Assembly: GCA_009777575.1 (NCBI GenBank)
Contig: WRLO01000007.1
Location: 1 to 64,000 of the forward strand
From: Candidatus Cloacimonadota bacterium
Lineage (GTDB): Bacteria; Cloacimonadota; Cloacimonadia; Cloacimonadales; WRIO01
DNA: 64,000 nucleotides
Direction of reading: 5' to 3'
Part shown: one piece after another, positions 1 through 64,000 of the stretch
How positions within the stretch are numbered: the stretch's first letter is position 1
Layout of the letters: every line of letters starts with the position of its first letter
Notes under the pieces: model-generated
Database searches by the model: none
Told to the model about the DNA's origin: nothing
The model's input: only the letters and a program-made list of their open reading frames with translations
Program-made: the position numbers and the translations under genes

Positions 1-54
1 ACATGCATACAACGATGTAATATTACGATAAATGTTTATAATAAACAACACTCA

Positions 55-74
55 CCCCCCCCCCCCCCCCCCCC
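55..74. repeat. Homopolymer run of 20 C
   Basis: Twenty consecutive C residues in a very AT-rich context. It lies about 250 bp upstream of the first convincing gene. It could be a phase-variable slippage tract or an assembly artefact; the length is what the sequence shows and the role is unknown. Confidence 0.9.
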
Positions 75-330
75 GAACACGCTGTAAAATAAGCACTTAT
101 GACGATTATCTGAGAATTTTTCTCAAACTATCGTTCCTGACATATTTATTTTCCAAAGACATCTCTACAGAGAGAATTTGTGTTTCTTTCTGTAAAGGTG
201 TCTTTTCTTTTTTACAAACTCTTTTAAAGAGGATTCAATTACGTCTTATGAGCATAAGCCAAGCTATGTTCAATGATTCAACTTATTCAAATACAAAAAT
301 CAAACAATATAGATATATAGGAGAAGCTAT

Positions 331-489
331 ATGAGCGAGAAATTAAGCGAATATATTGGGAACATTAAATGTGACCGATGCGGACAAAAGTTTTATAAAG
401 GCATTAAAGGCGAAAGACCATCCTGTCCATCATGTGGTGGAAGACTACTTTTAAAAGAAATAGATGATACGAGGTTAATTAACGATTAG
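331..489 (+). CDS. Small zinc-ribbon protein (52 aa)
   Basis: A 52-residue protein with two CxxC knuckles (CDRCGQ and CPSCGG, about residues 14-17 and 32-35), the pattern of a rubredoxin-like zinc ribbon. A good ribosome binding site (TAGGAGA) sits 6 nt upstream of the ATG. Its stop codon lies inside a hairpin that separates it from the next small gene. Zinc ribbons recur in this island (kinase C terminus, GTPase N terminus, the anchored protein at 15536), so it may be a small accessory subunit. The fold is inferred from the cysteine spacing; no function can be assigned. Confidence 0.7.
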   Translation: MSEKLSEYIGNIKCDRCGQKFYKGIKGERPSCPSCGGRLLLKEIDDTRLIND

Positions 490-505
490 CTTTTTCTAAT
501 CGTTA
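480..505 (+). terminator. Hairpin at the stop of the zinc-ribbon gene
   Basis: Perfect 10-bp inverted repeat (TAACGATTAG / CTAATCGTTA) with a CTTTTT loop, overlapping the stop codon of the preceding gene. No T-run follows the 3' arm, so it is more likely an mRNA processing or attenuation hairpin than a strong Rho-independent terminator. Confidence 0.45.
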
Positions 506-524
506 GCACTTGTAGGGGAAGTGA

Positions 525-644
525 ATGAATAGAGTTTCTATATATAACAAGTTGAATTATAAAGCGATTAAAGTTGATGAGCATAACCTGTCATCAGATT
601 GCATCTCAATGAAAGAGTTTTTTCTATGGGGGAATTATGATTAA
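525..644 (+). CDS. Small protein of unknown function (39 aa), coupled to the transglutaminase gene
   Basis: A 39-codon ORF with a strong Shine-Dalgarno sequence (AGGGGAAGTGA) just before its ATG. Its stop overlaps the start of the transglutaminase-like gene by 8 nt, an arrangement typical of translational coupling. No domain is recognisable. The overlap and ribosome binding site support translation; the product could be a leader peptide that regulates the downstream gene or a true small protein. Confidence 0.45.
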   Translation: MNRVSIYNKLNYKAIKVDEHNLSSDCISMKEFFLWGNYD

Positions 645-1710
645 TGATGCTCTTGCTAAAGTTCGGAAGACTGTGCAAATGCTAAAAGCAGAGTTAATGC
701 CTACAACAGAGGATAATTCTTTGTCTTTTCTTTCATTTAATGAAGACAACTATTATTACAGTAGATTAACTGAACCTCAAAAGACTGTATATAGCATAAT
801 TCTTGCAGGGTTATTGAAAATTGAAAAAGAGATTAGTATACCTCTGCTGCCAATAGAAGAAATATCAACGACCTTTTCTGCAGTGACTCATGATAACCCG
901 ATGCTTTTTTATGTGTCTGCATTCTCATTGTCAAGCGGTATGTATAGCTCACACTGTTCCTTTATCCCTAACTATAAGTATGACAGGCAGTTTATACTTC
1001 AGAACATTAAGATTATTAATGAGTTTTTACATGTCTTTGACAAAATTAAAACAAAAAGTGATATAGAGAAAGAAATATATGTTCATGATTTCTGCTTGAA
1101 CAACTTTACCTATGATTATTCTTTCGATGGTTACTCATACTCTGTTTTAGGGCCAATACTAAATAAAAAAGCTGTTTGTGAAGGAATTGCTAAATGCACG
1201 AAACTCATTTTTGATTATCTAGGCGTAACCAGTCTTGTTGTATCGGGAGAAGCTAACAACCCACTTCATGGATCACAGATGGAAGGTCATGCTTGGAATA
1301 TTGTTTTGATCGATGGCAAAACATATCATCTCGACGTTACTTGGGACATATGCTTAACGAAAAATACAAAACGATATGACTATTTTAATCTATGTGATAA
1401 TGATATAAAAAAAGATCATGTAATAACCGATGTAATACCTGTTTGTTCTACAGATAATAAGGATTATTATTCTCTGCATTCAATGATAGTAAGTGAACCA
1501 TCAGATTTAGAAGATTATATTGATTACCGTTTAAAAAGAGAAGAAACACAAATTACTTTCAAAATTAAAAATTTAATTTTTAGTGAAAGTATTTTAAAAC
1601 AAATTCAAGAAATATCTCAAACACAATACTTGAATAATTCAAAATATAGAGCATCAATAAATATGAATTATAATCCATCACAAATGGTGTTTGAAATATT
1701 TTTACAGTAG
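637..1710 (+). CDS. Transglutaminase-like cysteine protease-fold protein, no signal peptide
   Basis: Bacterial transglutaminase-like superfamily protein of 357 aa. The catalytic triad is visible as Cys181 (AVCEGIA), His218 (GHAWNIV) and Asp233 (HLDVTWD). Such domains hydrolyse or cross-link peptide bonds. The N-terminal 130 residues match the lipoprotein paralogue encoded at 26828-28444 (shared LTEPQKTVY/LTERQKEMY and HDNPMLFYVS/QDNPIIFYVS blocks). The C-terminal 75 residues are a single copy of the module present three times in that paralogue. Unlike the paralogue it has no signal peptide or lipobox, so it should be cytoplasmic. It precedes two vWA genes in the same direction, 37 bp apart. 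The substrate is unknown. Confidence 0.8.
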   Translation: MINDALAKVRKTVQMLKAELMPTTEDNSLSFLSFNEDNYYYSRLTEPQKTVYSIILAGLLKIEKEISIPLLPIEEISTTFSAVTHDNPMLFYVSAFSLSSGMYSSHCSFIPNYKYDRQFILQNIKIINEFLHVFDKIKTKSDIEKEIYVHDFCLNNFTYDYSFDGYSYSVLGPILNKKAVCEGIAKCTKLIFDYLGVTSLVVSGEANNPLHGSQMEGHAWNIVLIDGKTYHLDVTWDICLTKNTKRYDYFNLCDNDIKKDHVITDVIPVCSTDNKDYYSLHSMIVSEPSDLEDYIDYRLKREETQITFKIKNLIFSESILKQIQEISQTQYLNNSKYRASINMNYNPSQMVFEIFLQ

Positions 1711-1747
1711 AACGTGAAAAAATAAAAATAATATGGAGGACAAAATA

Positions 1748-2437
1748 ATGTCAGACAAAGAAGAAGGAATAGTCAAAGAAAGACTAAACATGTATTTTTT
1801 GCTTGATTCTTCAGGTTCAATGGGTGGCGCTAAAATCCAGCAATTAAATGATTGTATGACAACCTTAAAACCTGTGATTCAAGCAGAAGCAAAAAATGAA
1901 GGTGTTGATGTAGTAATCAGAGCTTTGGAGTTTGGAAGTACATCTAAAGCAACCTGGCATACAGGTAATATGGACACCGGTAAACTTATCAACGATTTCA
2001 TTTGGCAAAGCCTAAAGGCTACTGGAGGTACTCCAACTGCGTCCGCAATTGAAATGGTTACAGATGCTATTGATGGAAGGTATCTAGGCGAAAGAGCCTT
2101 GCGACCTGTTGTTATACTGGTTTCAGATGGTGGATGTACTGATGGTAAACCAAAGTATACAAAGGCATGCCAAGACTTAGTCACAAAGCATGGCGATAAT
2201 GTTATACGAGTCGCTATAGGAGTCGATGGTGCTAATATAGCAGAGCTGGAAGAATTCGCTTCAAAAGATATCGAATTGAATAAACCTATGGTGTTTAAAG
2301 CTAAAGATGCTGCAGACATGGTTAAATTAATCCGATGGGTTTCACAAGCTGCGATAAAAACTGCTTCAAAGAACCCTATGGGACAAAATCAACAAACAGG
2401 TAACGCATTGCCAGGTGCGGGGAAATGGATTACCTAA
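1748..2437 (+). CDS. TerY-like von Willebrand factor A domain protein 1
   Basis: A single vWA domain of 229 aa. The MIDAS metal site is intact: Asp20-x-Ser22-x-Ser24 in LLDSSGSMGG, the threonine loop in GGTPTASAIE, and Asp127 in LVSDGGCTDG. TerY-type vWA proteins work with a PP2C phosphatase and a kinase in the TerY-P triad of tellurite/stress systems, and both partners follow here. I chose the ATG at 1748 because a perfect GGAGG lies 8 nt upstream; the upstream ATG at 1733 overlaps that site. The C-terminal tail (PMGQNQQTGNALP) is conserved in the next gene, suggesting a shared recognition tail. It probably scaffolds metal-dependent protein binding. Confidence 0.85.
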   Translation: MSDKEEGIVKERLNMYFLLDSSGSMGGAKIQQLNDCMTTLKPVIQAEAKNEGVDVVIRALEFGSTSKATWHTGNMDTGKLINDFIWQSLKATGGTPTASAIEMVTDAIDGRYLGERALRPVVILVSDGGCTDGKPKYTKACQDLVTKHGDNVIRVAIGVDGANIAELEEFASKDIELNKPMVFKAKDAADMVKLIRWVSQAAIKTASKNPMGQNQQTGNALPGAGKWIT

Positions 2438-2470
2438 AGTCATGAGGCATATCAAAATATATTACATTAA

Positions 2471-2494
2471 GGGACAGACTGAATTGTTTGTCCC
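2471..2494 (+). repeat. Short hairpin between the two vWA genes
   Basis: Inverted repeat GGGACA / TGTCCC with a 12-nt loop in the 110-bp gap between the tandem vWA genes. No T-run follows. It may attenuate or stabilise the mRNA between the paralogues. Confidence 0.4.
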
Positions 2495-2547
2495 TGATGT
2501 GATTTGTTGATCATTAAAGTTAAGATGGGGAAAAAGAAGGTAGGGAA

Positions 2548-3234
2548 ATGGCAGATAGATATGAAACAATAGTAAAAGATAGATTAAACATGTATTTCTT
2601 ATTAGATTCTTCCTGTTCTATGTATGGTGTTAAAATGCAACAATTGAATGATGCTATGCAAAATCTAAAGGTGATTGAAGCAGAAGCCAAAAATGAAGGT
2701 GTTGATGTTATTATTAGGGTAATAGAATTTGGTAATAGTGAAGAAGCATCTTGGTATGTAGGTACACCTGATCTTGGTATAAACATAAAAGAATTTAAAT
2801 GGGAAAATTTAGAAAGTGGAAATAATAGACCAACAGCATCAGCAATTGAAATGGTTACAAATGCAATTGATTGGAAGTATCTAGGTGAAAGGGTTTTAAA
2901 ACCATTTGTAATGCTGGTTTCAAACGGTGGATGTACTGAGGGTAAACCAAAATATACAAAAGCATGCCAACATTTAGTCTCAAAACATGGTGAAAAAGTG
3001 ATACGAGCGGCTATAGCCCTTGATGGTTCTAGTATAGCAGAACTGGAAGCGTTTGCTTCAAAAGATATCGAATTAAATAAACCCATGGTATATAATCCTA
3101 AAGATGCATCTGACATAATAAAATTAATCCGATGGGTTGATACTGTAGAATTAAGAGCTGGAGATGAGACTCCAATGGGAAAAAATCAACAAACAGGTAA
3201 CGCATTGCCAGATCCTGGAAGATGGATTCCATAA
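2548..3234 (+). CDS. TerY-like vWA domain protein 2, MIDAS Asp changed to Asn
   Basis: Tandem paralogue of the preceding gene (228 aa, roughly 60 percent identical by eye, with the same PMGKNQQTGNALP tail). The first MIDAS motif is kept (LLDSSCSM) and PTASAIEMV is conserved. The third MIDAS position is Asn126 in LVSNGGCTEG where the first paralogue has Asp127. This should alter or weaken metal binding, so the copy may bind its partner constitutively or act as a decoy subunit. A good ribosome binding site (AAGGTAGGGA) precedes the ATG. It lies directly upstream of the PP2C gene. Confidence 0.85.
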   Translation: MADRYETIVKDRLNMYFLLDSSCSMYGVKMQQLNDAMQNLKVIEAEAKNEGVDVIIRVIEFGNSEEASWYVGTPDLGINIKEFKWENLESGNNRPTASAIEMVTNAIDWKYLGERVLKPFVMLVSNGGCTEGKPKYTKACQHLVSKHGEKVIRAAIALDGSSIAELEAFASKDIELNKPMVYNPKDASDIIKLIRWVDTVELRAGDETPMGKNQQTGNALPDPGRWIP

Positions 3235-3334
3235 ATCAAAAGAGTAAAAAAAATGAAAATGCAACTAACAGAAGATAATTTGGATTTTATGCAAAATGGA
3301 TTATCTTAGAAAATTTATAGAATGGGGTTATTCG

Positions 3335-5554
3335 ATGACAAAAATGCATAAAACTATAGTAGCTTCAGATTTGAATGATAAAGGTAAAATGAGTGAATGT
3401 ACGAAATCGACTGTTCATAACACTTCAATTGATGTTCATGATTTACATAAAAAAGATACAGAAAAACCATCTTTTTCAACAAACAAAGAAACAGATGAAA
3501 ATAATACTAATAAGAATGGTGATCTAAAAAAAAATGATACTTCAAAAGAACCTGAAGAAACTTACAACGTAGATATTGTTGCTGAGGCAGAAAAAAGATG
3601 GGAACAAAGCACAGAAACATGGTTAAAATCACCAATTCATTTTGATAAAAAAGATAAGGGCACAAAATTTTTAGGGTGTGTTTCGAGACGTATAGGGATA
3701 AAACATATTAATAAAAACCACCCACTCCAAGACAGTGTATTTATATATCAAGATAATGAAAAAGACTTTATGATTATATCAGTTGCTGATGGGCACGGAG
3801 ACGAGAGTCATGATTTAAGTGAATTTGGTTCAGATATAGCTTGTAAAAATATAACATCATGCTTAAAAGAGATAATCTGCGACGCTACAGAATTATTAAA
3901 TATGAACTATTTCGTAAGTATAGATTTTAAGAGTATGATAGTGAACAAATGGAGAGACGAAGTTTTAAAATATCATGAAATTCATTATAAAGAATATCCA
4001 ATAAACTTAATCGAAAAAAATAAAATTATTAGACGTTATGGAACAACACTTATCTTTGCTTTAGGTTATAAAGAGTTTTATATTGTTGGTCAGATAGGGG
4101 ATGGAACAGCAGTAATTTTGAATAATAATGACAAATTTAACAGAAAACATAAAGCATTTCCAGAACCTAAAATAGGCGGCAAAACAGACTCTTTATGTGA
4201 AGAGAATGCAGAGTTTAAATTTCACATAAAAAACTACTTAGATACCGATATATCTGGAATAGTATTAATGACTGATGGTTATTATGATATTTGGAGATCG
4301 GAGAAGGGACTTATGGAAGCTTCTAAATATTTTTTAGATTCATTAGCCAAGTCAAATGTGGAAACTGAAAGTGATTTCATCCAAAAATACAATAAAGCCT
4401 CTGACGGCGTAAATGACGATATTTCAATAGGTGTCTTATCTAAAAGAAATCGAAATTTACAAAATAGCTATGATAAAAGAATTACAAAAATCTATAATTC
4501 TTGCACTCGAACCACATTTTCCATTAATAATGCCAAGGGTCTTTTTTATAATGCTGTATATTTTAACAGCTTTGCGAATAAAGATTTAACTCAGTTTTCA
4601 GTAAGTAATAATACAAAGGAATTTAACAACATAGTATACCCAGTGAATATTGGAGTCATAAATGGTTTAAAATACTATATTTATCAAGAAAGAAATGAAC
4701 AAGTTGATTATTATACATTAGATAAATATATTGAATATGGGTTGATATATAAAGATTATATGACTGTTCTAATGTCTGGAAGGATATTAAGAAATATTAT
4801 ATATATTTTAGAGCATAATTGGAGTACTTTAGAGAACTTAAGCATTTCTCTTGATTGTTTGTTAAATGTTATTGAGTTTTCACCTAAAAATGCTGGTGTT
4901 AGGATTTTATGGACTGCGCCAATAGAAAAAGAACACAATATTAGCAAGGGAACATTTTCTGTAGTTATAGCAAGATATCTTCTGAATTTTATAAGTATTG
5001 GTAGATTGTATTACGATGAAAAATCAAGTTATTCAAAATTAGATGAAGACAGTATTTTTTACCGTAAGCAAAAAGCATATCCTGCTAATTTAGTGAATAC
5101 GCTAATGGTAATGGCAAATGGAAAAGGTAATTTTACGATTAATGAAATAGCAAAAGAAGTTAAAGAAATTGATAGTAAATATATTTGTTGCTCTAATTGT
5201 TGTAGAATTTCAATTATTGAAGATAAAAATTCTGTATGTGTTTGTAAACAATCATTTGATATATTGGGATATTTAGTTGAATCTATAAACAAAGTAGCAG
5301 TTTCAACTTTGTCAAAAAATACTTTTATATCTTTATTCACTGATAATGGATATGAATATCCAATAAAAATAGTACATGACGATAATAAAATAGGCTTTCA
5401 AAACATTTCAAAATCACCTTTTACAGCAACTAAAAAAGACAATACTGTAGTATCTGTTCAACCAGATATGATCATAGATATATCTGTATGTAGTTCTTTT
5501 ACTATATATGGAAAGAATTATACAATTCAATATATAAAGCAAGGAGATAAATAA
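3335..5554 (+). CDS. PP2C-type protein phosphatase with long C-terminal extension
   Basis: Metal-dependent Ser/Thr phosphatase. After about 90 polar residues the PP2C domain shows its metal ligands: Asp152 in SVADGHGDE, Asp256 in IGDGTAV, Asp314 in LMTDGYYD and Asp361 in VNDDISIG. About 360 residues follow that PP2C enzymes normally lack. They include a helical segment whose layout weakly recalls a kinase C-lobe and a cysteine cluster (YICCSNCCRI ... VCVCKQ, near residues 610-632) that could bind zinc. I prefer the ATG at 3335 (GGGG 8 nt upstream) to the one at 3296, which lacks a ribosome binding site. The kinase gene starts 1 nt after its stop, so the two opposing enzymes are made together. 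Confidence 0.85.
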   Translation: MTKMHKTIVASDLNDKGKMSECTKSTVHNTSIDVHDLHKKDTEKPSFSTNKETDENNTNKNGDLKKNDTSKEPEETYNVDIVAEAEKRWEQSTETWLKSPIHFDKKDKGTKFLGCVSRRIGIKHINKNHPLQDSVFIYQDNEKDFMIISVADGHGDESHDLSEFGSDIACKNITSCLKEIICDATELLNMNYFVSIDFKSMIVNKWRDEVLKYHEIHYKEYPINLIEKNKIIRRYGTTLIFALGYKEFYIVGQIGDGTAVILNNNDKFNRKHKAFPEPKIGGKTDSLCEENAEFKFHIKNYLDTDISGIVLMTDGYYDIWRSEKGLMEASKYFLDSLAKSNVETESDFIQKYNKASDGVNDDISIGVLSKRNRNLQNSYDKRITKIYNSCTRTTFSINNAKGLFYNAVYFNSFANKDLTQFSVSNNTKEFNNIVYPVNIGVINGLKYYIYQERNEQVDYYTLDKYIEYGLIYKDYMTVLMSGRILRNIIYILEHNWSTLENLSISLDCLLNVIEFSPKNAGVRILWTAPIEKEHNISKGTFSVVIARYLLNFISIGRLYYDEKSSYSKLDEDSIFYRKQKAYPANLVNTLMVMANGKGNFTINEIAKEVKEIDSKYICCSNCCRISIIEDKNSVCVCKQSFDILGYLVESINKVAVSTLSKNTFISLFTDNGYEYPIKIVHDDNKIGFQNISKSPFTATKKDNTVVSVQPDMIIDISVCSSFTIYGKNYTIQYIKQGDK

Positions 5555-5555
5555 A

Positions 5556-6902
5556 ATGGGCGAGTTAAAACCCGGACTTGTATTAACAAGTGAGAATAAC
5601 AAAAAATACACTATAACAAAGTATATTGACTCAGGTACACAAGGAGATGTTTACGAAATATCTGAAGCAGGAAAGAAACTAGCTTTGAAATGGTATCCAA
5701 ATTTCAAAGAAGAAACAAAAGAAAAATTTCTTCTTCTTAAGAATAATTGGCCCAAAACTAAGGATGAAAAAAAAGATGAACGATTTGTCTGGGCAGAGGA
5801 TATAATATCTACTAAAGATGGTGTTGGATACACTATGAAATATATAGATATGGAAAAGTATAACAATGTGCATTGGATAAGAGATGATTTATACAATACT
5901 AAGCAAAGTATTAAAACGAGCATCTTATGTAGAATTTGCATGAATATTGCTGAAGCTTTTCATAATCTTCATTCTATGGGGTATTGTTATAAGGATATCT
6001 CTCACAACAATATGGTTATGAACATAAACAATGGTGATGTTTTGATTATGGATATAGACAATGTAGTTGTCAACGAAGAAAAGGGTGAGGTAGATGGTAC
6101 TGGATATTTTAGATCACCAGAAATTGTTTTAGGACTGAAGACTGCCAATACTGACGCAGACAGATTTTCTTTAGCAGTATGGTTTTTTTATTTACTTGTT
6201 GGACATCACCCGTTTGATGGACGATTACGGTATGATTATGAACAAGCACATGGTAATAGACTTGATGATGAAGGTTTTAAAAAAAATTACGGGAGTGGCG
6301 CTCTGTATATTTTTCACCCTACAGACAAAAGAAATAACATAGAAAAAATAAATGCAAAATTCGATGCTATAAAAACACGTTGGGAAAATATATTACCCAA
6401 TGAGTTAAAAGAAAAATTTGAGAAAACATTTGTTCGGGGACTTCCCGTGGGTATGGCAACTGAACGTACAAATGATTTAGAATGGGCAACTTTATTTAAT
6501 GATCTTTCTAGAAAAATAATATCATGTAAATGTGGTAGTGACTTTTTTTATGGTTCTACAACATGTATTAAATGCCTAAATTCTCTAATGCAATCTATAA
6601 TAAAACTATCTATAATGGAAAGGCATCAAGCTTTAGATAGAATTATTGACATTAAAAATGGAGACATTTTAAGTGGACGTCAAATATCAGCTTTGCTTAA
6701 TCAATACGATCCTTTTTTAAAGATTGTTTTTAACCCTACGATAAATGCATATGGAATGGAAAATCTTTCAAGTTTGATATGGAGGTATAAAGACCCAATT
6801 ATGCAACAAAGCGAGCCTGTTCAACCTGGCGATGTGATACAACTAAAAAAAGAACGCATTATAGCATTCATTCCAGAAAGCTTGCAAATTGAGGTGTTAT
6901 GA
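5556..6902 (+). CDS. Ser/Thr protein kinase with C-terminal zinc ribbon (TerY-P triad kinase)
   Basis: Eukaryotic-type protein kinase of 448 aa. Visible elements are the glycine loop GTQGDVY (about 27-33), Lys45 (ALKW), the catalytic loop CYKDISHNN (Asp147, with Tyr replacing His of HRD), the metal-binding DID in place of DFG (Asp166) and RSPE as the APE equivalent. All residues needed for catalysis are present. A zinc ribbon follows (Cys324, Cys326, Cys337, Cys340) and then a 100-residue tail. This architecture, next to vWA and PP2C genes, matches the kinase of the TerY-P triad. It likely phosphorylates the vWA proteins, the TPR scaffold or the GTPase, with PP2C reversing the mark. No transmembrane segment is present. 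Confidence 0.88.
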   Translation: MGELKPGLVLTSENNKKYTITKYIDSGTQGDVYEISEAGKKLALKWYPNFKEETKEKFLLLKNNWPKTKDEKKDERFVWAEDIISTKDGVGYTMKYIDMEKYNNVHWIRDDLYNTKQSIKTSILCRICMNIAEAFHNLHSMGYCYKDISHNNMVMNINNGDVLIMDIDNVVVNEEKGEVDGTGYFRSPEIVLGLKTANTDADRFSLAVWFFYLLVGHHPFDGRLRYDYEQAHGNRLDDEGFKKNYGSGALYIFHPTDKRNNIEKINAKFDAIKTRWENILPNELKEKFEKTFVRGLPVGMATERTNDLEWATLFNDLSRKIISCKCGSDFFYGSTTCIKCLNSLMQSIIKLSIMERHQALDRIIDIKNGDILSGRQISALLNQYDPFLKIVFNPTINAYGMENLSSLIWRYKDPIMQQSEPVQPGDVIQLKKERIIAFIPESLQIEVL

Positions 6903-6955
6903 AATTGTTATATCTCTTATTAACCTTTTGTAATGTTATTAATTGAGGATTACAC

Positions 6956-9900
6956 ATGTCAGACATATCTAATGAATTTGATAATATAATACTTTCAGGT
7001 TTAAAGAAAATCAAGAATATTGATGAAGATATCTTTAAAAAAAATGGTAATAAAGAAAGTGTAGTAATTGGTCCACTTTTAGCAGATTATTTACCTCAGC
7101 CAGAAGTAATTTTGTACAAAAATATGATTGACTTTGCTGTATCTAAACTTGATATTTATTTTGCTATTAAAAAATCTAGTGACAAAATTTATGAGATAAT
7201 CCATTTAATCGAAAGAATAAAAAAAGAGATTTGCCCTGACATCAATGTAGCTCAAAAGATTATATTTTGGATTGTCAGAACACTTGATGAAAGTTTTGAT
7301 TTTCAAGAGATTTTTAACTCAGAGCCAAATAATTATTTAGAACAAAAAAAAGTAGAACAGATTATAAAATGTAAATCAGCATTAAAAGAAGGCAACATAG
7401 AATCTGCTCAACTTATTTTTGATTCCATAATTAAGATTAATCCCTTTTTAACTGATTTATTAGATTTGGAAAGACAGTTAAATGGCAGATTAGCCGCTAA
7501 TTACAAAATAGAATATCTGGAAATATCTAAAAAGTTAATAAATGAAGTTGCTACTTACATATATGAAAAGAACACTCCTAATGCTGAAAGATTATTATTA
7601 GAAGCTGAATTATATGGAATTTTGACTAATGAATTAATATCTTTAAGAACGACAATAAATAAAATGAAAGTAGAGATATTATGTAGTCAAGCCTCTATAG
7701 ATATACAGAATAATGATTTTGATAAAGCTGAAAGATTGATTGAAGATGCAGGTAGAATAGATGAGTCAAATGAAGAAATTACCAATCTTAAAACTAAATT
7801 AAATGCAAAAAAAGCTGAAAATATCTGTGATCAAGCAGCTTCCGAAATTAATCAAAATAATTTTACTAGAGCTGAGATTCTGTTAAATCAAGCAGAATTA
7901 TTAAATCCGAGTGAACAAAATATTGGATCGTTGAGAAATCTTCTGAATGGCTTAGTTGATCAAAAAGACTCCAATGCTTTATGTGATAAAGCAGAAATAG
8001 AAATATCTAATCAAGATTTTGCTGTAGCAAAGTCTTTGCTTAAGCTTGCATTTAAGAAATACAACAATAATGATAGAGTTAAATATCTCAGAATAAAAAT
8101 AAAAAAAAATGAATTAAATATATCATTAAACGAAATTAAAAATGAAATAGAGCATTTGAATTTCAAAAAAGCTCAAGAGTTGATTAACAATATTAAACAA
8201 AACGATACGAACCAAGATATAATTCAAGAAATAGAAAACGATTTAACAAACAAAGAGGAAGCAAGAAATAGTTTTGAAGATGAGATTAAATTGCATATAG
8301 AGAATGGTCTATTATACAAGGCTCAAAATTGTTTGGATATATTTAAGGCAACTCACTTCCCTAAATACTCAAACCCTGAGATAGAAGATAAAATAAATAT
8401 AAAATTATCTATAGCAAAAGAAACTTTACAAAAAGCAGAGACAGCTAGAAAGGAAGATGATATAGCTGCAAAAATAGAATATTCATTACAAGCTTATTTT
8501 TTATGTTCAGATTTACCGGGTGCTTGGGAATTATTGGAACAACCAAAACTTGTTTTTGATATCGATGTTGATTGTGATTCGAATATAAGGGAAAATAGGA
8601 TAAGCTGGAAATCTACTTACAAAAGTAGTGCTAAGTATAGGATAGTCAGAAAAGAAAAATCCTTTTCATCTGCAGATATAGTTTCTGAAGAATTAGGTAT
8701 TGTACCTGAGTGCTACTACATTGATAGTTATAATTTAAAACCAAATACAGTATATGTGTATGGTATAGAAACATTATTTTATTATGAAGATTTTATAAGC
8801 CCAAAGACTTCAGGGTTTATTAAAAGTGCTGAGTATATAAATTTATTTGAGGTAAAAAATGACGATGTAGACATTTCTTTGGGTAATAACGAAATTTCCT
8901 TTTACATTAAAAATAAACCAGAAAATTCGGATATTGAGGTTTGGAAAGGTTTGCATGCAGACATAGCAGAACAAGGACAGGGGACTGAGATTATTGCTAA
9001 AAATAATGAATTCATAGATAAAAATGTAGATTATGATACAAACTATTTTTATGGAATTTATTTAAAGTACCAGCAAGGGAATAAAAACATATTTTCAAAA
9101 GTTTTAAAGTATCTTTTATATGTTCCACCAGCTCCTGTGGAAAACATTGAAATAAAACATTTATCAGATAATAAATTTGAAATATCATGGGATCCCACAA
9201 ATGAGGTTGAGTTATATAGTAACGAAGTTGAAAAAGGAATCGATATCAAAAAAGGTGATATCTTAACTGTTCAAGATTTTGAAAGTAAGGGTTTTACTAA
9301 AATTAAGTTACATACTAATAGCTTTGATTTACCAGATTCAAAAGCATATTATGTTTTTCCAATAAAAATAAAAAATGGCTATGTTGTTATTGGGAAACTT
9401 CTGCCTGCTACAACCAAACCGCTGATATCAAGCATCCCAATTCAAGAATTAAATAATGAACTTTCATTATTGTTTAGCTATCCAGAGTATATAGATAGAA
9501 TTATATTGTTATATGATACAGAAAGACATATTGACATAAAAGATAATAGCTCTGGATCATGTTCTATTGAATTAAGTAGAGAAGAATATATGACCAAGGG
9601 TGGTCTTAAGATACCCAAAGCTAATTCATACTATTTTAATTTATATTATAGATTAAAAAACACAGAAGAATTTATTTATGCTTTGCCTTTAAAAGATACT
9701 TATCCTAAAAAACAATTAGAGATAAACTATACTATCACACCTAAAAGGAGATTTTTCTTGGGAAAACTAACGAAAATAGTATTAAATATCTATCCAGCAT
9801 CAGATGATAATATACCACCTTTAACAGTAAGAGGGAATAAAAACATGTTACCAACCCACAATAATGGATTCGAAATATATAGTTTCTCAGGGCAAATAAG

Positions 9901-10036
9901 CTCACAAGAAATTAAGATAGATTTACCTATAAAGTTTTTTAACAGCAAAAAAAATTATTTAGATGTATTCGTAGATGAAGAATACAAAGTGTTTTACAAA
10001 ACAACTACTAAATCAAATAGATGTATCAGAGCATGA
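6956..10036 (+). CDS. Large scaffold protein: TPR-like helical repeats plus fibronectin type III-like domains
   Basis: A 1,026-residue protein without signal peptide. Residues 1-120 form a helical head. Residues about 125-500 are TPR-like helix pairs of roughly 37 residues, recognisable by recurring blocks such as ICDQAASEINQNNFTRAEIL, LCDKAEIEISNQDFAVAKSL and LCSQASIDIQNNDFDKAERL. From about 540 onward there are beta-rich segments with fibronectin type III hallmarks (NRISWKS, YRIVRKE, LKPNTVYVYGIETL; a second set around KFEISWDP). Position between kinase and GTPase suggests a scaffold or kinase substrate that couples the two halves of the system. No enzymatic motif is visible. Confidence 0.7.
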   Translation: MSDISNEFDNIILSGLKKIKNIDEDIFKKNGNKESVVIGPLLADYLPQPEVILYKNMIDFAVSKLDIYFAIKKSSDKIYEIIHLIERIKKEICPDINVAQKIIFWIVRTLDESFDFQEIFNSEPNNYLEQKKVEQIIKCKSALKEGNIESAQLIFDSIIKINPFLTDLLDLERQLNGRLAANYKIEYLEISKKLINEVATYIYEKNTPNAERLLLEAELYGILTNELISLRTTINKMKVEILCSQASIDIQNNDFDKAERLIEDAGRIDESNEEITNLKTKLNAKKAENICDQAASEINQNNFTRAEILLNQAELLNPSEQNIGSLRNLLNGLVDQKDSNALCDKAEIEISNQDFAVAKSLLKLAFKKYNNNDRVKYLRIKIKKNELNISLNEIKNEIEHLNFKKAQELINNIKQNDTNQDIIQEIENDLTNKEEARNSFEDEIKLHIENGLLYKAQNCLDIFKATHFPKYSNPEIEDKINIKLSIAKETLQKAETARKEDDIAAKIEYSLQAYFLCSDLPGAWELLEQPKLVFDIDVDCDSNIRENRISWKSTYKSSAKYRIVRKEKSFSSADIVSEELGIVPECYYIDSYNLKPNTVYVYGIETLFYYEDFISPKTSGFIKSAEYINLFEVKNDDVDISLGNNEISFYIKNKPENSDIEVWKGLHADIAEQGQGTEIIAKNNEFIDKNVDYDTNYFYGIYLKYQQGNKNIFSKVLKYLLYVPPAPVENIEIKHLSDNKFEISWDPTNEVELYSNEVEKGIDIKKGDILTVQDFESKGFTKIKLHTNSFDLPDSKAYYVFPIKIKNGYVVIGKLLPATTKPLISSIPIQELNNELSLLFSYPEYIDRIILLYDTERHIDIKDNSSGSCSIELSREEYMTKGGLKIPKANSYYFNLYYRLKNTEEFIYALPLKDTYPKKQLEINYTITPKRRFFLGKLTKIVLNIYPASDDNIPPLTVRGNKNMLPTHNNGFEIYSFSGQISSQEIKIDLPIKFFNSKKNYLDVFVDEEYKVFYKTTTKSNRCIRA

Positions 10037-10045
10037 GGAGTTTGT

Positions 10046-11212
10046 ATGAGGTTTAACTATTTTTGTCCATTTTGTTTTGAAACTGTACCAGTAAGTCACA
10101 TTCAATTTATATGTGATGATAAAGCATGTCCTAAAGTCCTAGATGAAGTTGCTAAAGAATATGATTTAACATTAGCTGAAGCGCCAGAGAAAAATATAGT
10201 TTTTTCACCAAAATTATTTTGTATAACTCATTTTGCGAGAAACATAGAATTCTATTTACGTTTTATATTCTTTAAGAAACAAGTAAAATGCCCAACTGCT
10301 GATTGTGGTAAAAAAACAAGAAAAATGGTTTGTCCTCATTGCCATAATCAATTACATGAAAATATTGTAAAAAATAATATAAAAATTATAATTATGGCAG
10401 GGCAAAGGGGTATTGGCAAAACTACATATAGAAATAAGCTAATTAATGAAATATTTAAAGATAAAACTTTAAGATCATATTTGCCATACACCATTAATTT
10501 TCAAACTAATATAGATAGTTCAATTAATGAGGAGGTTGTAAAAAGTCTCGAATTGAAACAAACAACTTCATCTGCATTTATCAATGGGAAACTGAATAAA
10601 AAACATATTAGACCAATATTGCTTAGCTTAAAATACATAAAGAATAAAGAGATTACTATTGCATTTTATGACGTAGCAGGAGAGGATTTAGAGAATTTTA
10701 GAAACATGAAAAGGAGTTTACCATATAGCACGAAAGCAAATGCAGTTTTTTCTATCATAAGTTGGGAAAAAGAAGAAAGAGATGAGTATGCCCCATATGA
10801 ACATATTGCAGATCCCGATGAAAAACCTATGTCTTTGTCTATCATAGAGAGTTTACATCAATTATTACCTAACAGAAATATCCCTTATGCCATAGCTGTT
10901 TCAAAAATTTATTCGGACGATAACATAGATATAACAGGAACCTCAATCGACCAAGTTTCACCGCATTTATCAACAGATAATCAACGATTTTTAGAATCAG
11001 ATGGGAACTCTGTTGATTCCGAAGTTAAACAAAAACTTAAATTTGTATTTATGCATGCAATTACTGAATTTATCTCTTATAATTATAAAAAGCCTAAATT
11101 TTTTGCATATGATGCTTTAGGTAAAAATGCAAGTGTAAATCAACAGCCACATAGATTGGAAGATGCATTTTTATGGATAATGACACAACTAGGTCTTTAC
11201 CCAAAGAGTTAG
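10046..11212 (+). CDS. Zinc-ribbon P-loop GTPase resembling DO-GTPase family
   Basis: A 388-residue protein. The N-terminal 110 residues carry cysteine pairs of one or two zinc ribbons (FCPFCFE, CDDKACPK, CPTADCGK, CPHCHNQ). The P-loop GQRGIGKTTY follows (Lys125), then a switch II DxxG motif in FYDVAGEDL (Asp209) and a late AVSKIY at the position of the guanine-specificity NKxD, which is not canonical. The layout resembles the double-GTPase (DO-GTPase) families described in GTPase-centred bacterial conflict systems. Those GTPases are encoded beside GAP1 proteins, and the next gene looks like one. It probably acts as a nucleotide-dependent switch controlled by the kinase/phosphatase pair. Family assignment is moderate and nucleotide binding is well supported. 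Confidence 0.75.
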   Translation: MRFNYFCPFCFETVPVSHIQFICDDKACPKVLDEVAKEYDLTLAEAPEKNIVFSPKLFCITHFARNIEFYLRFIFFKKQVKCPTADCGKKTRKMVCPHCHNQLHENIVKNNIKIIIMAGQRGIGKTTYRNKLINEIFKDKTLRSYLPYTINFQTNIDSSINEEVVKSLELKQTTSSAFINGKLNKKHIRPILLSLKYIKNKEITIAFYDVAGEDLENFRNMKRSLPYSTKANAVFSIISWEKEERDEYAPYEHIADPDEKPMSLSIIESLHQLLPNRNIPYAIAVSKIYSDDNIDITGTSIDQVSPHLSTDNQRFLESDGNSVDSEVKQKLKFVFMHAITEFISYNYKKPKFFAYDALGKNASVNQQPHRLEDAFLWIMTQLGLYPKS

Positions 11213-11220
11213 GAAATTTT

Positions 11221-14200
11221 ATGAAAGTTGAACAAATAATAAAAACATTTTGCAAAAAAGGCATTAACGGATCTGGCTCTTGTATTTATTCCTACTCTAA
11301 AAATATTGAAAGTCTTTTTAATATAAATATATTGGAAAGCGAACAATTGTTGAATGAATACGATTTACCATTTTACATTGAAGACATTTTTAGACCTATT
11401 TTTATAAATAACAATCAAAATGAAATAAACGAAATAATTGAGAAGAATAAGAGTAAACTTCCTATACGGATTCGTTCCAAGTATGATAGCAATAATATTT
11501 ATATTATGTCACAATGTATTTATTTAGGTGCAATTCCATTCGAATCACGATATAGTAATTACATTTCACATGGTATTGTTTTAAACAAAGAAAATTACCT
11601 CATAAATCCAGGTTTTCTAATGCTTAATAATGTTTTTTTAAATTCTATAGATGAAAAAAGTGTATGTAGTCCCAATAAACCTGAGTATTTAGATCAATTA
11701 TTCATGGAACAAGAGAAAATATCAATTGCAAGTAAAAATAAAACTTTTATGGCAGATAGAATCACATATGGTACTTACAAAAAATTACTCTACTGTCTGA
11801 TAAAAAACTTGGAAAATAAAAGGAAAATATTCATATATGATCATCATGAAAATCTACCTCTTTGGATATCATCTCTTTTATTGGCTTTCCCTATCAAAAT
11901 AGCTTTGTCAATATCGTTTAGTACCTATGAAAAAAATCCCTTCACCTCACCTTATACCATTATAGGTGTAGTAGAAAGAAAAAAATATAAAAAGGAAAAT
12001 TATGCTAGTAATGATTATCATTTTGATGTATTTGATAATGATATAAATGATTTTGACATATCAGAAATGAACGAGTTTTGTGAATTTGTAGGTGACAGTA
12101 TCATTAATTCATATAATAAACTGCAGGACTTCCATACATATCTAATAAACTTTCCAGAGTATAACATAGACACTAGAATTAATCAACCATATAGGATTTA
12201 TACTCTATCTGAAGGGACGAAAAAACTTAATGATTTAACTTATGATGATTTAAAAAATATATTAGATTTTGCTACCCAGTACGGAAACGAAAACATCATA
12301 AAAGAACTGACTATTTCTATCTTAAAATACATTCCATTTCAAACTGATGGATTAAGCTCTAACTCGGCAATTTTAAAAGAATTTTTAATTAATTCCAATG
12401 CTAATATATCAGACATTATCACTGAGTATTGTGTTGAGGTTTTTCTAACTGAAGAAAAGGATCATTTTTATCAGGTATTTGAATATTTTGATAAGAAAAC
12501 GGACTTGGTTCAAAATTTAAAATATGACTTTATAAAAAAATACATAGACCATCCCAAAAAATCTTCGATTAGTGAAATTTGGTGGAAAGTGTTGTTTATT
12601 ATAAAACCTATTACTGTAGATAAAGATTATCTTGAATATCTATTTGCGAATTTTGATGCTATATTTATTATGTTTTCGGGAATAATTGAAAAATCATATT
12701 CAATTATTGAATCTAGCGTTCAAGATATTTTTCTGAAATATTATGAAGTTAATTTAGATTTTGTGAATCTACTTTATAGTAAAATCAGATCAAAATTATC
12801 AACCATTGGGAATTGGCGAGAAAAATACAGAAGCTTTATGGCTTTGCAACAAGCTGATACAATACTGAGTTCGTTAAATTATCTTTTGCTAAATAACCTT
12901 ATTGTTGACGCAGAACACATTGCCAAACTGTTATTCATAGATGATATCTTAAAAAGTAGATTTGAATCTGAAGTTTTACAATATGACAGCAAAAATATAC
13001 AAACCTCTTGCATAACACTAATCAAATGTAAAAGAAAAGATATTGTTGATAATATTTTAGATTCATTGACATTGGCAGACAGACTAATAATATACAAATT
13101 AGTGAATGAAAATCAGAATATTGTTGCTATAGACTATTTTTCAGAATACATCTCTAATAAAGAGTTTGTAGATAATTTTTATAATGAAAACCTAACTGAC
13201 TTGTTGATTGAAAGTAATTATAATATAAAAGGCAAATTAAAAGAGAGGATTGTAGAACTTTTTTGTAGCGAATCTGATCTTGAAACACAATACCGAAACA
13301 TATTTCAAAAATATGATACTAAAAAATATGATTTAAAAAATGTAATACTCGATAGCGATGAAGTAGTAACAGCTCTTAAAAATGAAAGATGTAAAGCGGA
13401 ATTTATACTAAAGATACCCAATTTTAATAATGATTTTCTGAGAAAATTTTTAGATAAAAATTCGTTTGCTAATATAGTCGTTGATAGATATCTTGAGAAT
13501 GTATCAGATTCGTCATTAATTCATGTATTGATAAATACATATAAAAAAAATAATGTAAAAAACGAGAACTTAATAGAATTCTATCTCTTAATAAAAAACA
13601 TTTTAAATAAAAATGAACAAATAAATGTTTTTGATGAATTAAGAGCATTATTTTTCTCACCTAATGATATTATTTATATAGAAATATTATATAACAAAAA
13701 TGAAATAGATGATGTAGAATTTTTCATTAATTATTTGCGACAAAATTGCTTTAACTTTTTTGAAATTGTAAAACAAATTAATAAATTGTGCCCAAACTAT
13801 TTTAAAGATTGTGGTGCTGACTTATTATTTGATTGCATTGAATGTAACATAAAACCATATTCATCGACTGAACAATCATATGATATTTTTGAGTATGTCT
13901 ATAACAATGGAGTTGAGCTATCAAAAATATCCTCAAAGATATTTAATCAATTCATTATAACAAATATAACCAATCAAAATACAATAAGTACTATCAAAAA
14001 ATTTGATTCCTTAATAAATAAAATTAATAACGAAAGAAAACAAAAAATAGAATATCCACCAAGATTAGCCTTAGCTGTTTTAAATATTAACCTAACAGAA
14101 GCTAAATTAGAAATAGAATCCAATCCTAAAATCAAAGATATACAGCTTGAGCATTTGATTAATCATTTGATAAGTAAACCCAAAATAAACACAAAGGATA

Positions 14201-15495
14201 TAGAATCCAAAGAAGATTTTTTTAAGGAAATTGCTTGTAATTTAACGTTTATAATCTACTATAGTAAATACTGGGATTTGCAAGATAAACTATTTAGCGA
14301 GAAAGAACTATTTTTAGCAAAAGAAATTTTTAAAAAGATGTGTCATTTATCAAAAAAAGACAATAATTACACACCTTTATTACTACTGATAGATCGTTAC
14401 TGTAGTCACTTCAAGGATATTATCTATCTCCAAGAAGAGCAAAATAAAGTTATAAGGGATGAGATAAAATCAATAATCGTAGAACAGAACATGATAAAAC
14501 CAAAGGAACTGTTTAAATGTCTTGAAAAGAATCAGTCAAACTTAGATTATTCAACTATTACTAATTTCATTGCACAATTGACATGTCCTGCAGAGGATAA
14601 AATAATTACTATTCCTCTTGAGAATAAGGAAATAGCTCGTGATAATATAAAAAATGATTTTAAAATACCTTTTAGGTCTATATACGATTATCTATTAACA
14701 TTATATAATTCAATTGATAAGAATGTAAAAATTTTATGTTTAAGTGTAATAATTATACTTCCTTGTATTTTATTTATCGCCAAAATGCACTATATGAAGA
14801 ATCCAAACGATCAAACTCGAAGCGATGATAATAATTTTACAACTGCCGGTTCATTATCAACAAGTGATCAAAATGAAAAAATATCATTTGTTGATAGCAT
14901 TCAAATGTGGCTATCAACAAAGAGCGAAAGAATTATAAGCAAATTTCGAACTTCATCAGAGAGCTCAACAATGTATCAAATTGGCGATATTAGTCCCATA
15001 GGAGGTACTATATTTTACATTGAAAAAGACGATACATACGGATGGCATTATTTAGAATTTAATTTGAATGACCTCGATAAAGGATATATCCCAAACTGGT
15101 CTGATGACCGTTTTGTTGAAATATATGAACTAGAAAAAAGTCTATATGAAACACACAAAATAGGTTCTGGACTTTTGCAAAATAAACGACTACATGATTT
15201 GATGTCTGAATTAGGACAGCCAAATACAACTATCTGGGGTTGTAATAAAATAAATAACTTTTATCAACCAAGGATCTTTGAACTTGAACTCTTGTATCAG
15301 AATATTTATTTAAAAGAAAAAGGTAATTTTATCAATAATAGATACTTATCTTCATCATATGATAAAGCAGGTAATGTATTGATATTTAATTTTGATACAG
15401 GTGAGACCGAGATGATATCTAATGAAGATTTAGATAAGATTAAAGTAAGACCCGTAAGATATTTTTATCGACCTTCAGATTGGGGTAAAAGATGA
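11221..15495 (+). CDS. GAP1-like giant protein with transmembrane anchor and DUF1566-like C-terminal domain
   Basis: A 1,425-residue protein. The first 330 residues resemble the N-terminal domain of GTPase-associated protein 1: YISHGIVLNK early on, then a helical core with LPLWISSLLLAFP and SFSTYEKNPFTSPYTIIGVV. About 800 residues of alpha-helical repeats follow. One transmembrane helix lies at about 1169-1190 (LCLSVIIILPCILFI). The last 170 residues form a DUF1566/Lcl-like domain ending in KVRPVRYFYRP, predicted on the far side of the membrane. I take the ATG at 11221, which has TAGGAAA upstream and sits 8 nt after the GTPase stop; an earlier ATG would overlap that gene by 40 nt. It links a cytoplasmic GTPase to an envelope-exposed sensor or effector. 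Confidence 0.65.
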   Translation: MKVEQIIKTFCKKGINGSGSCIYSYSKNIESLFNINILESEQLLNEYDLPFYIEDIFRPIFINNNQNEINEIIEKNKSKLPIRIRSKYDSNNIYIMSQCIYLGAIPFESRYSNYISHGIVLNKENYLINPGFLMLNNVFLNSIDEKSVCSPNKPEYLDQLFMEQEKISIASKNKTFMADRITYGTYKKLLYCLIKNLENKRKIFIYDHHENLPLWISSLLLAFPIKIALSISFSTYEKNPFTSPYTIIGVVERKKYKKENYASNDYHFDVFDNDINDFDISEMNEFCEFVGDSIINSYNKLQDFHTYLINFPEYNIDTRINQPYRIYTLSEGTKKLNDLTYDDLKNILDFATQYGNENIIKELTISILKYIPFQTDGLSSNSAILKEFLINSNANISDIITEYCVEVFLTEEKDHFYQVFEYFDKKTDLVQNLKYDFIKKYIDHPKKSSISEIWWKVLFIIKPITVDKDYLEYLFANFDAIFIMFSGIIEKSYSIIESSVQDIFLKYYEVNLDFVNLLYSKIRSKLSTIGNWREKYRSFMALQQADTILSSLNYLLLNNLIVDAEHIAKLLFIDDILKSRFESEVLQYDSKNIQTSCITLIKCKRKDIVDNILDSLTLADRLIIYKLVNENQNIVAIDYFSEYISNKEFVDNFYNENLTDLLIESNYNIKGKLKERIVELFCSESDLETQYRNIFQKYDTKKYDLKNVILDSDEVVTALKNERCKAEFILKIPNFNNDFLRKFLDKNSFANIVVDRYLENVSDSSLIHVLINTYKKNNVKNENLIEFYLLIKNILNKNEQINVFDELRALFFSPNDIIYIEILYNKNEIDDVEFFINYLRQNCFNFFEIVKQINKLCPNYFKDCGADLLFDCIECNIKPYSSTEQSYDIFEYVYNNGVELSKISSKIFNQFIITNITNQNTISTIKKFDSLINKINNERKQKIEYPPRLALAVLNINLTEAKLEIESNPKIKDIQLEHLINHLISKPKINTKDIESKEDFFKEIACNLTFIIYYSKYWDLQDKLFSEKELFLAKEIFKKMCHLSKKDNNYTPLLLLIDRYCSHFKDIIYLQEEQNKVIRDEIKSIIVEQNMIKPKELFKCLEKNQSNLDYSTITNFIAQLTCPAEDKIITIPLENKEIARDNIKNDFKIPFRSIYDYLLTLYNSIDKNVKILCLSVIIILPCILFIAKMHYMKNPNDQTRSDDNNFTTAGSLSTSDQNEKISFVDSIQMWLSTKSERIISKFRTSSESSTMYQIGDISPIGGTIFYIEKDDTYGWHYLEFNLNDLDKGYIPNWSDDRFVEIYELEKSLYETHKIGSGLLQNKRLHDLMSELGQPNTTIWGCNKINNFYQPRIFELELLYQNIYLKEKGNFINNRYLSSSYDKAGNVLIFNFDTGETEMISNEDLDKIKVRPVRYFYRPSDWGKR

Positions 15496-15535
15496 TAGTT
15501 GATAATGTTAAAATTGCCACGAAGGAGAAATAATA

Positions 15536-16294
15536 ATGATTTGTAATGAACCAAAATGTAAGAAACCTGCTGTTGATAATAAAATTGGAAAGTGTGCTTT
15601 TCATAGTGTTAGTTTTTGGGGCAAAGTGTTGCATTTTCTTCGCCATGTATTCGAATGGGGCTTAGTATGTGCTCTTTTATATGGTATTTATGTTTTGAGT
15701 ATTTTCATTCTGAATGTTCCTCCATATAAAATAGGAGAAAACGGTCCTATGAATGGAATTATTTTCCATTATGAGGGGAGTAAAGTAAAAGGTTGGCATT
15801 TCTTAGAAGCCTTTCCCAATGATTTAAGAGAAACCTTTACACCAAATCTATCTCATAGCGATTTTAATCAAATTTTTGAAGTTTATGAGAATTCTGGAAC
15901 AAATAAAGGCATAAATAGATTATCCTCTGGAGTTAGTCAAAACGAAGATGTTTTAAACATATTATCTTCACCGAGTGTTTTAGCATATATTGGTAAGCTG
16001 GACATATCAAGAACATCTCCATATCTCTGTATCAATTTAAATAAAGGTGATTGGTATCAGCCAAGAGCTTTTGAATTAGCTCTTATGCGTAAAAACCTCT
16101 ATCTTAATACTATTGGGGATTTTTCTAATCTTAAATACATATCTGTCTCTTATAAAGAAAATGGTGATGTGATAGTTTTTGATTTTCGAACAGGTAAAGA
16201 AGAAAGTCCAACAAATGAAACATTGCAAAATAATTCTTCTCTGGATTTCAGAGTGCGCCCTATAAGATATTTTTATATTCCCAAAGGTAGATAA
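15536..16294 (+). CDS. Membrane-anchored DUF1566-like protein with N-terminal Cys/His knuckle
   Basis: A 252-residue protein. A short N-terminal zinc-binding pattern (Cys3, Cys8, Cys20, His23) comes first, then one transmembrane helix at about 43-64, then a 170-residue DUF1566-like domain ending RVRPIRYFYIP. That domain is paralogous to the C terminus of the preceding giant protein: shared GxIFhxE...GWHFLE/GWHYLE, the YQPRxFELxLhxxNhYL segment and FDxxTGxE. The pair would display the same domain outside the membrane on two different cytoplasmic platforms. The ribosome binding site GAAGGAG is strong. DUF1566 (Lcl) domains are C-type-lectin-like modules in secreted proteins; the ligand is unknown. 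Confidence 0.65.
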   Translation: MICNEPKCKKPAVDNKIGKCAFHSVSFWGKVLHFLRHVFEWGLVCALLYGIYVLSIFILNVPPYKIGENGPMNGIIFHYEGSKVKGWHFLEAFPNDLRETFTPNLSHSDFNQIFEVYENSGTNKGINRLSSGVSQNEDVLNILSSPSVLAYIGKLDISRTSPYLCINLNKGDWYQPRAFELALMRKNLYLNTIGDFSNLKYISVSYKENGDVIVFDFRTGKEESPTNETLQNNSSLDFRVRPIRYFYIPKGR

Positions 16295-16298
16295 CAAT

Positions 16299-18263
16299 GT
16301 GAAAAAAACTTTTTTATTGTTTATATTTTATTTATCGATAAATCTAATCTGGGGACAAACATCAAATTCAAATTTGACTGTCCCTTTATGGTTACAAGGA
16401 ACATGGAATGATAACTCGAATAACACCATTACTGTTACCCAAAATTCCATTCGTATTTCCTGGCTCTCTGAAAATGATATAATTATTTCACAAATAGAAT
16501 CAGTTAGTTCTGTTATTTTTGATAGACATAAGGTAACGGCAACCGAATCAGGTGATTTCCAAGAAATACTCTATCACACCGCAACAACTACGCGTGGTCC
16601 TTTTATAAGGAATAGCTTGAACCCGATACATGAAGACTGGCAAGGAATTTGGCGAGACGAAGGAAATAGTTTTTTACATTTAGAAAAGAGTACTGTTATC
16701 ATTTCTTGGAATAGCTCAACTTTTAAAAATCCAATAACAAATATTGATAATGATGGAGCCTTGTGGTTTGGTTCTCACAAAATATTCAAATCACATTCGA
16801 ATTCAAGATATCTTATGTATGAGTCTACTAGATTGAGTTCACAGAGAGGACCTTTTGCTATTAATGCAACAGGTATAACTATATCTGCAAGAAGAATAGA
16901 AATACAATCTCTGGATACAAGGGGGTTATCTGTAAAATTTACACCGGAAAACACATCAAATATCAATGTGAGATGGAGTAGCAACAATAAAAATGTTGCC
17001 GATGTTGATGATAATGGTGTTGTGACAGGAATAGCCTCAGGTCAGGCTACGATAACTGCTATCTCAGATGACGGGGGTCATACTGCTATATGCAATATTA
17101 CTGTTATTGAACCGATTGGAACACCTGAAACTTTAATAACAACGCCAGTTAGAGAGATAATATATGTTGCGGTAGCAAATTTAAATCTCAGAAATGCACC
17201 AAACTCTAATAATGACAGAAATATAGTACGAACTCTTCCATTTCAAACCGAAATGGAAATATTAGAGAGTAATGGTACGTGGAATAGAATTAGAGCAAAA
17301 ATGGGATCAAATGACGTTGAAGGCTGGGTATTCAATTTGGCTCCATGGACATCAGACACAAGACCCTCTATTGTAAATCCTATTACGGTTAGTAGTGTTC
17401 CTGACAGCAATCAAACAGAATATATAGATCCAACTATACATGAAACAAATACTATCATAGTTCCAACAAGAGAACCAGAAATTGTTGGGGAGGGTTTGGG
17501 CAGTGAAACTATTCGAGTCACTAGTGTTACACTTAATAAACAGGGCTTCTTAGTATTATATCCAGGCGAGACAGAAGTTTTAATTGCAACTGTTGAACCT
17601 ACCAACGCACCAAATAGAAATGTTATATGGTCTAGTGATAACAATAGAATTGCTACTGTAAGTTCAACAGGATTAGTTAGAGCAATAGAACATGGACTTA
17701 CTAATATAACTGTTAGAACTGTATCTGACCACCAAGAAGACACAATACAAGTATACATTAGGAAACCTATTTCTAAATGGGATGAGTTTTTAGGTATAAA
17801 TTTAAATGCAGGTATTTCTGTACCTAGAATGGTGAATACATCAACAAATGATAAATTAGATTTTATAATTGGGCAAAATATTGGTGTATCTTTCAATATG
17901 ATATATGAAGTTTGGTTATTTGAAGCTGGTATAATGTATACTTTGAGAGGTTTTGAAGATAATATAACATCATCAAACGCAAGAATAAATTACTTGGATT
18001 TTTCTACTAAAAGTGGTGTTGGTTATAGATATGGATATTTATATGGTGGTATAGCTTTTTCTGTTGCTCAAATTGAGGAAAATGCACTTTTTAAAAAGGA
18101 GGATATTCTTTTTTTAAGTGGAGCCATGTTTACTATACCTATCTTAGATGACTATAGGTTAAATTTTGATATAGGGCATGATTGGGGAACCCACAATATA
18201 ATAAATGGTTATAAAAATAGGAATTTTAGATTAACAATAGGTATTGGAATCCCAATAAACTAG
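16299..18263 (+). CDS. Secreted outer-membrane protein: Ig-like (Big_2) x2, SH3 domain, C-terminal beta-barrel
   Basis: Starts with GTG and a signal peptide ending near IWGQ (residue 20). After a beta-rich lipocalin-like region come a bacterial Ig-like domain (VRWSSNNKNVADVDDNGVVT), a bacterial SH3 domain (ANLNLRNAPN ... VEGWVF), a second Ig-like domain (VIWSSDNNRIATVSSTGLV) and a C-terminal 170-residue outer-membrane beta-barrel that ends in alternating residues (NFRLTIGIGIPIN). SH3 and Ig-like modules typically bind peptidoglycan or surface polymers. In this operon-like run it would supply an outer-membrane component to a system whose other proteins are cytoplasmic or inner-membrane. The barrel call rests on beta-strand periodicity, not on a named family. 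Confidence 0.7.
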   Translation: MKKTFLLFIFYLSINLIWGQTSNSNLTVPLWLQGTWNDNSNNTITVTQNSIRISWLSENDIIISQIESVSSVIFDRHKVTATESGDFQEILYHTATTTRGPFIRNSLNPIHEDWQGIWRDEGNSFLHLEKSTVIISWNSSTFKNPITNIDNDGALWFGSHKIFKSHSNSRYLMYESTRLSSQRGPFAINATGITISARRIEIQSLDTRGLSVKFTPENTSNINVRWSSNNKNVADVDDNGVVTGIASGQATITAISDDGGHTAICNITVIEPIGTPETLITTPVREIIYVAVANLNLRNAPNSNNDRNIVRTLPFQTEMEILESNGTWNRIRAKMGSNDVEGWVFNLAPWTSDTRPSIVNPITVSSVPDSNQTEYIDPTIHETNTIIVPTREPEIVGEGLGSETIRVTSVTLNKQGFLVLYPGETEVLIATVEPTNAPNRNVIWSSDNNRIATVSSTGLVRAIEHGLTNITVRTVSDHQEDTIQVYIRKPISKWDEFLGINLNAGISVPRMVNTSTNDKLDFIIGQNIGVSFNMIYEVWLFEAGIMYTLRGFEDNITSSNARINYLDFSTKSGVGYRYGYLYGGIAFSVAQIEENALFKKEDILFLSGAMFTIPILDDYRLNFDIGHDWGTHNIINGYKNRNFRLTIGIGIPIN

Positions 18264-18284
18264 TTTAATAACAAGGAGTCAGAT

Positions 18285-19373
18285 ATGATAGATAAATCTA
18301 AGCTTCATATAAAATTAATAATTATCTTGATGATTATTTTGAATTTTATTGGTTGCGAAAGCAAATATAATATAGTGGGTGGCGGTCCAGGAAGTACAGA
18401 TGGTACACCGTTTATTGTGCAAGGAAATTCACTTGCAGAAAAATTAGCATGGATAAATTCAAATGCAAGAATTAATGGGAACTATATTCTTGATATTTTT
18501 TCGAATGAAAGTATAACACCTCATACACTTTCATATAGTACAAGAAATAATATAACGATAACTCTAAGAAGTACAAGTACTTCAAGAATAATTTGTCTTT
18601 CAGAAAACGGTTCATTATTTACTATTGGTTCAGGTGTTACATTAGTTTTAAATGAGAATATTGTTTTAGATGGTCGTACTAATAACATCGCTTCTTTGAT
18701 TAAAGTAAACAGAAGAGGCACACTTGTTTTGAATAATGGCGCAACTATTAGAAATAATATCAATACTGCAGAGGTGAGTGGTGGTGGCGGAGGAGTCTGT
18801 ATTGAAACTGGCGGAACTTTTATTATGAATGGTGGTTCTATACAAGGGAATAGCATTGGCATAGGACGAAATGGCTGGGGTGGTGGTGTTTATGTAACTG
18901 GCACCTTTATTATGTATGAAGGTATTATCTCTAATAACACAACCTCTTATTTTGGCGGAGGTGTGTATGTTCAAGATGATGGGATTTTTACTCTTAATGG
19001 AGGGACAATATCCAATAATTCATCAAATTTTATTGGAGGTGGTGTAGGATTATTTAGTGGTAGTTTTCATATGGTTAATGGTATTATTACATCCAATTCA
19101 GCTTTAAGTCAAGGTGCTGGTGTTTATGTGCAAGAAGCTTATTTTTCAAAAGTAGGAGGAATTATTTATGGTTACACTGAGGACAATACAAACAGTAATA
19201 TTGTAAGAGATGATTCTGGAACAATTTTATTTGATCGAGGTCATGCAATTCGAGCTAGACAATATAGCGGGTCAATAATTAGAAATAAAAATATGACTGC
19301 TGATCATTTAATTAATTTAACATGGGATGGAACCACCGATCCACCATCATGGAGTGGTGCGTGGGACAATTGA
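18285..19373 (+). CDS. Lipoprotein with right-handed beta-helix repeats
   Basis: A 362-residue lipoprotein. The N terminus is a signal peptide with a lipobox (NFIGC, Cys at about 24). The body contains repeats of the type GGTFIMNGGSIQGN / GIFTLNGGTISNNSSN, each strand-turn unit about 22 residues long with conserved Gly and Asn, as in parallel beta-helix adhesins and pectate-lyase-like folds. It follows the outer-membrane protein by 21 bp with a good ribosome binding site (AAGGAGT), so the two are probably cotranscribed. The role is likely surface exposure or binding; enzymatic residues are not evident. Confidence 0.75.
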   Translation: MIDKSKLHIKLIIILMIILNFIGCESKYNIVGGGPGSTDGTPFIVQGNSLAEKLAWINSNARINGNYILDIFSNESITPHTLSYSTRNNITITLRSTSTSRIICLSENGSLFTIGSGVTLVLNENIVLDGRTNNIASLIKVNRRGTLVLNNGATIRNNINTAEVSGGGGGVCIETGGTFIMNGGSIQGNSIGIGRNGWGGGVYVTGTFIMYEGIISNNTTSYFGGGVYVQDDGIFTLNGGTISNNSSNFIGGGVGLFSGSFHMVNGIITSNSALSQGAGVYVQEAYFSKVGGIIYGYTEDNTNSNIVRDDSGTILFDRGHAIRARQYSGSIIRNKNMTADHLINLTWDGTTDPPSWSGAWDN

Positions 19374-19409
19374 ATTCTATGAAAAATAAAAAAATTATGG
19401 AGGCATTTT

Positions 19410-26827: not shown

Positions 26828-28444
26828 TTATCTCGGACTCAAATTTATTTCAAAAATCATCGCTTCACTAAAATAATTTCCACTATAAGAAACACCTGTA
26901 TTAAAATTATCCATGTATGCTTGCATAGCTATTTCACGAATCTGCTCATGGAGAGGTTCTGAGTATATCATATTTCGAAAACGCACCACCATATTTGTGT
27001 TACTGCTCTTCAAAATCTGCTGAACATGTTCTCTGTATTCATCTAAGTTGTTTACTACTTTTATACCAAGTGCATTATAGTCTTTACCCTGTGTTTCGAT
27101 GGTTATCTCAAATATCATTTGCTCGTCATAATATAAGATACTTACAGAAGCTATGGAATTAAATATTTCAAGATATTCTTGTCTTGCTATTTCTCTAATC
27201 TGTTCATTTATTTGCGGAGAATATCTAATATTCCTGAATCTTACAACAATGAATTTATTGCTTATTTTTAAGTTGTCTGAAACATGATTTCGGTATTCAT
27301 CCATGTTGTTAACTATCTTTATTCCTAATAAATTATAATCTTTACCTTGAGTTTCCAAAGTAATATCAAAAACCATATCTTCAGGATAATACAAAACACT
27401 AGCAGATGCTATTGAATTATACGTTTCTAAATATTGATGTTTTGCTATTTCAATAATTTGATCATAAATTTGCTGGGAGTAATTTAAATTATTAAATTTA
27501 ACAACAATTCTTTTATTATCATTTAATAAATTGTTTCGGACAAAAGTATGAAATTCGCTTAATCTATTCACAACCATATTGTTTAATGTAAAAAAGTCTT
27601 TACCATAAGTAACACAAGCAGGTACTCTGCTTTCAATAATACGAGTTTGTTTAATTTCAGAATCAGTTAGATTAAAGTTTCTGAAATACTCTGTAACTTC
27701 ACCTTCTTTGGGTAAATCCCAAGTGGTATCAATATGATATGTTTTACCATCTAATTCGATTATATTCCATGCATGTCCATCTGTCCTGAGTTCAGCGGCT
27801 GGATCAATTATTCGGCCAGCAACATAAATGCATTTCACATTAAGATAATCCAAAACCAGTTTCATAGTTCTTGCGATTCCGTCACAAACCGCAGTTTGTC
27901 TATAAATGAGTCCCAAAATAGAATATGAATACTGATGGAAGCTATAATCATAAGTATAATTTGTCACAAAATACTTGTAAACATAGAACAACTTATCTAG
28001 GTCATTGTAGTTTTTTATTTCATCAAACGAAATTAAAAAGTTTTGAATGTGATTCATACTGTTGCTAATGTCTTTGTTATTATGGGTATATTGAGGAATA
28101 AAGACACATTTTTGTTCATTTCCAAACGTTCTTAAAGAAAAATTTGAAACATAAAAAATAATCGGATTATCTTGTCTAATGAACTTTAAAATATCAGAAT
28201 ACTCATCTATGCTGCCATAAGGAACTTCAATCTCATTTACCAATGATAAAAGTCCTGCTAAAACAATATTATACATTTCTTTTTGTCTTTCTGTCAAATG
28301 AGTTTCAAAGTAGTACAAATAATTTCCAAAGGTTTCGAAAGGTTGTTGATATTTCTGCTTTGTGCATGATACAAATATAGTTACTGATAGAATTATAAAA
28401 ATTAAATATTTTGAATAAATAAATCGTATTTTTTTATACTTCAT
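26828..28444 (-). CDS. Transglutaminase-like lipoprotein with three C-terminal repeats
   Basis: Paralogue of the protein at 637-1710. The signal peptide ends in a lipobox (TIFVSC), so it is exported and anchored. The triad is conserved: Cys in AVCDGIA, His in GHAWNI and Asp in HIDTTWD. The C-terminal module of about 82 residues (start VxNxxEYRxHV, end MIFEI) is present three times. I use the ATG at 28444 (AGAGAAG upstream); a TTG at 28462 is also possible. Either way the 5' end overlaps the DUF1016 gene, so the two are cotranscribed. It likely remodels a periplasmic or surface protein. Confidence 0.8.
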   Translation of the reverse strand: MKYKKIRFIYSKYLIFIILSVTIFVSCTKQKYQQPFETFGNYLYYFETHLTERQKEMYNIVLAGLLSLVNEIEVPYGSIDEYSDILKFIRQDNPIIFYVSNFSLRTFGNEQKCVFIPQYTHNNKDISNSMNHIQNFLISFDEIKNYNDLDKLFYVYKYFVTNYTYDYSFHQYSYSILGLIYRQTAVCDGIARTMKLVLDYLNVKCIYVAGRIIDPAAELRTDGHAWNIIELDGKTYHIDTTWDLPKEGEVTEYFRNFNLTDSEIKQTRIIESRVPACVTYGKDFFTLNNMVVNRLSEFHTFVRNNLLNDNKRIVVKFNNLNYSQQIYDQIIEIAKHQYLETYNSIASASVLYYPEDMVFDITLETQGKDYNLLGIKIVNNMDEYRNHVSDNLKISNKFIVVRFRNIRYSPQINEQIREIARQEYLEIFNSIASVSILYYDEQMIFEITIETQGKDYNALGIKVVNNLDEYREHVQQILKSSNTNMVVRFRNMIYSEPLHEQIREIAMQAYMDNFNTGVSYSGNYFSEAMIFEINLSPR

Positions 28445-29462
28445 CAGCTTCTCTATTATCAAAATCTCCCAATATTTTCTTTATACCTTCAGTCAGGTCA
28501 TTTTCAGATGGTAAATAAAGTTGATACTTGCTTGTCAAAATGCTTTTGTTTTCTTCTGGAAGAGATATTTTCACCATAAGCTCATTTTTCTCAGTGCATA
28601 ATAATATGCCTACAGTTGGACTTTCTTCTGGTAATTTTTCATATCTATCGTAATAATTCACATACATTTGTAATTGACCCAATGACTCATGGGTTAGCTT
28701 ATGTGTTTTAATTTCAATAATAACAAAACAACGAAGTAACCGATTGTAGAATACTAAGTCTACAAAGAACTCGTCATCCTCTATTAAAATTCTCTTCTGA
28801 CGAGCCACAAAGCTGAAACCATTTCCAAGTTCAAGCAAAAATTCTTGTAAATGGGTTATTAATGCCGATTCAATGTCTTTTTCGTAATATTCTGCTTGTG
28901 GTTTCAGACCAAGAAATTCTAAACATGTCGGGTCTTTGATTATTTCAAAAGGTTTTTCAGGGATACGTTCTTTTCGGGCAACAGCCAAAACAGCTTCTTT
29001 GTCATTACTCAATAACAAACGCTCATACAATAAAGAACTAATCTGGCGTTCAAGTTCTCGCCCAGTCCAAGCATTTTTGATTGCCTCAAGCTCATAATAT
29101 TCTCTTTTATCATTGTCCTCAATAGCGATAAGTAAACGATATTGAAACCAATTCAATTGTGTCCGCAGTGCGGTCACAATTGGATATAATCGATAAAACC
29201 GTCTTGCTCGTGCTAGCTGGCGATAAGAAAAGCCGCTCCCAAACTCATTTTCAAGTTGCTCAGCAAGCTTCTTTATCAAATATTCTCCATAAGTCGCTCT
29301 ATCTTGCTCTTTCTGTTCTTCCACAAAGACCCTTTCACCTAAATGCCAATACATTTTAACTCTTTCATAATCTACGCTTCGAACAGCTTGCTTTCGAGCC
29401 TCTATTATAATTGACCTTATTTCTGAATAGAAAGATGTGTTTATAGCTTGCAAATCACTCAT
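28434..29462 (-). CDS. DUF1016 (YhcG-type) PD-(D/E)XK nuclease-domain protein
   Basis: A 342-residue protein. The N-terminal DUF1016 domain shows GEYLIKKLAEQLENEFGSGF and LRTQLNWFQYRLLI; the C-terminal PD-(D/E)XK nuclease core is visible as EFFVDLVFYN ... CFVIIEIKTHKL. The family is widespread and often near restriction or mobile elements. It carries no methylase partner. It shares its last codons with the transglutaminase lipoprotein gene. A promoter candidate of the TTGACA-N~20-TTTG type lies upstream at 29499-29528. Confidence 0.85.
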   Translation of the reverse strand: MSDLQAINTSFYSEIRSIIIEARKQAVRSVDYERVKMYWHLGERVFVEEQKEQDRATYGEYLIKKLAEQLENEFGSGFSYRQLARARRFYRLYPIVTALRTQLNWFQYRLLIAIEDNDKREYYELEAIKNAWTGRELERQISSLLYERLLLSNDKEAVLAVARKERIPEKPFEIIKDPTCLEFLGLKPQAEYYEKDIESALITHLQEFLLELGNGFSFVARQKRILIEDDEFFVDLVFYNRLLRCFVIIEIKTHKLTHESLGQLQMYVNYYDRYEKLPEESPTVGILLCTEKNELMVKISLPEENKSILTSKYQLYLPSENDLTEGIKKILGDFDNREADEV

Positions 29463-29682
29463 GCCAAATCCTTAAAATAATTTTTTCTCATAAAGGAACA
29501 AATTATTTAAATCAAGTTTTTCTGTCAATGTAATTTTCTGGCAGGTAAAATAATTTAAGAAAAATCTCAAACTTTACTTCGTATTTTCTCAAACTATTTA
29601 GCGGTCTTTATTTAAACGAGTAATCGTGTTAGCATGGATATGCAATCATATATATTGTCATTATTTTAGGTTTAGCTTTTTC
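29463..29682. other. 220-bp intergenic region
   Basis: Apart from the DUF1016 promoter candidate I see no gene, hairpin or repeat here. It separates the DUF1016 operon from the ABC exporter genes, which are on the same strand. Confidence 0.6.
29499..29528 (-). promoter_or_regulatory. Promoter candidate for the DUF1016 operon
   Basis: On the minus strand TTGACA (29528-29523) is followed 17 nt later by TAATTTG (29505-29499), about 37 bp before the start codon. It has the same layout as the candidates upstream of the MNT gene, fabD and rnpB. Confidence 0.45.
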
Positions 29683-31554
29683 TCACTTATAATGGTGCTG
29701 CACAAACTCTTTGTATTTTTGATTCTCATTTATCAAGTTTTCATGATTTCCAAATGCACATAGCTTTTGATCTTCTAAAAAAATTATTTTATTTGCATAT
29801 CTTAAAGAAGAGAGTCTATGTGAAACAATAAATGCTGTTAAATCTTTAAATATCAATGAAATTTGTTCCCATAACAATTCTTCTTTTTTTGCGTCCAGAC
29901 TTGCGGTAATATCATCCAATATCAATAATTGTGGTTTTTTGTGTAGGGCTCTGGCTATTGCTATTCTCTGTTTTTGTCCACCAGACAGAGACAGTCCTTT
30001 TACTCCGAGCACTGTCAGATCACCTTCAATAAACTGTGATATTTCATCTTTCATTTGAATTGCTGAAATAATCCGTTCATAATACTCTTGTCCAGACCAG
30101 TCTTTCTTTTTTATGTCTGAGTGATCTGCCACTGATGTCCCAAACAATACGTTATCTTTTATTGTCCCTGTAAATAGAGATGGCTCTTGTGGAACGAAGC
30201 CTAAAAGATTTCTCAGGCTAAATAAATCAATATTATAAAGAGGAATGTTGTTAATGAAAATAGTACCTTCATGTGGAATCAATAAACCATTTAGTAGTCC
30301 TAACATCGTTGTTTTACCAACCCCTGATCTACCTAAAATGAGAACTTTCTCACCTTTTTTTATTTCAAAAGTTAAATTTTCAAAAATATTGGCATTTGTA
30401 TCTTCATAATTAAAAGTAACATTTTCAAATCTGATAGATTCAATATCGCATAGCACAGTTTTTGTTTCTATATAGTTTTTGCTGTTTTTTTCTACTGAGT
30501 GGTATGTTTTTGTAGGGAAATTTTTGATTTCCTCCAGTCTATCTATACATACAAAAGCTTGTTTTCCAGAAATAAACAATTGAGGCAAATCTAATATAGG
30601 GTATACTAGCATCGATAAGTATGCATAAAAAGCCACAAAGGTACCTATGCTGATACTGCCGACCACCGTCAAATACCCTCCAAAAAGGATAACTGCTATT
30701 AACGCAAGGAAATCGATATATTCGTAGATAAGGTGTAGAATAGTCCCTATTTTTACAAGATTGAACTCTGTATCAAATCGGTTCTTTAATGCTTTATCAA
30801 AGAATCTTTTATATTTATCTTCACATACGAATGATTTTATGATTTTTATACCAGAAAAAGTCATCTCTAATTGATTGTTTATTTCAGAAATCGCCTCCTG
30901 ATTTTTTTTGAATCTTTTATGCAATATATCCGAGGCTATATAAAAGGCTATTATCATAAATGGTATTGGGAGAAGCACAAATATAGTTAACTTCCAACTC
31001 AAAAAGAACATGATGCTGACACAAAAGATAATTTTTACGAGAGAATCAAAAGCCCTGAATATACCAGAACAGAGAAACCATCCAATTTTTGGAAAATCAT
31101 TAATATCCGCAGTGAGTCTAGTCACAAGATCACCTGTTCTAAACTTTAGGAAAAAACTATAATCTTTTTCTAAAATATTTTTGAAATATCTTTTTCTTAA
31201 TAAAAACTCAAAGAGTAGATTCATGTATGCCCTGAAAGAAGGATATAAAGCAACAATTAAACGAACAATTCCCAGCATTAATAACATGAACGATACTTTA
31301 TACACAGGGTTCATCGGATTTTCAACATCAGAGTCTACCAGCACCATTTTAAGATTATCGATTAATTCTTTTAATAATATAGGGTATGCAACTGCCACAC
31401 CAGAGGAAAGAATAGTTAATAATAATAATACAATGGTAAAATACTTATATGGTCTCCATTCGCTGATTATCCATTTTATATGAAAAAATTTATCTTTTTT
31501 CTCATTTTCATCTTGATCTGTTTTAGGCGATATAGATTTATTTTTCTTCATCAT
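29683..31554 (-). CDS. ABC exporter half-transporter with degenerate ATP site
   Basis: ABC transporter with an N-terminal type 1 exporter transmembrane domain (six helices) and a C-terminal ATPase. Walker A is GRSGVGKTTM, signature LSLSGGQKQR is intact, and Walker B is LLILDDITASLD with Asp in place of the catalytic Glu. That mirrors heterodimeric exporters such as TM287/288, where one nucleotide site is non-catalytic. Its partner is the gene immediately upstream, overlapping it by 17 bp. I use the ATG at 31554, which has AGAGGAG directly upstream. Substrate unknown; drugs or lipids are usual for the family. Confidence 0.85.
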   Translation of the reverse strand: MMKKNKSISPKTDQDENEKKDKFFHIKWIISEWRPYKYFTIVLLLLTILSSGVAVAYPILLKELIDNLKMVLVDSDVENPMNPVYKVSFMLLMLGIVRLIVALYPSFRAYMNLLFEFLLRKRYFKNILEKDYSFFLKFRTGDLVTRLTADINDFPKIGWFLCSGIFRAFDSLVKIIFCVSIMFFLSWKLTIFVLLPIPFMIIAFYIASDILHKRFKKNQEAISEINNQLEMTFSGIKIIKSFVCEDKYKRFFDKALKNRFDTEFNLVKIGTILHLIYEYIDFLALIAVILFGGYLTVVGSISIGTFVAFYAYLSMLVYPILDLPQLFISGKQAFVCIDRLEEIKNFPTKTYHSVEKNSKNYIETKTVLCDIESIRFENVTFNYEDTNANIFENLTFEIKKGEKVLILGRSGVGKTTMLGLLNGLLIPHEGTIFINNIPLYNIDLFSLRNLLGFVPQEPSLFTGTIKDNVLFGTSVADHSDIKKKDWSGQEYYERIISAIQMKDEISQFIEGDLTVLGVKGLSLSGGQKQRIAIARALHKKPQLLILDDITASLDAKKEELLWEQISLIFKDLTAFIVSHRLSSLRYANKIIFLEDQKLCAFGNHENLINENQKYKEFVQHHYK

Positions 31555-33364
31555 CTCCTCTAAATTTATCCTCAGCAATTGACTCACATGTTTCGTCTTT
31601 TTTTAAGAATTGCAATTCCACTAATTTTCTATATTCTTTTGATTTTTCCATAAGTTCGTGATGTTTTCCACTAGCTATAATCTCACCATTCTCAAAGAAA
31701 AATATCTTATCGCTATCAATGACTGATATCAATCTGTGTGCAATAATAACAGCTGTTTTTCCTGCCAACATTTCTTTCATGGATTGCTGAATCAAGGTTT
31801 CTGTTTTTGCATCAATAGAGGCAGTAGCCTCGTCCATGATTATTATTTCTGGATCGAAGCATATTGCTCGAGCAAAAGACACAAGCTGCCTTTCACCCAT
31901 TGAAAGATTTTGACCTCTCTCTTTAATCTCACTTTCTAGATTATTATTCACTCTTTTTAAAAGAGCATCCGCGTGGGAGATGTCTATAGCTTTTTGCACT
32001 TTGTCTATGGTAATATCATCATTATATATTCTAACATTTTCAAGCAAATTACCAGGGAATAAAATGATATCTTGTAATATTAGGCCTATCTTTTTTCTCC
32101 ATTTTTCTAGAGGATAGTCATATATGCTCACACCATCTACGAGTATTGCTCCTTTTTGTATATTATAGAATCTACACAAAAGAGCTATTGTCGTAGTTTT
32201 ACCACCTCCAGAGGCTCCTACAAAGGCAACTTTGGAACCTTTTTTTATGCAGAAACTAACATTTTTTAAAACCCATTCATCTTCTTTGTATTTAAACCAG
32301 ACATTTTTAAATTCAATAAGGTCAGAAAACAACAGCTCTGGTTCATGTAGTTTTGTTTGTTCTGGATGCTCGAGAGCCATCCTTGACTCTGTGACCTCGT
32401 CAAGCAAGCCAAACACTCTTTTCAAAGAAACAAAGGCTCTTTGAAATTGATTTAAGTTTTCAGTTATTTGCACTATCGGCCACACCAACCTCACAGCGTA
32501 TTGTAGAAAAATAATCAATACTCCTATAGATACTTGTTCACTAATTATTTTAGGACTTAAAAACAATATTATGACTATGATCAAAATATAGCTGATCAAA
32601 AAATCATTAACTCCCCAAGTTCCAAATTCTATGAAAGAAGCTTTAGTATCCAGTTTTTGTTTTTCCTTGCTTTTTTCATTTATATAATCTTCTGCTTTTT
32701 GTTGTTGATTAAATACCTGTACGGTGTTTATTCCTTGGATATATTCTGTCAACCTTCCTGTAATGTCTGCGTTTAATTCTCTAGATTTTTTATAAAATTT
32801 AGAAAGATATTTTATCATAAAAATAGCCAAGATAAAAACAAAGATCATGGGTATTAAAAGCATCAAAGTGATTTGCCAGTTTTTAGAAAGTAATACTATC
32901 AACATACCTATAAAAAATAAAATATTTCCAATAATTGTAACGCTAAAGTTTGAAAATACATCTCTTACTCTTTCACAATCAGACTCCACTCTCGAAATCA
33001 ATGTTCCTACTGGTGTCTTGTCAAACCAAGCTATAGGTAGCAATAGTAAGTGATTAAATATATTTGATTTTAAACCTGTGATTAATTTGATACCTAGTTT
33101 TGCCATCCAAATAAATTGTAAATATGACATATAACCAGATAATAAAATTACGATGGTAAATGTCCCTCCCCAAAAGAACATATTTCTTAAATCATGGTTT
33201 GGGACTGAATGATCTATGATATGAGCGACTATAATAGGATCCATCAGTCTACCAACAGTAGTCAGAGACATAAATAAAAACCCACCAAAGAAAAGACCTT
33301 TTTCTGTCATTATCATTGTCAATAGTTTCGAGAGACCTTCTTTTAAGCTCATTTCTTTTTTCAT
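31538..33364 (-). CDS. ABC exporter half-transporter, catalytic Walker B
   Basis: Partner of the gene above. Type 1 exporter transmembrane domain plus ATPase: Walker A GASGGGKTTT, Walker B IIIMDEATASID with the catalytic Glu present, and a variant signature NLSMGERQLV. The variant signature would face the partner's degenerate Walker B, so both defects fall in one composite site, exactly the heterodimer arrangement. The ATG at 33364 has AAAGGAG 8 nt upstream; an earlier start would lack a ribosome binding site. The promoter must lie in the repeat-rich spacer upstream. Confidence 0.85.
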   Translation of the reverse strand: MKKEMSLKEGLSKLLTMIMTEKGLFFGGFLFMSLTTVGRLMDPIIVAHIIDHSVPNHDLRNMFFWGGTFTIVILLSGYMSYLQFIWMAKLGIKLITGLKSNIFNHLLLLPIAWFDKTPVGTLISRVESDCERVRDVFSNFSVTIIGNILFFIGMLIVLLSKNWQITLMLLIPMIFVFILAIFMIKYLSKFYKKSRELNADITGRLTEYIQGINTVQVFNQQQKAEDYINEKSKEKQKLDTKASFIEFGTWGVNDFLISYILIIVIILFLSPKIISEQVSIGVLIIFLQYAVRLVWPIVQITENLNQFQRAFVSLKRVFGLLDEVTESRMALEHPEQTKLHEPELLFSDLIEFKNVWFKYKEDEWVLKNVSFCIKKGSKVAFVGASGGGKTTTIALLCRFYNIQKGAILVDGVSIYDYPLEKWRKKIGLILQDIILFPGNLLENVRIYNDDITIDKVQKAIDISHADALLKRVNNNLESEIKERGQNLSMGERQLVSFARAICFDPEIIIMDEATASIDAKTETLIQQSMKEMLAGKTAVIIAHRLISVIDSDKIFFFENGEIIASGKHHELMEKSKEYRKLVELQFLKKDETCESIAEDKFRGDDEEK

Positions 33365-33754
33365 GATCGACACTCCTTTATCTCCGTGCATTTTCAGGAG
33401 ACCAGAATGTTGAGGAATGTCATTTTGTCAAGCGATATGTTCATCTAAACATAAAAATGTAACGGGTAGACTGTTCACTCGTATTTTACCCGTAACCATT
33501 TTATCCCGCATGCTTGCTATTCACAAAGCCTTCTTGTAAATAACAGCACAAAAATGAATATGCCTTACATACGCAGAAGTCGTGTGGCGTTTAATCGAAA
33601 CGGGACATCAACGACAAAATGCCGTACCCCCCTTGTGCTTTTCCCGCATCTATCCTGCTTATTTTAGGGATCGGTACAGGAGCCGTACAGGGAAGGTGTC
33701 AGAAAACTAGATTGGGTGCGGTTTTCTCGATTTAGAAAAAGGGTACTGATTTTT

Positions 33755-33888
33755 GTCGTAGATCGGAGATCTCCGCTACGGGATGGTGCCAATTTATCGA
33801 TTGAGGGCGGGGATGCTGACTTGTCGTAGATCGGAGATCTCCGCTACGGGATCGGGCTTTTGATCGATTGAGGGCGGGGGGCTGACTT
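33755..33888. repeat. 67-bp tandem repeat with CGGAGATCTCCG palindrome
   Basis: Two nearly identical units start at 33755 and 33823. Each begins GTCGTAGATCGGAGATCTCC and continues through CTACGGGAT to ATCGATTGAGGGCGGGG. A degenerate third start lies at 33889. The core is an imperfect palindrome related to the GTAGCAGAAATCTCCG repeat at 41123-41195 and inside the PKD gene. Confidence 0.8.
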
Positions 33889-33910
33889 GTCGGATGCGGG
33901 ACGGACAGGT

Positions 33911-34000
33911 GCGTCCCCTACAGAAATAGGAACGAAAAAATGCGTTCCCTACAGAAATAGGAACGAAAAAATGCGTTCCCTACAGAAATAGGTTATTTTT
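33911..34000. repeat. 31-bp tandem repeat, GCGTTCCCTACAGAAATAGG family
   Basis: Three copies at 33911, 33942 and 33973 (the last partial), each beginning GCGT(T/C)CCCTACAGAAATAGG. The arm GCGTTCCCTAC is shared with the palindrome at 20579-20606 and the atpD upstream region. Confidence 0.8.
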
Positions 34001-34228
34001 CGACTACGGGATCGGGCGATGTTATCAATTGAGGGTGAGTCAACGGCGTTCCTCCGATAAATTTACTTGACGAAGATAACGAAATATTTTAGATTGTCCC
34101 TGTGAATTAATGAACTTTAAAAATTATTTTGCTAAATTTTGTCAAAAAATGAAGATTTTTAGTAACCGTTTTGAAAAACTTGACACCCATATAGTATAAG
34201 ATAAAAAAATCCACAAGGATGATTACGG

Positions 34229-35851
34229 ATGGATAAAAAAGTAGCAGAGGAAATAGTTATCAACAATTTTGGTACAATATACAGTTTCGCTCGTTCGAAA
34301 GAGTGGAATGTTGACAAGGTTGAGGAAATAGCGGCCCGTATAGCTTTTGAAGTTTATATATCGCTTTTGAGCGTTGAATCGGTACAATACATCAAGGGTT
34401 ATATTTATAAGATTTCTTCTAATGTTTATTCCAAATTTGTTGCTGAAGAAAAGAAACGCGAACTCCTGCTACAAAACTGTCAAAATCAATATATCGAAGA
34501 TAAGAGTTATAACTCGTATTGTCTTGAAAAGGATTATTCAAGATTAAGAAAAGAAATATCTTATCTTGGGAAAATGCATAGAGAAATAATCACTATGTAT
34601 TATTTCAATAAAATTGGTATTGTAGATATCTCACATAAATTAAATTTATCTGTGGGATATATTAAAAAGCATCTATTCAAGGCACGAGAACAATTAAGAG
34701 AGGGTATAACAATGCAAGATTTTGATATCGAACAAGCGGTTTCAATAAAATTCAAAGGAGTAGGTCAGCACGGCACAGACGGAGTCAATGGTGAAAACGT
34801 AGATACCTACTTAAACAAATTAATAGCTCAAAATATAGCTTATGCAGCATATTATGAAGCAAGAACCATAACAGAAATTGCAAGGGAGCTTTGTATTCCT
34901 GCAATTTATGTAGAAAACGAACTTAAAACACTTGTTGAATATGGCTATATCGACAGAGTAGCAGGTAATAAATATCTCACAAACATGCTGATAATAGAAA
35001 ATTCCAACAGAGTCTTGGAAGAAAAGCACGAAATTTACACTAAATATGCTAAAATAGTTTGTGAAAGATATGTACCAAAATTATTCAAAGTTATGGAAAA
35101 ATATGACCCCAAAACAATTTACACTCCTAAAAATGATTTAAATTTTCTGATGTGGTCTATTGTTTCTTATGCTACCAAATTCAAACTTACTTTACATGAC
35201 AAAAGTTCTTTCCTGAAAAAACATCACGTAAAGCGTAAAGATGGCAGTGAGAATATCGCTTTTGCATGGATAGATGCAAGTTTAAAATGGCAAGAACTAA
35301 GTTATTTCAAGCATCTTTATGATGTATTAGAAGACATTAACAGCTATAATCAAAATGAAAAACGTCATTGGCAATTTAACACTTATTATGATGATAGGAA
35401 AATAGATTGGCATGACTATTCAGGACTTGATTATGGTTTATTACATGACCATTTAACAGGTAAAATAATAAAAACAATTGACCATGCAGATAAATACAAG
35501 AGACTTTACGATAAATGCTTTTTGGTTGGTATCAAACATGTAGATTATGTAAATATGGTTATTGTAAAACCTTCTGAAAAAGTTCTTTTAGAAATGCTCC
35601 CAGAAATGGTTGTTAGGTTAAAAACAATTAGTAAAGAACTTGATGAAGAAATTTTTAATGTAGATAAAAGCCAATTCCCATCACACATGCACGATTTGTG
35701 TCGTTCATGGAACACAGATGTATTAGCAGGAACAGAAGTAAGAACACGAGTTTTAGAACAACTACTAAAAAAAGGTATGTTGAAAGAATTAACAGAAGCT
35801 CAAAAAATGACAGTAAATATCATAATGTTTAGTGATATACTGCCAGAGTAA
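34229..35851 (+). CDS. ECF-like RNA polymerase sigma factor with long C-terminal extension
   Basis: A 540-residue protein whose first 170 residues look like a sigma-70 family factor: a region 2-like helical block (FARSKEWNVDKVEEIAARIA) and region 4 (GKMHREIITMYYFNKIGIVDISHKLNLSVGYIKKHLFKARE). A second helix-turn-helix (ARTITEIARELCIPAIYVENEL) and a 300-residue tail follow, which may be an anti-sigma or ligand-sensing part. No anti-sigma gene is adjacent. It ends 16 bp before the secreted PKD protein gene, so it may drive that gene. The start has AAGGATG upstream. Confidence 0.75.
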   Translation: MDKKVAEEIVINNFGTIYSFARSKEWNVDKVEEIAARIAFEVYISLLSVESVQYIKGYIYKISSNVYSKFVAEEKKRELLLQNCQNQYIEDKSYNSYCLEKDYSRLRKEISYLGKMHREIITMYYFNKIGIVDISHKLNLSVGYIKKHLFKAREQLREGITMQDFDIEQAVSIKFKGVGQHGTDGVNGENVDTYLNKLIAQNIAYAAYYEARTITEIARELCIPAIYVENELKTLVEYGYIDRVAGNKYLTNMLIIENSNRVLEEKHEIYTKYAKIVCERYVPKLFKVMEKYDPKTIYTPKNDLNFLMWSIVSYATKFKLTLHDKSSFLKKHHVKRKDGSENIAFAWIDASLKWQELSYFKHLYDVLEDINSYNQNEKRHWQFNTYYDDRKIDWHDYSGLDYGLLHDHLTGKIIKTIDHADKYKRLYDKCFLVGIKHVDYVNMVIVKPSEKVLLEMLPEMVVRLKTISKELDEEIFNVDKSQFPSHMHDLCRSWNTDVLAGTEVRTRVLEQLLKKGMLKELTEAQKMTVNIIMFSDILPE

Positions 35852-35867
35852 ATAGGAGATATATACC

Positions 35868-38800
35868 ATGAAAAAATACCTATACTTAATATTATTTACT
35901 TTTTATGTAACTACGATTTTTTCGCAGATTTTAGAAGTCTGCCTTAGTGGCGAAAAGCCATACACTAGCATCCAAGATGCAATAAACGCAGCTCCAAATA
36001 ACGCTATTGTAAGGGTATATGCTGGTGATTATTACGGTGAACTAACTATACCCCCCTACAAATCATTGACATTAGAAAGTCTTTATGCAACTACTGGCGA
36101 CACTTTATACATTCACAATACTCGATTATTAGCAAATTTTCCTGAAATGGTTATGTGGATAGGACCACCGACAAGTTTTTCAGGACCTTACGATGATTAT
36201 TATGTAAATATAAATGGATTTACTGTCAGCAATAATCTAGATAATGTTATGGCTTCATATTACGATGGATTTTCTGGCGGAGGGATACGAGTATATAGAA
36301 CTAATGTAAATATTGAAAATAATATTTTTCGTAATAACTTATCAACTGGCTGGGGGAGCGGTCTTACCGTCTTTTCTCCAGAAAGCAGACCACCAATTTT
36401 ATGTGTCCTAAAAAATAATAAAATATTTGACAATTACGCTTATAGTGCACCCGGCGGAGGATTAGGTTTTGAGGGTAATGTTAACATTATTTTTTCGCAA
36501 GAAGAAAGAAATAGTATATACAACAATATTGGATTAAGCGGTCAAGACATACATTTTGCTTATCCTATGTATAACTACGAAATATATTTGGATTTAGGAA
36601 GTAGAATTGTCACAGAAATCGACCATAACTATTTTAGTATCATTGGTTTATTTTATAACCCAACAATATCAGTAAATATTTTAAGAGAAAGTTTACCGCC
36701 CTTTGTAAATAACGATCTATTTGTTGCCCCATGGGGTGATGACAATAACTCTGGATTAAGCCCCGAAGCCCCTTTGAAAACGATTTATTATGCGGCGTCA
36801 ATTATTTATTCAGATGAAATAAATCCTAAAACAATACACCTTTTACCTGGGTCTTATACACGAGAGAGTGGGCAGATATTTCCTATTTTTATCCCAAGAT
36901 GGACAATTGTTAAAGGTGCTGGTATGGGTGAGACTATTTTTGAAAATCATTTTTCGTCTTATTTTGCCTATAAAAACACTGATGCAAGTGTAGAAATTAG
37001 TGATATGACTTTTAGAAATAGTGGTCATTTTTATGGAGGAGAAGCAATAAGCGGGCTTTCTTTTTACCATAATATTTACAACATAGAAATCCTTAATAAT
37101 GAATATCGTCATGTTTTACATTTTGCTTTTGATGGACTTCCATATAACTCATATAATGAAGATACATTACATATAAAAAATGTAATAATTCAAAATAATA
37201 TAGATTCTGGTATCCATATAAGAACAATAAAAAATGTAAACATTGAGAATTTAATTATTAATAACAATTATATACCTTTAGAACCTCCATTTCTACTTCT
37301 TGGAGATATACCAAACTTAAATATTAATAATATTGCTATCACCAACAACAGAGCTACTAGACAGTCACAGATATTAAAGGTGGATGACATTTATAGTCTT
37401 TTACCAATTCAATATGGAACTGCTATCCTAAACAATGTTTTGATAACAAATAATAATACAACGAATCTTCTAAGAAATTTCGGTTTAATTAATATGGGAA
37501 GATATTATAGAGATACGATACTAAATAATTGGACGGTAGTAAATAATGCTAGTCTACATGATAAAAGAACATTCGTAACACATAATGATATAACTATGAA
37601 CAACATGCTAATTTATAACCCCACTATGGATTACGATGTTGTTCAAGGAGAATTAATTACAGGTCAGTTAACAATAAACAACTCATTGCTTTTTGCAGCT
37701 ATTAATAGCTGGCAGAATCCAGACCCTATACTTAACGATGTTATCTGGGAAGCCCCTCAATTAGCTGGGCATCATAATAGTAATCTAACTCCAGATATGT
37801 GGGAATACTATTATTTACACGAAAGTTCTCCTGTTATCGATTTTGGGATAGATGTGTCAGATATGATGCTTTTAGATATCGATTTAGCAGGAAATCCTAG
37901 AATATTTGGTAATGCCATAGATTTAGGCGCTTTTGAGTTTCAAGGTCTCATGGCAAGATTTACAGCAGAGCCAAGAACAGGGACTGCTCCTTTAGAAGTT
38001 CAATTTACAGATTTGTCATCAGGTGGTAGTGTTTTTGCTTGGGCGTGGGATTTGGACTCTGATGGAAATGTTGATAGTTCAGAACAGCACCCTGTATTTA
38101 TTTACGAAGAAAATGGAAATTATGCAGTTACACTAACTATCAATAACGGAGAAGCGAGTATTACTATGCCAAATTTTATCATTGTTGGCGATATTGTAAA
38201 TGCTGATTTCACTGCAGAACCTTTGATAGGAATTGCACCTCTCGAGGTTCAGTTTACAGACTTGTCAATAGGTGCTGTTTCTTGGGCTTGGGATTTTGGA
38301 ATTACAACAACATCATCTTTTCTGTCGCGATCAAGCCTCGTATCCGTAGCAGAAATCTCCGATTTCCCCGTCACATCAACAACTTCTACAGAACAAAATC
38401 CTATCTTTGTTTATAATGAAGGTGGTATATATTCTGTAACCTTGACTGTCAACGATGGAGAAAGCTTTATCGTAAAAAATGATTTTATTGTAGTCATGCC
38501 TCCTATAACTGCTGATTTTACAGCAGAACCGTTGATAGGGGTTGCACCTCTCGAGGTTCAGTTTGCAGACTTGTCTATAGGTGCTGTTTCTTGGGTTTGG
38601 GATTTTGGAATTATATCAACATCATCTTTTCTATCGCGATCAAGCCTCATATCCGTAGCAGAAATCTCCGATTTCCCCGTCACATCAACTACTTCTACAG
38701 AGCAAAACCCAGTTTTTATTTTTGAGGAGGAAGGTGAATATACAATAACTTTGACTATCAACGATGGTGAAAGTAGTATTACAAAACCTGACTTTATCTT

Positions 38801-39743
38801 AGTAGTTCCACCTGTTTATGCGGATTTTAGTGCTGAGCCTTTATCTGGTCATGCACCTCTTGAAGTTCAGTTTACAGATAGGTCTTTTGGAGCATTTTCT
38901 TGGGCTTGGGATTTTGGAATTATATCAACATCATCTTCTTTATCGCGATCAAGCCTCATATCCGTAGCAGAAATCTCCGATTTCCCCGTTACATCAACAA
39001 CTTCTACAGAGCAAAATCCTATTTTCATTTTTGAAGAAGTGGGTGTTTATACCGTGACATTAACAATCAACAACGGAGAAAGCACTAATACTAAATCAGA
39101 TTTTATTGTTGTAACACAACCAGCAAAAGCAGATTTTACTGCGGAACCATCGATGGGAGTGGCTCCTTTGGAAGTTCAATTTACATGCCTATCCACTGGT
39201 GTTTTTGCCTGGGAATGGGATTTCAATAATGATGGAACTGTTGATTCTACAGAGCAAAATCCAGTTTTTACTTATCTCACTTCGGGTATTTACACGGTAA
39301 CTTTAACCATAAATAACGGTGAGGATACCATCACAAAACAAGATTTTATTGATTCTACTGTCAGCGATGACGATGAAACTGTTTTGCCTTTTACGGGTGT
39401 GAATCTTCAAAGTTTCCCCAATCCTGTAAATATCAGTAGAAGTTCAAACACTTTAATATCCTTTAATACACAAACTAAAGCGGCTTCAGAACCAGTAATT
39501 GAAATATATAATATCAGAGGACAAAAAATCCGAACCCTCAGAACAGGCATGAGTTTTTATGACCTCGCCGTGTTAGCAGGTTTAGCCCAAGAAAATCTTG
39601 ATTTGATAAACTCTCGAAATTATAGTGTGATTTGGGATATGAGAGATGATAACAAGGGATTAGTAGGCTCTGGCATTTATTTCTATCGAGCCATAGTAGA
39701 CGGAGAAATAGTGGGAACCAATCGGATGGTGGTGATAAAATAA
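35868..39743 (+). CDS. Secreted beta-helix / PKD protein with FlgD-like C-terminal sorting tail
   Basis: A 1,291-residue secreted protein. Signal peptide at 1-20 (MKKYLYLILFTFYVTTIFSQ). Residues about 25-690 are right-handed beta-helix repeats typical of pectate-lyase-like surface proteins. Five PKD domains follow from about 700, each with (T/S)AEPxxGxAPLEVQF and ending VTLTINNGE or similar. The C-terminal 90 residues (FPNPVN, IYNIRGQKIRTL, GSGIYFYRAIVDG) match the FlgD-like/type IX secretion-style tail of the FCB group. PKD domains 2-4 carry a 21-residue insertion, described separately. Probably a surface or secreted binding protein. Confidence 0.85.
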   Translation: MKKYLYLILFTFYVTTIFSQILEVCLSGEKPYTSIQDAINAAPNNAIVRVYAGDYYGELTIPPYKSLTLESLYATTGDTLYIHNTRLLANFPEMVMWIGPPTSFSGPYDDYYVNINGFTVSNNLDNVMASYYDGFSGGGIRVYRTNVNIENNIFRNNLSTGWGSGLTVFSPESRPPILCVLKNNKIFDNYAYSAPGGGLGFEGNVNIIFSQEERNSIYNNIGLSGQDIHFAYPMYNYEIYLDLGSRIVTEIDHNYFSIIGLFYNPTISVNILRESLPPFVNNDLFVAPWGDDNNSGLSPEAPLKTIYYAASIIYSDEINPKTIHLLPGSYTRESGQIFPIFIPRWTIVKGAGMGETIFENHFSSYFAYKNTDASVEISDMTFRNSGHFYGGEAISGLSFYHNIYNIEILNNEYRHVLHFAFDGLPYNSYNEDTLHIKNVIIQNNIDSGIHIRTIKNVNIENLIINNNYIPLEPPFLLLGDIPNLNINNIAITNNRATRQSQILKVDDIYSLLPIQYGTAILNNVLITNNNTTNLLRNFGLINMGRYYRDTILNNWTVVNNASLHDKRTFVTHNDITMNNMLIYNPTMDYDVVQGELITGQLTINNSLLFAAINSWQNPDPILNDVIWEAPQLAGHHNSNLTPDMWEYYYLHESSPVIDFGIDVSDMMLLDIDLAGNPRIFGNAIDLGAFEFQGLMARFTAEPRTGTAPLEVQFTDLSSGGSVFAWAWDLDSDGNVDSSEQHPVFIYEENGNYAVTLTINNGEASITMPNFIIVGDIVNADFTAEPLIGIAPLEVQFTDLSIGAVSWAWDFGITTTSSFLSRSSLVSVAEISDFPVTSTTSTEQNPIFVYNEGGIYSVTLTVNDGESFIVKNDFIVVMPPITADFTAEPLIGVAPLEVQFADLSIGAVSWVWDFGIISTSSFLSRSSLISVAEISDFPVTSTTSTEQNPVFIFEEEGEYTITLTINDGESSITKPDFILVVPPVYADFSAEPLSGHAPLEVQFTDRSFGAFSWAWDFGIISTSSSLSRSSLISVAEISDFPVTSTTSTEQNPIFIFEEVGVYTVTLTINNGESTNTKSDFIVVTQPAKADFTAEPSMGVAPLEVQFTCLSTGVFAWEWDFNNDGTVDSTEQNPVFTYLTSGIYTVTLTINNGEDTITKQDFIDSTVSDDDETVLPFTGVNLQSFPNPVNISRSSNTLISFNTQTKAASEPVIEIYNIRGQKIRTLRTGMSFYDLAVLAGLAQENLDLINSRNYSVIWDMRDDNKGLVGSGIYFYRAIVDGEIVGTNRMVVIK
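38345..38371 (+). repeat. Dispersed palindromic repeat inside PKD domain 2
   Basis: Core CGTAGCAGAAATCTCCGATT..., the reverse complement of the intergenic element at 41123-41195. It encodes VAEISDFP in frame and replaces the short NDGTVD loop seen in PKD domains 1 and 5. Confidence 0.85.
38654..38680 (+). repeat. Dispersed palindromic repeat inside PKD domain 3
   Basis: Second in-frame copy of the same core, nearly identical at the DNA level to the copies in domains 2 and 4. Confidence 0.85.
38963..38989 (+). repeat. Dispersed palindromic repeat inside PKD domain 4
   Basis: Third in-frame copy of the same core; the surrounding domain sequence is more diverged than the repeat itself. Confidence 0.85.
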
Positions 39744-39783
39744 TTTACTTTTTTATTCTAAGCACCAATCGCCTATTTAATAA

Positions 39784-39930
39784 AAATAAATTGTGGATAG
39801 CTTATTGATAAATGAAAAAATTAACTAATATATCTCTCTATTTTTCAATATTATATCTGCAACTATCTTTCCCCTCCTGTATACTTCCCTTATCGTACCC
39901 TTGTAATATCTTGAAAAGAAAAGAGTTATA
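39784..39930 (+). repeat. 150-bp dispersed repeat, copy A
   Basis: About 150 bp, roughly 85 percent identical by eye to the reverse complement of 51872-52020. Shared blocks include AAATTGTGGATAGCTTAT, ATCTCTCTATTTTTCAATAT and TTTCCCCTCCTGTA. A perfect DnaA-box-like TGTGGATAA follows at 39945-39953, just outside the homologous block. The region 39744-40095 has no gene; the fabD promoter lies at its right end. Confidence 0.85.
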
Positions 39931-40014
39931 TAGAGTAAATTTTATGTGGATAACTAACTAATGATAGTATTCTGGCTCATTTTGATGACAAGAAAATCGA
40001 ATTTAAAATAAACT

Positions 40015-40043
40015 TTGACAAAATAAACCAAAATATTTTTTTG
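40015..40043 (+). promoter_or_regulatory. Promoter candidate for fabD
   Basis: TTGACA at 40015-40020 and TATTTTTTTG at 40034-40043, with the final TTTG 19 nt after the TTGACA hexamer. Located 80 bp before the fabD start. Confidence 0.45.
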
Positions 40044-40122
40044 TCGCTTCTATTGGATTGTGTTTATTTAAAATGCCATTAAATAAAAAATAATAATGAC
40101 AGCAGTCAGAAAAGGAAAGAAT

Positions 40123-41088
40123 ATGTATAAAGAGAAAAAGATTGCTTTTGTGTTCCCTGGACAGGGTTCTCAATATATCGGAATGGGCATGGATTTGCTA
40201 GAAAAAGATCCGGAATTTTTGAGGGTATTTAATTTATTTCAAACTAAGACAGGTCATGATTTGGTTTCAATAATGGGGATAGGACCGGAAAGTTTATTGA
40301 CAACGACAACTTTTACGCAACCAGCTACGTTAGCTCATAGTGTAATGGCATTAAAAATGTTTAAAAAAGCTTTAAAAGAAAAGGCAATAGACCTCAAAGC
40401 TGATTTTGTAGCAGGTCATTCCTTAGGAGAGTTTTCGGCATTGGTTTCCAACGAAGTATTGAACTTTGAAGATGCACTGTATTTAGTATATAAACGAGGT
40501 GAATTTATGCTAAAAGCAAACGATAACACCCCATTTGCCATGGCAGCAGTTTTAGGAATGGAACCAGCTACAATAAAAGAAGTGTGTGAGGAAGCCTCCA
40601 AACAACATCTCGTGGTAGCTGCAAACTATAATTCTCCAGTTCAGACGGTCATTTCTGGAACTAAAGAGGGTGTGGAACTTGCTGGAAGTATAGCGAAAGG
40701 AAGAGGGGCAAAAAAGATCATGTTATTGCCAGTTGGGGGACCTTTTCATAGTCCATTAATAAAAAATGCGGCAACCTGGCTATCCGAAGAAATGGAAAGA
40801 ATTTCGTTTAAAAATGCACAAATTCCAATAATATCTAATATTGATGCAAGTCCAGAAAGGGAAGCCGAAAAGATTAAAAATAAATTGATACATCAAGTAA
40901 CATCCCCAGTTCAATGGGTGGATACTGTGAAATATTTTGGGGAGCAATCAGTAGACATTTGTATAGAATTTGGACCGCAAATAATCGTATCCAAATTTAT
41001 AGCAAAAATAAATGAAAATATAAAGACATTTAATATAGATAAATTTGATGATATAGCTAAAGTAATAAGTGAATTTGAAGCTATATAA
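40123..41088 (+). CDS. fabD: Malonyl-CoA:ACP transacylase
   Basis: Transfers malonyl from CoA to acyl carrier protein for fatty-acid synthesis. The protein starts with the FPGQGSQYIGMG oxyanion-loop motif, has the catalytic serine in AGHSLGEFSALV and the histidine in GGPFHSPL; all standard residues are present. Length 321 aa is typical. I prefer the ATG at 40123 with AAGGAAAG upstream over the upstream ATG at 40096. It stands alone, without the other fab genes, and precedes atpD by 195 bp of repeat-containing DNA. Confidence 0.92.
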   Translation: MYKEKKIAFVFPGQGSQYIGMGMDLLEKDPEFLRVFNLFQTKTGHDLVSIMGIGPESLLTTTTFTQPATLAHSVMALKMFKKALKEKAIDLKADFVAGHSLGEFSALVSNEVLNFEDALYLVYKRGEFMLKANDNTPFAMAAVLGMEPATIKEVCEEASKQHLVVAANYNSPVQTVISGTKEGVELAGSIAKGRGAKKIMLLPVGGPFHSPLIKNAATWLSEEMERISFKNAQIPIISNIDASPEREAEKIKNKLIHQVTSPVQWVDTVKYFGEQSVDICIEFGPQIIVSKFIAKINENIKTFNIDKFDDIAKVISEFEAI

Positions 41089-41118
41089 CACATATCTACA
41101 TCCCACCCTCACGAATGA

Positions 41119-42678
<1,560 letters not shown>

Positions 42679-42757
42679 AATAAATAGAAAATAATAAATA
42701 GTTTTATTTGCATAAACTGTTATAAATTTTCTAATTTATCTAAAGGATAGGTAAAAA

Positions 42758-43159
42758 ATGAGCAAGATACATATACAAGTAATCATGCCTAATGATAAAA
42801 AGCTCGATGACATTGTAAGTAGAGCCATATTACCGGGAATAGAAGGTGATTTTGAGGTATTGGAAGGGCATACGGCATTTATCACAAAGTTGAGACCGGG
42901 AATTTTGAAAGTATATAAAGGAGAAGTAGCAGAGTATTTTGCGCTTCATGATGGCTTTGTGACAGTAGAAGAGGATAAAATAACTGTTCTAAGCGAAAAC
43001 TGCGAATGTAAAAAAGATATAAATCTTGAGAGAGCATCAGCAGCAAAAATCAGAGCAGAAAAACGAATAGCAGATACAGGAAATACTGGAATTGATTTTA
43101 GAAGAGCAGAAATCGCTTTGAAAAGGGCAATCACGCGAATAGATACAGTAAATCATTGA
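42758..43159 (+). CDS. atpC: ATP synthase F1 subunit epsilon
   Basis: Epsilon subunit, 133 aa: an N-terminal beta-sandwich (IQVIMPNDK, LPGIEGDFEVLEGHTAFITKLRPGIL) and a C-terminal helical hairpin (RAEIALKRAITRI). It regulates ATP hydrolysis by the F1 rotor. The AAAGGATAGG ribosome binding site fits the ATG. It closes the atpD-atpC pair. Confidence 0.92.
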   Translation: MSKIHIQVIMPNDKKLDDIVSRAILPGIEGDFEVLEGHTAFITKLRPGILKVYKGEVAEYFALHDGFVTVEEDKITVLSENCECKKDINLERASAAKIRAEKRIADTGNTGIDFRRAEIALKRAITRIDTVNH

Positions 43160-43489
43160 TATATAGGATGTAGTTTTTTTCACCGATCTTCCTCTATCTT
43201 GGGGTGAACCATAGAAGGGATAATTTGTTTTCCCCAGTTTATGTCTTCAAATATTTAACACAGAGTCTCCGATACCCAAGGTTCGAACCATCTTAGAGGT
43301 GACTCATAAGTGTCAACTTTTATTCGTAGAGGCAATCTCTGATTATCATAAACCATTGTAAATTGTCAATCGGAGATTGAAGCTACAGACAAAAATAGTG
43401 AAAAGTTGACACTTATGCTTTCCCATCATACCCTATAATGTGGGAAGTCAGGGAGGAGCTATAGATTTGATAATAAGACTCTAATGTTA
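43160..43489. other. 330-bp intergenic region after atpC
   Basis: No gene. It contains a GGTTCGAACC palindrome (43280-43289), the 113-bp inverted-repeat element (43305-43417) and the 3' end of a minus-strand gene at its right edge. The atpC terminator is not obvious. Confidence 0.6.
43305..43417. repeat. 113-bp inverted-repeat element (MITE-like) after atpC
   Basis: Perfect 17-bp terminal inverted repeats: CATAAGTGTCAACTTTT at 43305-43321 and its complement at 43401-43417. Inside are two diverged arms of the CGGAGATT...GCTAC palindrome family (43325-43343 and 43367-43385), so the whole unit can fold into one long hairpin. Confidence 0.85.
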
Positions 43490-44137
43490 TCAGAAGAAAT
43501 CATAAAATACAATACCCATATTTATAGATAGACCATCGAAGACTGAGCTAGTCGCAAATTCTCTTCCATGGTATTTTAGGCTTGTATTTGGGGTAATTCG
43601 ATAGCTTGTACCTATTGTTGCTTTGAAATTCCTAGTAAGATTTAGATTTGCATGTAAACCTGGTTCAAAAATCATAAAACTTCTCAATGGATGATCATTA
43701 TAACGATAATAAGTATGATAATATTTGCTTTCATGGCTAATTTTCATCCCACCGACACCCACGAGAGTGCTTACAGAAGCATGAAATAGATTTGAAGAAC
43801 GGTAAATATATTCAAAAACAAGACCTCCGTACCCACCTCTTAACTCATTGAATTTGAAATTTTTATAACCATAATTTGTGCAGTGTAAATCAGTTGGCTG
43901 CGGAAACAATACATATCCAGCTAAGCACAATGTATATGTATCATTAACCATAATACCACCTTTGGCACCAACAAAAACACCCCAGTCATCATCGACTTGT
44001 GATATTTTTGTCTCAAAGTTTCCGTAAATATTTACAGTATTTATCCAATTGCTTTCGAATAAATATGAAATTTCTCTTTCTTGAGCTTGTAAAGAAATGA
44101 AAAAAGAAATAATAATAATCAAAAAGAATATTTTCAT
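43490..44137 (-). CDS. Outer-membrane beta-barrel protein
   Basis: A 215-residue exported protein. Signal peptide MKIFFLIIIISFFISLQAQ; I take the ATG at 44137 because a perfect ACGGAGG lies upstream. The mature part shows alternating hydrophobic/aromatic strands (YLFESNWINTVNIYGNF, GIVFYDFF at the C terminus) as in small outer-membrane barrels. It is a single gene converging with atpC. Its promoter must lie close to the rnpB promoter, which points the other way. Confidence 0.7.
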   Translation of the reverse strand: MKIFFLIIIISFFISLQAQEREISYLFESNWINTVNIYGNFETKISQVDDDWGVFVGAKGGIMVNDTYTLCLAGYVLFPQPTDLHCTNYGYKNFKFNELRGGYGGLVFEYIYRSSNLFHASVSTLVGVGGMKISHESKYYHTYYRYNDHPLRSFMIFEPGLHANLNLTRNFKATIGTSYRITPNTSLKYHGREFATSSVFDGLSINMGIVFYDFF

Positions 44138-44234
44138 TATGCCTCCGTTAAATATATCGACATTTTTCATTAAAACTAAAAAAAAAAATGATAGTTTCGT
44201 ATATATATAGAAATAATAGTAGAAAAAATAATTA

Positions 44235-44264
44235 TTGACAAGAAAACATCATCATAAAAAATTG
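44235..44264 (+). promoter_or_regulatory. Promoter candidate for rnpB
   Basis: TTGACA at 44235-44240 and TAAAAAATTG at 44255-44264, about 30 nt before the mature 5' end of RNase P RNA. Same layout as the candidates listed for the DUF1016, fabD and MNT genes. Confidence 0.5.
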
Positions 44265-44292
44265 TCTGCAATTCTTTAAACTGAATAAAACT

Positions 44293-44755
44293 AGATTGAG
44301 AGGCTGAAATGTCTGCCTGTTTTTTGTTATGTTTGTAATCAGCAATCATACAAGAAATAGGAGGAAAGTCCGAACACCTTAGAGCAGGATACTTCTGAAA
44401 AGGAAGCTTTGGTGACAAAGAGCTAGCTCCACAGAAACAGACCGCCTTATGTTTCGATGTGAGGTAAGGGTGAAAAGGTAGTGTAAGAGACAACCAGTCA
44501 GAGTAGTGATATTCTGAGCTAGGAAAGCCTTATCCGGTGCAATGCCAAATAGGAAAGTCAATATGCAATGCATATCCTGATTTGCTCGGTCGGGAGATCT
44601 TTCGGGTAGGCAGCTATATCCGTTTCTGAAGTGTAGTTCAGAGAGCAACACTTTATAGAAGCTCCATTGAGCATAGCAATATACGGAATAGATGAATAGA
44701 CATTTTTTTGCTTTTTAGGCAAAAAACAGAATTCGGCTTATCAGCTTCTCAATCT
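44293..44755 (+). ncRNA. rnpB: RNase P RNA (bacterial type A)
   Basis: Catalytic RNA that matures tRNA 5' ends. Conserved elements are all present in order: GAGGAAAGTCCGAACACC (CR-I), CACAGAAACAGACCGCC (CR-II), GGTAAGGGTGAAAAGG (CR-III), then AGATGAATAGACAT and AACAGAATTCGGCTTAT (CR-V). The terminal P1 helix pairs AGATTGAGAGGCTGA at 44293 with TCAGCTTCTCAATCT ending at 44755, which sets the ends. Length about 463 nt is somewhat long because of the P3 and P12-type arms. Confidence 0.95.
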
Positions 44756-44920
44756 TTAAATAATATTGATATTACAATAAAAATAAATAAATATTTTGAA
44801 AATTCAAGAAACATTTGACAAAAAACCTTTTTTAATTTTTATGGTAAACATGATGTATAAAGAAAAGTTTTATGGAAGATATGAATTGACTGCCAAAATT
44901 GCAGCAAAGCAAGATATTTT

Positions 44921-44957
44921 AAGCATTTATCTTTTTAGGGATAAGTGCTTTTTTTTG
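44921..44957 (+). terminator. Rho-independent terminator between rnpB and nadC
   Basis: Stem AAGCATTTATC (44921-44931) pairs with GATAAGTGCTT (44940-44950, with one G-U), followed by eight T. It lies 165 bp after the RNase P RNA end. It may end the rnpB transcript or a short transcript starting near the TTGACA at 44815-44820. Confidence 0.75.
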
Positions 44958-45027
44958 TTTTATCGACCATGTTTTAAAATAAAAAAAAGCACACTTTTTT
45001 TGATAAAATTTTTATTAATGAGGATTT

Positions 45028-45855
45028 ATGAGATTAGAAGAAAAGATAAGACTCGCTATCATTGAAGATATAGGTAGTGGCGACATCACTACGGAATACT
45101 TAGACTTAGCTAAAAAGAATGTATCAGCATATTTAGTAGCTAAGGAAAGTGGTGTATTATGCGGATTACATGTCGCATTTATGGTGTTTAAAATGGTTGA
45201 TGAGGGAATAAAATGTGTGGCATACAAAAAAGACGGAGATTGGTTAAAAAAAGGTGATACCTTTGTGAAGATTGAAGGTTATTCCAGCTCAATATTAAAA
45301 GGAGAACGAGTAGCCTTAAATTTTTTACAAAGAATGTCAGGTATAGCTACAATGACACGACTTTTTGTAGAAGCTATCAAACCATACAAAGCTAAATTAC
45401 TCGATACAAGGAAAACAACCCCTGTATGGAGAGATATAGAAAAATATGCTGTGAAAACAGGTGGTGGCTACAATCATAGATTTGGATTATATGATATGAT
45501 ATTGATAAAAGAGAATCATATCCGGTCAGCTGGTTCTATATCAGAAGCGATATCCAGTGTCAAAAAGCATAATACAAGCTACAAAATAGAGATTGAGGTT
45601 ACAAACCTTGAGGAACTTGATATAGCAGTTAAATGTGGCGTAGATAGGGTAATGCTCGACAATATGGATATAGAAATGATACGAGAAGCAGTTCAGAATT
45701 ATTCAAGCATGGTTGAGCTTGAAGTCTCTGGAAATGTCAACTTCAACACCATCAATGAGATAGCATCAACAGGAGTAGATTATATATCATCTGGATCATT
45801 GACACATTCATTTAAATCGATGGATATAAGTTTATTATTTATGGAGGGAATATGA
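45028..45855 (+). CDS. nadC: Nicotinate-nucleotide pyrophosphorylase (carboxylating)
   Basis: Converts quinolinate and PRPP to nicotinate mononucleotide in NAD synthesis. The 275-residue protein shows EDIGSGDITTEYL near the start, LNFLQRMSGIAT and RKTTPVWRDIEKYAVKTGGGYNHRFGL (substrate loop), KENHI, VDRVMLDN and the closing GVDYISSGSLTHS. No nadA or nadB is adjacent. GAGG precedes the ATG. Its stop overlaps the start of the next gene by 4 nt (ATGA). Confidence 0.95.
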   Translation: MRLEEKIRLAIIEDIGSGDITTEYLDLAKKNVSAYLVAKESGVLCGLHVAFMVFKMVDEGIKCVAYKKDGDWLKKGDTFVKIEGYSSSILKGERVALNFLQRMSGIATMTRLFVEAIKPYKAKLLDTRKTTPVWRDIEKYAVKTGGGYNHRFGLYDMILIKENHIRSAGSISEAISSVKKHNTSYKIEIEVTNLEELDIAVKCGVDRVMLDNMDIEMIREAVQNYSSMVELEVSGNVNFNTINEIASTGVDYISSGSLTHSFKSMDISLLFMEGI

Positions 45856-46562
45856 AATTGGAATTATCATTTTTGATAAAAATGCAGAAAATTGATGACA
45901 AAATCACAGAGCTTGAGATCGTCAAAGAAAAACTACCAAAACAGCTTGAACAACTTGTTCAAAATGTAAAAAAAACTCAGGATTTGTTGGCAGCAGTGGA
46001 TAAAAAGCTCGAAATAAATGCTTTGCAGCAAAAAACTAAGGAAAGTGAGATTAAAGCCAACAATGAGATAAAACTGAAATATTCACATCAGCTTGAAGGT
46101 ATCAAAAACAACAAAGAATATAAAGCCTTAAACTCACAAATCTGCAATTTGACAGACAAAAACGCATTGATTGAGACAGATATTTTGAAATTTCTTGATG
46201 AAGAAACAACTCTCAAAAAACAAAAAACTGAAGCATTAACTCTCAATAAGAAAGCAAATGAAAACTTAAAAGCAAACGAAGATGTTCTCAAAAAGGAAAT
46301 CGAAAAAGTTAATAAAGAGATAGATAAATTGAAAGAAAACAGATTATCTTTCGCAAAACAAGTTTCTGAACCCAATGTTAAAAAATATATCCAATTGATA
46401 AAGAATAAAAATCGAAAAGCAGTCGTGTTTAGCCATAACAGTGCTTGTAGTGGTTGTGGTTTTCATATCAGACCTCAAATACTGATAGAGCTAAACAACC
46501 CTGTAAAAATGATTTACTGTGAAAACTGTGGGAGGATATTGGTAAAATCTTTTGAAGAATGA
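45852..46562 (+). CDS. Coiled-coil zinc-ribbon protein (C4-type, CT398-like)
   Basis: A 236-residue protein made of a long antiparallel coiled coil (residues about 1-180, Lys/Glu-rich heptads) and a C-terminal zinc ribbon: CSGCGFHI and CENCGRIL. This is the small widespread family of 'Zn-ribbon protein, possibly nucleic acid binding', which likely interacts with RNA polymerase or RNA. Translationally coupled to nadC through the ATGA overlap. Confidence 0.8.
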   Translation: MKLELSFLIKMQKIDDKITELEIVKEKLPKQLEQLVQNVKKTQDLLAAVDKKLEINALQQKTKESEIKANNEIKLKYSHQLEGIKNNKEYKALNSQICNLTDKNALIETDILKFLDEETTLKKQKTEALTLNKKANENLKANEDVLKKEIEKVNKEIDKLKENRLSFAKQVSEPNVKKYIQLIKNKNRKAVVFSHNSACSGCGFHIRPQILIELNNPVKMIYCENCGRILVKSFEE

Positions 46563-46589
46563 GCTTGATTCTTGAAGGTAACCTTTAAT

Positions 46590-47285
46590 ATGCCGTTTTT
46601 GAATTCATCTTATGAGAAATGGGGCAATTTAAATCCCCCCCAACCTCACCTTACGAAGGTGGACATAGAAGATAAAAATAGTTTTTTTCAAATAAAATAT
46701 GATAAATTTAAAGAGCTTGATTTTTATGAAATATTTGGAAATAATAGATCAATAACAATCGAGATAGGTTCTGGAAAGGGAGAATTTATAGCTACTTATT
46801 CAAGGTTTTATCCTGAGAAAAATTTCATAGGTATAGAATTGAAAGACAAGAGGATCATGACCACATTGAAAAAACTTGATATAGAAAATAATTCAAATGT
46901 CCGACTTTTGAAACTATTTGTAGATAGTGATATAGTTAAGTATATCAGACCTGAATCTATAGATGAACTAATTATTTATCATCCAGATCCGTGGCCTAAA
47001 ACACGACATCATAAACATAGACTTTTCCAAAAATCATTTTTAGATTCTATATATCCTATTTTAAAAATAGATGGATATATAAGAATATCAACCGATGACC
47101 TGAATTACAAAGATTGGATTGTTAGATTATTTAATGAAAGGGATGATTTTGAAAGCATGTATCCAGAGGGATATTCAATGATAGTTCCAGACGATCATCT
47201 GTGGACTTACTTTGATGAAATTAAATCAAAAGAGGGTTATGAGCCTTGTTTTATGCTTTATAAAAAGAAAGTATCTGGTCTATAA
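46590..47285 (+). CDS. trmB: tRNA (guanine-N7-)-methyltransferase
   Basis: Methylates G46 of tRNAs using S-adenosylmethionine. Motifs: IEIGSGKGEFI (SAM loop), NFIGIELKDKR, and the hallmark HPDPWPKTRHHKHRL, with the following LKIDGYIRISTDD strand. Length 231 aa is typical. I use the ATG at 46590 (AAGG 11 nt upstream); a TTG at 46572 is an alternative. Confidence 0.92.
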   Translation: MPFLNSSYEKWGNLNPPQPHLTKVDIEDKNSFFQIKYDKFKELDFYEIFGNNRSITIEIGSGKGEFIATYSRFYPEKNFIGIELKDKRIMTTLKKLDIENNSNVRLLKLFVDSDIVKYIRPESIDELIIYHPDPWPKTRHHKHRLFQKSFLDSIYPILKIDGYIRISTDDLNYKDWIVRLFNERDDFESMYPEGYSMIVPDDHLWTYFDEIKSKEGYEPCFMLYKKKVSGL

Positions 47286-47324
47286 ATCTTTTAACACTGA
47301 TTTTTTTAAGAAAAGGCACAGAGA

Positions 47325-48524
47325 TTGAGGACACAGAGTTTGAAAAAACAGAGTTTATTGAAATTACCCTCACGAATTTTGGACCCTCGGATCGGATTGG
47401 CATCGTTATCAAATGATAGCAATACCTACAAGTTAAGTCCCTTTGCTTGTAAAGATATAGATGCTTTTAGGCAATATCCAGATGACCCTCAACAACTCAG
47501 GACAGCTTTTGCAGTAGACAGAGATAGGATACTCTATAGCGGTGCGTATAGAAGGTATCATGGTAAAACACAAGTATTTTCTTTTAGTAATTTAATTGAC
47601 GAAGAGATGACTAATCGTAGCTTGCATACGACTTATGTTTCTCAAATAGCGAGAACTATCAGCAAAATACTCGGTCTGAACCTTGAACTTACCGAGGCTA
47701 TAGCTCTTGGACATGATTTGGGGCATACTCCTTTTGGACATGATGGTGAAAAAGCATTATCTAAGCTCTGTATTAAACATAAAATAGGTTATTTTCATCA
47801 CAATATCGAAAGTCTTCATATAGTAGATTTTATTTCAAGAAAAGGAAATGGATTAAACTTGACTTTTCAAGTTCGAGATGGCATTTTGTCACATGATGGA
47901 GAAGTTCATGATAGTAAACTGATACCTGAAAGGAAAAAAACTGAGGATGATTTGCAGGAATATATAAAAAGTAAAAAAGAAGGTAATGAAAAACAAATAA
48001 TGCCTTCCACTTTGGAGGGGTGTGTAGTTAGGATTACAGATACAATAGCCTATATAGGACAAGACATCGAGGATGCTATCAGATGCGGTGTTCTGAGGCG
48101 AAATGATATACCAGAGGATTGCAAAAAATATTTAGGAGATAAAAATAGTAGAATTATTGATAGCCTTGTCAGATCAGTTGTATTGAATAGTTTTGAAAAA
48201 GATTTTATCAGTTTTGATGAAGAAACTTCATATTATTTAAAAAAATTGAAAAATTTTAATTATGAAAAAATATATACTGATATTAATATAAAAAAAACAA
48301 ATTCCAAAATAGAGAAATGTATGGAATTTTTATTTGAAAAGTATCTTAATGACATTGAAAATAAAAATATAGAGTCAAATATATTTAAACAGTTTTTAAT
48401 GAATAAAACTGATAAATATTTGAAATCATTTACTGATGCTGAAAAAGTCAGAGATTTTATAGCTACAATGACAGATAGATATTTTAATGAAGAAGTAAAG
48501 GAATATTTACTGCCTTGGAAATAA
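47325..48524 (+). CDS. dgt: dNTP triphosphohydrolase (dGTPase family)
   Basis: HD-domain enzyme that splits dNTPs to nucleosides and triphosphate. Visible: RILYSGAYRRYHGKTQVF, then HTTYVSQIARTISKIL and the HD motif GHDLGHTPFGHDGEK, later HNIESLHIVDF and DTIAYIGQDIEDAI. The translation begins at a TTG; no clear ribosome binding site was found, so the start is uncertain by a few codons. It precedes prfB by 13 bp. Confidence 0.88.
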   Translation: MRTQSLKKQSLLKLPSRILDPRIGLASLSNDSNTYKLSPFACKDIDAFRQYPDDPQQLRTAFAVDRDRILYSGAYRRYHGKTQVFSFSNLIDEEMTNRSLHTTYVSQIARTISKILGLNLELTEAIALGHDLGHTPFGHDGEKALSKLCIKHKIGYFHHNIESLHIVDFISRKGNGLNLTFQVRDGILSHDGEVHDSKLIPERKKTEDDLQEYIKSKKEGNEKQIMPSTLEGCVVRITDTIAYIGQDIEDAIRCGVLRRNDIPEDCKKYLGDKNSRIIDSLVRSVVLNSFEKDFISFDEETSYYLKKLKNFNYEKIYTDINIKKTNSKIEKCMEFLFEKYLNDIENKNIESNIFKQFLMNKTDKYLKSFTDAEKVRDFIATMTDRYFNEEVKEYLLPWK

Positions 48525-48537
48525 ATAAGGAAAATAT

Positions 48538-49642
48538 ATGGAATTATACGAATTTGAAAAAGAGATAAATAATCTCGTTGAAAAAATAACCGATATTCGG
48601 AGGTTACTTTGACTTTGAAAAACTAAGTCAAAAACATTCTGAACTAGAAAAACTAATGGAAGCCCCAGATTTCTGGAACGACCAACAGAAAGCCCAAAAA
48701 ATTGGCAAAGAGCTTTCAATACTTAAATATGAGCTTGAAAAAGACAAAAAAATCAAACAAATAAAAGAGGACATGGAGACTTATGTTCTATTGCTCAATG
48801 AGGATTTTGAAGAAAATCTTTTGAATGAAGCAGTAACCCTTTTGAAAAAAGAAAAAGAATATATAGAACAAATTGAAGTTGAACTTCTCCTGAATGGAAA
48901 ACATGATTTTAATAATGCCCTGCTGACCATACATCCCGGTGCAGGAGGCACAGAATCTCAAGATTGGGGAGAAATGCTCCTCAGAATGTATAAATACTGG
49001 GCGGAAAAATCGAAATACGGATTCCAGATAGTTGATTATTTAGCTGGTGAGGTGGCTGGATTAAAATCTGTCACAGTTGAGATAAAAGGTGATTTTGCTT
49101 ATGGTTTTTTAAAAGGTGAAGCTGGTATACACCGCCTCGTCAGAATATCACCTTTTAATGCTCAGGGAAAAAGACAAACTTCTTTTGTTTCTATTTTCAT
49201 ATATCCTATACTTGATGATGATATCGAAATAGAAATCAATCCCAGTGATTTAAAGACAGATACATACAAATCTGGTGGGGCTGGTGGACAACATGTCAAT
49301 ACTACAGATTCCGCTGTAAGAATCACGCATTTACCTACAGGTATAATCGCTCAATGCCAAAATGAAAGGTCTCAAATGCTTAATAGAGAATCCGCAATGA
49401 AAATACTAAAAGCAAAGCTATATATGCACTATGAGGCTGAAAAGGAAAAAGAAAAACAAAAATTAGAAGCTACTAAGACGGAAATTGGATGGGGTAATCA
49501 GATAAGGTCTTATGTCTTTCACCCTTATCAGATGGTTAAAGACCATAGAACAAATTTCGAGACAGGGCAGATAGCCAATGTCATGGATGGGGATATAGCC
49601 GGGTTTATGAATGCTTGGTTGAAGTATTCAGTAGAGAGTTAA
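48538..49642 (+). CDS. prfB: Peptide chain release factor 2, with programmed +1 frameshift
   Basis: Releases finished proteins at UGA and UAA stops. The first 24 codons from ATG 48538 (MELYEFEKEINNLVEK...) end at an in-frame TGA (48610-48612); the rest of the protein is in the +1 frame from GAC 48611. The long part carries GGxGGQHVNTTDSAVR with the catalytic GGQ at about residue 224-226, and an SPF-like tripeptide region (RISPFNAQG) for stop recognition. Complete protein about 367 aa, normal for RF2. The dgt gene ends 13 bp upstream. Confidence 0.95.
48598..48612 (+). promoter_or_regulatory. prfB autoregulatory frameshift site
   Basis: CGG AGG TTA CTT TGA followed by C: an internal Shine-Dalgarno-like GGAGG three bases before the slippery CTT and the poor-context stop TGA C. 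This is the classic RF2 arrangement; low RF2 favours slippage from CTT to TTT and continued translation. Confidence 0.95.
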
Positions 49643-49651
49643 GGTGTTTTT

Positions 49652-50173
49652 ATGAAATATGTAAATCTCAGAGAAGAAGAACTAAAAAACCTTGTAGCAA
49701 AAGATTTTTTTGAAGGTCTTGATTGTAGTGCAATTATAAAAGATATTGATTTTGCTGTAGCATCTACTGTAACAACGGCATCCTTGCCGTTGTTTGAAGA
49801 TAATACTGTAGGGGTAAAGCTTGCCCCTACCCGCAACAACAACTGGCAACCGCAAGGTTTGCCTCTACAATTTTCAGACAGAGCAAAAGAGGTTTTTAAA
49901 GCGGGTAAAGAGTTGTGGAGATATTATCATTCACAAGTACCGTCAACTTTCCAGTTGACGAAAAAAAACGAAATAGAAAGTTCAAGATACGATGTAAACG
50001 CTTCTTTTTATGACATACGAGGTTATTTCCAAGATCGCAATGCTAGTGGTAGAATGAACAGCCATAGTGATGATGAAATGTATAATAAATTACTTGCAGA
50101 ACTAAACCTTGAATTGATATTTCTCACAAAACAGATAGAACCAAAGATTTATAAATATGGTTTTTTGAAATAA
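49652..50173 (+). pseudogene. Internally deleted restriction-methylase remnant with palindrome insertions
   Basis: An intact 173-codon frame, but composite. Residues 1-37 (MKYVNLREEELKNLVAKDFF) resemble the extreme N terminus of Eco57I-like type IIG restriction-methylase proteins; residues about 80-173 (AGKELWRYYHS, YDIRGYFQDRNASGRMN, EPKIYKYGFLK) resemble their extreme C terminus. The catalytic nuclease and methylase middle is missing. At the junction lie palindromes AACGGCATCCTTGCCGTT (49774-49791), GTAGGGGTAAAGCTTGCCCC (from 49808), GGCAACCGCAAGGTTTGCC (49845-49863), and later CGTCAACTTTCCAGTTGACG (49941-49960). All stay in frame. It may still be translated but cannot be an active enzyme. 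Confidence 0.55.
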
Positions 50174-50186
50174 AATATGGAAGAAA

Positions 50187-50924
50187 ATGACCAGATTTGA
50201 AAAACTGAAATCTCAAATTGACCCTAAAAAACTTCCAAATCATATAGCAGTAATCATGGATGGTAATGGTCGTTGGGCAAAAAAAAAGGGAGCTGGTAGG
50301 CTTTATGGTCACAAAAATGGTGTTGAATCTGTCCGAGCTATTGTCGAAGCATCAGTCGAGATAGGATTGAAATATTTGACTATTTATGCTTTCTCTACAG
50401 AGAATTGGTCTCGTCCAGAAGATGAAGTTAAAGGTTTGTTAAAGCTCATACTTGACTCTTTGGTCAATGAAATAGACCAAATGTCCAAAAATAATATAGT
50501 TGTCAGATTTATTGGGAGTAATGATAATCTCTCCCTTGAATATCAAAAAAAAATACAAGATGAATGCAAAAAATCATGGAATAATACTGGTTTAAACTTC
50601 AATATAGCTATGAATTATGGTGGACGATTAGAGTTAATAGATGCTATAAAGGAGATGATGCCTGAAATAATATCTGGAGATATCAATAAAGATAATCTTG
50701 ATGAAAAAATATTTGAAAAATATCTTTATACATCAGATATACCAGACCCTGATTTTATGGTTCGAACTAGTGGTGAAAAGAGGTTATCAAATTTCTTGAT
50801 CTGGCAGTCAGCTTATACAGAGCTATATTTCACCGATATTTTATGGCCTGATTTCAAAAAAGAAGCTTTTTTAGAAGCTATTCTTGATTTTCAAAATAGA
50901 AATAGAAGATTTGGAGGTGTCTAA
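50187..50924 (+). CDS. uppS: Isoprenyl (undecaprenyl) diphosphate synthase
   Basis: Cis-prenyltransferase that makes the lipid carrier for cell-wall and polysaccharide synthesis. The start motif HIAVIMDGNGRWAKK with catalytic Asp, GHKNGVESVR, AFSTENWSRP and the C-terminal PDPDFMVRTSGEKRLSNFLIWQSAYTELYF are all standard. Length 245 aa fits. It shares its last base with the first base of cdsA, so the two are coupled. Confidence 0.95.
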   Translation: MTRFEKLKSQIDPKKLPNHIAVIMDGNGRWAKKKGAGRLYGHKNGVESVRAIVEASVEIGLKYLTIYAFSTENWSRPEDEVKGLLKLILDSLVNEIDQMSKNNIVVRFIGSNDNLSLEYQKKIQDECKKSWNNTGLNFNIAMNYGGRLELIDAIKEMMPEIISGDINKDNLDEKIFEKYLYTSDIPDPDFMVRTSGEKRLSNFLIWQSAYTELYFTDILWPDFKKEAFLEAILDFQNRNRRFGGV

Positions 50925-51700
50925 TGAATTTAATAAAAAGAGTGATTATAGGTATAGTTTTTATACCTATTCTTTTATGGTTTTATTATAGAGGCGGCAT
51001 GCCCTTAAAAGCAATTTTGGGCTTATTGACAGTATTAACGAGTTATGAAATAATCAAAATGTATGAAAATAAAGGTGTCAAATTATTATATTTCAATGTA
51101 GTTTCTTCATTTCTCTTTTATTATTGCATAATTTGGAGTGATATTCACGCATTATATATACTCTTTTTTATCTTTTTTTTCAATGGACTAAGGGATGTTT
51201 TATTAAGTCAAATTGACGGAGCAACACAAAGAATTTCTGGAGCTTTACTCACAGTATTATATCCTGCTATTGGATTTAGTTTATTATTTCGACTAAGTAG
51301 TTTTCATGATACATTAATCCCTGTTTTAGCTGTTCTGATATGGATAACGGACACATGCGCATATTTCGCAGGAACTACTTTAGGCAAACGCAGAGATATC
51401 TTTAAATGTAGCCCCAAAAAATCAATAGAAGGATTCATTGCAGGTATTGTTTTTGCCTTTGTAGCTGCATGGTTTACCAGATATATAGATCAAGATTTCT
51501 ATACTACAAAGTTAGTGATATTACTCGGAATTTCTGCAGGTATTATGGGTCAGATAGGTGATTTATTTGAAAGTCTCTTAAAACGAGATTTTGGAGTGAA
51601 GGATAGCTCAAATATGTTACCTGGTCACGGTGGAATGCTGGATAGATTTGATAGCCTTTTGATAGCTGCACCAGCATTGTATATCATGCTGAGTTTGTAG
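50924..51700 (+). CDS. cdsA: Phosphatidate cytidylyltransferase
   Basis: Integral membrane enzyme that makes CDP-diacylglycerol for phospholipid synthesis. Several transmembrane helices, then the signature ITDTCAYFAGTTLGKR and SPKKSIEGFIAG, and the conserved GQIGDLFESLLKRDFGVKDS ... LPGHGGMLDRFDSL. 258 aa. Follows uppS in the usual order. Confidence 0.95.
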   Translation: MNLIKRVIIGIVFIPILLWFYYRGGMPLKAILGLLTVLTSYEIIKMYENKGVKLLYFNVVSSFLFYYCIIWSDIHALYILFFIFFFNGLRDVLLSQIDGATQRISGALLTVLYPAIGFSLLFRLSSFHDTLIPVLAVLIWITDTCAYFAGTTLGKRRDIFKCSPKKSIEGFIAGIVFAFVAAWFTRYIDQDFYTTKLVILLGISAGIMGQIGDLFESLLKRDFGVKDSSNMLPGHGGMLDRFDSLLIAAPALYIMLSL

Positions 51701-51717
51701 AAAAAATTTATCAAAAA

Positions 51718-52267
51718 AAATCACTACTGACCGACTAAAATTTAGGTCATTTTCTTATTTGTTCCTCAACAAATATCTATCATTTTTGTCAAGAGTCTTT
51801 TCAAAAATAATTTTACATAATCTTTAAATCATTTTTTTCTTGTCAAAAGACCTCTTTATGAAAAAATAACTCATAATAACTCTTTTATTTTCAACATATT
51901 ACATGAGAGCGATAGGGGAAGCATACAGGAGGGGAAAGAGAGTTGCAAATATAATATTGAAAAATAGAGAGATACAGAAGTAAATTTTTTCACTTATCCA
52001 TAAGCTATCCACAATTTATTTTTCACTACTGATCGACTAAAATCTATTTTATGAAAAAAATCACCTAATTCACAAAATCTTGAAATATTAACTCCATATT
52101 TCTCCATTATAGATAGTTTAAATCAATTTTAGTCAAAAATGTATCTCCTTTCATAAATTTACGAGGCTTAGGACAAAACCTACCCTCTATCGATAAATAT
52201 GTTCATAAAATATTATTAATTCAATAGCTACATAAACAAAAAAAAATTAATCGGTCAGTAGTGATTT
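51718..52267. mobile_element. 550-bp MITE-like element with TCACTACTGACCGA ends
   Basis: Non-coding element bounded by terminal inverted repeats AAATCACTACTGACCGACTA at the left (51718-51737) and its complement TCGGTCAGTAGTGATTT at the right (52251-52267). A third, direct copy of the end sequence (TCACTACTGATCGACTAAAA) lies inside at 52024. The interior carries the 150-bp repeat copy B. No transposase. A target duplication is not clear because the flanks are poly-A/T. It sits between cdsA and glyS and fills the whole gap. Confidence 0.7.
51872..52020 (-). repeat. 150-bp dispersed repeat, copy B
   Basis: Reverse-complement match of 39784-39930: shared AAATTGTGGATAGCTTAT, TATCTCTCTATTTTTCAATA, CTTTCCCCTCCTGTATGCTT blocks. 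It lies within the MITE-like element on the opposite strand to copy A, so the two copies form an inverted pair about 12 kb apart. Confidence 0.85.
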
Positions 52268-52274
52268 CTAAATA

Positions 52275-54494
52275 TTAATCTATCTTGGAAATATCAGCCA
52301 CTTTTAAAAATACAGCCTTTATTTCCTTTAGTAATGCCAATCTATTGTTACGGAGAGTCAAATCCTCGCACATCACGAGAACTTTGTCAAAAAAAGCGTC
52401 AATATCTGAACCTATTGGAACTATAGTCTCCAATACTTCCCTATAAGCCATTTTTTCAAGTAGCGGAGATATTAATAAATTGATTTTATGCAAATGTTTA
52501 TAAAGAATAATCTCATTTTCTTCTTTTAATAATTCAGGATTAAAAGCAATCTCAATCTTGTTTTTATCAAGTATATTTGACACTCTTTTAAAACCAGAGA
52601 CGAGTATCTCAAAATCTTTTTTGGCTTTGGTATGAGATGATGCTGACAAGAGATTTTCATTATCAATATTCTCTTGTTTTTTTAGAGATTGCAAAGCGAT
52701 AGCTCTATTTTTTATATTGATTACACTGTCCCATTCAAAAATATCAAGAGCATCAAGAACATCATACTCTATAAGGTAAAGCTCTTCTAATAACCATTTT
52801 ATCCTTTGTTTGAAATACTTTAGTGTTGCGTGTATAGCTTCTTGTATATCCAATGTTTTAGGTTGGAGTTGATTGTTTGAAATAAGTTTGTTATTCATTC
52901 TTTCAAAAGCACAAATTATGATTTCTTTCAATGACAAATCAAATCCATATTTATCTATTATCTGCACTATACCATTAGCTGCTCTTCTTATTGCATAAGG
53001 ATCTGCTGAGCCTGTTGGGATCAACCCAATACCTATGATACCGCATACTGTATCAAGTTTGTCTGCAATAGCGAGGATTGCACTTGTGATTTCTGATGGT
53101 AGGTCGTCCTTTTGTCCGCGAGGCATATAATGCTCATATATAGCTTGAGCTACTTCACTATTTTCTCCTGATAGGCGAGCATAGTTCATCCCTATATACC
53201 CTTGTAAAACTGTAAATTCTTTTTCTCCCAACATTAAAGTTACAAGATCGGCTTTAGCGAGATGTGCTGCTCTAAGAACATTTTGTTTCGTCTCTTCTGC
53301 ATTTTTATTTACAATCAATTTAGCACATAAAAAAATACACAAATCCACAACCCGCTCTGTTTTTTCCAACATGTTACCGAGTTGAGCTTGAAATACTACA
53401 TCGCCGAGTTTTTGGACATAATCTTCAAATGGTATTTTTGTATCTTCTTGAAAATAAAATTTTGCATCGTCTAACCTTGCTTTAACGACTTTTTCGTTCC
53501 CTATCCTGATAATGTCAGAAAAAGAAGGGTCTCCATTTGAGATAAAAATAAAATCATTGCTCAGATTACCATTTTTATCTTGAATAGTAAAGTATTTTTG
53601 GTTTTGTGATAAAGTAGATGTGATTATTTTGGCTGGTAAATCAAGGTATTCTTTGGAAAAACTTGCTATTACTGCTGTAGGATATTCGACAAGATCAGTC
53701 ACTGTATCAAGCAATTTTTCATCAATAGTATCATTTTCAGAAAACAAATTCAAATCAGATTTATGTTTCAAGATTTGAGATATTATCATTTCCTTTCTCT
53801 CTGCTCTATCGGCGATTATTTTTACTTTTTTCAAAGCTTCAGGATACTCATCTGGACTAAGTATCTCTATCTTGTTTTCTAATCCCTCAAACCTATTGCC
53901 AAAAGATATATTACCTGTTTTTACTCCCTCAAAATCAAAGTCTATAATCTTGCTTCTAGTCAAACACTCAGAATCTTTTTGATTTTCATTGTACAATGCC
54001 AACATCCAGCGAATAGGTCTAGCAAACATAAAATTCCCAGCTCCCCATTTCATGGTCTTCGGAAATATTATTCTTTCGATAGCATTTTTCATCATTTGTG
54101 GCAATAATTCCTCAGTTTTCTTGCCTTGCAGAAAAACTTTCACCGCTATATAATCACCTTTGGTAGTTTCGAGAATGAATATATCTTTTTCTTCTGCCCC
54201 AGCTCCTTTTAAAAAGCCAATTCCTGCTTTAGTCAATTGCCCATTTTCATCTAAAGCAACTTTTTTTGCAGGACCAGTTTTTTCTACCGTCTCATCCTCT
54301 TGAGAGCTATCCAAACCTATTATTTTTATTGCTAACCTACGAGGAGTTGAATATGTAAACATATCTATAAAATCAAGTTTATAGTCCTTTAAATCCCTTG
54401 AAAAACTTTCTTTGAGTTTCTCAATGGCATTGCTGATATAGCCAGCTGGGATTTCTTCTGTCCCTATTTCAAATAAAAAATCTATATCTGTCAA
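52275..54494 (-). CDS. glyS: Glycyl-tRNA synthetase beta subunit
   Basis: Beta subunit of the tetrameric (alpha2beta2) glycyl-tRNA synthetase, 739 aa. It begins LFEIGTEEIPAGYISNAIEKL, continues with TFSTPRRLAIKI-type, FPKTMKWG and FARPIRWMLALY motifs, and ends with an HD-like and DALR anticodon-binding region. No glyQ (alpha) gene is next to it; it must lie elsewhere. 13 bp downstream of the hybrid kinase gene, same strand. Confidence 0.95.
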   Translation of the reverse strand: MTDIDFLFEIGTEEIPAGYISNAIEKLKESFSRDLKDYKLDFIDMFTYSTPRRLAIKIIGLDSSQEDETVEKTGPAKKVALDENGQLTKAGIGFLKGAGAEEKDIFILETTKGDYIAVKVFLQGKKTEELLPQMMKNAIERIIFPKTMKWGAGNFMFARPIRWMLALYNENQKDSECLTRSKIIDFDFEGVKTGNISFGNRFEGLENKIEILSPDEYPEALKKVKIIADRAERKEMIISQILKHKSDLNLFSENDTIDEKLLDTVTDLVEYPTAVIASFSKEYLDLPAKIITSTLSQNQKYFTIQDKNGNLSNDFIFISNGDPSFSDIIRIGNEKVVKARLDDAKFYFQEDTKIPFEDYVQKLGDVVFQAQLGNMLEKTERVVDLCIFLCAKLIVNKNAEETKQNVLRAAHLAKADLVTLMLGEKEFTVLQGYIGMNYARLSGENSEVAQAIYEHYMPRGQKDDLPSEITSAILAIADKLDTVCGIIGIGLIPTGSADPYAIRRAANGIVQIIDKYGFDLSLKEIIICAFERMNNKLISNNQLQPKTLDIQEAIHATLKYFKQRIKWLLEELYLIEYDVLDALDIFEWDSVINIKNRAIALQSLKKQENIDNENLLSASSHTKAKKDFEILVSGFKRVSNILDKNKIEIAFNPELLKEENEIILYKHLHKINLLISPLLEKMAYREVLETIVPIGSDIDAFFDKVLVMCEDLTLRNNRLALLKEIKAVFLKVADISKID

Positions 54495-54507
54495 AGATTC
54501 ATTACTC

Positions 54508-57174
54508 CTATTTTAAAAAGTCTTCTATCAATTTTTGTAGTTGCTGTATTTTTACGGGTTTAGATAATACATAATCTATTTGATATTGTTTTTTTTGCGC
54601 TTCTGTTATTTGATCACCCCATCCCGTGATTAGAGCGACTTTCAGATTTTCTCGATAAAGTTCATTAACTTTTTCTACTAGTTGCCAACCGTTCATTTTA
54701 GGCATTCCAATATCAGACAAAAGTATGTCATATTTTTTGTTTTTAAAAAGCTCAAGAGCTTCTTCGCCACCTTCGGCCATATCTACATCATAACCTATGA
54801 TATTCATCATTTCTTCAGCTGTTTCTCTGATCATGGAATCATCATCTACCCACATTATTTTAGGTTTTTGTATGATTTTTTTATTTGTTGGATCTTGCTC
54901 TTCAGTTTCTGAAGGGTCAAAATATGGTAAGAATAGCTCAAATGTAGTTCCTTTTTCTGCTGATGAAGATACAACTTTGACATTTCCTTTGTGTTCGGTC
55001 ATGACATTGTATACGAAGCTCAATCCCAAGCCCTTTCCAATATCAAGGCTTTTGGTAGAATAAAATGGCTCAAATATTTGGGAGAATTTGTCTGATTTTA
55101 TTCCGCATCCAGTATCGGAAATCAATAAATAAACACCTTGTTCATTTTTATTGGTTTCAAAGGATATGATTCCATTGTTCGACATAGCTTCTACAGAGTT
55201 TTTTATCATATTGTAGATTGCCGTTCTCAATTCTCCATCATTTCCATTAATATCAGGCAAATCTTCATAATTTTCTTTTATTTCCACAGAAATACCATTT
55301 CGTTCTGCATCTGTTTTCCATATTGACATGGCTTGAATTATAGCTTCTTGGGTAATCTTATTCAAGTTTACGACTTCATATTCACTTTTTTTATTTCTTG
55401 AACCAGCAAATCTTTGTAATAGTTGAACTCGGACAGCTGCATCATTGGTTGTTCTATAAATTGTGTCTACATAATTCTTTATGTAGTTTTCAGAAGCCAG
55501 TTTATTCTCTAAGATTTGAATATTTGAAAGTATAACTTGTAAGAAATTATTGAAGTCATGAGCAAATGAATAAGCCATCTCTCCAATAACCGAGAGCCTA
55601 TGATTGTCTATGAATGCCTGTTCCGCTTGTTTGATTTTTGACACATCGACCATAAAAATCGAAATGTCTTTATTTGAAGGATATACTTTGAACTCTATCC
55701 ATTTGTTGATTTCTGCAATATACTCTGTTTTAATCGTTGTCTTGTCTTCGGCCATTGCATTTTCCACGATTGCCTTCATCGGAGTTGACAATATGTCAGG
55801 TAATACAGTCCAAATATCTCTATTTACCAGAAGCTCAGACTTGAGACTTAGTATCTTATAGGCTTGGTAGTTTATGAATTTGCATATATATTTTTCATCA
55901 AGATAAATATAACCATCTTCGATATTCTCCAAGGTATTTATAAATCTCAAATTGGTATCTATAAGCTCTTGCTCTGCTTTTTCTTTCCTTTCTCTATCAA
56001 ATATTTGACCCAAAAGCGCTGTCAATGTATCTACAAACGCCTTTTCATCTGAAGTCCAAGTCCTGTAATGCGTATGAGTAGCCAAAATCAAGGCACCTAT
56101 GATGTTTCTATCTTGTTTTATGATAGAAAAAATTACTGATTTAAAGCCTGTTCCTATTTTGATATAATGGTCGCAAAAAGGTTTAAAATCATTGTCTTTT
56201 TGAATATCAGTTAGGGCTATCAAATTGTTTTGTTGAAATATTTCATGTATATTTGGAAAATTTTCTCCGTAAATTGCATGTCCTCGAGAATACGATTTTG
56301 TAGTCATGTCATACACAGATTCACAATACAAGGCATTGCCATCTTCTCGCATAGTCCAAACACTGACACGATCTATATTAGCCGTTTCTGAGGCTATTTC
56401 ACAAAGGTTATCTATGCTACTCAAAAAATCACTGGCTCCATATTCAAAGTTTAGTGCCAATTGGTTTATTGCTTCTCGTTGTTTTAAAATTCTTTGTGAC
56501 TGTTCCGTTATCTTTTTTCGAGATATATGTAGTTTGAACAATATAAAGGTGATTATATTTAAAAGGATGAGCAATAAGACTGGAAATAGGATTTTATCAA
56601 ATTTCATTTTCCTGACTTCATTGTAATCATAATCCATTGTAAATAAGGCTATCATAATACCGCTTTCTTGATCGATTATGGGGATTATGGTTGTTAAAAA
56701 CTTTCCCCAATTATCAACATTGGGACCAAATACGCGAGATTCTTGGATATGAAATATATTGAGCATCATCTGAGCTGTTGTTGAATAAATAGTTCCGGGT
56801 AAAACTGTTAACTCATTACCTAATTCATCATAGCCAACAAAATTTAAAAAAAACAATTCAGAATATTCATTTCTACCGATTATAGTAAGAAATCTGTATT
56901 GAGGATTTAGTTTTATTACATCGCTCAAATACTTCTGCAATACAATAAATTCTTCCTTATTCAAGTCCTCTGAAGTCCCTGATAATGCTTTTATATTCTC
57001 TACATCAAATGATTGTGCGATAATCATAGCCTGGATAAGCATTTCTTCGCGAATATCTAAGGATGTTTGATTGTAGATACCATAGACTAAATACAAACCT
57101 AAAATGGTTATCAATATACAGATAAAGAGCTGATTCTTGAAAACGCTTTTAAAGAACATCTCACTACCTCCCAT
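54508..57174 (-). CDS. Hybrid sensor histidine kinase with receiver domain
   Basis: An 888-residue membrane sensor. Transmembrane helices at about 10-32 (LFICILITILGLYLVYGIY) and 196-218 (ILFPVLLLILLNIITFIL) enclose a periplasmic sensor of about 160 residues. GAF (about 235-390) and PAS (about 400-515) domains follow, then the H-box GEMAYSFAHDFNNFLQ, the ATPase N-box IYNMIKNSVEAM, DTGCGI and GKGLGLSFV, and a C-terminal receiver with VDDD and the phospho-acceptor in LLSDIGMP. No output domain or cognate regulator is adjacent. It may signal to a separate phosphotransfer protein. Confidence 0.9.
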   Translation of the reverse strand: MGGSEMFFKSVFKNQLFICILITILGLYLVYGIYNQTSLDIREEMLIQAMIIAQSFDVENIKALSGTSEDLNKEEFIVLQKYLSDVIKLNPQYRFLTIIGRNEYSELFFLNFVGYDELGNELTVLPGTIYSTTAQMMLNIFHIQESRVFGPNVDNWGKFLTTIIPIIDQESGIMIALFTMDYDYNEVRKMKFDKILFPVLLLILLNIITFILFKLHISRKKITEQSQRILKQREAINQLALNFEYGASDFLSSIDNLCEIASETANIDRVSVWTMREDGNALYCESVYDMTTKSYSRGHAIYGENFPNIHEIFQQNNLIALTDIQKDNDFKPFCDHYIKIGTGFKSVIFSIIKQDRNIIGALILATHTHYRTWTSDEKAFVDTLTALLGQIFDRERKEKAEQELIDTNLRFINTLENIEDGYIYLDEKYICKFINYQAYKILSLKSELLVNRDIWTVLPDILSTPMKAIVENAMAEDKTTIKTEYIAEINKWIEFKVYPSNKDISIFMVDVSKIKQAEQAFIDNHRLSVIGEMAYSFAHDFNNFLQVILSNIQILENKLASENYIKNYVDTIYRTTNDAAVRVQLLQRFAGSRNKKSEYEVVNLNKITQEAIIQAMSIWKTDAERNGISVEIKENYEDLPDINGNDGELRTAIYNMIKNSVEAMSNNGIISFETNKNEQGVYLLISDTGCGIKSDKFSQIFEPFYSTKSLDIGKGLGLSFVYNVMTEHKGNVKVVSSSAEKGTTFELFLPYFDPSETEEQDPTNKKIIQKPKIMWVDDDSMIRETAEEMMNIIGYDVDMAEGGEEALELFKNKKYDILLSDIGMPKMNGWQLVEKVNELYRENLKVALITGWGDQITEAQKKQYQIDYVLSKPVKIQQLQKLIEDFLK

Positions 57175-57399
57175 TAAAAATACAATTTTAACCTAAAAAA
57201 AAAATTTAGGCTAAAATGTCAACTATTTTGTGATTTTTTGTAAAAAAAGTCTTAAAATGGCTTGGGATTTGAAATTTGGAGATGTTTATTGATTTGAACT
57301 CTTATATATATTTTAGGGAAAGATTAATACTTTCTCAAATTTTTCTAACATATAGTTTTTTTTATCTGCCATTTTAATAAATAGTTTTATTCCTCACTC
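57175..57399. other. 225-bp intergenic region upstream of the hybrid kinase
   Basis: Holds the kinase promoter/hairpin region at its left end (see next entry). The remainder is AT-rich with no gene, hairpin or repeat I can support. Confidence 0.6.
57186..57222 (-). promoter_or_regulatory. Inverted repeat adjoining a TTGACA box, upstream of the hybrid kinase gene
   Basis: On the minus strand TTGACA (57222-57217) is directly followed by TTTTAGCCTAAA (57216-57205), a T-run, and the near-complement TTTAGGTTAAAA (57197-57186), 12-bp arms with one mismatch. It covers the interval where the -10 box and transcript start should be, so it may be an operator or a 5' leader hairpin. Confidence 0.5.
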
Positions 57400-58602
57400 T
57401 CAATGAAACGCATCATATCTTTCAAATAATCTATTTTTTATACTATCAATGTTGTATTTATTTTTAACAGCATTCAAACCATTTTCACCAAAATCACGAC
57501 ATAATTTTGGGTTATTAATTAAAAATTCAATTTTTTCAACCAAATCGACATCGTTTTCAGCAGAAAATACTAACCCACATTGATTTTCTTTTACAAATTC
57601 TGCTTGTGGTTTGCAATCTGATACTATAATAGGTTTACCAAAAAGAGCATATTGTATAACTTTATTAGCTATTCCAGACTCAGTTTGCTCATCTTTTATT
57701 ATTGGATTAATACAGATATCTGATATATTCATATAAGAAGGAAATAAACTAATATCAATCCAATCTATGTGTTTTATGAATGTTTCTTGAAAATATTTTG
57801 TAAATAAAAATGTTTCTGCTTTATCAACTGGACCAATTAATAAAAGAAATATGTCTGGATATTTTGGTAATAATGACTTGATAGCATTTATTAATAGATC
57901 GATACCTCGCCTTGTCGAGATAATTCCAAAATAAAATACAATAAATTTATTCTTTTTATCAATTATATTTTTATGAATAGGATAAGAATTCATTGTAGTT
58001 ATATCAGGAACATTAGGAAAAACCATTATATTTTGATTAAATAAAAAAGAGTAATTATCTTGAAGTTTTTTTTTATAGTATTCACTTAATACAATTAATA
58101 AATCTGGATAGGATAACAATTTTTCTTCTTTTTTTGCCCATAAATGAGGTTTTGCTAATATCTGTTTGAGAAAATGTTGAGTCCATTTATAATTCAAAAC
58201 AGCTACCGGATAATTTTCATGTAAATCTAAAATCATTTTAGCATTAGTCTTTTTTTTCGCTATACAACCAGCTTTAGAGAGGAATAAATCATGGACATGG
58301 ATTGAAATCAAAGAATTTTTTTTAACAAATTTTTGAATATGATAAGCCCAAAAATAATCATAAATTGGGATAGTGTTTTGGATGCCAAATAGGATGTTTT
58401 TTATTTTTTTATGGATTTTGATTTTAGAGACATTGATGTCCAAATTTGTGGATGACGGATCTATCCTTCCCGAAACAGTTGTTTTAAATTCAAAACACAA
58501 CACAAAGACATTATACTTCTCAGCAAGAATTTTTGCTTGATTGGTAACCCTGATGTCATTGTAAAAGTCATTGTCAACAACAATTCCTATGTTTTTTTTC
58601 AT
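57400..58602 (-). CDS. Glycosyltransferase family 4-like
   Basis: A 400-residue GT-B-fold transferase: Rossmann-type start (NIGIVVDND), central linker with DLHENYPVA, C-terminal donor site FYFGIISTRRGIDLLINAIK and the EX7E motif region EQTESGIANKVIQYALFGKP. It transfers a sugar from an activated donor, probably to a surface polysaccharide or lipid. I use the ATG at 58602 (AAAGG upstream). It is isolated from other polysaccharide genes. Confidence 0.8.
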   Translation of the reverse strand: MKKNIGIVVDNDFYNDIRVTNQAKILAEKYNVFVLCFEFKTTVSGRIDPSSTNLDINVSKIKIHKKIKNILFGIQNTIPIYDYFWAYHIQKFVKKNSLISIHVHDLFLSKAGCIAKKKTNAKMILDLHENYPVAVLNYKWTQHFLKQILAKPHLWAKKEEKLLSYPDLLIVLSEYYKKKLQDNYSFLFNQNIMVFPNVPDITTMNSYPIHKNIIDKKNKFIVFYFGIISTRRGIDLLINAIKSLLPKYPDIFLLLIGPVDKAETFLFTKYFQETFIKHIDWIDISLFPSYMNISDICINPIIKDEQTESGIANKVIQYALFGKPIIVSDCKPQAEFVKENQCGLVFSAENDVDLVEKIEFLINNPKLCRDFGENGLNAVKNKYNIDSIKNRLFERYDAFH

Positions 58603-58670
58603 TATCAACCTTTTTTGAGTTAAACACAGTGATTAAATCGTAATTCTACGAGCAATCTCTTGAATCGACA

Positions 58671-58701
58671 GAGAACACAGAGAAAATATCTCTGTGTTCT
58701 C
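58671..58701. repeat. Perfect 13-bp hairpin, GAGAACACAGAGA / TCTCTGTGTTCTC
   Basis: Stem of 13 bp with an AAATA loop in the gap between the glycosyltransferase and DUF1015 genes. Related ACACAGAG stretches occur at 43255 and 47310-47350. No T-run on either side, so it is likely a repeat rather than a terminator. Confidence 0.75.
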
Positions 58702-58733
58702 CTTGATAAAATCTCTAAATCTTTATTATCTCT

Positions 58734-59987
58734 TTATTCCAATAGATGAATAAACAATCCAGACCTTAGTTTTGGTTCAAACCAAGTAGACTTGGGAGGC
58801 ATTATTTCTCCAGCATCAGCGATATTCATTAGTTGCTCCATTGATGTAGGAAACATTGAAAACGCAAGAACTTCTTCACCTGACTTAACTCGTTTCTCAA
58901 GTTCTTTCAAACCTCTTATTCCACCAACAAAATCGATTCTTTTATCAGTTCGAGGGTCTCCAATATTTAATATTGGTGATAAAAGATTGTTTTGCAGGAT
59001 AGACACATCAAGAGAAGCAACAGGATCGTCTTCTTGAAAAGTTCCTTTTTTTGCAGTTAATTTAAACCAAATATGACAAGGAGGATACATACCAAAGGTT
59101 GTAGGTTTTTCAGGTTTGTAAGGCTCAGTATTTGAATATTCTTCAATGATAAATTTTTCTTCAACTTTAGCAATAAACTGCTCTCTATTCAAACCATTAA
59201 AATCTTTCAGAACTCTGTTGTAGTCCATAATCTCCAATTGAGTATCAGGAAAAATCACGCACAAGAAAAAATTGTATTCTTCTTTTCCAGTATGATTTGG
59301 ATTCGCTTCTTTTCTTTGCTGACCAACACGACAAGCACTAGCACATCTATGATGTCCATCAGCGATGTAAAGTGTAGGAACTTCTTTAAATTTACTGATA
59401 AAGAACTCAATATCTTGCTCACAATCAATAATCCAAGCAATATGGCGAACATTGTCTTCAGCTACAAAATCATAAATTGGTGGAGCGTTTTTGACATAAG
59501 CATTCATTCTCTCTTCAATTTCTTTTTTTGTTCTAAAAGTCAAAAATATAGGGCCAGTTTGAGCATTAGTTGTATCAACATGCTTGATTCTGTCTGCTTC
59601 TTTTCGAGCAAGTGTCTTTTCATGTTTTTTTATGAGGTCTTTTTCATATTCTTCAACAGAAGCACAGCAAACAAGACCTGTCTGCGCTCTTCCGTCCATC
59701 ACTTGTTGATAAAGATATAAACAAGGCTTATCATCTTGGATTAAGTGACCATTGTTTATTAATCCATAAAGATTTTCTTTCGCTTTTTGATAAACCATCT
59801 CATCATATAGTTCTGTTCCCACAGGTAAATCAATCTCTGATTTATCAACATGTAAAAAGCTTAGTGGGTTGTCTTTTACCATTTCCCTCGCTTCATCAGA
59901 ATTCATGACATCATATGGTAAAGCTGCTATCAAATGAGCCTTACCACATGCAGGTCTAACTGCTCTAAAAGGATGAATTAACGACAT
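58734..59987 (-). CDS. DUF1015 family protein
   Basis: A 417-residue DUF1015 protein, starting with PFRAVRPACGKAHLIAALPYDVMN and carrying the conserved YIADGHHRCASA and FFLCVIFPDTQLEIMDYNRV blocks, ending FWLEPKL-like STWFEPKL. The family is widespread in anaerobes, often near serine/aspartate metabolism genes; the reaction has not been established to my knowledge. A TTGACA-type promoter lies at 60039-60044 with TAAATTATTG 16 nt further on. Confidence 0.88.
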   Translation of the reverse strand: MSLIHPFRAVRPACGKAHLIAALPYDVMNSDEAREMVKDNPLSFLHVDKSEIDLPVGTELYDEMVYQKAKENLYGLINNGHLIQDDKPCLYLYQQVMDGRAQTGLVCCASVEEYEKDLIKKHEKTLARKEADRIKHVDTTNAQTGPIFLTFRTKKEIEERMNAYVKNAPPIYDFVAEDNVRHIAWIIDCEQDIEFFISKFKEVPTLYIADGHHRCASACRVGQQRKEANPNHTGKEEYNFFLCVIFPDTQLEIMDYNRVLKDFNGLNREQFIAKVEEKFIIEEYSNTEPYKPEKPTTFGMYPPCHIWFKLTAKKGTFQEDDPVASLDVSILQNNLLSPILNIGDPRTDKRIDFVGGIRGLKELEKRVKSGEEVLAFSMFPTSMEQLMNIADAGEIMPPKSTWFEPKLRSGLFIHLLE

Positions 59988-60013
59988 AATTAACTCCTAT
60001 TGGACTTTTTTTT

Positions 60014-60044
60014 CAATAATTTAAAAATGATGATTTTTTGTCAA
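60014..60044 (-). promoter_or_regulatory. Promoter candidate for the DUF1015 gene
   Basis: Minus strand TTGACA (60044-60039) and TAAATTATTG (ending at 60014), about 27 nt before the start codon. It follows the shared layout seen at several genes in this window. Confidence 0.45.
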
Positions 60045-60121
60045 GCTAAATAAATAAAGGCATATTTTGAAAGACGATTAATACTGAAATTATTATCTGT
60101 GTTCATAAAGCAATCTATAAA

Positions 60122-60385
60122 TTATTCCACTACTTTTTCTCTAGAAATTATTTCATAAAAATCCAACACATCTTTTTTAGCTACATTCCCTTCTGGTATT
60201 TTCTTTATTTTGATGAGAGTTCTAAAACCGAACATATTACACTCAATAATATCATCAATTTTTGTTTCGAGACTGGCTTTTGCCTCTCTATCATTGACCA
60301 ATATTGCACCTTTATCGCAAGCATTTTTTGCAATACTGCGTGTTTTAACTAAACACAGTTTGTTTAATAATACATCTATTCTCAT
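60122..60385 (-). CDS. S4-domain RNA-binding protein (Hsp15/RqcP-like)
   Basis: An 87-residue S4 fold: MRIDVLLNKLCLVKTRSIAKNACDKGAILVN is the standard S4 start, ending with an acidic helix. Proteins of this size bind 50S-stalled peptidyl-tRNA complexes (ribosome quality control). Start has AAGGAG upstream. It lies 9 bp after the glycosidase gene, same strand. Confidence 0.85.
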   Translation of the reverse strand: MRIDVLLNKLCLVKTRSIAKNACDKGAILVNDREAKASLETKIDDIIECNMFGFRTLIKIKKIPEGNVAKKDVLDFYEIISREKVVE

Positions 60386-60394
60386 TTCAACTCC

Positions 60395-61819
60395 TTAATG
60401 TAACAAATCTATCAATATCATAAAACTCTCATTATTTACATCATACCTTAATACAAGGTATCTTCTATCCATGTATGTGCGAGGTATCAAAACTACATTA
60501 TCATAATTGCTCAAACGCCCTTCAGCTACAGTATTTTCAGATAAATCTATCAAAGACCAATGTCCTGATACATTGTGATTGTTGATTATTTCTAAAATGA
60601 TTTCTTGTTCATGATTTACTCTTGTTTCAAGCCATTGATGAGGTCTTGTCGATCTTGTGATATTGATTGGATTGTTCACTATATAACTCGTCACTGCTGA
60701 CTGATAAACGCCTTCTATTATTCCGCCAAAAGAAAAAAAGCTGATCCCTGCATAACTACTCGGGGTTAAATTTATTTTATCAATGATGCCTTGAACCATA
60801 TAAGTTCCATCTTCTGACCATGCTCTAATACCTACGACTATTTGATTTCTGAATCTTTCTGGGATATTTGTGACTATCTGCTCAAACCCACTATTTCTTG
60901 TTTGATAGGCCATGATATACGCATAATCAAGCAAGCCTTCCTCAAGCCAATCATGCCAATTTTGAGCGTAACTATTCCTTGCGTCACTAATATTTGCAAA
61001 TACTGCCGCAGTATAAATAATATTGGGGTTAATGTTTTTTATACTTTCACCAATCATTTGAACTTGTTCTTTGATTTGAAGCTCTTTCCATCTTTGAAAT
61101 GAATTTAAACTCAATATATTTCTCAAACTATTATACCTATCTACAGATACTCTGTTGTGCCCATAATCAGGGTGTGGGTAGCGAATGTAGTCGAGGTGTA
61201 AACCATCAATTTCATAGTTTTGAACTATATCTGAAAATATATTTACTATATATTGTTTAACTTCAGGTATTCCCGGATCGATAAAAGCGCCTTCAAACTG
61301 GTCATGTCTTATTCTGCGACCACTTGAATGATATGTAAGCCATTGTGGGTGTGTTAAATAAAGATGATTTGGTTGTATTGTATCAAATCGCCTTGTAGTT
61401 ATTACATTTACTGTAACCCAAGCATGAATTCTTATATTTGAACCCCTCGAATAATGGATAAAAGTTTCTAGTGCATCAAAATTTGGATTGCTGTTTAAAA
61501 GATATGAAATAGGTTCATTATTCGGAAAATCTCTGTATAATCGATTCGGGACATACAAGGCGTCCCCTCGATAACGAACTTCCACTAAAAGATCTGTAAT
61601 TCCCCATTCTATCGCATAATCAATAACATTCAAAACCCTATCTTTATCATTCATATCCCATGGAGTTACCCATAAAGCTTTTATTTGTGCTTGGAGGTTA
61701 ACAGTAAAGATTATGAAAAGGAAATAGAATATTAGATGTCTTCTGAGCTTTTTAAAATTATGTTCAGAAATATTTCTCCCGTATAAACATTCAAAATTTA
61801 AACTATTTCTGCTTGGCAT
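60395..61819 (-). CDS. Exported GH10-like / DUF187 glycosidase
   Basis: A 474-residue protein. Residues 29-45 form a signal peptide ending LQAQ. The catalytic-barrel part matches the DUF187 (YngK/glycoside hydrolase-like 10) family: IKALWVTPWDMNDKDRVLNVIDYA, DLLVEVRYRGDALYV, GLHLDYIRYPHPDYGHNR and YIMAYQTRN. It probably acts on peptidoglycan or a wall polymer. The start ATG (AAGGATGG upstream) overlaps the end of xseA by 22 nt. Confidence 0.85.
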   Translation of the reverse strand: MPSRNSLNFECLYGRNISEHNFKKLRRHLIFYFLFIIFTVNLQAQIKALWVTPWDMNDKDRVLNVIDYAIEWGITDLLVEVRYRGDALYVPNRLYRDFPNNEPISYLLNSNPNFDALETFIHYSRGSNIRIHAWVTVNVITTRRFDTIQPNHLYLTHPQWLTYHSSGRRIRHDQFEGAFIDPGIPEVKQYIVNIFSDIVQNYEIDGLHLDYIRYPHPDYGHNRVSVDRYNSLRNILSLNSFQRWKELQIKEQVQMIGESIKNINPNIIYTAAVFANISDARNSYAQNWHDWLEEGLLDYAYIMAYQTRNSGFEQIVTNIPERFRNQIVVGIRAWSEDGTYMVQGIIDKINLTPSSYAGISFFSFGGIIEGVYQSAVTSYIVNNPINITRSTRPHQWLETRVNHEQEIILEIINNHNVSGHWSLIDLSENTVAEGRLSNYDNVVLIPRTYMDRRYLVLRYDVNNESFMILIDLLH

Positions 61820-63177
61820 TGTCCATCCTTTAATAAAATTGATATTTCGTCTTTTGTATTTAAATTATTTATTGTTGATATCGTTTTCCCATCTTTCTGA
61901 ATAATTGAATAACCCTTTTTTAAAATGCTTTTTGGAGAAAGACCGCTTAAAAGTTTTTTTCTATTCTGTAATTCATTTTGGGATATATGAAGTTTGTTGT
62001 TTGTGATATAAAATAATTTTTCGTGATTTTTATTCAGAGACAATGCTTTTTTATTGAACGCCAATTGTATATTATTTAAGCATCTATTTTGAAACATTTC
62101 TTTTTGTTGTTTATGTTTTGACTTGATATTGTTTATGGAAATCATGAAATTATTCATTCTTTTTAAGTAAAAATCCATATTCTGTTGATATTTATTAATA
62201 AAATTTTGTGGGTGCATTTCTTGGAGATTTTTTTTGTATATCAACATTTTATGCTTAATATCTTGAAATCCTGAAAATACTATTGTTTCTAATTGTTTTT
62301 TTTTATTTTGTAGAGTGTTATTCATCTCAATTCTATTTGGCACTGCTAATTCAGCTGCTTCTGAAGGGGTAGCTGCACGAACATCTGCCACAAAATCACA
62401 TATTGTAAAGTCTGTTTCATGTCCCACAGCTGAAATGATAGGTATTGGACAGGCGGATATTGCTCTTGCAAGTTTCTCATCATTGAAACAAAATAAATCT
62501 TCAAAAGAACCGCCTCCTCTTCCAATGATAATAATATCTACATGCCTGTTACTTTCACCAGTAACATGAGAAAAATGATTTTTGCCATCAATCTTATGGG
62601 TTGTTTTAGTGATTTGTTCTATCCCTTCTATCAAGCTTGGTGCTGCCTCATTGCCTTGCACTATTGCAGGATAAAGATAAACATCAAGAGGATATCTTCG
62701 CGAGATAATATTTAATATGTCCTGCAATACAGATCCTGTCTCTGAAGTAATTATACCTATTCCTCGCGGATATTTTGGCAATTTTTTTTTATGCTCTTTA
62801 TCGAAAAGCCCTTCTTTTTTTAGTTTTTCTTTCAACTTTTCAAATTGAATATGTAAAATGCCTATTCCATAAGGTATTATCCTTGATACGACTATCTGAT
62901 ATTGCCCATCACGCTCATAAACTGTCAGTTTACCTGAAATAATCACTTTGTTTCCATTTTGTGGTATAAAATCGAGCGATCTTCCAAAACCACTAAAGAA
63001 CACACATCTTATTAATGCTTTTTCGTCTTTTAGGCTAAAATAAATATGCCCAGAAGAAGGGCGAGAAAGATTTGATACCTCACCCTCTATCTGCAAAAGA
63101 CTTACGCTATTTTCGAGTATATGCTTTATATGTTGTGTTATTTCATAAACCGTGAATATATTTTCTAAATCTACCAT
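61798..63177 (-). CDS. xseA: Exodeoxyribonuclease VII large subunit
   Basis: Large subunit of the single-strand-specific exonuclease VII, 459 aa. N-terminal OB-fold (ENSVSLLQIEGEVSNLSRPSSGHIYFSLKDE), catalytic domain with GIGIITSETGSVLQDI, VDIIIIGRGGGSFEDL and CPIPIISAVGHETDFTI, then a long coiled coil. No xseB gene follows; the glycosidase gene occupies that place, so xseB must be elsewhere or absent. Upstream TTGACG at 63211-63206 may be its -35. Confidence 0.95.
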   Translation of the reverse strand: MVDLENIFTVYEITQHIKHILENSVSLLQIEGEVSNLSRPSSGHIYFSLKDEKALIRCVFFSGFGRSLDFIPQNGNKVIISGKLTVYERDGQYQIVVSRIIPYGIGILHIQFEKLKEKLKKEGLFDKEHKKKLPKYPRGIGIITSETGSVLQDILNIISRRYPLDVYLYPAIVQGNEAAPSLIEGIEQITKTTHKIDGKNHFSHVTGESNRHVDIIIIGRGGGSFEDLFCFNDEKLARAISACPIPIISAVGHETDFTICDFVADVRAATPSEAAELAVPNRIEMNNTLQNKKKQLETIVFSGFQDIKHKMLIYKKNLQEMHPQNFINKYQQNMDFYLKRMNNFMISINNIKSKHKQQKEMFQNRCLNNIQLAFNKKALSLNKNHEKLFYITNNKLHISQNELQNRKKLLSGLSPKSILKKGYSIIQKDGKTISTINNLNTKDEISILLKDGQCQAEIV

Positions 63178-63577
63178 TGAGCAATTTTTTTTAATGGGGC
63201 TTTTTCGTCAAGGATTTTTTATTTTTCAGAGTGAAATCTTTGTTTTCTTTAATTTATTAAGGGGGGCAAATTAAGTTCCAGAATTTATTCACTAAAGGGG
63301 TTATTTAAAGTTTGAGAGATTGAAATATATTGTTGTTTTATTATACTTTTTAGGCGGATTTCTTGTGAATGTAAATATTTTGTTTCTTGGTGTTACAAAT
63401 ACTCTCGTTTTTTGAGAGCTCATTTCAGTGAAATCCAAAAAAACTCTGTAAACACTATAATGTTTTGTGATGGGACGAAATTATCAAAAAAAAAATAGTT
63501 GACAAAAAAGACTAGTTTAATAAGTTTGTTTTCAAAGTCAAGACTGGTTATATAGACTATGTTTAAAGGAGTATATC
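63178..63577. other. 400-bp intergenic region between divergent xseA and the MNT gene
   Basis: No gene. It contains the xseA promoter candidate at the left and TTGACA (63499-63504) plus TAAGTTTG (63521-63528) for the MNT gene at the right. An inverted repeat CTCGTTTTTTGAG occurs near 63402-63417. The rest is featureless AT-rich DNA. Confidence 0.6.
63499..63528 (+). promoter_or_regulatory. Promoter candidate for the MNT/HEPN pair
   Basis: TTGACA (63499-63504), 16-nt spacer, TAAGTTTG (63521-63528): the clearest example in the window of the Bacteroidetes-like -7 element TAnnTTTG with a -33-type TTG. Confidence 0.6.
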
Positions 63578-63865
63578 ATGGTTCAATCAATGATTTCATT
63601 AGAAAAAGCATTAAAAGATGAAAATCTGTTAAAAAAGCACAATTTAGAAAAAATTGGTGTTTTTGGGTCATTAGCTCGTGGTGAAAACGCTAACGATATT
63701 GATTTCTTTATTGATGTTGATGACTTTGATCTGAGAGATTTAAAAGAACTAAAAGAAGACCTTGAAAGGATAACAGAAAAAGAAGTTGACATCATGCTAA
63801 AAAAATATGCAAACCCTATAATTTTATTTCGGGCTCAAAAGGACATGAAATATGTTACCCAATGA
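63578..63865 (+). CDS. MNT-type nucleotidyltransferase antitoxin
   Basis: A 95-residue minimal nucleotidyltransferase: GVFGSLARGENANDIDFFIDVD shows the GS(x9)DxD active-site pattern. In HEPN/MNT systems it modifies or neutralises the neighbouring HEPN ribonuclease. An AAAGGAG ribosome binding site precedes the ATG. Its 3' end overlaps the start of the HEPN gene by 14 nt, the standard arrangement. Confidence 0.9.
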   Translation: MVQSMISLEKALKDENLLKKHNLEKIGVFGSLARGENANDIDFFIDVDDFDLRDLKELKEDLERITEKEVDIMLKKYANPIILFRAQKDMKYVTQ

Positions 63866-63995
63866 GAAAAATGACCTCATGTATTTATTAAATATTTTAG
63901 AGTATCTTGGAAAAATTTGGAATTATACAAAAAAAAATCCTTGAAAAAAAGACGATTTATATAATTGTGTTTTGAGATATAGAATTCAAGTTTGA
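63852..63995 (+). pseudogene. HEPN-domain gene, frameshifted and cut by the window end
   Basis: Begins MLPNEKNDLMYLLNILEYLGKIW, the usual start of DUF86-type HEPN toxins, but stops after 30 codons (TGA 63942-63944). Downstream the expected continuation appears in other frames (ILEKK, then DDLYNCVLRYRIQV up to 63992). The breaks fall at runs of nine and seven A, so they could be slippage mutations or sequencing errors. The true end may lie beyond the window. Confidence 0.65.

Positions 63996-64000: not shown

Follow-up and report, generated by a model that had tools for sequence, protein, structure and literature searches.

A probable GTAG-tagged REP family with an associated RAYT transposase is read in frame in several proteins of one Candidatus Cloacimonadota genome

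One secreted protein encoded in the window (the whole 64,000-nucleotide stretch of DNA analysed here) contains five PKD domains, and the first-pass annotation had proposed that a dispersed palindromic repeat was inserted in frame in three of them. We asked what this repeat was, where else it occurred and how it came to be read in frame. The ORF matched Pfam PKD (PF00801, E=1.6e-33) over five stretches and DUF1565 with E=8.5e-6. The protein, its domains and the repeat copies within them were located as follows.

35868..39743, + strand: secreted protein, ORF of 1291 aa, DUF1565-like at the N-terminus, followed by five PKD domains and a C-terminal tail
37953..38186, + strand: PKD domain 1, short loop (LDSDGNVDSSEQHP) without the repeat
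38202..38495, + strand: PKD domain 2, loop expanded by 22 residues
38346..38366, + strand: GTAG REP copy in PKD2, reading VAEISDF
38511..38807, + strand: PKD domain 3, loop expanded by 22 residues
38655..38675, + strand: GTAG REP copy in PKD3, reading VAEISDF
38820..39113, + strand: PKD domain 4, loop expanded by 22 residues
38964..38984, + strand: GTAG REP copy in PKD4, reading VAEISDF
39129..39350, + strand: PKD domain 5, short loop (NNDGTVDSTEQNP) without the repeat

The CGTAGCAGAAATCTCCG core was exact at 38345, 38654 and 38963 on the plus strand, which bore out the proposal, and also at 41123 and 41177 on the minus strand, upstream of atpD; the core in the protein was indeed the reverse complement of the intergenic repeat near atpD. 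With two variants of two mismatches each (33764 and 33832), seven matches were observed in the window versus 0.02 expected from shuffles. The remaining copies and related hairpins of the window were the following.

20579..20606, both strands: 'double foot' GTAG hairpin of the GGAACGCATGCATGCGTTCC family
33757..33983, - strand: cluster of related GTAG hairpins, two of the GTAGCGGAGATCTCCGATCTACG type and three of the GTAGGGRACGCA... type
41123..41139, - strand: intergenic REP core with a degenerate 3' arm, between a fabD-like ORF and atpD
41144..41167, - strand: hairpin of a second GTAG family (GTAGGGAACGCATGTATGCGTTCC), flanked by the two REP copies upstream of atpD
41172..41192, - strand: exact intergenic REP copy between the fabD-like ORF and atpD
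43366..43386, - strand: GTAGCTTCAATCTCCGATTGA, a stem variant of the same TCC-loop REP scaffold

Aligning the five domains as proteins placed the 22 extra residues of PKD2-4 in the WDFG/NDG loop, which was of the NDG type in PKD1 and PKD5. In the solved PKD structure 1l0q, the residues aligned to either side of the extra stretch were adjacent, and the stretch was therefore an insertion into the loop. The insert had been taken as a whole to be the repeat; the extra residues were there, and the repeat accounted for only seven of them (VAEISDF; 21 nt, 7 codons). The other 15 or so (GITTTSSFLSRSSLVS...PVTSTT) were Ser/Thr-rich and not derived from it. The inserts, as noted earlier, resembled one another more than the surrounding domains did, with DNA identity of 92-96% in the loops versus 71-79% elsewhere in each domain (Fisher P 4e-4 to 5e-7). 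AlphaFold returned a pLDDT of 42 for PKD2 with the five window domains, too low to support conclusions on structure. Other minisatellites were also seen in PKD loops of this genome.

Genome-wide, the repeat was a 21-nt unit (GTAGCAGAAATCTCCGATTTC, GTAG-CA-GAAATC-TCC-GATTTC) with 288 copies at up to two mismatches, and the reversed control gave 0. CGTAGCAGAAATCTCCGATTTC occurred in 186 exact copies, followed by C in 128 and by another base in 58. The 58 relatives held the repeat at background level only (0-3 scattered hits each, all with two mismatches), and the exact 21-mer was found in no other genome of the scanned GTDB genome collection. Among 198 copies from fetched stretches, conservation per position of GTAGCAGAAATCTCCGATTTC was 96-100% and dropped at both ends, with the GTAG foot at 97/99/100/96% for G/T/A/G; part of this conservation follows from the use of the consensus for the search, which does not explain the drop at both flanks. 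About 90% of these copies were preceded by CC. Neighbours within 130 bp were head-to-tail in 162 of 169 pairs and inverted in seven, and head-to-tail arrays, with periods mainly of 27-30 nt, reached about 25 units. Single dispersed copies were also present in unrelated contexts.

The DNA strand folded as GTAG-CA-(GAAATC)TCC(GATTTC), a 6-bp stem closed by a TCC loop (z -4.2). In stem variants such as GTAGCACCAATCTCCGATTGGT and GTAGCGGCGATCTCCGATCGCC both arms changed together, with seven double changes and 90.5% of cells paired versus at most 50% in slid controls, in a compensation test of only seven variants picked for their common ATCTCCGAT centre. We also scanned for hairpins behind any 4-nt tag in 237 kb of the genome, in stretches selected for holding REPs. 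GTAG tagged 26 distinct hairpins and was the sole tag of the leading group that was not A/T-rich; the unrelated families behind it included GTAGGGAACGCATGTATGCGTTCC and GTAG-N-GGCGTATTGCTTACGCC.

Five Pfam Y1_Tnp matches were present in the assembly. Four were short and resembled subclass 1.2 or IS200-type enzymes, most of them adjoining palindromes of their own, and the fifth was a RAYT (G000:C9:10570-11151). Its sole PDB hit was TnpA-REP (4ER8, E=5.6e-7), and W-Q, D-H and R occupied the positions of the GTAG-contact residues named for TnpA-REP in PMC6006769. The sole NCBIfam match was REP_Tyr_transpos (E=3.5e-17), with NF047646 at 62.7 bits versus a cut-off of 80, and PF01797 scored 20.8 versus a cut-off of 23. 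The RAYT of G001, a relative of the same family, likewise bears REP inserts and, at 61.3, also scored under the cut-off. The C9 protein contained the subclass 2.4 motifs MPNHIHLI, IWQKSYYDH and YIQNNP. Arrays of the repeat flanked the gene on both sides (C9:10131-10571 and 11199-11425), and the first unit downstream provided its stop codon through the GTAG foot (GAT GAA TAT TAT CCG TAG). Two REPs were read in frame within it, SMERKSEISFDGKSEISFDGKSEISATVTMKEGG and FLKSEISAK, the latter after the HUH. Several RAYT homologues aligned to residues 1-44 and then from 82/84 onward with 3 nt between, and the REP segment of about 39 residues was therefore an insertion. Given its scores under the cut-offs and its own insertions, this RAYT could be inactive. 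It is most likely the cognate enzyme of the repeat, of the TnpA-REP subclass 2.4 type.

Related genomes were then compared for REPs inside RAYT genes. Among 42 distinct RAYT-like ORFs of the same order, a GTAG hairpin with a stem of at least 7 was present in the post-HUH loop of 28, versus a mean of 0.4 and a maximum of 4 when the loops of the same ORFs were codon-shuffled. Such a hairpin was found in the C-terminal 60 codons of seven of the 42, and in 7 of 311 windows of 210 nt from other ORFs. The pattern agrees with the description of subclass 2.4 in PMC6006769 (BMC Genomics 2018, 19:475), where REPs lie in frame inside tnpA-REP genes; we had considered REPs within a RAYT as a novelty and dropped this, as it was already described there. 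G001 carried a different GTAG REP (71 copies at up to three mismatches), which lay twice in frame inside the G001 RAYT and was absent from G000 (the genome studied here), G002 and G003.

In-frame reading of the repeat extended beyond the PKD protein. In the fetched stretches (about 198 of the 288 copies, in some 36 clusters), about seven clusters lay within genes, the window protein and the RAYT included. ORFs with REPs near the N-terminus only (the extension upstream of atpD, L077 cas2, L082, L133 and L134) were left out of this count, since their translation may begin downstream. In ribose-5-phosphate isomerase B (RpiB) on C34, 11 units of 27 nt formed a 99-residue array that separated the first conserved block (SDHAGYELK...FL) from the next. 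Residues 11-34 and 35-154 of PDB 1o1x aligned to residues 13-36 and 155-279 of this RpiB. In the 17 relatives with rpiB the whole family model was matched with no insertion, and eight of them were aligned. The assembly held one rpiB copy, and no RpiA was found in it at 91% completeness, so that an rpiA gene may have been missed. A DEAD_2 helicase on C30 had 53 residues where G001 has 18 nt, an insertion that G001 lacks; at a later point in the same helicase, the other GTAG family was read through in two units. Two units lay in frame in a secreted protein with a Por_Secre_tail (C19), one in a DDE transposase ORF that is possibly a pseudogene (C17), and the repeat was also read through in a PKD paralogue (C15).

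The frames used were VAEISDF, KSEISAT (RpiB, RAYT and helicase) and, once, RSRNLRF (a transposase). Of the six frames, one meets a stop codon in the TAG of GTAG, and neither the GNRRFLLR nor the EIGDFCY frame was found inside verified genes. The spacing of in-gene units was a multiple of three in RpiB, the helicase and L081; the same holds for roughly half of the head-to-tail spacings overall, and the pattern in these three genes is at most suggestive.

A fourth repeat-bearing PKD loop lay in the C15 paralogue, in a domain 289/309 identical to window PKD3. The three window inserts shared the same site, an identical repeat copy and the same flanks. With the C15 copy, this made three independent insertions improbable, and the simplest reading is that a single insertion was followed by domain duplication or conversion. 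Comparing PKD domains with and without the insert yielded related expanded loops without the repeat in paralogues on C92 (GVASTSSSQTRTSGISIVRNTNSTEQNP) and C99, and no clean empty site: the C92 loop was 21 nt shorter, too diverged for boundaries to be placed, and possibly contained a degenerate REP of its own.

These loops bear on whether the 22 extra residues represent a variant native to PKD loops and under functional selection, with only a secondary likeness to the intergenic repeats. The loop DNA was better conserved than the rest of the domain, and the paralogues did hold longer S/T-rich loops without the repeat. High loop identity would, however, likewise arise from recent duplication or conversion; the 21-nt repeat matched about 160 further copies exactly within the fetched stretches, and unrelated proteins used it in different frames (KSEISAT, RSRNLRF). 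The outcome that the first-pass annotation named as contrary to its reading, an insert native to PKD domains of unrelated genera without intergenic counterparts, did not arise: none of the 58 relatives had the repeat above background, and matching intergenic copies were abundant here. We regard a native loop as very improbable. Somewhat less so, but still improbable, is a tandem minisatellite that spreads without any transposase, through recombination and slippage alone, and has the RAYT as an incidental neighbour. Such an origin would fit the mainly head-to-tail units, their 27-30 nt periods and the other minisatellites in PKD loops of the genome; it fits poorly with single copies dispersed in unrelated contexts, with several unrelated hairpin families sharing the GTAG foot and hairpin, and with a relative in which a different RAYT accompanies a different REP.

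The likeness to Rickettsia palindromic elements drawn in the first-pass annotation held for behaviour, as both are palindromic repeats translated in frame within proteins, and did not hold for family. An element of that kind, a CGTC-type coding repeat with no relation to a RAYT, would also be palindromic, dispersed, intergenic and in frame within genes. The conserved foot here was GTAG, not CGTC; a RAYT lay between the repeat arrays and RAYT homologues held GTAG hairpins in frame, whereas RPE-4 and RPE-6 were placed in the CGTC superfamily, a group that lacks an associated transposase (PMC3733652). This makes it the least probable of the three alternatives. A genome-specific GTAG-tagged REP family with a RAYT, read in frame in several proteins, is by far the most probable account.

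For this REP family we propose a route into proteins that draws on the TnpA-REP biochemistry of PMC8266576, from which nicking and rejoining of folded single-stranded REP DNA can be inferred. The C9 RAYT would cut single-stranded DNA where a REP presents its foot and hairpin, and would link REP copies to new sites. These copies would then expand into head-to-tail arrays, perhaps via slippage or unequal recombination, with most remaining intergenic and a minority inside genes. Survival within a gene would call for a net insertion that is a multiple of three, a frame that avoids the TAG in GTAG and a site in a tolerant loop; the host proteins are presumed to stay functional. In the PKD protein, one REP may have entered a loop that was already enlarged and been copied along with the domain, which would account for the three copies read through in this protein and for the additional one in the paralogue.

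Compared with the GTAG REPs of Di Nocera et al. 2013 (PMC3733652), the family shares the GTAG foot, which is over 90% conserved in most published families, a short stem and loop, high copy number, species specificity, several families per genome and a RAYT nearby. Also shared are in-frame genic copies, several of which were in repair helicases or nucleases in that study, and ORFs ended by the TAG of a REP. It differs in its mostly head-to-tail arrays, where most published families favour inverted (HH/TT) dimers. Such dimers are common, not universal, and that study also reports clusters and HT arrangements, so this is a difference and not an exclusion. Eleven units in one enzyme and copies in PKD loops are further differences. 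The published phyla are Proteobacteria, Cyanobacteria, Chloroflexi and PVC, and the present lineage is apparently outside these; it looks FCB-type by the T9SS-type tail in L081, in line with the first-pass assignment. The subclass 2.4 (RAYT group 4) REPtrons of PMC6006769 likewise have the NH[IFV]H, WQ and YIxNNP motifs, REPs flanking the gene and REPs in frame between HuH and Y. Here, two bases separate GTAG from the stem, and the transposase has, in addition to its post-HUH copy, a larger REP segment ahead of the HUH strand (residues ~45-83).

The family is an example of a known, rarely illustrated phenomenon and not a new type of element, and its head-to-tail arrays are unusually long. It offers a clear case of non-coding mobile hairpins turned into protein sequence in a bacterium other than Rickettsia. 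The transposase likely to be responsible is identified, and homologues free of the insertion are on hand for comparison. The finding of another REP in a genome of the same family, again within its own RAYT, suggests rapid REP turnover. The RpiB array, 99 residues in an enzyme seemingly without back-up, would allow the repeat load that a core enzyme tolerates to be probed directly. A rather improbable extension is that in-frame growth of arrays by 27 nt (nine codons) may be tolerated, and perhaps kept, within the core of the only ribose-5-phosphate isomerase found and in other working enzymes, and that REPs might in this way be a continuing source of protein sequence and reshape the housekeeping proteins of a lineage.

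The repeat that lies in frame in the PKD loops, a GTAG-tagged 21-nt hairpin (REP), was also found as arrays elsewhere in the genome, and the sole copy of the RpiB gene carries one of them in frame. Two of the array loci were as follows.

L087:1256-2170 (contig C34), minus strand: RpiB gene, with 11 in-frame REP units
L077:1372-1562 (contig C8): four-unit REP array directly 5' of cas2

The 11 units contribute 99 residues to RpiB, placed between conserved block 1 and the next block; the assembly yielded no RpiA. In the array next to cas2, which apparently lies past the end of cas1, REP units alternate with the GGAACGCATGCATG family at a 58-nt period. This array is not a CRISPR. Two contigs start with REPs at identical offsets (C38:34-155 and C48:34-155), and REP arrays therefore probably break the assembly.

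Other PKD paralogues (L069, L070, L071, and L072, on C51, C117, C192, and C67 respectively) had different repeat-like inserts in their loops, such as MENGEWRMENGEWKMENG, a minisatellite of GGAGAATGG type, and SEIVSxRLLxxENSSGKPRNDDGGSL. Besides REP, two tandem units of a second GTAG family lay in frame in a DEAD_2 helicase (L085, minus strand, C30). Each of three short Y1 transposases (L089, L090, and L091, on C191, C26, and C32) had around it distinct palindromic repeats of its own, for example CTACCCTGAAAGGGTAG and CCGACAGCTAAAGCAATCGG.

Within the window, a segment of about 300 nt is present twice at 2033-3129, 797 nt apart with 81% identity and with additional similar stretches on both sides; this is a tandem duplication. 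The sole Rfam match in the whole window was RF00010 (236 bits).

Window 44297-44755: RNase P RNA, bacterial class A

Among same-order genes for RAYT, the TnpA-REP transposase (L094-L112, L155-L194), 28 of 42 contained in-frame GTAG hairpins in the loop following the HUH motif, encoding peptides such as VETQNLASL, VGNGLKPF, GNRHACS, and ESGTLSAT. A relative of the same family, G001, had a distinct REP family, GTAGCGGAGAGCGTCCCGCTCTCC (71 copies at ≤3 mismatches), which was absent from the genome of the window and was also present within G001's own RAYT (L101).
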